A DNA stretch of 37,682 nt from an uncultured Clostridia bacterium (GTDB lineage Bacteria; Bacillota; Clostridia; UBA1381). Below, one piece after another: positions 1 to 37,682 of the stretch (position 1 is the stretch's first letter; every line of letters begins with the position of its first letter). A model generated the notes under the pieces. The model saw only the letters and a program-made list of their open reading frames with translations. It did not search any database and was not told where the DNA came from. The translations under genes and the position numbers were made by a program. The DNA lies in contig CALXRY010000163.1 of the NCBI GenBank assembly GCA_944390955.1, forward strand, positions 1 to 37,682, given 5' to 3'.

Positions 1-134
1 TAAAAAAAAGACTTTTTCACGCGAAATCTCAGGGAAAATATTTTTACTGTTTCTTTACATATATTCTAACACAAAATAACCAAAAATACAAGAGGAAATT
101 TATATTTTATGTGTTAAATTTATATTACAAACTT

Positions 135-401
135 TTATTCTTCGTGTTCCTCATCACGTCTGAGAAATTCATTAAATGCTTTCTGCAGAAGTTCCTCGTC
201 ATCGACCATAACAAGCTCTGCTTCCTCAGAGTCGATATCACCCTCGACCTTCATGATGAGCACCTCGTCGCTTTCCTGCCCCTCGGGCATACATTCAAGC
301 AACGCAAAGAACGTAATGCCGTCCATTTCAAATACGTCTATCGTTTCAAATTCTATCGAACAGCCGTGCTCGTCCTCCAAGATAATAATATTGTCTTCCA
401 T
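135..401 (-). CDS. DUF1292 family protein (YrzB-like)
   Basis: Encodes an 88-residue, strongly acidic cytoplasmic protein. The start of the protein (MEDNIIILEDEHG) and the block around EFETIDVFEMDGITFFALL match the DUF1292/YrzB family common in Clostridia and Bacilli; the biochemical role of the family is not known. An in-frame start 108 nt further upstream is rejected, because a TTGACA/TACAAT promoter lies at 435-463, inside that extension, and a GGAG Shine-Dalgarno sits 7 nt before the ATG at 401. The gene is monocistronic in this window. In other Firmicutes DUF1292 genes often lie near the Holliday-junction resolvase YqgF, but that neighbour is not present here. Confidence 0.8.
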   Translation of the reverse strand: MEDNIIILEDEHGCSIEFETIDVFEMDGITFFALLECMPEGQESDEVLIMKVEGDIDSEEAELVMVDDEELLQKAFNEFLRRDEEHEE

Positions 402-434
402 TTCATTGCTCCTTTCGGCTTTGTTTGTATTAAT

Positions 435-463
435 ATTGTAATATATCCTCCCCAAAATGTCAA
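435..463 (-). promoter_or_regulatory. SigA-type promoter of the DUF1292 gene
   Basis: On the minus strand, TTGACA (458-463) and TACAAT (435-440) are separated by exactly 17 nt. It lies about 35 nt upstream of the chosen ATG and sets the upper limit for the gene start. Confidence 0.75.
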
Positions 464-722
464 GTGCTTTTATCTTTTTTTCTAACTCAGTAACTTTATA
501 TATTTCCAAATAACTGCTATAATGCTCTTTGCCTTTGTTCTACATCTACGTCATAAAGTTTGACACATATGACGCCTTTATAACATTGCCGAATTGTATT
601 ATTCCATCTGTATATAGAGATGATCTATATGTTTACCGCATGTATTCAATTATTTTGCTTATCACTGTCAGACAATATTCTCACAAAACATTTTTTCAAT
701 ATACCAAATTTCACAAATCAAA

Positions 723-756
723 ACACACCGCCCGGTATATTCCAAGCGGTGTGTTC
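723..756 (-). terminator. Rho-independent terminator after the anti-sigma gene
   Basis: A perfect 10-bp stem (AACACACCGC / GCGGTGTGTT) with a 14-nt loop lies 35 nt downstream of the anti-sigma stop and is followed on the minus strand by TTTGATTT. The remaining sequence between 464 and 722 is AT-rich; I see no convincing gene there. Confidence 0.75.
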
Positions 757-790
757 TCCGTGACGAAAGCATCAGCCGTTTACATCATTC

Positions 791-1537
791 TTAATTTTGA
801 TTATCTATGATTTCTCCGACCATCTGAAGTATCTCGTCATTGTTTATCCCGTTGTCGATCATCAAAATCGAGCAGTTTATCCCATTATAGCTCCAGCTTG
901 CCGATGCTACCTCCTGTACATTCACCTCATCGGATCCCCAGCTGAACACGAGGTCACCGTTTGCCTCAGCAGCCTTATCCTCGGGCGTCATCTCGTAATC
1001 GGGCGGAACGATCTTATTCGTGTATGACGAATAGTATACCGGCGTTCCTTTGTATTCGCCTATGAGCTCACCGCTGTGCTCGCTGAGAGTGCTTGTATCT
1101 GCAAACAGGCTTATGCTTGCATCGCCTTTTTTGTAAGTGCAGTCAAGCTGATCCGTATTTTCAAGCACCTCGCCGCCTTCGCCCACGGCATTCTGATCGA
1201 CCTTAACAGCGCCGTCAAATTTATATCCGTTTGAAAATCCATCCACTACGTTGAAATTAAATCCGAAATCCTCCATGACATTTTCCTGCGACGGAATATC
1301 TTTATAATCATACCCGCTGTTAGAGCTTCCCGTCCAGTATGACACTATGCCGCTGCCCGCGAATGCCGACGCGCCTATTATTACCGTAAGCGACGCCGCT
1401 ATCAAAGCTACCTTACCCGTTTTCGACATTTTCATTGTTTTTGACTCCTTTCCTTCGGGCAGGCTGTCCAGAACCTCGCAGAGCCTTTGATGAAAATGTT
1501 CGTTTGAATTCGGATAATCATTTTTATTGAATTTCAT
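791..1537 (-). CDS. Membrane-anchored anti-sigma factor (partner of the ECF sigma factor)
   Basis: A 248-residue protein with a short cytoplasmic N-terminus (about residues 1-40), one transmembrane segment (about 43-63, VALIAASLTVIIGASAFAG) and a long extracytoplasmic acidic domain whose C-terminal part (a surface-accessible GTPVYYSS block and a SWSYNGINCSILM block) resembles DUF4367-type domains. This architecture, together with its position 17 nt after an ECF sigma gene, is the usual one for anti-sigma factors that hold the sigma factor at the membrane until a cell-envelope signal arrives. The start at 1537 is preferred over an ATG 9 nt upstream because AAGGGG lies 9 nt before it and would overlap the upstream ATG. 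The zinc-binding anti-sigma motif (HxxxCxxC) is absent. The signal is unknown. Confidence 0.7.
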   Translation of the reverse strand: MKFNKNDYPNSNEHFHQRLCEVLDSLPEGKESKTMKMSKTGKVALIAASLTVIIGASAFAGSGIVSYWTGSSNSGYDYKDIPSQENVMEDFGFNFNVVDGFSNGYKFDGAVKVDQNAVGEGGEVLENTDQLDCTYKKGDASISLFADTSTLSEHSGELIGEYKGTPVYYSSYTNKIVPPDYEMTPEDKAAEANGDLVFSWGSDEVNVQEVASASWSYNGINCSILMIDNGINNDEILQMVGEIIDNQN

Positions 1538-1554
1538 GATCTGCATCCCCTTTC

Positions 1555-2010
1555 TTATGCCAATTCTTCCTTCAAAAGCTTTCTCGCCTTTGACAGTCTG
1601 CTTTTGACCGTTCCGGAGGGTATCTTAAGGATATTCCCTATTTCCTCGGTCGAATAGCCTTCTATATAATGAAGAACTACAACTACCCTATAGCGCTTGT
1701 CGAGCTTATGTATTGCACTGTAAAGCTCGCTGTAGGACTCATCGCTGCCCGCTTGCTCGGGCGTATCGTCAAGCGCTATGATCTTTTTCTTTTTATTTAA
1801 TATACGGTAGCACTCGTTTATCAGTATCCGTATAAGCCATGTCCTGAAATATTCTTCATTCTTAAGGCTTCCGACCGAGGCATAGGCCTTCGTGACAGCC
1901 TCCTGAACTGCGTCCTCGCAGTCCCAGTCATGCGTCAGAATTGACTTTGATACCCTATACATAGTCTGCTCCGACGCCAGAACCTGCTCCGTAAAACTTT
2001 TCTTGTCCAT
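1555..2010 (-). CDS. ECF-type RNA polymerase sigma factor (SigV-like)
   Basis: A 151-residue sigma-70 family protein with only regions 2 and 4, as in extracytoplasmic-function sigma factors. Region 2 (about 10-75) has the core-binding and -10-recognition segment DCEDAVQEAVTKAYASVGSLKN followed by FRTWLIRILINECYRIL. Region 4 (about 95-150) has the helix-turn-helix YSTEEIGNILKIPSGTVKSRLSKARKLL that contacts the -35 element. It is followed directly by its probable anti-sigma gene, so the pair forms a stress-responsive module. A candidate autoregulatory promoter lies at 2064-2091. Confidence 0.9.
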   Translation of the reverse strand: MDKKSFTEQVLASEQTMYRVSKSILTHDWDCEDAVQEAVTKAYASVGSLKNEEYFRTWLIRILINECYRILNKKKKIIALDDTPEQAGSDESYSELYSAIHKLDKRYRVVVVLHYIEGYSTEEIGNILKIPSGTVKSRLSKARKLLKEELA

Positions 2011-2063
2011 AATATTCTCTTATGCCTTAGCATATGTCCTTTCCTTGTAGCCGCTACACTTAT

Positions 2064-2091
2064 TAGATAATACAGCACGGCATACGGTTCA
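2064..2091 (-). promoter_or_regulatory. Candidate ECF-sigma autoregulatory promoter
   Basis: On the minus strand a GTGAACC-type -35 (TGAACC, 2086-2091) is separated by 16 nt from TATCTAA (2063-2069). TGAAC-type -35 elements are typical of ECF sigma targets, and ECF operons usually transcribe themselves. The -10 part does not match a strict consensus, so this is an inference. Confidence 0.45.
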
Positions 2092-2120
2092 CGTCTTTTT
2101 ATATTTTTTTGATTTTTTAT

Positions 2121-2149
2121 TTGATTTATGATTTGGCTTGGTGTATAAT
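2121..2149 (+). promoter_or_regulatory. SigA-type promoter of tmcAL
   Basis: TTGATT (2121-2126), a 17-nt spacer and a perfect TATAAT (2144-2149) lie 34 nt upstream of the tmcAL ATG, divergent from the ECF sigma operon. Confidence 0.7.
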
Positions 2150-2183
2150 AAAATAAATAAACTTGTAACGGAGGCGTCATTAT

Positions 2184-3314
2184 ATGCAAATAACAGCAGT
2201 GATCGCAGAATATAACCCGTTCCATTTCGGACACCGGTACCAGCTTAAACAGATAAAGAAGCACTCTGACGCAGCAGTTGTAATAATGAGCGGGCCGTTC
2301 GTCCAGCGCGGAGAAGCGGCGATAACCGATAAATGGTCAAGAGCGCATGCGGCGCTGCTGAACGGAGCCGACCTCGTGCTTGAGCTGCCCGTTATATTTG
2401 CGCTTGCCTCCGCCCGTGAATTTGCCTCGGGTGCGGTCAGTTTGCTCGACTGCACAGGATCTATAGATAAGCTCTGCTTCGGCACGGAATCCGGCGACGC
2501 CGAAGCTCTTATAAATGCGGCGGAAATAATAGAAAACGAGCCTCCGGAGATCTCGAAAAAAATAAAGGCGCTCGTTTCCGAGGGCATGTCCTATCCAGCG
2601 GCAAGGGAGCTTGCGTTTTCCGAGCTTGTCCCCGCCGGCTTATTATCCTCGCCGAACAACATTCTTGCAATAGAATATATTCGCGCGCTCATGCGCATAA
2701 ACAGCACCATAACCCCCATGCCGATACTTCGCGAGGGCTCGGGCTATCATGACATAAATGTCAATAAATTTGCCAGCGCATCGGGTATACGCTCGCGTAT
2801 TTTTTCCGGGCAGGATATTTCGGAGCTGCTTCCATGTCCCGATTTTGAGGTATACAGCACATCAGCACTCGACACTGCCGTTACGGCGTGTCTGAGGACT
2901 ATGGCTACCGAGCGCCTTGCCGAAATAAACGGCGTCTCCGAGGGGCTTGAAAACAGGATACTCCGCGCCGCCCTCATGCATTCCTCCATAGACGATATTG
3001 CCGCCGCCGTAAAGACAAAGCGGTACACGCTTACAAGGATAAAAAGGATATTATTATCGTCACTCCTTGGGATAACTCATGAGCTTGCATCTATGAAGCC
3101 GGGATATATACGTGTTCTCGGCATGAACAGCACCGGAGCAGAGGTGCTGAGGCTCATGAAGCAGAATATAACGGTGATAACAAAGGCCGCCGACTACAAA
3201 GCAAACGATCCCGTTTTCGCCGCCGATATCCGCGCTCAAAATATCTTCTCGCTCTGTGGGGACACTAAAAAGGGCAATGAGGATCTTACCACATCGCCCG
3301 TTATTATCAAATAA
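2184..3314 (+). CDS. tmcAL: tRNA(Met) cytidine acetate ligase TmcAL (YlbM)
   Basis: A 376-residue protein that acetylates the wobble cytidine (ac4C34) of elongator tRNA-Met using acetate and ATP. The N-terminal nucleotidyltransferase-like fold is clear: AVIAEYNPFHFGHRYQ (residues 5-20) contains the HxGH-type nucleotide-binding motif, followed by the family block VIMSGPFVQRGEAAITDKWSRA and the ADLVLELP block. The length is close to the 380-420 usual for the family. GGAGG (2170-2174) lies 9 nt before the ATG. The gene converges with yfcE, and the 3' ends overlap by 8 nt. It may be slightly short at the C-terminus, but all conserved N-terminal blocks are present. Confidence 0.93.
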   Translation: MQITAVIAEYNPFHFGHRYQLKQIKKHSDAAVVIMSGPFVQRGEAAITDKWSRAHAALLNGADLVLELPVIFALASAREFASGAVSLLDCTGSIDKLCFGTESGDAEALINAAEIIENEPPEISKKIKALVSEGMSYPAARELAFSELVPAGLLSSPNNILAIEYIRALMRINSTITPMPILREGSGYHDINVNKFASASGIRSRIFSGQDISELLPCPDFEVYSTSALDTAVTACLRTMATERLAEINGVSEGLENRILRAALMHSSIDDIAAAVKTKRYTLTRIKRILLSSLLGITHELASMKPGYIRVLGMNSTGAEVLRLMKQNITVITKAADYKANDPVFAADIRAQNIFSLCGDTKKGNEDLTTSPVIIK

Positions 3315-3834
3315 GATTTTTTAACGTAAACACGCCGTTTTCATAGACCATAAAGCTGTGTCCCGTCCCATTCTTCGGGATCGATACCGAGCCCGGGTTA
3401 AGATACCGCACACTGCCGAATGAGGTCTTGATATTCTCATCGGCGCTTACATGCGTATGCCCGTTCATAAGTATATCTCCGTCTTTTATCGGTGGCAGAT
3501 TTTCCGGATTATAATGGTGTCCGTGCGTGATGTACACTGCTTTTCCGTCAAGATACATCACAGCGTAGTCGGCAAGTATGGGAAAATCCAAAACCATCTG
3601 GTCGACCTCCGTGTCGCAGTTGCCGCGCACACAAAGAAGCTCGCTTTTCATGCCGTTAAGTATCTCTATGACCTTCTTGGGCGCATAATCCTTCGGCAGA
3701 TCGTTCCTCGGTCCGTGATAAAGAAGATCTCCGAGGAGTATCAGCTTTTCAGCCTTTTCCTCGTAATATCTGTCTTTTAAAAGTTCCGCATAATACGCAG
3801 AGCCGTGTATATCGGAAGCAAACATCAGCTTCAT
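3307..3834 (-). CDS. yfcE: YfcE/MJ0936-family phosphodiesterase
   Basis: A 175-residue calcineurin-like phosphodiesterase. Metal-binding motifs are complete: SDIHG (7-11), GDLLYHG (35-41), RGNCD (69-73), THGHHY (103-108) and NGHTHV (123-128). The C-terminal block LNPGSVSIPKNG is typical of YfcE, which hydrolyses phosphodiester model substrates with Mn2+; its physiological substrate is not settled. It is the last gene of the minus-strand dnaG-rpoD operon and has GGGGAC 7-10 nt before its ATG. It overlaps the end of tmcAL on the other strand by 8 nt. Confidence 0.9.
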   Translation of the reverse strand: MKLMFASDIHGSAYYAELLKDRYYEEKAEKLILLGDLLYHGPRNDLPKDYAPKKVIEILNGMKSELLCVRGNCDTEVDQMVLDFPILADYAVMYLDGKAVYITHGHHYNPENLPPIKDGDILMNGHTHVSADENIKTSFGSVRYLNPGSVSIPKNGTGHSFMVYENGVFTLKNLI

Positions 3835-3858
3835 TTTATTGTCCCCTTTTGATAATGA

Positions 3859-4557
3859 TCATTCAAGCACACGCATCGGGTCAAACTGAAGATAATCTCC
3901 CGATACGAGCCTGTATTCTATTCCGTCTATAATTTCGTTCACGGCGTTTTTATGCGACGCAGAATGAAGATGCCCGTAAAAGCATTTTGTCACTCCGTAC
4001 CGCTTCATCATCCTTATAAAATCGTTTTCGTCATGCTGGAGTGAAATAGGCGGATAATGCGTAAAAACATATATCTCATTGCATTCTCCGGCAGATCTGA
4101 GCGACAGCTCGAGCCGCTGGACCTCGCGGTCATATATCTTCCTGTCCTCTTCACCGAAGCCGTCGAGCAGCGGGTGGAGCCAGCCGCGTGTTCCGCATAT
4201 AGCAATATCCTTATACATAAAAGAATTATTCTGTAAAAACTCTATATCCGAAAATCCGTTATCCGCGGCAAAGCCATTGAGCTTGCTCATCGTCGTCCAC
4301 CAGTAATCATGGTTTCCCTTAAGCAGTATCTTTTTTCCGTTCAGGCGGTCCAAGAATTCAAAATCGCGCCTGCTCTGCTCAAGGTATGTCGCCCATGAAA
4401 AATCTCCGGGGAGTACAACGGTATCATCGTCCTTTATCTTTCTCTGCCAGTTATATTCGAGCCGCTCAACATATCCAGACCATGATTTTCCGAATATATC
4501 CATCGGCTTATCTACGCCGAGCGGCAAATGAAGATCGGCAATGGTGTAAAGCGCCAT
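3859..4557 (-). CDS. Metallophosphoesterase (COG1768-like)
   Basis: A 232-residue calcineurin-like phosphoesterase. Visible motifs are IADLHLP (6-12), LPGDFSW (49-55), LKGNHDYWW (78-86) and, near the C-terminus, THYPP and YGHLHSASH. These match the group of predicted phosphohydrolases often found in Clostridia, with no assigned substrate. It sits 3 nt after the flavodiiron-like gene and 24 nt before yfcE, so the two phosphoesterases are probably co-transcribed. The substrate cannot be inferred from the sequence. Confidence 0.85.
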   Translation of the reverse strand: MALYTIADLHLPLGVDKPMDIFGKSWSGYVERLEYNWQRKIKDDDTVVLPGDFSWATYLEQSRRDFEFLDRLNGKKILLKGNHDYWWTTMSKLNGFAADNGFSDIEFLQNNSFMYKDIAICGTRGWLHPLLDGFGEEDRKIYDREVQRLELSLRSAGECNEIYVFTHYPPISLQHDENDFIRMMKRYGVTKCFYGHLHSASHKNAVNEIIDGIEYRLVSGDYLQFDPMRVLE

Positions 4558-4560
4558 ATC

Positions 4561-5613
4561 CTACTCTCCTTCGCTTCCCGAAAGCTCTTTTGCAAAATCC
4601 GCGGCAAGCTTTTCTAATTTTTCACGCTCATCGCCGCTCATCCTGAACTTTACAAGAAGCGGCTTTTTAAACAGCTTCATACCTATGCTTTTTAAAAACC
4701 GCTCAATAAGATAAACGCCCTCGCCGCTCCAGCCGCACGAGCCGAATATCATGCACGGCTTTCCTCTGCCGTTTACCATATCTATCGCTGTTATGAGCCG
4801 CCAAATGTCCTCCGGCGCATTCCTGTTGACAGTATCCGTTCCTACCGCAAATCCGGTACACGAGTCGATCGCATCCTTCAACTCCGCAAGATCTGTTCCG
4901 CACACGTCAAAAAGGCGCGTACTCATTCCGCAGCCTTCTATCTCCGCGGCGACAGCCTCCGCCATCTCTCTCGTATATCCGTAGTGCGACGCATAAAACA
5001 CCGCTGCGCTAAGCTTTCGCTCCTCAGGCTCGGAATATTCATCGAGCACGCCGCTTATGTCCGTTATCTCCCCGCCGTATGCCGGAAATATCTTCAGGAT
5101 GTCAAGCTCCCTGAGCCGATCTGCGGCGTTTTTCGCATAGTCCCTGTACGGGCTTATAACATTTTTAAAATAGCCGCTGTCCGAATTAAAAATACTTCCG
5201 CAGAACAGCGCCCTCTCCTCCGGACAGTACGCCGCCATGGAATCCGTCCACGGAAGGTTCGGAAGTATTTTGAATATTAGCGACGCTCCGCCAAGCTCAA
5301 GCGTCATATCGTCCTTTGCAAGGATATAATCAAAATCTCTGTTCAGCATCTCGCTCAGGTTTTTTATCCCCGCAGCCGACGCTATTATCCTCGCACCGCC
5401 GTACCTCTGCATGAGGGCTTCCGCAGAGCCCGCATTATCGGGAGAAACGTGATCCAATATTATGTAGTCCGGCTCTCCGCCGTCAAGCGCAGCTTCGACC
5501 GCCTTGATATGATAAGCCGCATTCTCATGCTTCATGCATTCGACAACGGCCGTTTTTTCTCCCGATATGATATATGAGTTGTCGCCGTTTTTTCCTATAT
5601 ATTTTATCTGCAT
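4561..5613 (-). CDS. Flavodiiron-family protein (FprA-like) with a degenerate diiron site
   Basis: A 350-residue protein with the two-domain layout of A-type flavoproteins: a metallo-beta-lactamase-like domain (about 1-195) and a flavodoxin domain (about 200-345). Normal family members reduce O2 or NO at a diiron site fed by FMN. The flavodoxin part looks intact, with an FMN phosphate loop around YASHYGYTREMA (207-218) and a FGSCGWSGEG block. The metal site does not: the usual HxExDH is H55-V-S57-P-D59-N60, the His before WPDSM is Pro121, the bridging Asp after LF is Ser140 and the final SHG His is Tyr179. It is also about 40 residues shorter than usual. The start overlaps the end of prmA by 10 nt. 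It probably acts as an electron carrier or a redox or regulatory paralogue, not as an oxygen reductase; that role is inferred. Confidence 0.85.
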   Translation of the reverse strand: MQIKYIGKNGDNSYIISGEKTAVVECMKHENAAYHIKAVEAALDGGEPDYIILDHVSPDNAGSAEALMQRYGGARIIASAAGIKNLSEMLNRDFDYILAKDDMTLELGGASLIFKILPNLPWTDSMAAYCPEERALFCGSIFNSDSGYFKNVISPYRDYAKNAADRLRELDILKIFPAYGGEITDISGVLDEYSEPEERKLSAAVFYASHYGYTREMAEAVAAEIEGCGMSTRLFDVCGTDLAELKDAIDSCTGFAVGTDTVNRNAPEDIWRLITAIDMVNGRGKPCMIFGSCGWSGEGVYLIERFLKSIGMKLFKKPLLVKFRMSGDEREKLEKLAADFAKELSGSEGE

Positions 5614-6566
5614 ATTATAGATACCCAGTCTTTTCTCTGCTTTATATCGGTTATTTCAAATCCGTTCTCAATAAGCACAGCCTTTACATCCTCGACCCTG
5701 TCCTCAATTATGCCCGACGTGATAAACACTCCGCCGTCCTTCATATATTCGCGCGCCTTCGGCGTAAGACCTATTATAACGTCAGCAACTATGTTCGCCG
5801 CCACAACGTCGTATTTTCCGCTTATTTTCTGCTGTAATCCCGTGTCTGTCAGTATATTTCCGGCATACACATGATATTTTGACTTGTCAACGCCGTTTCT
5901 TTCGGCATTCTCATAAGCCACATCCACCGCATTGGGATCTATGTCAACGGCCGCTGCTTCAGCTGCGCCCAAAAGCAGCGATATTATAGAAAGGATACCG
6001 CTTCCGCAGCCAAGATCGAGCATCATTGAGCCTGGAACTATATATTTTTCAAGGCTCTCTATACATAGCTGCGTAGTATAATGCGAGCCGGTACCGAACG
6101 TCATTCCGGGATTTACGTTGAAAACTATCCTGTCTGTCTTGTCCGACATCTCCTCCCATTCCGGCTTTATAAGGATCTTTTCGCCTATCTCCATTGGATG
6201 GAAATACTTCTTCCAGTTATTTGCCCAGTCCTCCTCGTTAAGCGAAAGCGTTTCCGTCTCAAGCCGTCCGAATGCATTATCCGCATCAAGCTCTTTCAGC
6301 TCCGCCATACTGCTCCTTATCGCGGCAAGCATCTCATATCCTGCCGGATTATCGCTCACATATGCCGAAACTCTCGTCTCGCCTTCCTTTTCCTTTACAA
6401 GCTCTTCATCCACATAATCCCAATATTGCTTGTTGTTTTCAAGGAAGTCCTTGAAGTCCTGTTCGTCGTCTATCTCAAGACCGGTGATCCCGAGCTGATA
6501 CAGTCTGCCGCTTACAGGCTCTATACCCTCAGATGTCGTATATACTGTTACTTTTATCCAATCCAT
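5604..6566 (-). CDS. prmA: Ribosomal protein L11 methyltransferase PrmA
   Basis: A 320-residue SAM-dependent methyltransferase that methylates ribosomal protein L11. The N-terminal substrate-recognition region (about 1-105, beginning DWIKVTVYTTSEGIEPVSG) is followed by NPGMTFGTGSHYTTQL, diagnostic for PrmA, then the SAM motif LDLGCGSGILSI and the catalytic-loop region DVVAANIVADVI. The length matches the family. It lies 24 nt downstream of rpoD and overlaps the next gene by 10 nt, consistent with translational coupling. Confidence 0.95.
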   Translation of the reverse strand: MDWIKVTVYTTSEGIEPVSGRLYQLGITGLEIDDEQDFKDFLENNKQYWDYVDEELVKEKEGETRVSAYVSDNPAGYEMLAAIRSSMAELKELDADNAFGRLETETLSLNEEDWANNWKKYFHPMEIGEKILIKPEWEEMSDKTDRIVFNVNPGMTFGTGSHYTTQLCIESLEKYIVPGSMMLDLGCGSGILSIISLLLGAAEAAAVDIDPNAVDVAYENAERNGVDKSKYHVYAGNILTDTGLQQKISGKYDVVAANIVADVIIGLTPKAREYMKDGGVFITSGIIEDRVEDVKAVLIENGFEITDIKQRKDWVSIICR

Positions 6567-6590
6567 TGATTTTTCCTTTCGGTGTGATTT

Positions 6591-7709
6591 TTAATTGTCT
6601 AGAAAATCCTTGAGCTTCTTGCTTCTTGAAGGATGGCGCAGCTTCCTCAATGCCTTGGCCTCGATCTGCCTTATCCTCTCACGCGTAACGTCAAATTCCT
6701 TGCCGACCTCCTCGAGCGTTCTCTGGCGTCCGTCGTCAAGCCCGAACCTGAGCTTCAAGACCTTTGCCTCTCTCGGAGTCAGCGTCTTTAGAACGTCGCT
6801 GAGCTGCTCCTTCAGCAGCACGAAGCTCGCCGCCTCGGAAGGCGCCGGAGCATCGTCGTCAGGGATAAAGTCACCGAGATGACTGTCCTCCTCCTCGCCT
6901 ATCGGAGTTTCAAGCGACACCGGCTCCTGGGAGATCTTTGAGATCTCGCGGACCTTTTCGACCGACATATTCAGTCCCTTTGCAAGCTCCTCGGGAGTAG
7001 GCTCACGCCCGAGCTCCTGAACAAGCTGCCTTGAAACTCTTACAAGCTTGTTTATAGTTTCTACCATATGAACAGGTATCCTTATCGTTCTTGCCTGGTC
7101 TGCGATAGCGCGCGTTATGGCTTGTCTTATCCACCACGTTGCATATGTCGAGAATTTATAGCCCTTTGTATAGTCAAACTTGTCCACGGCCCTTATAAGT
7201 CCGAGGTTACCATCCTGTATGAGGTCAAGGAACAGCATGCCGCGTCCGACATATCTTTTTGCGATAGATACGACCAGCCTCAGATTTGCCTCCGCAAGGC
7301 GTTTTTTTGCATTTTCATCGCCCTCCGCCATTTTCTTTGCAAGTTCTGTTTCCTCCTCGGCACTCAGAAGATCGACCTTGCCTATTTCCTTCAGATACAT
7401 CTTTACATGGTCGTCTATGCTTATGCCGTCGGGTACCGAAAGATCCTCAAGCTCCTCCTTTGAGATGACCTCGACCTCTTCCATCTCCTCAAGCTCTTTA
7501 TCTATATCCTCCTCGGCAAGCTCTATCTTCTCCTGCTCCAGGGTATCGTAAAAGGCCTCTATCTCCTCGGGACTTATCTCCGTTTCGGTAAATGCCGCCA
7601 CGATCTCCTTAAAGCTTAAAACACCCTTTTTCTTACCGCTTTCGATCAGGCTCTTCTTTATCTTTTCTATCTTTTCCGCCATTGACGGATCCATTATATT
7701 TTCTTCCAT
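6591..7709 (-). CDS. rpoD: Primary RNA polymerase sigma factor RpoD/SigA
   Basis: A 372-residue housekeeping sigma factor. An acidic region 1.1-like N-terminus (1-95) is followed by region 1.2 ([21 protein letters not shown]), region 2 ([35 protein letters not shown] and [14 protein letters not shown]), region 3 and region 4.2 with the helix-turn-helix [20 protein letters not shown]. The gene starts 3 nt after the dnaG stop with GGGAGG 8 nt before the ATG. The dnaG-rpoD arrangement is the classical macromolecular-synthesis operon. The many TTGACA/TATAAT promoters in the window are its expected targets. Confidence 0.97.
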
Positions 7710-7712
7710 GCT

Positions 7713-9518
7713 CTATTCCTCCCACATATTTCTTTCCCTGAGCAGGGCCTCTTTTTCCTTCATGAATTCCGAAAGCTTTATAAGGTCCTTTTCGCCGTCG
7801 ATCTTCATCTGAAGTCTTTCAAGCTTTATATTATAAAGGAGCTCTCGGACGGTAAGCTCGTCACCGCTGTAGATCTCCATATTATAGAATACTGACGAGG
7901 CCTCGTTCTCGAGCTTTGTATCTCCCGAAAACTCGTTAAGTATCGCCGCCTCGTCCGGCGTCCTGCCGCTTTCATAGCAGTCATAGAGCGCCTTTGCAAG
8001 ACGCCTATACACATCCGTTGAAAAATCGGAGCTCTTAATCTCCGCGCTTACCATACGGTACAGCTTTTTTGACGATGCTATGAGCGACAATATGCGTTTT
8101 TCCGCCGCCAGCAGAGCGGCTGTCGTTTTATCCTCATTTTTTTCTTCGCGCCGCGGGCGGTCATTGCTTCTGCGCTCCATGAGCTTCCAGCTGCTGTCCT
8201 GCCGCCCCGCGGACTTGTTCTTATAGCTGGCGTATATCGCATCCTTTGAGACTCCCGTCTCATCGGACAGCTTTTTTATATAAGCGTCCACCTCAACGGC
8301 GTCGGGAACGCTCCTTAGAGCCTCCGCCGCCTCTGAGATAAACCTCACCTTCCCGTCGGTGTCAGTAATATCATATTTGCTTTTTATAAGAGATATTCTG
8401 AATTCCGTGGACGGGACGGCTTTTTTTACGGCTTCCTTAAAGGCAGCCGCGCCGTTTTTGACTATGTATTCATCAGGGTCCTTCGCCCCCTTGAGCCTCA
8501 TGACGCGCGCCTTTCCGCCTATCGAATTTATTATATCTATAGCCTTCAAGGCCGCCTTTGTTCCCGCGTCGTCGCTGTCGTAGCAGATTATTATCTCGCC
8601 CGCATACCTCAGCATCAGCTTCGCCTGATTTTCAGTTATCGCAGTCCCGAGCGTCGCTACCACATTGCTCACTCCCGCCTGGTACGTCGATATCACATCC
8701 ATATACCCCTCGCACAGGATGAGCTCGGATGCCTTTGAATTTTTTGCAATATTGAGCGAATAAAGATTTCGTCCCTTATCGAAGGCGGCTGTCTCGGATG
8801 AATTCAGATATTTCGGGATATTGAAGCCGTTGATCTCCTTTTGATTATGCATAACGCGCCCGCCAAAGCCTATCACATTCCCTCTCACGTCGATTATCGG
8901 GAACATTACGCGGTTCCTGAACTTGTCCATAACTCTGCCGTCACGCTCGACCGCAAGGCTTGCGTCCTTCATTTGAGCTTCTGTATAGCCCTTTCCCCCC
9001 AAAAAATCCACCAGCGCCGTTTTTTTATCGGTCTGCGGTGCAAAGCCGAGTCCGTAGGTTATAACCGTTTTCCAGCTTATCCGCCTATTTTTAAGATATT
9101 CCCTTGCCTCGGCTCCGATCCTCTCGTTTTTTAGGCAGTCATAAAAAAATCTTGCCGAGAGCTTATTCATTTCAATTATGAGCTTTCTTTTCTCACTGTT
9201 TTCGTCGTTATAGCCGCCCGACTCCGGAAGCACTATCCCCGCACGGTCAGCCAGTATCTGCATCGCATCGACAAAGCTCAGGTTCTCCGTCCTCATTACA
9301 AACTGAACGAGATTCCCGCTCGCTCCGCAGCCGAAGCAGTGAAAGAGCTGTTTTTCCCTGTTTACATGAAAGGATGGCGTTTTTTCTGTATGAAACGGGC
9401 ACAGTCCCATATAATCCCTGCCGGTTTTTTTCAGGTTAGTATATCTTGACACATAATCGACTATATCATTTTCCGAGCATATCTCGGCAAACAAATCGTC
9501 AGATATCCATTTAGGCAA
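7713..9518 (-). CDS. dnaG: DNA primase DnaG
   Basis: A 601-residue primase that makes RNA primers for replication. It has an N-terminal CHC2 zinc-binding domain (C40, H43, C61, C64), the RNA-polymerase domain with an EGYMDVIST TOPRIM motif and a downstream CYDSDDAGTKAA motif (DxD metal site), and a C-terminal helicase-interaction region. The start codon is TTG (9516-9518), supported by GGAGGAG 7 nt upstream; no ATG lies in a better position. It heads the dnaG-rpoD-prmA operon. I see AT-rich sequence upstream but no convincing consensus promoter. Confidence 0.96.
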   Translation of the reverse strand: MPKWISDDLFAEICSENDIVDYVSRYTNLKKTGRDYMGLCPFHTEKTPSFHVNREKQLFHCFGCGASGNLVQFVMRTENLSFVDAMQILADRAGIVLPESGGYNDENSEKRKLIIEMNKLSARFFYDCLKNERIGAEAREYLKNRRISWKTVITYGLGFAPQTDKKTALVDFLGGKGYTEAQMKDASLAVERDGRVMDKFRNRVMFPIIDVRGNVIGFGGRVMHNQKEINGFNIPKYLNSSETAAFDKGRNLYSLNIAKNSKASELILCEGYMDVISTYQAGVSNVVATLGTAITENQAKLMLRYAGEIIICYDSDDAGTKAALKAIDIINSIGGKARVMRLKGAKDPDEYIVKNGAAAFKEAVKKAVPSTEFRISLIKSKYDITDTDGKVRFISEAAEALRSVPDAVEVDAYIKKLSDETGVSKDAIYASYKNKSAGRQDSSWKLMERRSNDRPRREEKNEDKTTAALLAAEKRILSLIASSKKLYRMVSAEIKSSDFSTDVYRRLAKALYDCYESGRTPDEAAILNEFSGDTKLENEASSVFYNMEIYSGDELTVRELLYNIKLERLQMKIDGEKDLIKLSEFMKEKEALLRERNMWEE

Positions 9519-9864
9519 GCCGTTTCTCCTCCTTGATCAATGCAAAATACTCAATAATATATCTATTTCCTTTTATTACATTATTTATACTGCCATAAAC
9601 GACGGCAACATACCGTTCTTATTTATAATACCACGTTTCCGCCTTAAAATCCTTTATTTTTTTTGATTTTTTTCAAATTAACCGAATTAATACTAAATAT
9701 CGCCGATGAGTTACATTATGAAACACATGCGAAATTTACAATTACCACTGAATTTTTACTTGACAAAAACAACCACTGATAGTATCATAAAATCATAGAA
9801 ATTAAATAAGAAATAAGAAAACTATTTGACGCAGATCTTGCGAAAGGAGTTTACAGGCATAATC
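9519..9864. other. Divergent intergenic region between dnaG and the carbohydrate locus
   Basis: 346 nt, AT-rich, without a gene. It holds the dnaG leader on the minus strand (TTATA-rich segments near 9585-9640 but no clear -35/-10 pair) and a strong plus-strand promoter at 9760-9788. I looked for a palindromic operator for a sugar regulator and found none that I could defend. Confidence 0.6.
9760..9788 (+). promoter_or_regulatory. SigA-type promoter of the DUF5107-GH2 operon
   Basis: TTGACA (9760-9765), a 17-nt spacer and TATCAT (9783-9788) predict a leader of about 70 nt before the ATG at 9865. Confidence 0.75.
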
Positions 9865-12800
9865 ATGAATAAAGTAACAGCTTACACACAAATGACACCG
9901 ATACCGACTTATGAGGTCTCGGAGCCGAACAGGCTCCCGATGTTCCTCGACAAAAGAGTGTATCAGGGCTCGAGCGGAAAGGTCTACCCTTATGCCGTAA
10001 CTGAAAAAATATCCGACAAAAAAACAATAAAAGAATATAACGCCGTATATCTTGAGAACGAATATCTGCTTGTGATGCTGCTTCCCGAGATAGGCGGGCG
10101 CGTCCAGAGGATATTTGACAAAACAAACAACTATGACTGTGTATATTATAATGAAGTGATAAAGCCCGCGCTCGTCGGGCTTGCCGGTCCATGGATCGCG
10201 GGAGGGATAGAATTCAATTATCCTCAGCATCACAGGCCGTCGACATTTGAACGCGCAGATTTTTATATCGAAGAAAATAAAGACGGCTCCGCAACGGTGC
10301 ATGTGAGCGAGATTGATAAAATGTACCACATAAAGGGCATGACCTCCTTTACTCTGTACCCGGGCAAGGCATACCTTGAGGTAAAAGGACAGCTCTACAA
10401 CACTACAGGTCAAACGAAAACGTTTTTATGGTGGGCCAATCCTGCCGTTCCGGCAAACGAGCACACACAGTCCGTTTTTCCGCCGGACGTCCGCGCTGTA
10501 ATGGATCACGGCAAGCGCGATGTTTCCAAATTCCCAATCGCAACCGGGACATATTACAAGGTCGACTACGGAGAGGGCGTTGATATTTCACGCGTAAAGA
10601 ACATCCCCGTGCCTACGTCGTATATGGCGTATCATTCGGATTTTGATTTCCTCGGGAATTATGACCATGACCTCAAGGCGGGGCTGCTGCACGTCGCTGA
10701 CCACCACATCGCTCCGGGCAAAAAGCAGTGGACATGGGGCTTCGGAGATTTTGGTGATGCGTGGTACCACAATCTTACAGATGAAAACGGACCGTACACG
10801 GAGCTTATGACAGGCGTTTTCACCGATAACCAGCCCGACTTCACATTCCTTGCACCATACGAGGAAAAGACCTTCAAACAGTATTTCATGCCGTACAAAA
10901 ATATAGGCGCCATAAAAAATGCGACGATAAAAGCCGCGGTAAATCTCGAAACAGACGGCAGCGGCAAAGCTTTTGTAAAAGTATATGCTCCGGAAGAGAC
11001 CGAAGCGGTCATAACGCTCAAGGGGAAACTAAACGAATACATATCGGAGAAGACGGTCATCTCACCGCTCACAACATATGAGGGAGAAGCCGATGTACAC
11101 AGCGAAAATCCATGGGATCTTACGGTGACGGTAAGCGATGCAGACGGGAACGTGCTTGTAGCGTATTCGCCCGTAAAGCAGGAATTTGAAAAAGCGCCCG
11201 AACCGGCCAAGGCCGCAAAAAGGCCTGAGGAGATCGCATCGCTCGAGGATCTGTACCTGACGGCCGTTCATCTTGAGCAGTACCGCCACGCCACGCGCTC
11301 GCCCATCCCCTATTACCTTGAAGGCTTAAAGCGCGATCCGTCCGATATACGGCTCAATAACGGCTACGGAAAGGCTCTCTACAATATGGGGCTGTTTGAG
11401 GAAAGTGAAAAATATTTTAAAGCGGCCATAAAAAAAGCTACTTTAATGAATCCAAACCCCTACGACTGTGAGCCGTATTACAATCTCGGCATGTCGCTTA
11501 AGGAGCAGGGAAAATATGACGAGGCCTACAACGCATTCTATAAGGCGGTATGGTCATCGGCGATGCAGGACTGCGGCTTTTATCAGCTCGCCTGCATAGC
11601 GTCTGCCAAGGGCAAATATGAAGAAGCGCTTGAATTTGCGGAAAAGTCGCTCGTAAAGGGCTACCATAATTTAAAGGCGCGGAACCTCAGGACGGCGCTT
11701 TTACGGCATCTTGGCATAACCGACAAAGCTGTCGCCTTTGCAAAGGAAACGCTTGAGATAGACCCGATGAGCTACGGCGCACGGTACGAGCTTTTCAGGC
11801 TGACGGACGATTTCAAAGTCCTGAACACGCTTACTACAATAATGCAGAACGATCTTCAAAGCTATATCGAGCTGTCGATAAAATACAGCGAGGCGGGGCT
11901 TTTTGAGGATGCGGCAAAGGTTCTTGCTCTTATATCGCAGGCAGACAGGCGCATGCTTCATTATTATACGGCCTATTATTCAAACAGCTCCGTTGAGCTG
12001 GACATAGCGAAAAACTGTACCGACAAATACGACTTCCCCAACCGCCTGCATGATATAAAGGTCCTTGAATATGCGATAGAAAACAGCCCGTCAGACCCCC
12101 GTGCTCCGTACGACCTCGGGAACCTCTTGTACGACAAGGGTCAGTGGCAGCGCGCCATAGAGCTCTGGGAGCAGTCGGCTTCAATAGATGGCACACACGC
12201 AGAGGTGCACAGAAATATTGCGCTTGCATATTTCAACAGGCTGCACGACAGCGATAAGGCGCTCACGCATATGGAAAAGGCGCGCAGGCTCGCCCCTGAC
12301 GATGCAAGGATATTCTACGAGCTTGACTGCCTTTATAAGGAAACGAATTATCCCGTATTAAAGCGCGTCAATGCAATGGCGGCGGATATGCAGATGACGT
12401 CGTCGCGCGACGATCTCTATACGGAGTGCATAACGCTCGTAAATACGCTCGGAAAATACGAAAGAGCGCTGAAGCTTATAAATATGCACACCTTCCACCC
12501 ATGGGAGGGCGGCGAAGGAAAGATCACGTCCCAGTACAGACAGGCGCATATCGGGCTTGCATGCGAAGCTATAGACGCAGAGGATACCGAGGAGGCCGTA
12601 AAGCACCTTACGGCTGCGCTTTCATATCCCGAAAACCTCGGCGAGGGCAAGCTTTACGGAGCACTCGACAACGACATATATTACTATCTAGGCTGCGCAC
12701 TTGAGTCGACCGATAAAATACTCTCAAACGAATATTTTGAAAAGGCCTCCCGCGGTGATACTACCATAGATTCAGCCGTATATTATAACGACCGCCCGCC

Positions 12801-13182
12801 TGAAATGTTCTTCTATCAGGCTCTTGCCTTTGAAAAACTCGGGAACACAAAAAAAGCACGCAGCATGTATAATAAACTGATCGACTATGCGGAGGAGCAT
12901 ATGAACGATCACTGCGAAATAGATTATTTTGCCGTATCGTTACCGGATTTTCTGATATTTGAGACCGACATAGACGCGAAAAACAAGCTCCATTGCATAT
13001 TCATGGCGGCACTTGGTCATACAGGCTTCGGCAGAACGGAAAAAGCTCTCAAATATATCGAAGCAGGACTCAAGCTTGATAATGCTCATCAGGGACTAAA
13101 TATCCTGAAGCGGACTATCACCGGCGAAGGAGAAAAGCAGGAACCACGTGAAATAAAAAGAAATTATATATGGAGAAAATAG
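9865..13182 (+). CDS. DUF5107 domain protein with C-terminal TPR repeats
   Basis: A 1105-residue protein. The N-terminal part (about 15-360) is a DUF5107 domain, a beta-sandwich resembling aldose-epimerase/sugar-binding folds: LPEIGGRVQRIFDKTNNYDCVYYN, GPWIAGGIEFNYPQHHRP and FLWWANPAVPANEHTQSVFP are the conserved blocks. The remainder (about 440-1090) is a long series of TPR-like helical repeats (NNGYGKALYNMGLFEESEKY, YYNLGMSLKEQGKYDEAYNA). No signal peptide is visible, so it is probably cytoplasmic. It is joined to a GH2 hydrolase gene with no spacer, which suggests a role in breakdown of imported glycans; the activity is not known. The ATG at 9865 is preferred over an upstream TTG (9826) that precedes the GGAG at about 9846; spacing from this GGAG to the ATG (15 nt) is long, so the start is moderately certain. 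Confidence 0.85.
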   Translation: MNKVTAYTQMTPIPTYEVSEPNRLPMFLDKRVYQGSSGKVYPYAVTEKISDKKTIKEYNAVYLENEYLLVMLLPEIGGRVQRIFDKTNNYDCVYYNEVIKPALVGLAGPWIAGGIEFNYPQHHRPSTFERADFYIEENKDGSATVHVSEIDKMYHIKGMTSFTLYPGKAYLEVKGQLYNTTGQTKTFLWWANPAVPANEHTQSVFPPDVRAVMDHGKRDVSKFPIATGTYYKVDYGEGVDISRVKNIPVPTSYMAYHSDFDFLGNYDHDLKAGLLHVADHHIAPGKKQWTWGFGDFGDAWYHNLTDENGPYTELMTGVFTDNQPDFTFLAPYEEKTFKQYFMPYKNIGAIKNATIKAAVNLETDGSGKAFVKVYAPEETEAVITLKGKLNEYISEKTVISPLTTYEGEADVHSENPWDLTVTVSDADGNVLVAYSPVKQEFEKAPEPAKAAKRPEEIASLEDLYLTAVHLEQYRHATRSPIPYYLEGLKRDPSDIRLNNGYGKALYNMGLFEESEKYFKAAIKKATLMNPNPYDCEPYYNLGMSLKEQGKYDEAYNAFYKAVWSSAMQDCGFYQLACIASAKGKYEEALEFAEKSLVKGYHNLKARNLRTALLRHLGITDKAVAFAKETLEIDPMSYGARYELFRLTDDFKVLNTLTTIMQNDLQSYIELSIKYSEAGLFEDAAKVLALISQADRRMLHYYTAYYSNSSVELDIAKNCTDKYDFPNRLHDIKVLEYAIENSPSDPRAPYDLGNLLYDKGQWQRAIELWEQSASIDGTHAEVHRNIALAYFNRLHDSDKALTHMEKARRLAPDDARIFYELDCLYKETNYPVLKRVNAMAADMQMTSSRDDLYTECITLVNTLGKYERALKLINMHTFHPWEGGEGKITSQYRQAHIGLACEAIDAEDTEEAVKHLTAALSYPENLGEGKLYGALDNDIYYYLGCALESTDKILSNEYFEKASRGDTTIDSAVYYNDRPPEMFFYQALAFEKLGNTKKARSMYNKLIDYAEEHMNDHCEIDYFAVSLPDFLIFETDIDAKNKLHCIFMAALGHTGFGRTEKALKYIEAGLKLDNAHQGLNILKRTITGEGEKQEPREIKRNYIWRK

Positions 13183-15810
13183 ATGGAGCTTTTAGATCTA
13201 AGCGGCGTATGGCGCTATGATACCGATCCGGAAAATACCGGGATCGAAAAACAGTTTTTTAAGCGGAAGCTCAAGGGTGAGTCCTTCATGCTTCCCAGCT
13301 CATCATGTGAAAATAAAGTCGGTGGAAAGCTGAAAAAATACGAGAATCTCAACTCCGAATCTGTAAAATGTCTGCGTGAGCGGTATCAGTATATAGGCGC
13401 ACTGTGGGTCCAGCGTGAGATATACGTTCCGCCGTCCTTTGCCGGCAAGGCGGTAACGCTCTTTTTAGAGCGCGTCAATATGTCGTCGATGGTGTGGGTC
13501 GACGGCGAGCGCATCGGACGTGAGATGATCGAGCTTTCCGCTCCGCATGAATATGACCTTACCGACAGGCTTTCGGTTGGAGTACATACGCTCACGATAC
13601 GGCTTGACAATTCAAATTTATTAAATATCCACACCATGGCAAGCGGCTACAGCGACGATACCCAGGGCTTCTGGTGCGGCATCATCGGACGCATGGAACT
13701 CAGAGCTGAGGATAAAACGCGCATCGCGGCGCTGCATATATTCCCGCATAAAACCGGCTTTGATGTAAAGGCTGTGATAACAGGTACCTGCGCCGCTCCG
13801 AACGACAGGCAGATTGTCTCCATAACGCTTTCGCCAACAGCTCCCGACGGCAGGGAGCTGCGCAGTGACACACATTATATAACGCTTTACACCTCACGAC
13901 AGACGGTCAGGCTATCGTATGAATTTGACGAGCCTATTAAATACTGGGATGAATTTCATCCAGATCTGTACACGCTCCGCGCATCGCTTATGCATGACGA
14001 CGGCGAAAATAAAATTTTGGCAAAATTCGGGATGCGCACGATAGAAGTAAAAAACAAGCAGCTTACACTGAACGGAAAAGAAATTTCCCTGAGGGGAACG
14101 CTCGACTGCGGGATATACCCTAAGACGGGATATCCGCCGACCGATCTTGAGACGTGGCTCGACACAATGAAGACTATAAAATCCTACGGCCTGAACCATG
14201 TGCGCTTCCATGCATGGTGCCCTCCGGAGGCTGCGTTTGAGGCCGCCGACATGGTCGGGATATATGTTCTTGCGGAGATGCCGCTGTGGCTTAATTATGA
14301 TGTATGTCCTCTTGAGACGGGAGACGATCCGATACATAAATTTTATTATCATAACGAGGCTATGACAATATCAAAGACTTACGGAAACCACCCATCGTTT
14401 ATAATGTTCTCGAACGGCAACGAGCTGCTCGGAGATTTCGAGATGCTCGAGGATATTACGACGCAGATAAAGGCTCTTGACGACAGGCGGCTTTATACGC
14501 TGACCTCAAACTTTGACCGTCCTGTAACCGCAGCTGATGATTATTTCTGCGCGGCGGCGGCAAACGGACACAGAATACGCATGCAAACGTTTTTCGACAC
14601 TATATCTGAACACACGCGTCTTTCATATGATGATGCCGTTAAAGAAATGCCGGTGCCTATAGTTTCGTTTGAAGTCGGGCAGTACTGTGTGTATCCAAAC
14701 GTTGACTCCATTTCGGACTATGACGGGAACATGGCGCCCGTTAATTTTGAAGCGATAAAGACGGATATGATAAGACACGGGATATATAATAAGCTTGAAA
14801 AATATATCAAAGCGTCGGGCATGCTTGCCGCACTGCTCTATAAGGAGGATATAGAATGTGCGCTCAGAACGCACGATATGGGCGGCTTTGAGCTTCTCGG
14901 GCTCACGGATTACACCGGTCAGTCGACAGCCACGATAGGACTGCTTGATGTGTTCTGGAAAAATAAAGGCATAATAAGCTGGGAGGATTTTACAAAATTC
15001 TGCGATCATACCGTTCCGCTTATGAAGACGGACAGGGTATTCCGCTCGGACGATATTTTCCGGGCCGAGCTTGAGCTGTACGACTACAGCGAAAGCCCTG
15101 TTTCCGACCCGGCATTTACTCTTGAGATGTATGACGGCAGCACGCTTATGCACCGCGAACAGTTAAATGGCGGCCGCACAGAATTTCCTCTTGATTTTAT
15201 CAAAAAGCCGTCGAAAATAAAGACGGTATTAAAAGCCTGCGGCCATGAAAATTCGTGGGATATTTTTGTATACCCTCCGATCGGCGAGTATCCCGAGCTG
15301 AAAATTATCGAGGGAAACTCAAAGGCGCTTAAGGACATAATAAAAAACGGAGGAAAAGCCGTTGTTTCGGGAAAAAGGCTGAAAAAGCCGTACCAGGGAT
15401 ATTTCAGACCAGTATTCTGGTCGCCCGCATTTTTCAAAACAGACCGCTCATGCGGGATCATATGCGACACCGAGCACCCTGTCTTTGACTCATTCCCGAC
15501 AGATGCTTACGCCGATTTCCAGTGGAAGCACCCGCTTGATAATTCTGTAGGAGCCGACTTGACGGGTTTCCCGCGGGATTTTGAGACTATAATAGAGACC
15601 GTGCCGAATTTTTATGACAATACTCCGAGCTCGCCGCTTTTTGAGGCGCGGATAGGAAATGCCGATATATTGTTCTGCGGCTTTGACCTTGATACGGAGC
15701 ATAAATGCGTGCAGCAGCTCAGATACAGCATAGCACGTTATGCAGCGTCGGATAAATTCGCTCCAAAGCAGACGCTTGAACCGGAGATTTTCTTAAAGCT
15801 GTTCAAATAA
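13183..15810 (+). CDS. Glycoside hydrolase family 2 protein
   Basis: An 875-residue retaining glycosidase-like protein. It has an N-terminal jelly-roll sugar-binding domain (about 60-175, including WVQREIYVPPSFAGKAV), an Ig-like domain (about 180-290), a TIM barrel (about 290-560) and C-terminal domains. The barrel has the acid/base in SNGNE (E414) and the probable nucleophile in SFEVGQ (E497), the two GH2 catalytic glutamates. LNHVRFHAWCPPEAAFEAADMVGIYVLAEMP matches the GH2 signature region. No signal peptide is seen, so it likely acts on oligosaccharides in the cytoplasm. The exact substrate (beta-galactoside, glucuronide, mannoside or other) cannot be read from the sequence. The ATG directly follows the TAG of the DUF5107 gene, so translation is probably coupled. 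Confidence 0.9.
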   Translation: MELLDLSGVWRYDTDPENTGIEKQFFKRKLKGESFMLPSSSCENKVGGKLKKYENLNSESVKCLRERYQYIGALWVQREIYVPPSFAGKAVTLFLERVNMSSMVWVDGERIGREMIELSAPHEYDLTDRLSVGVHTLTIRLDNSNLLNIHTMASGYSDDTQGFWCGIIGRMELRAEDKTRIAALHIFPHKTGFDVKAVITGTCAAPNDRQIVSITLSPTAPDGRELRSDTHYITLYTSRQTVRLSYEFDEPIKYWDEFHPDLYTLRASLMHDDGENKILAKFGMRTIEVKNKQLTLNGKEISLRGTLDCGIYPKTGYPPTDLETWLDTMKTIKSYGLNHVRFHAWCPPEAAFEAADMVGIYVLAEMPLWLNYDVCPLETGDDPIHKFYYHNEAMTISKTYGNHPSFIMFSNGNELLGDFEMLEDITTQIKALDDRRLYTLTSNFDRPVTAADDYFCAAAANGHRIRMQTFFDTISEHTRLSYDDAVKEMPVPIVSFEVGQYCVYPNVDSISDYDGNMAPVNFEAIKTDMIRHGIYNKLEKYIKASGMLAALLYKEDIECALRTHDMGGFELLGLTDYTGQSTATIGLLDVFWKNKGIISWEDFTKFCDHTVPLMKTDRVFRSDDIFRAELELYDYSESPVSDPAFTLEMYDGSTLMHREQLNGGRTEFPLDFIKKPSKIKTVLKACGHENSWDIFVYPPIGEYPELKIIEGNSKALKDIIKNGGKAVVSGKRLKKPYQGYFRPVFWSPAFFKTDRSCGIICDTEHPVFDSFPTDAYADFQWKHPLDNSVGADLTGFPRDFETIIETVPNFYDNTPSSPLFEARIGNADILFCGFDLDTEHKCVQQLRYSIARYAASDKFAPKQTLEPEIFLKLFK

Positions 15811-15822
15811 CGGAGGATCATT

Positions 15823-16479
15823 ATGAAAATACTGAAAAAATGCAGAACACCATCAGGCAAAAAAAGCTCATCGCTTGAGCTGCTCCTTACAATGCTGGCG
15901 CTTGCGTTGGGCTGTGCCCTTGGGATATTGTCAAAATGGCTTGATGAGCTTACGATAACCGAGGGTATGGTTTTTGAGGACCTGCTTGAGATACTTGATC
16001 TCAGAAATGTATTTTCACGGATAAGCGTATGGGCGCTGGCTGCGCTCATCATTTCAGTACGCAGCAGAACGCCGCTGAGGGCGTCGGTAAACACCATGAT
16101 GTTCCTCGGCGGCATGATAATATGCTATTACGGATATACGATAATTTTCTCGGGATTTTTCCCGGCGTATTATATGGCTGTGTGGAGCGTCCTCGCCGTT
16201 CTCTCGTCGATACCCGCATATTTTTCTTGGTATTCAAAGGGAACGGGGACGTTTTCTATAGTTATGTCCGCATTCATACTCGGCTTTTTTGCTTCGCAGG
16301 CATTTTATTTTGGGCGCTGGTATTTCGGTCTGCACGAATGGGACTCGGTCATATGCTTCTTTGCAGCAGCTGCCGTTTTATACAGCAAGCCGAAGCCGTT
16401 TCTGCTGTCGCTTGTCGGAGCCTGCATCGCGGCTCCGGTAATAGACTGGCTCACACCGTATATCTTCGGCGGGCTTTAA
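15823..16479 (+). CDS. Small multi-spanning membrane protein of unknown function
   Basis: A 218-residue hydrophobic protein I do not recognise. After a basic N-terminus (KILKKCRTPSGKK) there are about six predicted membrane segments: around 20-38 (LLLTMLALALGCALGILSK), 68-80, 90-108, 115-133, 143-162 and 178-208. GGAGG lies 7 nt before the ATG and the gene starts 12 nt after the GH2 stop, so it is the third gene of the carbohydrate operon. A role in sugar transport is possible but no transporter motif is visible. It converges with folA, with a 4-nt overlap. Confidence 0.7.
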   Translation: MKILKKCRTPSGKKSSSLELLLTMLALALGCALGILSKWLDELTITEGMVFEDLLEILDLRNVFSRISVWALAALIISVRSRTPLRASVNTMMFLGGMIICYYGYTIIFSGFFPAYYMAVWSVLAVLSSIPAYFSWYSKGTGTFSIVMSAFILGFFASQAFYFGRWYFGLHEWDSVICFFAAAAVLYSKPKPFLLSLVGACIAAPVIDWLTPYIFGGL

Positions 16480-16970
16480 ATATCAGCTCTTTCATACACG
16501 ACAAAGCTGTACTCAAGACCAGTACGGCTTTTTTTCGTTTCGCTCTGCTCCTTAATATGCCATGCACTGTCGCTGTCAAGGTCGGGAAGAAACGTATCGG
16601 CTTCTCTTTCGGCGTTTATCTTTGTTATATACGCCCTTTTACAGTACGGCAGAAGCGTATTATATATCTCGCCGCCGCCTATGACGAATATCTCCGAATC
16701 GTATTTCTTCAGTTCCTCCATAAGTTCCTCAACGGAATGTACTGACGTTACTCCGTCTCTTGAAAAGTCCCTGCTTCGCGTCAGGACTATATTTACCCTG
16801 TCCGGCAGCGGTTTGCCGTCCGGCAGGGAATCAAGTGTTTTCCTTCCCATGACAACAACATTTCCAGTCGTCGTTTCCTTGAAATACCTCATGTCCTCCT
16901 TTATGCGGAACAGAAGCGAATTTCCGTTTCCTATCCCCCATGACGAGGACGCAGATGCTATTATATTCAT
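16476..16970 (-). CDS. folA: Dihydrofolate reductase
   Basis: A 164-residue DHFR that reduces dihydrofolate with NADPH. Diagnostic parts are the N-terminal IIASASSSWGIGNGNSLLF (Met20-loop region), a substrate-binding acidic residue in RIKEDMRYFKETT, the NADPH-binding VVMGRKTLDSLP, and FVIGGGEIYNTLLP. The start at 16970 is chosen because GGAGGG ends 7 nt before it; an ATG 15 nt upstream would overlap the Shine-Dalgarno. It is not next to thyA here. It converges with the membrane protein gene. Confidence 0.95.
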   Translation of the reverse strand: MNIIASASSSWGIGNGNSLLFRIKEDMRYFKETTTGNVVVMGRKTLDSLPDGKPLPDRVNIVLTRSRDFSRDGVTSVHSVEELMEELKKYDSEIFVIGGGEIYNTLLPYCKRAYITKINAEREADTFLPDLDSDSAWHIKEQSETKKSRTGLEYSFVVYERADI

Positions 16971-16992
16971 GATATTACCCTCCATTTATATG

Positions 16993-17192
16993 ATAAGATG
17001 CACCGCTTATCCAATATATTCTTAATACAAAAGAGAAGCCTGTCATCACTTTTGCTCCGCAAAAGCCAGCCCTCGGCTGTCCGCCATTCTTGGCGGTGAG
17101 CGCAGATTGTTGCTCGAAGGAATGATGACGTGTACTTTGTGTACTTCGAATTCCTGAGAGTTATAAGATGCGCCGCTTATCTTTTGTATTAA
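16993..17192. repeat. Hairpin-rich palindromic element A (MITE- or structured-RNA-like)
   Basis: A roughly 171-bp element bounded by 17-nt terminal inverted repeats with one mismatch (17022-17038, TTAATACAAAAGAGAAG; 17176-17192). Inside are stacked palindromes: GTCATCA/TGATGAC (17042-17048 and 17123-17129), CTTTTG/GCAAAAG-type stem near 17050-17065, AGCC/GGCT, CCGCC/GGCGG and GTAC-N5-GTAC (17132-17144). An 18-nt copy of ATAAGATGCRCCGCTTAT occurs just outside the left end (16993-17010) and again at the right end (17163-17180). The right terminal repeat contributes the TAA stop of the neighbouring cell-wall hydrolase gene. It carries no ORF. It shares its left end and the GTACTTTGTGTAC motif with element B at 21955-22150. 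Confidence 0.6.
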
Positions 17193-18922
17193 TCCCATGA
17201 GATCGCAAATTCCTGCCTATCACTGTATATCGGCACGTCAAATGAGACCGTGCCGCCTGACGCTTCGACAAGACTCTTTATCGTCCTTGCCTGTTTTACC
17301 GCCCATGCCACGTCCGTAGCGTATTGATGAGTCGCCGGATTTTCCGGATTCCATTTCATCTCATACAGTGTATTCTGACCGTTATTTATATAATTGCTGC
17401 TTATCCACTCGGCTCCGCCGTTTATGGCGGCGTCGACGCTTGTCCAGCCCTGCTCGTATGCGTACTGTGCTCCGCCGTTTATCGGGTCCTCGTCATACGC
17501 ACCTATACCGAACAGATTGTATACCGTCGTTCCGTTGTATTCAACTCCCGACGCAAGCTGCGAGCTTCCGTTTCCACTCTCAAGCACCGAGTGCACCGCA
17601 AGATATATCTCGCTTATACCGTTTGCCCTTGCGGCGTCGATAAACGTCTCGCCCTTGCCCTCAAGGACTCCCTTGCCTTTCAGGTAATTGTTAAGTGAAG
17701 CAGCGCTTATCCCGTTTGAAACTGACAAGTCAAGGAACTGGTACTTTGCATAGCCAGTCGAGAAATTAGACGGCTCAAGATACCTTTCAACATCGCTTCT
17801 TGAGGCTGCCGATGCGTTTGTTGTAAATACGGTCGGAGACGCTCCCATCTGCGCATTGAGCGCTGAGCTGAAGCTTGTATTGTAGTGCGTATACGTCACT
17901 GGCATCGACAGCTCCGCGATCCTCTCTTCGACAGACTTTGATATATACTTATACTCAAACGGCGTTCCGTCGTCAGGCACGCACGAGATCGTAAACGTAT
18001 CCTCCACTCCATTCGACGCCCGCAGCGTTATTACCGACATTCCCTCGCTAACGGCATGAAGATTTCCGTTTGCGTCAACCGTCACAACCTCCGGATTGCT
18101 CGAATACCACGCCACTGTCTTATCACGTGCATTCTGAGGATATATATATGATGTAAGCGCATAGTCGCTGTTTATACGCATCGCCTCGATGGCATTCGTT
18201 ATGAATGCGCCGCGTACGGGGATATTATATATCTGGACGTAAACTATACATTTGGCAGTAAAGCCGCCGTCCTCGGTCGTCGCAACTATATTAGTCGTTC
18301 CTGTGCCTATTGGTGTGACGATTCCGTTTTCATCGACCGCCGCAACCGCCGTATTTTCGGAGCTCCAGGTCACGTTCTTGTTCGTTGCATCAGCCGGATA
18401 TACAGACGCAGTGAGCTGCGCCGTTATAGGCTGATCTATGTAAAACAGCATATCCGAGCGCGAAAGAGAAACACCCTCGGCTCCGCGTATCACGCTTATG
18501 GCAATATCCTCGGAAGCATCGCCGCATGTTACAGTGACAACGGCATCGCCCGGGATCCCGACGGGAGTTACGACTCCGTCCTGACTGACGGTTATGATCG
18601 AAGTATTGGACGATGAAAACTTAAGCTCCTTTTCCGTCGTATTTACCGGCATCGGCTTTACGTCAAGCTCAAGCCCGGTGCCGTCACCGAGATGTATCGA
18701 AAGGCTTTCATTATAGACATTTATGCCTGTACATTCTACCGGCTCAAAAAACATAGGCGAATGCGCCAGATACTCAACCGGCCCCGTCTCCTCCTGCTCC
18801 GCCTGTGCCTCCCTTTCCTGCCCGAGCATGGCCTCTATCTCATCATAAATATCGGCGCTCGCCAGACCGCCGAGCGGTATAAGCGCAAGCACAAGCGTCA
18901 GCATGACCAAAATTCTTTTCAT
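17189..18922 (-). CDS. Secreted Ig-like (BIG_2) / glucosaminidase cell-wall hydrolase
   Basis: A 577-residue exported protein. It has a signal peptide (1-23, KRILVMLTLVLALIPLGGLA), an acidic linker, three bacterial Ig-like domains (about 55-146, 147-231 and 235-315; each has the TWSS/SSN...V.DxNG pattern), and a C-terminal glucosaminidase domain (about 395-555) related to GH73 and LytB-like enzymes that cleave the peptidoglycan glycan strand. HSVLESGNGSS places the catalytic Glu at about residue 448. The start at 18922 is chosen because GGAG lies 6 nt upstream and the signal peptide begins there; an upstream in-frame GTG adds ten non-signal residues. The stop codon lies inside the terminal repeat of element A. 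Confidence 0.88.
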   Translation of the reverse strand: MKRILVMLTLVLALIPLGGLASADIYDEIEAMLGQEREAQAEQEETGPVEYLAHSPMFFEPVECTGINVYNESLSIHLGDGTGLELDVKPMPVNTTEKELKFSSSNTSIITVSQDGVVTPVGIPGDAVVTVTCGDASEDIAISVIRGAEGVSLSRSDMLFYIDQPITAQLTASVYPADATNKNVTWSSENTAVAAVDENGIVTPIGTGTTNIVATTEDGGFTAKCIVYVQIYNIPVRGAFITNAIEAMRINSDYALTSYIYPQNARDKTVAWYSSNPEVVTVDANGNLHAVSEGMSVITLRASNGVEDTFTISCVPDDGTPFEYKYISKSVEERIAELSMPVTYTHYNTSFSSALNAQMGASPTVFTTNASAASRSDVERYLEPSNFSTGYAKYQFLDLSVSNGISAASLNNYLKGKGVLEGKGETFIDAARANGISEIYLAVHSVLESGNGSSQLASGVEYNGTTVYNLFGIGAYDEDPINGGAQYAYEQGWTSVDAAINGGAEWISSNYINNGQNTLYEMKWNPENPATHQYATDVAWAVKQARTIKSLVEASGGTVSFDVPIYSDRQEFAISWD

Positions 18923-18990
18923 CTTAATCTCCATTCTGCCGTCCTGCGGCACCTGATCATCCTTGTTGTCGCATATTATTTGCCGGGCTT

Positions 18991-19020
18991 ATTATAGCAT
19001 ATGGTAGGTTATTCTGTCAA
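18991..19020 (-). promoter_or_regulatory. SigA-type promoter of the glucosaminidase gene
   Basis: TTGACA (19015-19020) and a perfect TATAAT (18991-18996) separated by 18 nt on the minus strand, about 69 nt upstream of the start codon. Confidence 0.75.
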
Positions 19021-19054
19021 TTCTTTTTACATGAACTGTTTGTTAAGAAAAATA

Positions 19055-19095
19055 CAAAGCAGTACCGGGGCTTAACCGTCCCTGATACTGCTTTG
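19055..19095 (-). terminator. Rho-independent terminator of adhE
   Basis: A 10-bp perfect outer stem (CAAAGCAGTA / TACTGCTTTG) plus an inner GGG/CCC pair, followed on the minus strand by TATTTTTCTT. It lies about 30 nt after the adhE stop. Confidence 0.8.
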
Positions 19096-19124
19096 TGCTG
19101 TAATCTATTGTGCCCGTGAACGGA

Positions 19125-21707
19125 TTATTCCTCTCCGTAGTAGGCCTTCTTCATGATTTCCTCAATTTCCTTAACAAGCGGCAGCTTGGGATTTGCAGTC
19201 GTACACTGATCCTCAAAAGCCTTGTTTGCTATATCCGCAAGCTTGCTCATATACTCAGTTTCGTCTATTCCGCATTCTGCAAAGCTCTTCGGCTCATTTA
19301 CTTCCTCCATAAGCTCCTTAACGGCCTTTACAAGGCTTTCAACGCCTTCTTTTGTGTTCTTGGCGGGAAGTCCGAGAGCCTGTGCGATCTCAGCATACTT
19401 CTCGTCAGCTACGAACTTCTTATATTTCGGGAACGAAACAAACTTTGACGGGATAGCTGCGTTGTACTCTATCACATGCGGCAGGAGCACTGCATTTGCG
19501 CGTCCGTGAGGAACGTGATATTCTCCTCCGATTTTATGCGCTATCGAGTGGTTGAGTCCGAGGAACGCATTTGTAAACGCCATACCTGCAATACAGCTTG
19601 CGTTATGCATCTTTTCTCTTGCCTCCGCATCGTCCGCACCATTCTTATATGCTCTCGGCAGATACTTGAATACAAGCTGTATAGCCTTTATCGCCAGACC
19701 GTCCGTATAATCCGAAGCCATTACAGAAACATATGCCTCTATGGCGTGAGTCAAAACGTCAAGACCTGTGTCTGCAGTAGCGGATTTGGGCAGGCTCATT
19801 ACGAACTGCGGATCGATTATCGCAACGTTCGGCGTCAGCTCATAGTCTGCCAGAGGATACTTCATGTTGTTCTTCTTATCCGATATAACTGCGAAGCTCG
19901 TTACCTCTGAACCTGTACCCGACGTTGTCGGTATAGCCACAAGCTTTGTCTTGTTCATCTTCGGGAACTTAAACGCACGCTTTCTTATATCGAGGAAGCG
20001 CAGTCTCAATGCGTTAAAGTCTACATCCGGATGCTCATAGAACAGCCACATTCCCTTTGCGGCATCCATCGCGCTTCCGCCACCGAGAGCGATTATAACG
20101 TCAGGCTGGAATTCATCCATCATCTTTGCGCCTTCCATTACTGTCTCTATAGACGGGTCAGGCTCAACCTCAGAGTATATGCGGCAGTGTACCGGCTCCT
20201 CTCTCTTTCTGAGGTAATAAAGGATCTTGTCAACATATCCGAGAGATACCATGCCCGGGTCGGTCACGATGAATGCCTTTGAGATATCGGGCATTTTCTC
20301 AAGATACTGGATCGAATCCTTCTCAAAATAAATCCTGTCTGGGACCTTAAACCACTGCATATTTACCCTCCTCTTTGCCACACGCTTCTGATTTATCAGA
20401 TTTATCGATGTTACGTTTCCGCTGACGCTGTTTCCGCCGTAGCTTCCGCAGCCGAGTGTCAGTGACGGCATATTCGTATTATATATATCTCCGATAGCGC
20501 CGTGCGATGAAGGTGAGTTTACGATAAGGCGGCTTGCCTTCATTATATCAGCAAACTTATCTATAACGCTCTGATCCTTTGCATGGATGACTGCGCTGTG
20601 TCCCATTCCATTGAACATTACCATCTGCTCAGCTATATCGATACCCTCGTCGGCATCCTCAACTACCATATACGCAAGCACAGGACTGAGCTTCTCACGT
20701 GAAAGCGGGTACTCGGGACCTACGCCGTCGATCTTGCCAAGAAGTATCTTTGTGCTTTCAGGGACCTTTACTCCCGCCTGCTCGGCTATCCAGTATGCGC
20801 TCTTTCCGACAACTGCAGGATTCACCGCGCCTTTTTCGCTGTTTATAACGTAGTCGCTTACCTTCTTTATCTCGTCATCCTTAAGGAAATAGCAGCCGAA
20901 ATGCTTCATCAGCTTCTCAAACTTCGGAGCTATCTTTTTATCTACTATCGCAGCCTGTTCGGATGCGCATATCATACCGTTGTCAAATGTCTTTGAAAGT
21001 ATCAGGTCGTTTACCGCCTGCTCAAGGTCCGCGCTTGAGTGGATATAGCAGGGCACGTTACCGGGTCCCACGCCGAGCGCCGGCTTACCTGTAGAGTACG
21101 CAGCCTTTACCATTCCCGAGCCGCCCGTTGCGAGCACTGTGGCAACTCCCGGGTGATTCATAAGAGCGTTCGTTGCATCTATCGACGGATACTCTATCCA
21201 CTGTATGCAGTGCTCGGGAGCTCCTGCGGCAACGGCAGCTTCATATACGATCTTTGCGGCCTCAACAGAGCACTGCTGTGCTGAAGGATGGAAGCCGAAA
21301 ATGATTGGGTTCCTTGTCTTCATACAGATTATCGACTTAAAGAGCGTTGTCGACGTTGGGTTCGTTACAGGCGTAACTCCGCATACAACGCCTATAGGCT
21401 CGGCGATTATCTCATAATCCTCAAGATCGTTTTCCTCAATAACGCCTACCGTCTTTTCTCTTTTTATGGAGTGATAAATATATTCCGTAGCGAACATATT
21501 CTTTGTTATCTTATCCTCATAAACTCCCCTGCCCGTTTCCTCAACGGCCATCTTTGCAAGCTCCATGTGCTTGTCAAGTCCTGCCAGAGTCATCGCCTTT
21601 ACGATCTTATCGACCTTCTCCTGGTCAAAGCTCATAAATTCGTGAAGTGCCTTCTGAGCATTCTCCACAAGGGTGTTTATCATTTCATTTACATTAACCT
21701 CAGCCAT
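19125..21707 (-). CDS. adhE: Bifunctional acetaldehyde-CoA/alcohol dehydrogenase AdhE
   Basis: An 860-residue fermentation enzyme that converts acetyl-CoA to acetaldehyde and then ethanol, re-oxidising two NADH. The N-terminal aldehyde dehydrogenase domain (about 1-440) has [12 protein letters not shown], the Gly-rich [12 protein letters not shown] and the catalytic Cys247 in [10 protein letters not shown]. The C-terminal iron-dependent alcohol dehydrogenase (about 455-855) has [15 protein letters not shown] (NAD binding) and iron ligands in [15 protein letters not shown] and [21 protein letters not shown]. Length and order match full-length AdhE, which forms spirosomes in other bacteria. AAGGAGG lies 8 nt before the ATG. 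It is a single-gene unit with its own promoter and terminator; the promoter region has Rex-like operators, fitting NADH-responsive control. Confidence 0.97.
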
Positions 21708-21732
21708 GATAATATCCTCCTTAAAATCTCGA

Positions 21733-21802
21733 TTGTTAATAATTTATCGTTAATTATTTATCAATCTATTGCTATTATACTCTATCGTTAAAAATTTGTC
21801 AA
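21733..21802 (-). promoter_or_regulatory. adhE promoter with three Rex-like operator boxes
   Basis: On the minus strand TTGACA (21797-21802), a 17-nt spacer and TATAAT (21774-21779) form a perfect consensus promoter. Three 7+4+7 boxes resembling the Rex site TTGTTAA-N4-TTAACAA are seen: TTGACAA-ATTT-TTAACGA (21785-21802) covering the -35, TTGATAA-ATAA-TTAACGA (21747-21764) just downstream of the -10, and a half-perfect box at 21733-21750 (TTGTTAA on the plus strand). Rex represses adhE in many Clostridia and Bacilli at low NADH/NAD ratio. Regulation here is inferred from the pattern; no rex gene is in the window. Confidence 0.6.
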
Positions 21803-22167
21803 TAGTAAATTAGTCCATAAAATCAACTTTGTAAACATTATATAATTATATTTTGCCCGCAAGTTTTGTTTATATGAGGTATTTACAATAAAAACATACC
21901 GAGACTTTTTTAATTCTGAGACTTTACTCAGGCGCACCGCAAATCATCAGCCGTATTATACAAAAGAAAGGACCTGTCGAATTAAGAATCGCATAGGGCT
22001 GCTCGATTTTAGATGCAGAACGGACGAAACGCACCCGACGGCGTACTTTGTGTACTCCGAGTGGTGCGTTTCGTTCGTAGCCAGGGGCTAAAAGCCCCTG
22101 TGGAGAACTTACACTGCGTGTAAGTCGCTGCGGTCTGCGCTAAAAGCGACAGCCCCTTCTTGATCTG
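21803..22167. other. Intergenic region between adhE and the feo operon
   Basis: 365 nt without a gene. The first 150 nt are AT-rich leader upstream of the adhE -35. The remainder is dominated by the hairpin-rich element B. On the minus strand this lies just after the last feo gene, so the hairpins could be at the 3' end of that transcript. Confidence 0.6.
21955..22150. repeat. Hairpin-rich palindromic element B (related to element A)
   Basis: A chain of near-perfect palindromes: ACGAAACGCACC (22024-22035) pairs with GGTGCGTTTCGT (22063-22074) around GTAC-N5-GTAC (22043-22055); CAGGGGCTAAAAGCCCCTG (22082-22100, 8-bp stem, 3-nt loop); ACTTACACTGCGTGTAAGT (22107-22125, 8-bp stem, 3-nt loop); and GTCGCT/AGCGAC (22124-22129 and 22145-22150). 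The left end, ATACAAAAGAAAGG..CCTGTC, matches the left end of element A, and the 18 nt beginning GTACTTTGTGTACT differ by one base between the two. No ORF is carried. Confidence 0.55.
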
Positions 22168-22344
22168 TTATTTTTTATGACTATGGCACACTCCCGACAT
22201 GGAGCAGCCGCTGCAGCCGCAGCCGCATGAGGATCCGCCCTTCTTTTTGCTTTTTATCATGCGAATGATTATTCCCGCCACAGCAACGGCAAGGACCAAT
22301 GCAATGATTATGGTAGATATATTTTCAGAAAGCCATGCGATCAT
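22168..22344 (-). CDS. FeoB-associated Cys-rich membrane protein
   Basis: A 58-residue peptide with one N-terminal membrane helix (about 8-28, ISTIIIALVLAVAVAGIII), a basic stretch (KSKKKGG) and a Cys-rich tail (SCGCGCSGCSM, then CHSHKK) with potential metal ligands. This layout is that of the small proteins encoded next to feoB in Clostridia; they are thought to assist or regulate Fe(II) transport by FeoB, although the mechanism is unproven. The ATG at 22344 is chosen, because AAGGAG lies 8 nt before it; an upstream GTG would overlap the Shine-Dalgarno. It lies 38 nt after feoB and is the last gene of the feo operon. Confidence 0.85.
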   Translation of the reverse strand: MIAWLSENISTIIIALVLAVAVAGIIIRMIKSKKKGGSSCGCGCSGCSMSGVCHSHKK

Positions 22345-22382
22345 CAAATCCACTCCTTCCCGTCAGAATAAATACTTTAAGT

Positions 22383-24785
22383 TTATGCCTTTACTTTTAC
22401 ATTTGCGGTAAACCTGCTCGACTCCTTATACGGCTTGAACAGCATATAAAGGATAAATGCAACTATTGCAGCAGCAAATATTACACCTATCACGTTTCCG
22501 TTTCCGGTAAACAGCATACCGAACTGATATACAACAAGCGACATTGCATAGGCAAATATGCATTGATAGCCTATTGCAAACCACGTCCATTTTGCGTTAT
22601 TCATCTCACGCTTGATAGCGCCGATAGCGGCAAAGCACGGAGCGCAGAGTAGATTGAATATCATGAACGAATATGCCGAAAGGCGCGTCATACCCTCGAA
22701 ATCGAGTACGCCGAACACTGCAACGACCTCTTCCTTTGCAACAAGCCCCATGATCGTAGCGATAGTTGCCCTGATATTATCGAAGCCGAGCGGTGCAAAT
22801 ATCCAGCTTATCGCGCCGCCTATCATACCGAGCACGCTGTTCTCAAGATCGACATCCGGGTTGAATCCGAACGAGCCGTCCGTCATGCCGAAGCTCGAGC
22901 CTGCCCATATTATGATAGATGACAGAAGGATGACCGTACCGGCTCTCTTTATAAACGAGCTTCCTCTCTCCCACATGCTGCGCAGAACATTGCCGACCGT
23001 CGGCAGATGGTATGCCGGCAGCTCCATAACGAACGGAGCGGGATCGCCCGCGAACATTTTTGTTTTCTTGAGCATGATACCTGAAATTATTATAGCCGCA
23101 ACTCCGATAAAATAAGCGCTCGGAGCGACCCACCATGCGCCGCCGAACAGCGCCGATGCGATAAGAGCAATGATCGGGATCTTTGCTCCGCACGGGATAA
23201 AGGTGGTAGTCATAATAGTCATTTTTCTGTCGCGGTCATTTTCTATCGTTCTTGAGGCCATAACGCCCGGAACTCCGCAGCCTGTACCTATGAGCATAGG
23301 TATGAACGACTTTCCGGAAAGTCCAAACTTGCGGAAAATCCTGTCCATAACGAACGCTATACGCGCCATATATCCGCACGCCTCAAGGAATGCGAGGAAT
23401 ATGAACAGCACGAGCATCTGTGGAACGAAGCCGAGAACTGCGCCTACACCGCCTACGATACCGTCAAGGATAAGACCCTTGAGCCAGTCGGCGCAGTTTA
23501 TTGCGTCAAGTCCGCTTTCAACGATCACAGGGATACCGGGGACCCACACTCCGAATTCTGACGTGTCCGGAGCTTCCTCCATCGCTGGATCAATGATACC
23601 CGAAAGATCAAAGCCGGCCTCGGCAAGCGCATCACCATATGTACCTACAGCCTCGTCAAAGCCGCCGAAGTCTTCCTCCTCTATGGCTCCGAGAATATCC
23701 TCCGCGCCTACTACATCAGCCGTTGCGGCACCCTCAACGATACCCGTAAGCTCGTCTGTCCAGATGTTCTCCGAAGCATATTCCGTTATTGCTTCTTCAT
23801 ACTGGCTGCCGCCTATACCGAATAAATGCCAGCCGTCTCCGAAAAGTCCGTCGTTTGTCCAGTCGGTCACCCATGTACCTACGGTCGTTACCGACACATA
23901 ATAAACGAGGAACATAACGACAGCAAAAATCGGGAGCGCAAGGAAACGGTTCGTAACGATCCTGTCTATCTTATCCGACGTCGTGAGCTTTCCGGCGCTC
24001 TTCTTTTTGCAGCAGACCTTCATGAGCTCTGCTATGTAAACGTATCTGTCATTTGTTATGATGCTCTCTGCATCGTCGTCAAGCTCCTTCTCGGCAGCAA
24101 GGATATCCTTCTCGATATGGTCAAGCGTGCTCTTTGGTATATTCAGCTGCTCTATCACCTTTTCGTCACGCTCAAAGATCTTTATCGCATACCAGCGCTG
24201 CTGTTCCTCGGGCATGTTATGGAGCACGGCTTCTTCAATGTGCGCTATTGCATGCTCAACGGCGCCGGTAAAGGTATGCATCGGGATAGTCTTCGTTCCC
24301 TGCGCAGCCTTTATCGCGGACTCTGCAGCCTCCATGATCCCCGTGCCCTTAAGAGCGGATATCTCCACTACCTTGCAGCCAAGCCTCTTTGACAGCTCAT
24401 TGATATTTATCCTGTCGCCGTTCTTTCTTACTATATCCATCATGTTTACGGCAATTACTACAGGTATTCCGAGCTCAGTAAGCTGTGTTGTTAGATATAG
24501 GTTCCTTTCAAGATTCGTACCGTCGACAATATTCAAAATAGCATCGGGGCGCTCGCTTATAAGATAATTTCTCGCAACTACCTCCTCAAGCGTATACGGA
24601 GAAAGTGAGTATATACCAGGAAGGTCGGTTATCGTAACGCCCTCATGTTTCTTTAGCCTACCCTCTTTTTTCTCGACCGTAACGCCCGGCCAGTTTCCCA
24701 CAAATTGATTTGACCCGGTGAGCGCGTTAAATAAAGTAGTCTTACCGCTGTTCGGATTACCCGCAAGGGCAATTCTTATATTCAT
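22383..24785 (-). CDS. feoB: Ferrous iron transporter FeoB (with acidic external insertion)
   Basis: An 800-residue Fe(II) transporter. The N-terminal G domain (1-165) has G1 GNPNSGKTT (9-17), G2 around NWPGVTVEKKEG, G3 DLPG (54-57) and G4 NMMD (114-117). A helical linker domain (about 170-270) leads to the membrane domain with Gate motifs: LEACGYMARIAFVMDR (468-482), TGCGVPGVMASRT (501-513), and the second gate after PCGAKIPI (531-538) and later LCAPCFAAIGAIKRE. Between the first membrane helix (about 281-300) and GGVGAVLGFVPQ (445-456) there is a loop about 80 residues longer than usual, with residues 327-412 holding 24 Asp/Glu and no Lys or Arg. The gene is 43 nt after feoA. Confidence 0.96.
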   Translation of the reverse strand: MNIRIALAGNPNSGKTTLFNALTGSNQFVGNWPGVTVEKKEGRLKKHEGVTITDLPGIYSLSPYTLEEVVARNYLISERPDAILNIVDGTNLERNLYLTTQLTELGIPVVIAVNMMDIVRKNGDRININELSKRLGCKVVEISALKGTGIMEAAESAIKAAQGTKTIPMHTFTGAVEHAIAHIEEAVLHNMPEEQQRWYAIKIFERDEKVIEQLNIPKSTLDHIEKDILAAEKELDDDAESIITNDRYVYIAELMKVCCKKKSAGKLTTSDKIDRIVTNRFLALPIFAVVMFLVYYVSVTTVGTWVTDWTNDGLFGDGWHLFGIGGSQYEEAITEYASENIWTDELTGIVEGAATADVVGAEDILGAIEEEDFGGFDEAVGTYGDALAEAGFDLSGIIDPAMEEAPDTSEFGVWVPGIPVIVESGLDAINCADWLKGLILDGIVGGVGAVLGFVPQMLVLFIFLAFLEACGYMARIAFVMDRIFRKFGLSGKSFIPMLIGTGCGVPGVMASRTIENDRDRKMTIMTTTFIPCGAKIPIIALIASALFGGAWWVAPSAYFIGVAAIIISGIMLKKTKMFAGDPAPFVMELPAYHLPTVGNVLRSMWERGSSFIKRAGTVILLSSIIIWAGSSFGMTDGSFGFNPDVDLENSVLGMIGGAISWIFAPLGFDNIRATIATIMGLVAKEEVVAVFGVLDFEGMTRLSAYSFMIFNLLCAPCFAAIGAIKREMNNAKWTWFAIGYQCIFAYAMSLVVYQFGMLFTGNGNVIGVIFAAAIVAFILYMLFKPYKESSRFTANVKVKA

Positions 24786-24828
24786 AATTACTGATCCTCT
24801 CTTTCTGTATAAGCATTTTATGCCAAAT

Positions 24829-25050
24829 TTATTCCACTTCGATCATATCCGCATCGGCCTTTCGCAGCGAAAGCTCGTAGCCTCTTACGGTTACCTCGAC
24901 CGGATCGCCGAGCGGCGCAACCTTGCGGACATATACGCTGACCCCCTTGGTTATCCCCATGTCCATGATCCTGCGCTTCACAGCACCCTCTCCGTGAAGT
25001 TTGACCACTTTGACCGTGTCACCTATCTTCACCTGTCTTAGTGTTTTCAT
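24829..25050 (-). CDS. feoA: FeoA protein (second copy)
   Basis: A 73-residue SH3-like beta-barrel protein of the FeoA family, recognised by LRQVKIGDTVKVVKLHGEG, RRIMDMGITKGVSV and VTVRGYELSLRKADADMIEV. FeoA is a cytoplasmic partner needed for full FeoB activity. AAGGAGG lies 7 nt before the ATG. It is the second of two adjacent feoA genes and is less divergent from the typical FeoA than the first. Confidence 0.93.
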   Translation of the reverse strand: MKTLRQVKIGDTVKVVKLHGEGAVKRRIMDMGITKGVSVYVRKVAPLGDPVEVTVRGYELSLRKADADMIEVE

Positions 25051-25074
25051 TATATATCCTCCTTAAAATAAATC

Positions 25075-25287
25075 TCAAACCATGATCTTCTGGGCCATTT
25101 CCCGGCTTATCGCCACTCTGGCATCTTTAACGTTTACAATAACGTTCCCGCCGATCATGCTCACTATGGTGACGTTCCCTCCGACCACAAAGCCCATATC
25201 CTCAAGATGCTTTTTCACGTCCGGATTTCCGCCTACCCTCTTTATTATATTGTCACTTCCGACATCTGCAAGCGTCAACGGCATCAT
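25075..25287 (-). CDS. feoA: FeoA protein (first copy)
   Basis: A 70-residue FeoA family protein: PLTLADVGSDNIIKRVGG, KKHLEDMGFVVGGNVTIVS and VIVNVKDARVAISREMAQKI are the typical blocks. It heads the feoA-feoA-feoB operon, 24 nt upstream of the second copy. GGAGG lies 6 nt before the ATG; an ATG directly after it is also possible. Tandem, dissimilar FeoA proteins are common in Clostridia and may form a hetero-oligomer with FeoB; that is an inference here. Its promoter carries the GGTTAG operator array. Confidence 0.92.
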   Translation of the reverse strand: MMPLTLADVGSDNIIKRVGGNPDVKKHLEDMGFVVGGNVTIVSMIGGNVIVNVKDARVAISREMAQKIMV

Positions 25288-25316
25288 GCTTTACCTCCAT
25301 TCTTTTTTAACAGTAT

Positions 25317-25373
25317 CTAACCGTATATTATGGTTAGTATTTTCTAACCTCTGCAGGTTAGTTTATCATAACC
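25317..25373 (-). promoter_or_regulatory. Operator array at the feoA promoter (GGTTAG/CTAACC half-sites)
   Basis: Five 6-nt half-sites alternate in orientation: 25317-25322, 25332-25337, 25344-25349, 25356-25361 and 25368-25373 (the last is ATAACC on the plus strand, one mismatch). The rightmost four are each separated by exactly 6 nt, so their period is 12 nt and every neighbouring pair is a palindrome GGTTAG-N6-CTAACC or its inverse; the leftmost is 9 nt away. The array covers the -10 and the transcription start region. The same palindrome is found upstream of the HMA gene (29254-29269). The half-site resembles the TTAGGTTAG half of DtxR/IdeR boxes, but the spacing differs, so the regulator is unidentified. 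Confidence 0.75.
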
Positions 25374-25388
25374 AAAACATTTTGTCAA
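25360..25388 (-). promoter_or_regulatory. SigA-type promoter of the feoA-feoA-feoB operon
   Basis: TTGACA (25383-25388), a 17-nt spacer and TAAACT (25360-25365). The -10 lies within the operator array, so a bound regulator would block RNA polymerase. Confidence 0.75.
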
Positions 25389-25505
25389 TGCTTTTGCCAA
25401 AAAAAATATATATTTCATGATTTTATTTTTTACTTTGCTCAATGTTTTGTATAGTTTTGCCTTTTCTACCCTTAAAACGAGCCGATAAAACCAGATATGA
25501 TATAA

Positions 25506-25531
25506 AAAATGCGCCGAGTCCGGCGCATTTT
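25506..25531. terminator. Bidirectional-looking terminator after the P-type ATPase gene
   Basis: A perfect 10-bp stem (AAAATGCGCC / GGCGCATTTT) around a 6-nt loop, 11 nt after the ATPase stop. It separates the ATPase unit from the feo promoter. Confidence 0.8.
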
Positions 25532-25541
25532 CCCAATAATT

Positions 25542-27629
25542 TTAAGTGTTCCTTAACGAAGGATCCCGTTCCAGCATCGGACGCATACTGTTTGCGCTTA
25601 TAAGCATCGTCGAGCTGTTATGCAGCAGCGACGAGACCGATGGAGTTATCACTCCGCAAAGCCCGAGCAATATGAGCGCTGAATTAAAAGCCATTATGAC
25701 CGCATAATTTCTTCTTATGCGTCTGAACAGCCTTTCGCTCAACATCCTAAGCATAGCCAAATCACGCAGATCTCCCGACATCAGGGTTATGTCCGCCACC
25801 TCTCTTGCCAGATCGGACGAATCCTTCATTGCAACAGAAACATCGCTAACAGCGAGTGCAGGCGAATCATTTATGCCGTCACCCACCATTATGACCGTTC
25901 TTCCCTGCTTCTTAAACGCGTCTATTATCTGCGCCTTGTCTTCGGGAAGCACCTGCGACCTGAAGTCATCTATGCCGAGCATTTCTGCCGTTCTCCGGGC
26001 TGCGGCGGCGTGGTCACCGGTCAGCATTATTACGTCTTTTACTCCCTTGGCTTTGAGCATCCTCACCGCCTCGGCCGCCTCCGCACGCGGCGGATCGCTT
26101 ATGCATATAACTCCGGCAAGCTGCTTTCCTATCGCAAGATAGATAGCCGAAAGCCCTTCGCATTCACTTGCTATGAGCTCCTTTTCAGCATCAGAGATCA
26201 TGACGCCCTCATCCTCCGCGACGAAGTGCTCGCTTCCTATTATCGTGCGTTCTCCGTGCAGCTGCGTGGCTATGCCGTGAGCCACAATATATTCGACCTC
26301 GGCATGTTCCTCCTCATGCTTGAGGTCCTTTTCCTGAGCTGCACGCACTATCGCCTTTGCAACACTGTGAGGGAAATGTTCCTCAAGGCACGCAGATATC
26401 TTAAGCACCTCTTCGGCTGTATATCCGCCGAACGGCAGTATCTTTTCAACAACAGGGCAGGCGTTTGTAAGAGTTCCGGTTTTATCAAATACTATAGTAT
26501 CCGCATGGGCGAAGCTCTCAAGGTGTTTTCCGCCCTTGACGAGGAATCCCATACCAGAAGCCTCCCGCATTGCGCTTATCACGCTTATCGGAGTGGACAG
26601 CTTTATTGCACAGGAATAGTCTACCATAAGTACAGAAAACGCCTTTGCTACATTCCTCGTAATAAGATAAACAAGCACGGACAGCCCAAGCGTATACGGA
26701 ACAAAGCTATCCGCCAGCCTCTCCGCACGAGTCTGCACCCCTGCCTTAAGGCTTTCACCGCTCTCTATCATATTCACAATATTCGATATCTTTGTATTCC
26801 CCGCCGCCGAGCTTACACGGACTACGACAGACCCCTCTTCTATTACAGTTCCCGCATACACCGTCGCTCCGGCTAATTTTCTTGCCGCCTGCGGCTCTCC
26901 TGTCATCGACGACTCATTGACCATCGCCTCTCCGGAAACAACAGTTCCGTCCACGGCTATCATGCTCCCGTCGCGAAATACAAGATGATCATCTGTTTTC
27001 ACCTCGCTCATCGGTATAAGTTTTTCGGTTCCGTCCTGAACGCTCCATACCTTATCTATCTTGAGTGCAAGACTTTCTGACAGCGCATCCTTTGTGCGCT
27101 TTCGTGTATATTCCTCAAGCAGCTCGGATATTTTAAGCAAAAATATAATAGAATTAACCTCGCTGTGCATTCCTCGCGCCAGCGCCGCTCCGACTGCCGC
27201 TCCATCAAGCAAACTTACATCCAATCTGAAAGAAAGCAGGCTGCTCACGGCCCTTCTGATATACGGAAACACTTTGATATATGACATTATTATCCGCACG
27301 GGCATAGGCATAAACCGCCTTAATATAAATCTTCTAAGAAGCATTTTCATAAGACGCTTTTTGAATTTGCCTTCATAATCGTTCGAAACCACGCGCGGCT
27401 TCACGTCACATGCACGTATCCCTGAAACTGTATCAAGCAGCTCCTTTCTGTACCCAGGACGGTATGTTATAAATATCCCACCGTTTACACTCGTCACTTT
27501 GACACTCATGACATAACTTTTTGCAAGTATGTATTCCTCAATGGATTTTTCGCGGTCACGCCCGAAATATCCTCCGCCGCACCTCAGGCGTAGCCTTCCT
27601 CGAGTATCGTGTATGATCTTAAATTTCAT
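25542..27629 (-). CDS. P1B-type metal ATPase with SCA membrane motif (FezB-like)
   Basis: A 695-residue P-type ATPase. Core motifs are complete: SMTGEP (241-246), the phosphorylation site DKTGTLT (382-388), TGD (537-539) and MVGDGINDSPAL (581-592). Unlike Cu, Zn or Cd pumps it has no N-terminal CxxC; instead it begins with R10, R12, R14 and R16 (TRGRLRLRCG). The CPx motif is replaced by Ser339-Cys340-Ala341 in DYSCAIKLSTP, and the C-terminal helix has LLHNSSTMLISANSMRPML. These features fit the P1B-6 group, which includes FezB of ferrosome clusters. The usual His-Pro motif reads His421-Ser422. The start overlaps the upstream small gene by 11 nt. Substrate is probably iron, from context; a Zn or Mn pump cannot be excluded. 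Confidence 0.85.
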   Translation of the reverse strand: MKFKIIHDTRGRLRLRCGGGYFGRDREKSIEEYILAKSYVMSVKVTSVNGGIFITYRPGYRKELLDTVSGIRACDVKPRVVSNDYEGKFKKRLMKMLLRRFILRRFMPMPVRIIMSYIKVFPYIRRAVSSLLSFRLDVSLLDGAAVGAALARGMHSEVNSIIFLLKISELLEEYTRKRTKDALSESLALKIDKVWSVQDGTEKLIPMSEVKTDDHLVFRDGSMIAVDGTVVSGEAMVNESSMTGEPQAARKLAGATVYAGTVIEEGSVVVRVSSAAGNTKISNIVNMIESGESLKAGVQTRAERLADSFVPYTLGLSVLVYLITRNVAKAFSVLMVDYSCAIKLSTPISVISAMREASGMGFLVKGGKHLESFAHADTIVFDKTGTLTNACPVVEKILPFGGYTAEEVLKISACLEEHFPHSVAKAIVRAAQEKDLKHEEEHAEVEYIVAHGIATQLHGERTIIGSEHFVAEDEGVMISDAEKELIASECEGLSAIYLAIGKQLAGVICISDPPRAEAAEAVRMLKAKGVKDVIMLTGDHAAAARRTAEMLGIDDFRSQVLPEDKAQIIDAFKKQGRTVIMVGDGINDSPALAVSDVSVAMKDSSDLAREVADITLMSGDLRDLAMLRMLSERLFRRIRRNYAVIMAFNSALILLGLCGVITPSVSSLLHNSSTMLISANSMRPMLERDPSLRNT

Positions 27630-27870
27630 TATTTACTTCATCTTCTTCGTCAAGCTTGGATTTTGCCTCGTAACACATATCCTCAGCTTCTTCCTTCATA
27701 TTCTGGAATGTTTCCAAAGCATCCTGCTGCAGCTTCATTCCCTTGGCTATTCCCATTACGCAGAGCTTACGCGTTTTTTCGCTCTTAATGATCCTCTTTC
27801 CTGCGATCACCGCAGCCGCTCCTGCGGCAAAGCACAGCAGCCTTCCGTCCTTAAGGTTATTTAACTTCAT
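27619..27870 (-). CDS. Small DUF6110-like protein (possible FezA equivalent)
   Basis: An 83-residue protein: short N-terminus, a hydrophobic segment rich in small residues (about 10-24, LLCFAAGAAAVIAGK, with Gly and Ala spaced as in helix-packing motifs), a basic stretch, and an acidic amphipathic C-terminal helix with two or three Cys. It looks like the DUF6110 family that precedes P1B ATPases in Clostridia, as I recall it. In ferrosome operons a small hydrophobic protein, FezA, precedes FezB; the position and the 11-nt overlap with the ATPase gene here fit this. The start at 27870 is chosen, as GGAGAG lies 7 nt before it; the upstream in-frame TTG has no Shine-Dalgarno. Confidence 0.65.
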   Translation of the reverse strand: MKLNNLKDGRLLCFAAGAAAVIAGKRIIKSEKTRKLCVMGIAKGMKLQQDALETFQNMKEEAEDMCYEAKSKLDEEDEVNNEI

Positions 27871-27952
27871 AATGAATCTCTCCAATCTGTATTTTTATAT
27901 TTTAAGGCACAAATAAAGCTAAAATCAAGCTTCTAAGCCTTATTTACTATTT

Positions 27953-28732
27953 TCATCCGAGCGCTACGTCAAGTATCATCATAACCGAAAAACCGCCGGC
28001 AAACATCAAGGTCCCTATATTTGAGTGTCTGCCCTGCGACATCTCGGGAATGAGCTCCTCAACAACCACATATATCATCGCTCCGGCAGCAAAACTCAGA
28101 AAATACGGAAGCGCCGGTATTACAAACGACGCCGCGGCGATAGTAAGCAGAGCTCCGACAGGCTCTATGATCCCCGATAAAACTCCGTACAAAAATGACC
28201 GCCCTCGGCTCACCCCCTCCGACTTTAACGGCATCGATATAATAGCGCCTTCGGGAAAGTTCTGGATGGCAATTCCGAGCGAAAGAGCCAACGCTCCCGC
28301 GATCGTCACTGTCGTATTCCCCGCAAGATACCCTGCGTACACAACTCCAACCGCCATACCCTCCGGCAAATTGTGGAGAGCGACAGCCATCACAAGCATA
28401 GTCGTTTTTTTCATTTTGCTCTTCGGACCTTCTGCCTGCGCACTATTCATGTGCAAATGCGGAACGGCGTGATCGAGCAGCAGCAAAAACAAAATCCCTA
28501 TCAGGAAACCGACCACCGCCGGAATAAACGACAGCCTGCCCATAGCCGAAGCATAGTCCATCGCCGGGATCAGCAGGCTCCATACCGAGGCAGCTGTCAT
28601 TACACCGGCAGCAAAACCAGTAAGCGCACGCTGAAGCATTTCATTCATTCTGTCCCTCATGAACAGAACGCACGCCGATCCGAGAGACGTACCTAAAAAC
28701 GGTATAAATATTCCCTGCAAAACATCAATCAT
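27953..28732 (-). CDS. ZIP family metal transporter (GufA-like)
   Basis: A 259-residue membrane protein with about eight helices. ZIP signatures are clear: HNLPEGMAVGV (metal-binding helix 4) and NFPEGAIISMPLKSEG (helix 5), and a variable cytoplasmic loop (HAVPHLHMNSAQAEGPKSKMKK) with His residues between helices 3 and 4. ZIP proteins import divalent metals (Zn, Fe, Mn) into the cytoplasm. It lies between the HMA protein and the DUF6110-like gene in the same direction, 81 nt and 82 nt away, so it is probably part of the same transcript and could supply iron for the ATPase; the metal is not readable from the sequence. Confidence 0.92.
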   Translation of the reverse strand: MIDVLQGIFIPFLGTSLGSACVLFMRDRMNEMLQRALTGFAAGVMTAASVWSLLIPAMDYASAMGRLSFIPAVVGFLIGILFLLLLDHAVPHLHMNSAQAEGPKSKMKKTTMLVMAVALHNLPEGMAVGVVYAGYLAGNTTVTIAGALALSLGIAIQNFPEGAIISMPLKSEGVSRGRSFLYGVLSGIIEPVGALLTIAAASFVIPALPYFLSFAAGAMIYVVVEELIPEMSQGRHSNIGTLMFAGGFSVMMILDVALG

Positions 28733-28813
28733 TTAATTGATCCCTTTCATAAATACAAGTTAAACATAAATCCATCGGTATACGTCGGCTCCCCAAAGCC
28801 GCAGCAAGTCCGT

Positions 28814-29197
28814 TCACACTTCATTTTGTTCTTCAAACGAGACGACCCTATATCCTGCGGCGATTATCCTTCCCCTCAGCACTTCCTCGGGGATCAGGAT
28901 TTTCATCCTTACCGTCGCAAGACCGCTGCCCAGATCGACATCCGCCCACACGCCGTTCTCGGAATTAAGAGCATTTTCAACTCTTTCCTTGCAGCGTCCG
29001 CACGTCATACCGCTCACTCCTATTTTTACGGTATACAGATAATGCGCCGGATCCTTATCGTCCACCTTTATCTTTTTTTCATCGTCTCCGCCCGCTCCGC
29101 AGCAGCCGGACGAGAGCTTCCTTGCATAGCTTTTAATCGCAATCACAGCAATTATAACAAGTGCAACTACAAGTATTACAGTTCCCACACTATCCAT
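28814..29197 (-). CDS. Membrane-anchored heavy-metal-associated (HMA) domain protein
   Basis: A 127-residue protein with one N-terminal membrane helix (about 5-23, GTVILVVALVIIAVIAIK), a basic and Cys-containing linker (SYARKLSSGCCGAGGD), an acidic/Lys spacer and a C-terminal HMA domain (about 57-120) with the metal-binding GMTCGRC loop. The N-terminal part looks like the FeoB-associated Cys-rich peptide encoded at 22168-22344. The HMA domain resembles those of metal chaperones or ATPase N-termini, so it may supply the metal-binding domain that the downstream ATPase lacks. It is the first gene of the ATPase unit; AAGGAGG lies 8 nt before the ATG. A shared operator lies in its promoter. Confidence 0.85.
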   Translation of the reverse strand: MDSVGTVILVVALVIIAVIAIKSYARKLSSGCCGAGGDDEKKIKVDDKDPAHYLYTVKIGVSGMTCGRCKERVENALNSENGVWADVDLGSGLATVRMKILIPEEVLRGRIIAAGYRVVSFEEQNEV

Positions 29198-29253
29198 GAT
29201 CTATGCCTCCTTTATAAACTCATCACTGGGTTTGTTATTTAATACCCAGCATG

Positions 29254-29302
29254 GTTAGTATTTTCTAACTATAAATATATCATTTTTATGTGAGCTTGTC
29301 AA
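29254..29302 (-). promoter_or_regulatory. Promoter and operator of the HMA-ZIP-ATPase unit
   Basis: TTGACA (29297-29302), a 17-nt spacer and TATATT (29274-29279) on the minus strand, with the palindrome GTTAG-N6-CTAAC at 29254-29269, just downstream of the -10. The palindrome and the N6 spacer (TATTTT on the plus strand) are identical to the central palindrome of the feoA operator array, with shared flanking bases giving a 17-nt identity. Confidence 0.75.
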
Positions 29303-29892
29303 TACTAATTAAAATTATTTTGCAATGTCGTCTCTTATAAGCTCAAGCGCTGCGTTACCGCTTCGTCGGTGTCCTCCAGCATAAAGACCTTTTCCCGCTC
29401 CCGCGTGGGCGGACTTTCTGCGCCAATGCTGGCACTTTATAAACTTTAGTGTTGCTCTAACTACATTTTTAACGCTATTCATCATTATTTAGCGTTCTAT
29501 CTTTAGTGTCCCCACAGCCACAACGGATCGTCCTCATATACAGCAATAATAAACACATGGACTCAGTACCGCCTGTGAATAAATGATTTATACAGCCCAC
29601 TTATTGTGCTCTTATTTCCATTTTTTTCAATTAGTTCTGTTTCTAATTTGTATTTTTGGGTTGTTTCACCGTCGCTGCCACTATTCGCGCTAATCCATCC
29701 ATTATTTCCGTTATCGTATTGCTACGGTTATGCATGATCTCAATCTACCGCTTTGAGATGGTCTCAACACCTTCCTCTTTTCTTTTTGTCGAATTTTGTC
29801 GATATTTTTCTACTATTTTTACAAAAATATTCATCTTATAGCTTTTATGTTGCAAATATTACATAAATATTACAACAATATTTCAAAATGTA
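29303..29892. other. AT-rich region without a clear gene
   Basis: About 590 nt with no gene that I can support. A minus-strand stretch at about 29563-29715 stays open for some 50 codons and reads as a low-complexity hydrophilic peptide (NGNNGWISANSGSDGETTQK, then KYKLETELIEKNGNKSTISG); it could be a gene remnant but has no start or Shine-Dalgarno. The region 29340-29420 is GC-rich compared with its surroundings and could also be relic sequence. Confidence 0.4.
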
Positions 29893-29921
29893 TTGACAAG
29901 CTGCATTTCAAGTAGTAAAAT
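29893..29921 (+). promoter_or_regulatory. SigA-type promoter of the small gene at 29958
   Basis: TTGACA (29893-29898), a 17-nt spacer and TAAAAT (29916-29921), 36 nt upstream of the ATG. Confidence 0.75.
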
Positions 29922-29957
29922 TTATTTTGTTAAATTACAGAAAAGGAGAAATCAAAC

Positions 29958-30167
29958 ATGTTTACCATTACAAAAACAACCAAAAGAAATGAAGAAACGG
30001 AATTCACATCTTACGGCATCGCGATGTTGAGAAACAATTGCGCAGAAATAATTTTATCAGATATATCTCCTGATATTGATTTTGTAAATTCCATCGTTCG
30101 AAAATGTAACAAATACAACGCTGCTCCAGAGCATGTGATTGATATCGTTTATGACAGTCTTGTATAA
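29958..30167 (+). CDS. Small conserved-type protein (possibly DUF6514-like)
   Basis: A 69-residue soluble protein. The pattern TSYGIAMLRNNCAEIILSDISPDIDFVNSIVRKCNKYNAAPEHVIDIVYDSL reminds me of small Clostridial proteins grouped as DUF6514, but I recall this only by pattern. No function is known. It has a good promoter, AAGGAG 9 nt before the ATG and lies alone on the plus strand between the minus-strand metal and sbc operons. Its low GC differs from its neighbours, which may mean an independent origin. Confidence 0.75.
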   Translation: MFTITKTTKRNEETEFTSYGIAMLRNNCAEIILSDISPDIDFVNSIVRKCNKYNAAPEHVIDIVYDSLV

Positions 30168-30178
30168 ATACATAAAAG

Positions 30179-30240
30179 AGCTGTAAAGAATAGTTCTCAT
30201 ACAATCAAGGCTCCCTTTTTCGGACAAGACTTTACGGCTT
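30179..30240 (+). terminator. Weak terminator-like stem after the small gene
   Basis: A 10-bp stem with one wobble pair (AGCTGTAAAG / CTTTACGGCT) around a loop of about 42 nt, followed by TCTTTATAAT. The long loop makes it a weak candidate. Confidence 0.3.
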
Positions 30241-30351
30241 CTTTATAATATTCAAACATTCAGGCGATACCCCTGTTTTCAGGCATACAAAAAACTCCCA
30301 ACAACACTTATCTTTTATGCAAGCAGTTTTTGCCGTGACCAGAGCAATAAA

Positions 30352-30374
30352 AAGCACACCATAATGGTGTGCTT
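30352..30374 (-). terminator. Rho-independent terminator of the sbcDC operon region
   Basis: An 11-bp perfect palindrome (GCACACC core) with a one-base centre, followed on the minus strand by TTTTATT. It overlaps the TGA stop of the decayed ORF upstream, which suggests that the ORF was once the last gene of the operon. Confidence 0.8.
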
Positions 30375-30618
30375 CATAGGCTTGGATCTATTCGCTTCTT
30401 GCAGTTGCGGCAAATTCCAAGATATTCCTTGGTTAAATTCTCCTCAACCTGCATTGGTTTTATTGCGTCATCGGCTATCATCTGCAGCTCACTCACAATA
30501 CTACGTTTTAATTTCTTTCTGCATAAAGATCATAACCGATCTTAACATACTCGATAGGCCGCAGGTTTGTATTCCGATAATAATAATATTTTTTAACCGC
30601 TCGAACTCCTCGCCGCCA
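30374..30618 (-). pseudogene. Decayed small ORF downstream of sbcC
   Basis: Two adjacent minus-strand frames read as protein. The first (30618 to a TAA at 30508-30510) contains KKYYYYRNTNLRPIEYVKIG and YDLYAERN. The second, in another frame, runs to a TGA at 30374-30376 and contains KLKRSIVSELQMIADDAIK and ends with a CRNCKKRIDPSL tail with a CxxC. One frameshift at about 30510 would join them into about 75 codons. There is no clear start codon or Shine-Dalgarno. I do not recognise the protein. It ends exactly at the terminator, so I read it as the remnant of a small last gene. Confidence 0.4.
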
Positions 30619-30641
30619 TTACATCTTACTTTCTGTACTCG

Positions 30642-33233
30642 TCAAGCGTTTTCAGTACCTTCTCCGTACCAAACACAGCTTCCTTCCCGGCCTTTTTTGA
30701 CAACAAGCTTTTTATCGATACGCTCCTTCAGCTCTGCAACGTGCGAGATTATACCGACGCTGCGGCTTCCTTCGGTAAGCTTGTTAAGCGCGTTCACCGC
30801 CTGGTCGAGCGACTCGTCGTCAAGCGCACCGAAGCCCTCGTCGACAAACATTGAATCAAGCCGTACACCGCCCGCAGAGGACTGTATCACATCCGACATG
30901 CCGAGTGCAAGTGAAAGCGACGCCTTGAAGCTTTCTCCGCCGGAAAGAGACTTGACGCTGCGGCAGCGGCCTGTATAATAATCAAAAATATCAAGGTCAA
31001 GACCTGTTTTTGACTTTTTGTCAAGCGGCTCGCTGCGCCGTATGAGCTCATAGCGCTCGCCGCTCATTTTTGAGAGCCGTGCGTTTGCACGGGAAAGTAT
31101 GCGTTCAAAATAAGCGCCCTGTATATACTGCTCAAACGCCAGCTTTGTACGGCCTCGGAGTTCTCCTGAGGCCGTCCTCGAAAGGCTGTCCAGATCGGCA
31201 AATTCCCTTTGGAGGCGCTTTAGCTCAGGCAGTGCCTGCTCCGTTTTTTTCAGTATGCTCCTACCGCTTTCGAGACGCGCGTATATCACACGCCGCTTTT
31301 TTTCGGCATCGTCAAGTTGCTTCGAGCACTCCGCCGCCTTGGCGCGGTATTCTTCGATAAGCTCATGCATACATGCCTTTGCCGAGGCAAGACGCTCCTT
31401 TTGCAGCTGTATTTCCGAGTCCTCGCCGTAATGGAGATGACGCTTCATCTCCTCGATACGCCCTTCGTCGGCGTGTATATCCATGCGCAGAATCGCAATG
31501 GCTTTTTCTGCTTCAGTCCGGCTTCCCTGTATTTGCTTTAGTTTGCTTTTTAGCCGCTCCGCAATGGCGGTCAGCTCATTTTTTGCTCTTTCATCACTGT
31601 CTATGCGCTCAAGCTCCAAATGCAGTTCCGATGTGCGTTTTTTTAGCGCAGCTTCGGATCTGCTCATCGCCTTGCCAAGCTCCGATATATTCTCCGCACC
31701 GTATTTTTTTGATATGCCTATCAGCTCGTTTTCGTATATGTCCTTTTCGCGAAGTAACTCCGCGGCCTTTTTTGACTTCTCATTTTTTTCGCTGTCCTTT
31801 TTCCTTGCGTCGGCCTTCAGCTTCCTGACATCAGCCTCTGACGGAGCGCCTTCCGTAATAGAAGCGGGTGATGGATGGCTCATTGAGCCGCACACTGGGC
31901 AGGGGATGCCGTCACTGAGCGACGATGCCATTATTCCAGCCTGCTCGCGGAGGAACATCTCCTCGGCATTTACCGCTATAGCCTCAGCATCACGGAAAGC
32001 GGCTTCTGAGGACATGTATTCCTTCTGCGCCTTTTGCAGAGAAGAGCAAAGCTTACTGCAGCGGTCAAGCTTTTGCAAGATATCGGCGATCTCCTTTTTT
32101 TCTGCTTCGCAGTCCTTCAGCGCTCCGTTTGCTTTTTCTCGCATCAGCGCAGTATCAAAAAATCTCGTGATCTGCTTTTCGGCTTCCGATATCTTTTCCT
32201 CAAGCTCCCTTTGCGATTCTTCAAGCTCGGAAATAAACGTCTCCTTTTCGGAAAGAGTTTTCGATTTTTTCTTTATCTGCTCTTCCGCGTCCTCTATTTT
32301 TTTGTGCTCCTCGATATCGGCTTTTACTTTTGACATTTCTCCGGCAAGTCCGCCGTCCGCCGAGCCGCTTTTTATTCCCGATACTATCTCGCCGCGAAGC
32401 TCCGTATCAGCTTCTCCCGCCTGTATATCGAGGGAAGCATACATGCTGCTGAGCAGTGTAAGCTCACGCAGGAGCTCATTCGAGCACTTCCTGAGTTTAT
32501 CTGTCTCGGCGCTCAGCTCTGCGTCCTGCTTTTCGCTGTCCTCAATCATTGCACCAAGGGCCTCCGGAAGCCTGTCAAGATCCACGCCGTCTTCCGGTAT
32601 CTCTATATCGTGGACGGATGAGACGTACTGAATGATGCTGCTTTTTAGACTGTCGAGCTGCGACCTAGCCTCAGATGTCATTGCCTTCAGCCTGTCCTGA
32701 AGCTCCATATATATACCGGTCGCAAATATCTTTCGGAATATCCTGCCGCGCTCTTCCGTATCGGCAAGCAGCAGCCGCATAAAATCTCCCTGTGCTATCA
32801 TCGATATCTGCGTAAATTGATTTTTGTCTATACCGAAAAGCTCAGTCACCTGCCTTGTGACCTCCTTTGAGCCTGTTTTGACACTGCCGTCTGGCAGAGT
32901 GATAGACGCAGAGGCTGGGACGGGCGAGCTTCTTCCCGCCTTTTTATACGACGGACTTCGCTCTATTTTATATGCTTTGTCCCTATACATAAATTCAAGC
33001 TCCACAAACGTTGGGGTCTTATCGTCGGCAAAGTCGCTCCGCATCATAGACGGCTCGCGGACGCCGCCGCTCGTGTCACCGTAGAGCGCAAATGTTATCG
33101 CATCAAATATCGTCGTCTTTCCCGCACCAGTATCGCCTGTGATTATATACAGTCCGGTAAAGCGTGAAAAGTCGATCTCTGTTCTTGTTCCGTATGAGCC
33201 GAATGCGCTCATGACTAATTTTAACGGCCGCAT
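30642..33233 (-). CDS. sbcC: SbcC nuclease subunit (SMC-like ATPase)
   Basis: An 863-residue ATPase subunit of the SbcCD (Mre11-Rad50-type) double-strand break and hairpin-processing nuclease. Walker A is GDTGAGKTT (33-41), the zinc hook CPVC is at 445-448, the signature SLSGGESFKASL is near 760 and Walker B MFVDE is at 795-799. Long coiled coils (about 175-435 and 460-700) flank the hook. It is somewhat shorter than the ~1000-1050 residues of E. coli SbcC because of shorter coiled coils. The start overlaps sbcD by 13 nt. Confidence 0.95.
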   Translation of the reverse strand: MRPLKLVMSAFGSYGTRTEIDFSRFTGLYIITGDTGAGKTTIFDAITFALYGDTSGGVREPSMMRSDFADDKTPTFVELEFMYRDKAYKIERSPSYKKAGRSSPVPASASITLPDGSVKTGSKEVTRQVTELFGIDKNQFTQISMIAQGDFMRLLLADTEERGRIFRKIFATGIYMELQDRLKAMTSEARSQLDSLKSSIIQYVSSVHDIEIPEDGVDLDRLPEALGAMIEDSEKQDAELSAETDKLRKCSNELLRELTLLSSMYASLDIQAGEADTELRGEIVSGIKSGSADGGLAGEMSKVKADIEEHKKIEDAEEQIKKKSKTLSEKETFISELEESQRELEEKISEAEKQITRFFDTALMREKANGALKDCEAEKKEIADILQKLDRCSKLCSSLQKAQKEYMSSEAAFRDAEAIAVNAEEMFLREQAGIMASSLSDGIPCPVCGSMSHPSPASITEGAPSEADVRKLKADARKKDSEKNEKSKKAAELLREKDIYENELIGISKKYGAENISELGKAMSRSEAALKKRTSELHLELERIDSDERAKNELTAIAERLKSKLKQIQGSRTEAEKAIAILRMDIHADEGRIEEMKRHLHYGEDSEIQLQKERLASAKACMHELIEEYRAKAAECSKQLDDAEKKRRVIYARLESGRSILKKTEQALPELKRLQREFADLDSLSRTASGELRGRTKLAFEQYIQGAYFERILSRANARLSKMSGERYELIRRSEPLDKKSKTGLDLDIFDYYTGRCRSVKSLSGGESFKASLSLALGMSDVIQSSAGGVRLDSMFVDEGFGALDDESLDQAVNALNKLTEGSRSVGIISHVAELKERIDKKLVVKKGREGSCVWYGEGTENA

Positions 33234-34321
33234 AACTCCTCCATGATCTCATTTACGATTTCCGTCTGACGCTCGTTCATCGGTCTGCCGTTCTGCTCCT
33301 CAAAAAAGCTTCCGAACAGCTCCTCCGGCGTTTTTTCGCGTATATATTCAGCACTCAGCTCACCGGCTCCCGTGATATCCCTGTCGCGCTCAAACTCTAT
33401 CTCAAGCACGTTTTCGTAAACGGTACGCAGCTTTGCCTGAGCGTCCGTTATCTCGTCCTCGTCGGTGAGCGTCACATGCAGAAAATCCGATATGTCCGTG
33501 CCGGAATATGCCTCTGGCGAGAGAAGCTCATCAAGTTTGCCTCGGATCCTCCGCATGTCCCGGAGGGGCTTGAGCGGTATTTTTTCTATTGCCATATCCT
33601 TGTCTGTATCGACGACAAGCACATGCTTTTCCGCGTCCGCCTCGCCAAACGAGTATTTTAATGGCGAACCGCAGTAGATGATATTGCCGTCTCCGACGCG
33701 CTGCGGTATATGGACATGCCCGAGCGCCGCATAATCAAACGCTGAGATATACGACGCGTCTATATTGTCGAGCGTGCCGACATTTACGCTTTCGCCTGAT
33801 TTTGGCATGCCCGCGGTTACAAATTGGTGCATGACAATAACGGACTTCCCGTGTTTTCGGAAGTCCTTAAATATAAGCTCTGCCATTTCGTTATAGTCGC
33901 ACAGCTCCGGACAGTCAAAAAAACGCCGCACCTGCTGCGGACGCACAAACGGCAGCATATAGAAATCAACATCATGTATCCTAACGCACCTAAGGCTGCC
34001 GTCAAACACACTGTATATGTGTATGTTTTTCATGAGCCGCCCGCCGAACGAAAGGCGCTCAGGCGAGTCGTGGTTCCCGCTTATTATCAGGATAGGGATA
34101 TCAAGCTTCGAGAGCCCTGTCAGGAAATCATCGAGCAGTGCGACGGACTCCGCCGACGGCGCTGACTTATCATAAACGTCGCCGGCTATGACAACGGCTT
34201 CTGCGCCGCTGTCCCTTGTTATGCGTATGATCTGGTCAAGGATATATTTCTGGTCCTCAATAAGGCTCACGCCGTTAAGGCGCTTGCCTATATGAAGATC
34301 CGAAAGATGAATGAATTTCAT
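33221..34321 (-). CDS. sbcD: SbcD exonuclease subunit
   Basis: A 366-residue Mre11-like nuclease. Metal-binding motifs are LSDLHIGK (6-13), AGDVYDK (about 46-52), SGNHDSPERL (about 81-90), VMHQF and YAALGHVHIPQ. The C-terminal capping region (about 250-366) binds SbcC. It starts 2 nt after the folD stop and overlaps sbcC, so the three genes are translated from one message. Confidence 0.96.
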   Translation of the reverse strand: MKFIHLSDLHIGKRLNGVSLIEDQKYILDQIIRITRDSGAEAVVIAGDVYDKSAPSAESVALLDDFLTGLSKLDIPILIISGNHDSPERLSFGGRLMKNIHIYSVFDGSLRCVRIHDVDFYMLPFVRPQQVRRFFDCPELCDYNEMAELIFKDFRKHGKSVIVMHQFVTAGMPKSGESVNVGTLDNIDASYISAFDYAALGHVHIPQRVGDGNIIYCGSPLKYSFGEADAEKHVLVVDTDKDMAIEKIPLKPLRDMRRIRGKLDELLSPEAYSGTDISDFLHVTLTDEDEITDAQAKLRTVYENVLEIEFERDRDITGAGELSAEYIREKTPEELFGSFFEEQNGRPMNERQTEIVNEIMEELCGR

Positions 34322-34323
34322 GA

Positions 34324-35178
34324 TTATTTATGCGTCTTGTTGAGCTCTGCCGCCTTAACCGTATTCTTCATCAGCATAGCGATAGTCATCGGTCCTACGC
34401 CTCCGGGAACGGGAGTTATAGCTCCGGCAACTTTTTCCGCGCTCTCAAACTCCACGTCGCCGCAGAGCTTTTTGTTTTCGAGGCGGTTTATGCCGACGTC
34501 TATGACTACCGCGCCTTCCTTTATCATATCGCCCGTGACAAAATTCGGGATGCCTACGGCCACAACGAGTATATCGGCCTTTTTTGTATGCTCCTTAAGG
34601 TCCTTTGTGCGCGAGTGGCATATCGTGACTGTGCCGTTCTGATGGAGCAGCAGCATTGCCTGCGGCTTTCCGACGATGTTGCTTCGTCCCACAACGACAC
34701 ATTCTTTGCCGGAAATTTCTATGCCCGATTCCTTTATCAGCTCCATAACTCCTGCCGGAGTGCACGGAACAAAATCAAAATTGCCGACCATTATCTTGCC
34801 GACGTTTATCGGGTGGAACGCGTCAACGTCCTTTTTTGGATCGATGGCGTTTATTATCGTTGTCTCGTCTATATGCTTTGGCACTGGGAGCTGGACGAGT
34901 ATACCGGATATATCGCTTTTCTTGTTAAGCGTATCGATAAGCGATAAAAGTTCCTCCTGAGTAGTTTCCTCAGGAAGTGCATATTCCTCGGAATATATCC
35001 CGCATTCGGCGCACGCCTTTTTCTTGTTGTTTACGTATACACGGCTGGCAGGGTCGTCACCTACGATCACCACGGCGAGCCCCGGTGTTATCCCGTGTTC
35101 TTTTAGGGCTTCTACCTCGGACTTGAGCTCCTGCTTTATTCTTGCCGAAACTTCCTTTCCCATTAACAGCTTTGCCAT
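34324..35178 (-). CDS. folD: Methylenetetrahydrofolate dehydrogenase/cyclohydrolase FolD
   Basis: A 284-residue bifunctional enzyme that interconverts 5,10-methylene-, 5,10-methenyl- and 10-formyl-tetrahydrofolate. Typical blocks are [22 protein letters not shown] (with the active-site YxxxK), [50 protein letters not shown] and [11 protein letters not shown], then [15 protein letters not shown] at the C-terminus. AGGAGG lies 7 nt before the ATG, so the start is firm even though it lies 122 nt inside the ygiQ reading frame. Confidence 0.97.
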
Positions 35179-37009
35179 TTGAATTCCTCCTGTCGTTATA
35201 CTTATTATTTAAAATATCGCCCTTGGGCGGTCTTATCAGACATCTGCTTCCGTAGCCAATGAGATCCGTTCTGCCTGCCGCGATAAGCGCGTCATGCACG
35301 AGCTTATAATTTTCGGGATTGCGGAACTGCAGAAGCGCCCTCTGCATCGCCTTCTCCCGCGGCGTTTTAGGAACGTATACCTTCTTCATCGTGAACGGGT
35401 CGAGCCCGGTATAGAACATACAGGTCGAGATCGTCCCCGGCGTCGGATAAAAATCCTGTACCTGCTGCGGATTTATGTTATGCTCCTTAAGATATACCGC
35501 AAGCTTTACAGCGTCGCGCAGAGTGCTTCCCGGGTGGCTCGACATAAGATACGGAACGAGATATTGCTTTTTGCCTATTTTTTTGTTTATAGCATAGAAC
35601 TTGTCCGCAAACTCGTTAAAGACCTTGTTTTCGGGCTTGCCCATATATTTTAAAACATTGTCGCTCACATGCTCGGGAGCGACCTTGAGCTGCCCGCTCA
35701 CATGATATCTGCACAGCTCGTTAAAGAACGTCTCGTCCTTGTCACGGATAAGATAATCAAAGCGTATTCCGGAGCGGATAAAGACCTTTTTCACTCCGTC
35801 GAGCTTCCTGAGCTTCCGCAGCAGCTCAAGATATTTTTTGTGGCTTATCTCCATGTTCGGGCACGGCTCCGGGAACAAGCACTGCCTGTTCTTGCATGCG
35901 CCGGATACGAGCTGCTTTTTGCAGGCGGGCCCTCTGAAATTTGCCGTAGGTCCGCCGACGTCGTGGATATATCCCTTGAAGTCCTTATCCTTTATCATTT
36001 CCTTTGCTTCGGCTATGAGCGATTCGTCGCTCCTTGACGTAACTATGCGCCCCTGATGGAACGCAAGGGCACAGAAATTGCAGCTGCCGAAGCAGCCCCT
36101 ATTTGCCGCAAGCGAAAATTTTACTTCCTTTAATGCATCTATCCCTCCGTATTTTTCGTACATCGGATGATAGCTTTTCATGTACGGCAGAGCATAGACC
36201 GCGTCAAGCTCATCTGTCATAAGCGGAGGCATCGGCGGGTTCTGTATAAGATACCTGTCGCCGTGCTGCTGAACAAGAGTTTTGCCTGTATACGGGTTTT
36301 GCTCGTAATACTGGACTCTGCATGAGTCCGCATATGCGCGCTTGTCGGAAACGCAGTCCTCATATGACGGCAGCACCTCAAAACTGCCTGATGGAAGATC
36401 GTGGGAAGCATAGCATGTCCCGGGGATATCAGTTATATCTCTTATGCTCTCTCCTGCGTTCAGCCTGTCGGCTATCATCGCTATCTGATTTTCTCCCATG
36501 CCGTACATGAGTAGATCAGCCTTGGAATCGAAAAGTATGGAGCGGCGTATCTTATCGTCCCAGTAATCGTAATGTGCGAACCGCCTCAGGCTCGCCTCAA
36601 CGCCGCCTACCAGTACCGGCAGCCCCCTAAACAGCTGGCGCACTTTTGAGCAGTATACAATAGTCGCCCTATCAGGGCGCTGCCCTGCCTTGTTCCCCGG
36701 TGCATATGCGTCGTCGCTGCGCCGCTTTTTTGCCGCCGTAAAGTGGTTTACCATGCTGTCTATATTTCCTGCTGAAATGAGGACTCCGAGCCTCGGCGTG
36801 CCCATTTTAAGAAAATCCTCGTCCTTTTGCCAGTCAGGCAGGGGAACTATTCCGACTTTGTAGCCGCGGCTCTCGAGCACACGTGAAATTATCGCATGTC
36901 CGAAGCTCGGGTGGTCGACGTATGCGTCGCCGACGATATATAAAAAGTCAAGCCGGTCCCACCCGCGCCTTTTCATATCCTCGGCACATACAGGTAAAAA
37001 ATCATTCAT
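35057..37009 (-). CDS. YgiQ family radical SAM protein
   Basis: A 650-residue protein of the YgiQ (UPF0313) family with unknown reaction. The N-terminal domain has [20 protein letters not shown]; the radical SAM cluster motif is [13 protein letters not shown] (C306, C310, C313), and C-terminal family blocks include [38 protein letters not shown] and [20 protein letters not shown]. The start at 37009 is chosen, as GGAG lies 6 nt before it and it overlaps the ftsK stop by 8 nt; a start further upstream would overlap ftsK by 53 nt. The last 40 residues are a basic, low-complexity tail ([17 protein letters not shown]...) encoded over the start of folD in another frame. Confidence 0.93.
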
Positions 37010-37682
37010 CATACTCTCCGCTTCCTCCAGACGATACAGCGGCCAAATCTGCATGACCTATCAGCACATCACGAGGTTTTGAACCGTTTGCCGGCGATAC
37101 TATCCCGCGGGCCTCCATCTGATCGACTATTCTTCCGGCTCTTGCATAGCCTACTCCTAGACGCCGCTGTATCATTGACGTCGATATCTTGCCGAGCTCC
37201 ACGGCAAGCTCTATTGCGTCCGGGAGCAATGCGTCGCCCTCTTCCTCGGTATCGGGCGTAACGCCGTTTTCTCCTGTCGAGCAGCGCTCGATATGCTCCT
37301 CGAGTTCCTCACTGTAATGGTTCTCATCCGAGTTTTCCTTTATAAATTCAAGTATTCTTTCTATTTCATGATCGGAAACGAACGCCCCCTGAACACGCGT
37401 CGTTTCTCTTGCGCCCATCGGCGAATAGAGCATGTCACCCATACCGAGCAGCTTTTCCGCTCCGCCCTTGTCGAGTATCGTTCGGCTGTCCACCTGCGAC
37501 GATACAGCAAACGCTATACGCGACGGGATATTCGCCTTGATAAGACCTGTTATAACATCGACCGACGGACGCTGCGTTGCGATTATGAGGTGTATCCCCG
37601 CCGCTCTTGCAAGCTGAGCAAGACGGCAGACATAGTCCTCTACCTCCTTGGCGGCGACCATCATCAGGTCGGCAAGCTCGTC
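37002..37682 (-). CDS. ftsK: DNA translocase FtsK/SpoIIIE, C-terminal part (cut by window edge)
   Basis: The last 227 codons of an FtsK/SpoIIIE family DNA translocase that pumps chromosomal DNA through the division septum. Visible are the Walker B end ([18 protein letters not shown]), the RecA-like core ([41 protein letters not shown]) and the C-terminal gamma winged-helix domain ([38 protein letters not shown]) that reads KOPS/SRS polarity sites. The N-terminal membrane domain and Walker A lie beyond position 37682. The stop overlaps the start of ygiQ. Confidence 0.96.

Follow-up and report, generated by a model that had tools for sequence, protein, structure and literature searches.

A tandem GGTTAG-N6-CTAACC operator at a clostridial feoA promoter, probably read by a short DtxR-family iron repressor

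The window analyzed here, the whole 37,682-nucleotide stretch of contig CALXRY010000163.1 from an uncultured Clostridia bacterium, carries a ferrous iron uptake operon on its minus strand. The gene feoA1 (25075..25287, 70 aa, ATG at 25287; PF04023 FeoA, E=6.2e-16) is followed by feoA2 (24829..25050, 73 aa; PF04023 FeoA, E=6.5e-22) and by feoB (22383..24785; PF02421, PF07664 and PF07670), whose product, an 800-aa ferrous iron transporter, has a long acidic insertion at approximately residues 300–430, separating the cytosolic domain from the first Gate domain. After feoB comes a small Cys-rich ORF (22168..22353, minus strand, 61 aa, CGCGCSGCSMSGVC) that, by the look of its sequence rather than by a profile, we take to resemble the FeoB-associated Cys-rich proteins. 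The feoA promoter (25360..25388, minus strand) matches the consensus at 10 of 12 positions, with a perfect –35 element (TTGACA, 25388-25383), a 17-bp spacer and the –10 element TAAACT (25365-25360).

The initial annotation had described five half-sites of alternating orientation at this place, four of them at 6-nt gaps, lying on the –10 and start region of feoA. Both descriptions hold: the half-sites are CTAACC (25317-25322), GGTTAG (25332-25337), CTAACC (25344-25349), GGTTAG (25356-25361) and, with one mismatch, ATAACC (25368-25373), alternating in orientation at gaps of 9, 6, 6 and 6 nt, and the position of TTGACA-17-TAAACT places the array across the –10 element and start of a gene that PF04023 identifies as feoA. 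Operator palindrome 1 (GGTTAGTATTTTCTAACC, 25332..25349) is an exact GGTTAG-N6-CTAACC just 3' of the inferred feoA transcription start, and is kept at feoA of relatives. Operator palindrome 2 (GGTTAGTTTATCATAACC, 25356..25373; one mismatch) contains the –10 element and part of the promoter spacer; its centre is 24 bp from that of palindrome 1, within the 23–26 bp range, which pairs favour alongside a second, longer one (see below). The leftmost CTAACC is the good half of a degenerate third palindrome (TTTTAACAGTATCTAACC, 25305..25322) which, with three mismatches, is at chance level when taken alone; a third half-site or palindrome is also found downstream in the feoA promoters of several relatives. 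Palindromes with at most one mismatch were expected 0.04 times in 37.7 kb by Markov-1 simulation of the window, vs. three seen, starting at 25332, 25356 and 29253.

The last of these, the second operator of the window (GGTTAGTATTTTCTAACT, 29253..29270; one mismatch), stands directly 3' of a TTGACA-17-TATATT promoter on the minus strand. The first gene behind it encodes an HMA-domain protein (28814..29197; PF00403, E=1.9e-8), and the same minus-strand gene run holds a ZIP-family metal transporter (27953..28732; PF02535, E=4.2e-21) and a 695-aa P-type metal ATPase (25542..27629; PF00122 and PF00702); an 88-aa ORF is also included in this run (25542-29197). In one relative (G015) an HMA-like gene and a ZIP gene each have an exact site (L048 and L049, respectively). 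The whole genome contains four exact palindromes and none of the pattern read backwards; the four precede feoA, ahpC with a thioredoxin-reductase-like gene trxB (contig C93), a DUF2325 gene (contig C215), where another palindrome lies at 36 bp, and a DUF3793-flavodoxin locus. At the feoA, HMA, ahpC and DUF2325 promoters the palindrome lies at or directly after a recognizable –10 element. Cells short of iron are known to rely on ferrous uptake, on flavodoxin as a stand-in for ferredoxin and on peroxide defence. Sites with at most two mismatches numbered 22 genome-wide vs. 26 for backward controls, and hence were not interpreted as a group. One site of this grade (GGTTAAATATTGCTAACT, two mismatches, L005:1342-1359 on contig C93) stands opposite the ahpC operator, about 230 bp before genes for a SufC-like ATPase and a SufB/D-like protein (1591-3229); these may be Fe-S assembly genes belonging to the same regulon.

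Lack of the palindrome upstream of feoA in related genomes had been named as the finding that would refute the proposal, and it is not what these genomes show: a protein search independently yielded 28 feoA promoters, and an N6 palindrome with at most two mismatches is present in 20 of them; the same –35/–10 layout can be seen in relatives. Other spacers gave at most six matches each in these 28 promoters, except N10 with 12. The N10 form, GTTAG-N10-CTAAC, often taken by the site over the –10 element (feoA promoters L123, L125, L126, L128 and L130), amounts to two N6 modules overlapping at a 4-bp offset and brings to mind the DtxR box with its offset of 5 bp. Between the two feoA palindromes, the linker measures 6 nt in the window and in five close relatives, and 3, 5 or 9 nt in others. 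Since the linker varies among relatives while N6 stays, the N6 palindrome is the conserved unit: the natural unit of the array is an 18-bp N6 palindrome, not the 12-nt period that had been proposed, which describes the window and its five close relatives and fails beyond them. The same variation weakens the suggestion of overlapping inside-out palindromes. Comparative evidence thus confirms the array as real and conserved and, as far as sequence can tell, as functional.

Exact sites are present in 32 of the 101 related genomes. Their neighbours are most commonly feoA or feoB, followed by DUF2325 and DUF3793-flavodoxin genes and then by pflB (three), enolase (two), ahpC, HMA, ZIP and ABC transporter genes, names that were recognized from translated sequences apart from the profile-searched ones. 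Several short DtxR-family genes also adjoin exact sites, some of them divergent from feo. The pflB-like (pyruvate formate-lyase) genes with exact palindromes, in three relatives (L046:3933, L051:158 and L055:3089), give the impression that the regulon also governs a low-iron substitute for the ferredoxin-dependent pyruvate oxidoreductase. Exact palindromes before enolase in two relatives and phosphoglycerate mutase in one (L057:2944, L082:2829 and L073:3154) mark unexpected glycolytic targets. DUF2325 and DUF3793 proteins beside flavodoxin recur in the regulon across Clostridia (L340, L341, L342, L047, L052 and L060), and both families look like iron-limitation proteins. As a held-out test, a blind scan of DNA only was made for two GTTAG-N6-CTAAC palindromes in tandem in 245 genomes across the class. 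Tandem palindromes occurred in 43 genomes (backward control, 0), and 26 of the 30 inspected loci hold feo, the DtxR type described next, or DUF2325/DUF3793-flavodoxin genes.

The one complete protein of this DtxR type in the genome (L013:1309-1686, contig C59, 125 aa) has the Fe_dep_repress domain (PF01325, E=6.7e-11) and the metal-binding and dimerization domain (PF02742, E=8e-14), after which it ends, so that the C-terminal SH3-like domain is absent. Its ligand set is Asn-Cys-Glu-His at positions 10, 102, 105 and 106; the full Met-Cys-Glu-His set is found in 35 regulators of relatives. At the edge of contig C68 (L014:12-143) a fragment resembles the DtxR dimerization domain, minus its Glu-His ligands, and may be what the assembly left of a truncated second DtxR-like gene. 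Used as query against 85,000 species, the regulator led to 80 loci from Clostridia, 584 kb in total. The closest is that of Candidatus Ornithomonoglobus intestinigallinarum (regulator 94% identical), a match that hints at this genus for the window, and others come from MAGs or isolates of Lachnospiraceae, Oscillospiraceae, Ruminococcus, Ructibacterium, Pseudoruminococcus and Christensenella. These loci contain 38 sites with at most one mismatch at spacer 6, and zero at spacers 2–5, 7–9 and 11–13 or in the backward control; 25 of the 34 feo-bearing loci have a site. Locus L226 of Ructibacterium gallinarum, for example, combines a DtxR gene and feo with a site.

The DtxR-family proteins of related genomes fall into several clades, in a tree of few columns and many open forks. 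Sites with at most one mismatch stand within approximately 260 bp upstream of 15 of the 67 DtxR genes with the (Met/Asn)10-Cys102-Glu105-His106 set, vs. none of the remaining 34 DtxR-family genes, among them MntR-like genes that encode Glu at 102. A regulator gene of the DtxR or Fur type with the site in its own promoter, which the initial annotation had suggested looking for, was thus found among DtxR genes of relatives; the C59 gene itself lacks such a promoter site, which counts against the DtxR reading (the genome is approximately 89% complete), and zero sites were found in 93 kb around 30 FUR genes. In many relatives the site beside the DtxR gene also serves a divergent feo, so autoregulation is not separable there. 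The base next to TTAG covaries with residue 43 of the regulator, being C in 25 of 48 half-sites with Arg43 vs. 7 of 50 with Val43 (p=8e-5, a value that ignores phylogeny, related genomes not being independent, and that rests on assigning genomes by their found regulators). In IdeR, Gln43 contacts the first base of the pentamer, the same position as the covarying base (PMC8464063).

Pairs of palindromes keep preferred distances. Of those less than 60 bp apart, 26 of 28 are at 23–26 or 33–36 bp centre to centre, and in 46 held-out pairs from other orders the modes were again 24–26 and 33–35 bp, with two pairs at 45–46 and six at 29–30; class-wide, most pairs are 33–36 bp apart. The two modes differ by about one helical turn. 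The phase at 10.5 bp beats all of 100,000 uniform draws; when each genome contributes a single pair, 26 of 100,000 draws match it. The fit does not set 10.5 apart from 10–11 bp. Such phased spacing favours dimers that would make contact, or otherwise signal to each other, in a single relative orientation; the cooperative binding proposed in the initial annotation thereby gains an indication, at the level of inference.

The sites themselves, where they lie on promoters, how far they are conserved and how they go with this DtxR clade are all observed; on this basis we consider it very probable that the array is the tandem operator of a short (~125 aa) DtxR-family iron repressor, which agrees with the metalloregulator, probably of the DtxR family, that had been suspected at the outset. 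The predicted identity of the regulator follows from association, covariation and geometry, and the iron assignment from the target genes and Cys102; with Asn rather than Met at ligand 10, Mn(II) sensing is a less likely alternative for this particular protein. We infer binding, metal, repression and cooperativity in the following form. Each GGTTAG-N6-CTAACC palindrome would take one dimer, with one recognition helix on TTAG and the other on CTAA in consecutive major grooves, much as a single IdeR dimer occupies half of the 19-bp box. On the feoA promoter, one dimer would cover the –10 element and a second would sit just 3' of the start, 24 bp off, and the Fe(II)-loaded repressor would block RNA polymerase; when iron falls the repressor would leave, and feoA1-feoA2-feoB would be made. 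The same repressor may also control the flavodoxin/DUF3793/DUF2325 genes, ahpC-trxB and the HMA/ZIP/P-type ATPase operon.

We put forward more tentatively, as a joint reading with a real chance of being right but short of an even one, that an SH3-less DtxR branch across Clostridia swapped the interlocked two-dimer box for separate, phased single-dimer palindromes at distances of ~24–26, 34 and 45 bp, with dimers cooperating without an SH3 or FeoA domain, by direct contact or DNA shape, and with residue 43 setting the inner base preference. A further, speculative idea is that this absent domain is provided in trans by the FeoA proteins that the operon encodes as separate genes.

Two other assignments of the regulator have to be weighed. 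The sensor might be an Mn(II)-responsive, MntR-like member of the DtxR family, as MntR is the closest solved relative by sequence and Asn occurs at ligand 10 in some MntR proteins; this seems unlikely to us, because Cys102 is as in IdeR, the targets (feo, flavodoxin, ahpC and pflB) speak against an Mn(II) sensor, and the Glu102-bearing MntR clade is without sites. We give slightly less credit still to an operator recognized by a different group of iron-responsive proteins (Fur/PerR or Rrf2/IscR-type), with the DtxR genes as fellow members of the regulon. The genome does encode one FUR-family protein, and in one account of Clostridioides difficile iron genes are under Fur (PMC6311696). Against this, on the Fur side, the Fur box TGATAATNATTATCA has three window matches with at most three mismatches vs. 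2.6 by chance, none of them at feoA; the 30 FUR genes have no sites nearby; and both the site geometry and the way the base follows residue 43 favour DtxR.

The array itself could also be understood differently. In the window, as in several close relatives, both spacers equal 6, as they would if the 12-nt array were one polymer-like site on which dimers settle on whichever half-sites adjoin, the inside-out CTAACC-N6-GGTTAG pair among them; the linker of 3, 5, 6 or 9 against a constant inner spacer of 6 makes this very unlikely, as does the absence of any 6-nt inside-out pair at 33–36 bp, the commonest class-wide pair distance. That the repeats form an RNA hairpin or terminator instead of a protein operator is scarcely credible: the two terminator-like hairpins at the array are on the plus strand, opposite feoA, and are a consequence of the palindromes, part of the array covers the –10 element, and an N6 kept with free spacer sequence and placed over different promoters fits an operator.

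The DtxR-family reading offers a testable iron regulon, together with its operator and likely regulator, in a large set of Clostridia from gut and rumen, bacteria for which Fur control is the usual assumption. Our literature search returned nothing direct on a DtxR iron regulon in Clostridia or on DUF2325 or DUF3793 in iron regulation; subscription papers and regulon databases were outside that search, and prior description is possible. The occurrence of half-sites in other species, and their role, is an open question in the IdeR literature (PMC10317159), on which the present genomes bear, since half-site-type operators are the rule here. The phased pairs, moreover, are a natural experiment on DtxR dimer cooperation.

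Among known systems, the 19-bp IdeR/DtxR box is the natural comparison. The initial annotation had held that the spacing does not fit that box; one dimer of Saccharopolyspora IdeR, however, binds repeats 1 and 3 of TTAGGTTAGSCTAACCTAA, that is, TTAGG-N4-CCTAA, which equals TTAG-N6-CTAA (PMC8464063). The clostridial sites share this one-dimer register, the position over the –10 element or start, and the association with iron genes, and their regulators share the winged helix-turn-helix, Cys102-Glu105-His106 and, in most relatives, equivalents of Ser37/Pro39 (Thr/Ala in the protein of this genome). Unlike the box, they have no interlocked second dimer 5 bp away, including at feoA: of 123 strong sites, 5 have a second core overlapping the first with a shift of 4 or 5 bp, and 3 have one shifted by 5 bp. 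Searches for canonical interlocked DtxR boxes gave only rare weak matches. The inner G/C of TTAGG-N4-CCTAA is absent from the clostridial sites, which keep outer GG/CC instead, and residue 43 of the clostridial proteins is Val or Arg, not Gln, in proteins with no SH3-like domain.

The sites of Streptococcus mutans SloR likewise have a 6-6-6 arrangement and are bound cooperatively (PMC12096823), which further removes the supposed misfit of spacing. SloR too is of the DtxR family, with several dimers on hexamer-N6-hexamer palindromes in tandem over a –10/–35 promoter, but its hexamers are AATTAA, 4 bp apart, where here the hexamer is GGTTAG and the palindromes are mostly 24–26 or 33–36 bp apart centre to centre; and SloR senses Mn and makes dimer-dimer contacts through a C-terminal FeoA-type domain that the 125-aa clostridial protein lacks. 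Bacillus subtilis MntR, also a short DtxR-family protein without an SH3 domain, is the best solved-structure match (E=1.3e-19); it differs in its Asp8 and Glu99 ligands, which are Asn and Cys in the protein of this genome, and the MntR-like paralogues of these genomes have no sites. In a 2015 comparative-genomics study, archaeal DtxR-type iron regulators named FetR reportedly had palindromic sites before feoAB, a likeness in family and in feoAB palindromes, but in Archaea. Rather than the undescribed site type once suspected, the array is best read as a variant of the DtxR-type operator, on which SH3-less, Cys102-bearing Fe(II) repressors would occupy helically phased single-dimer sites.
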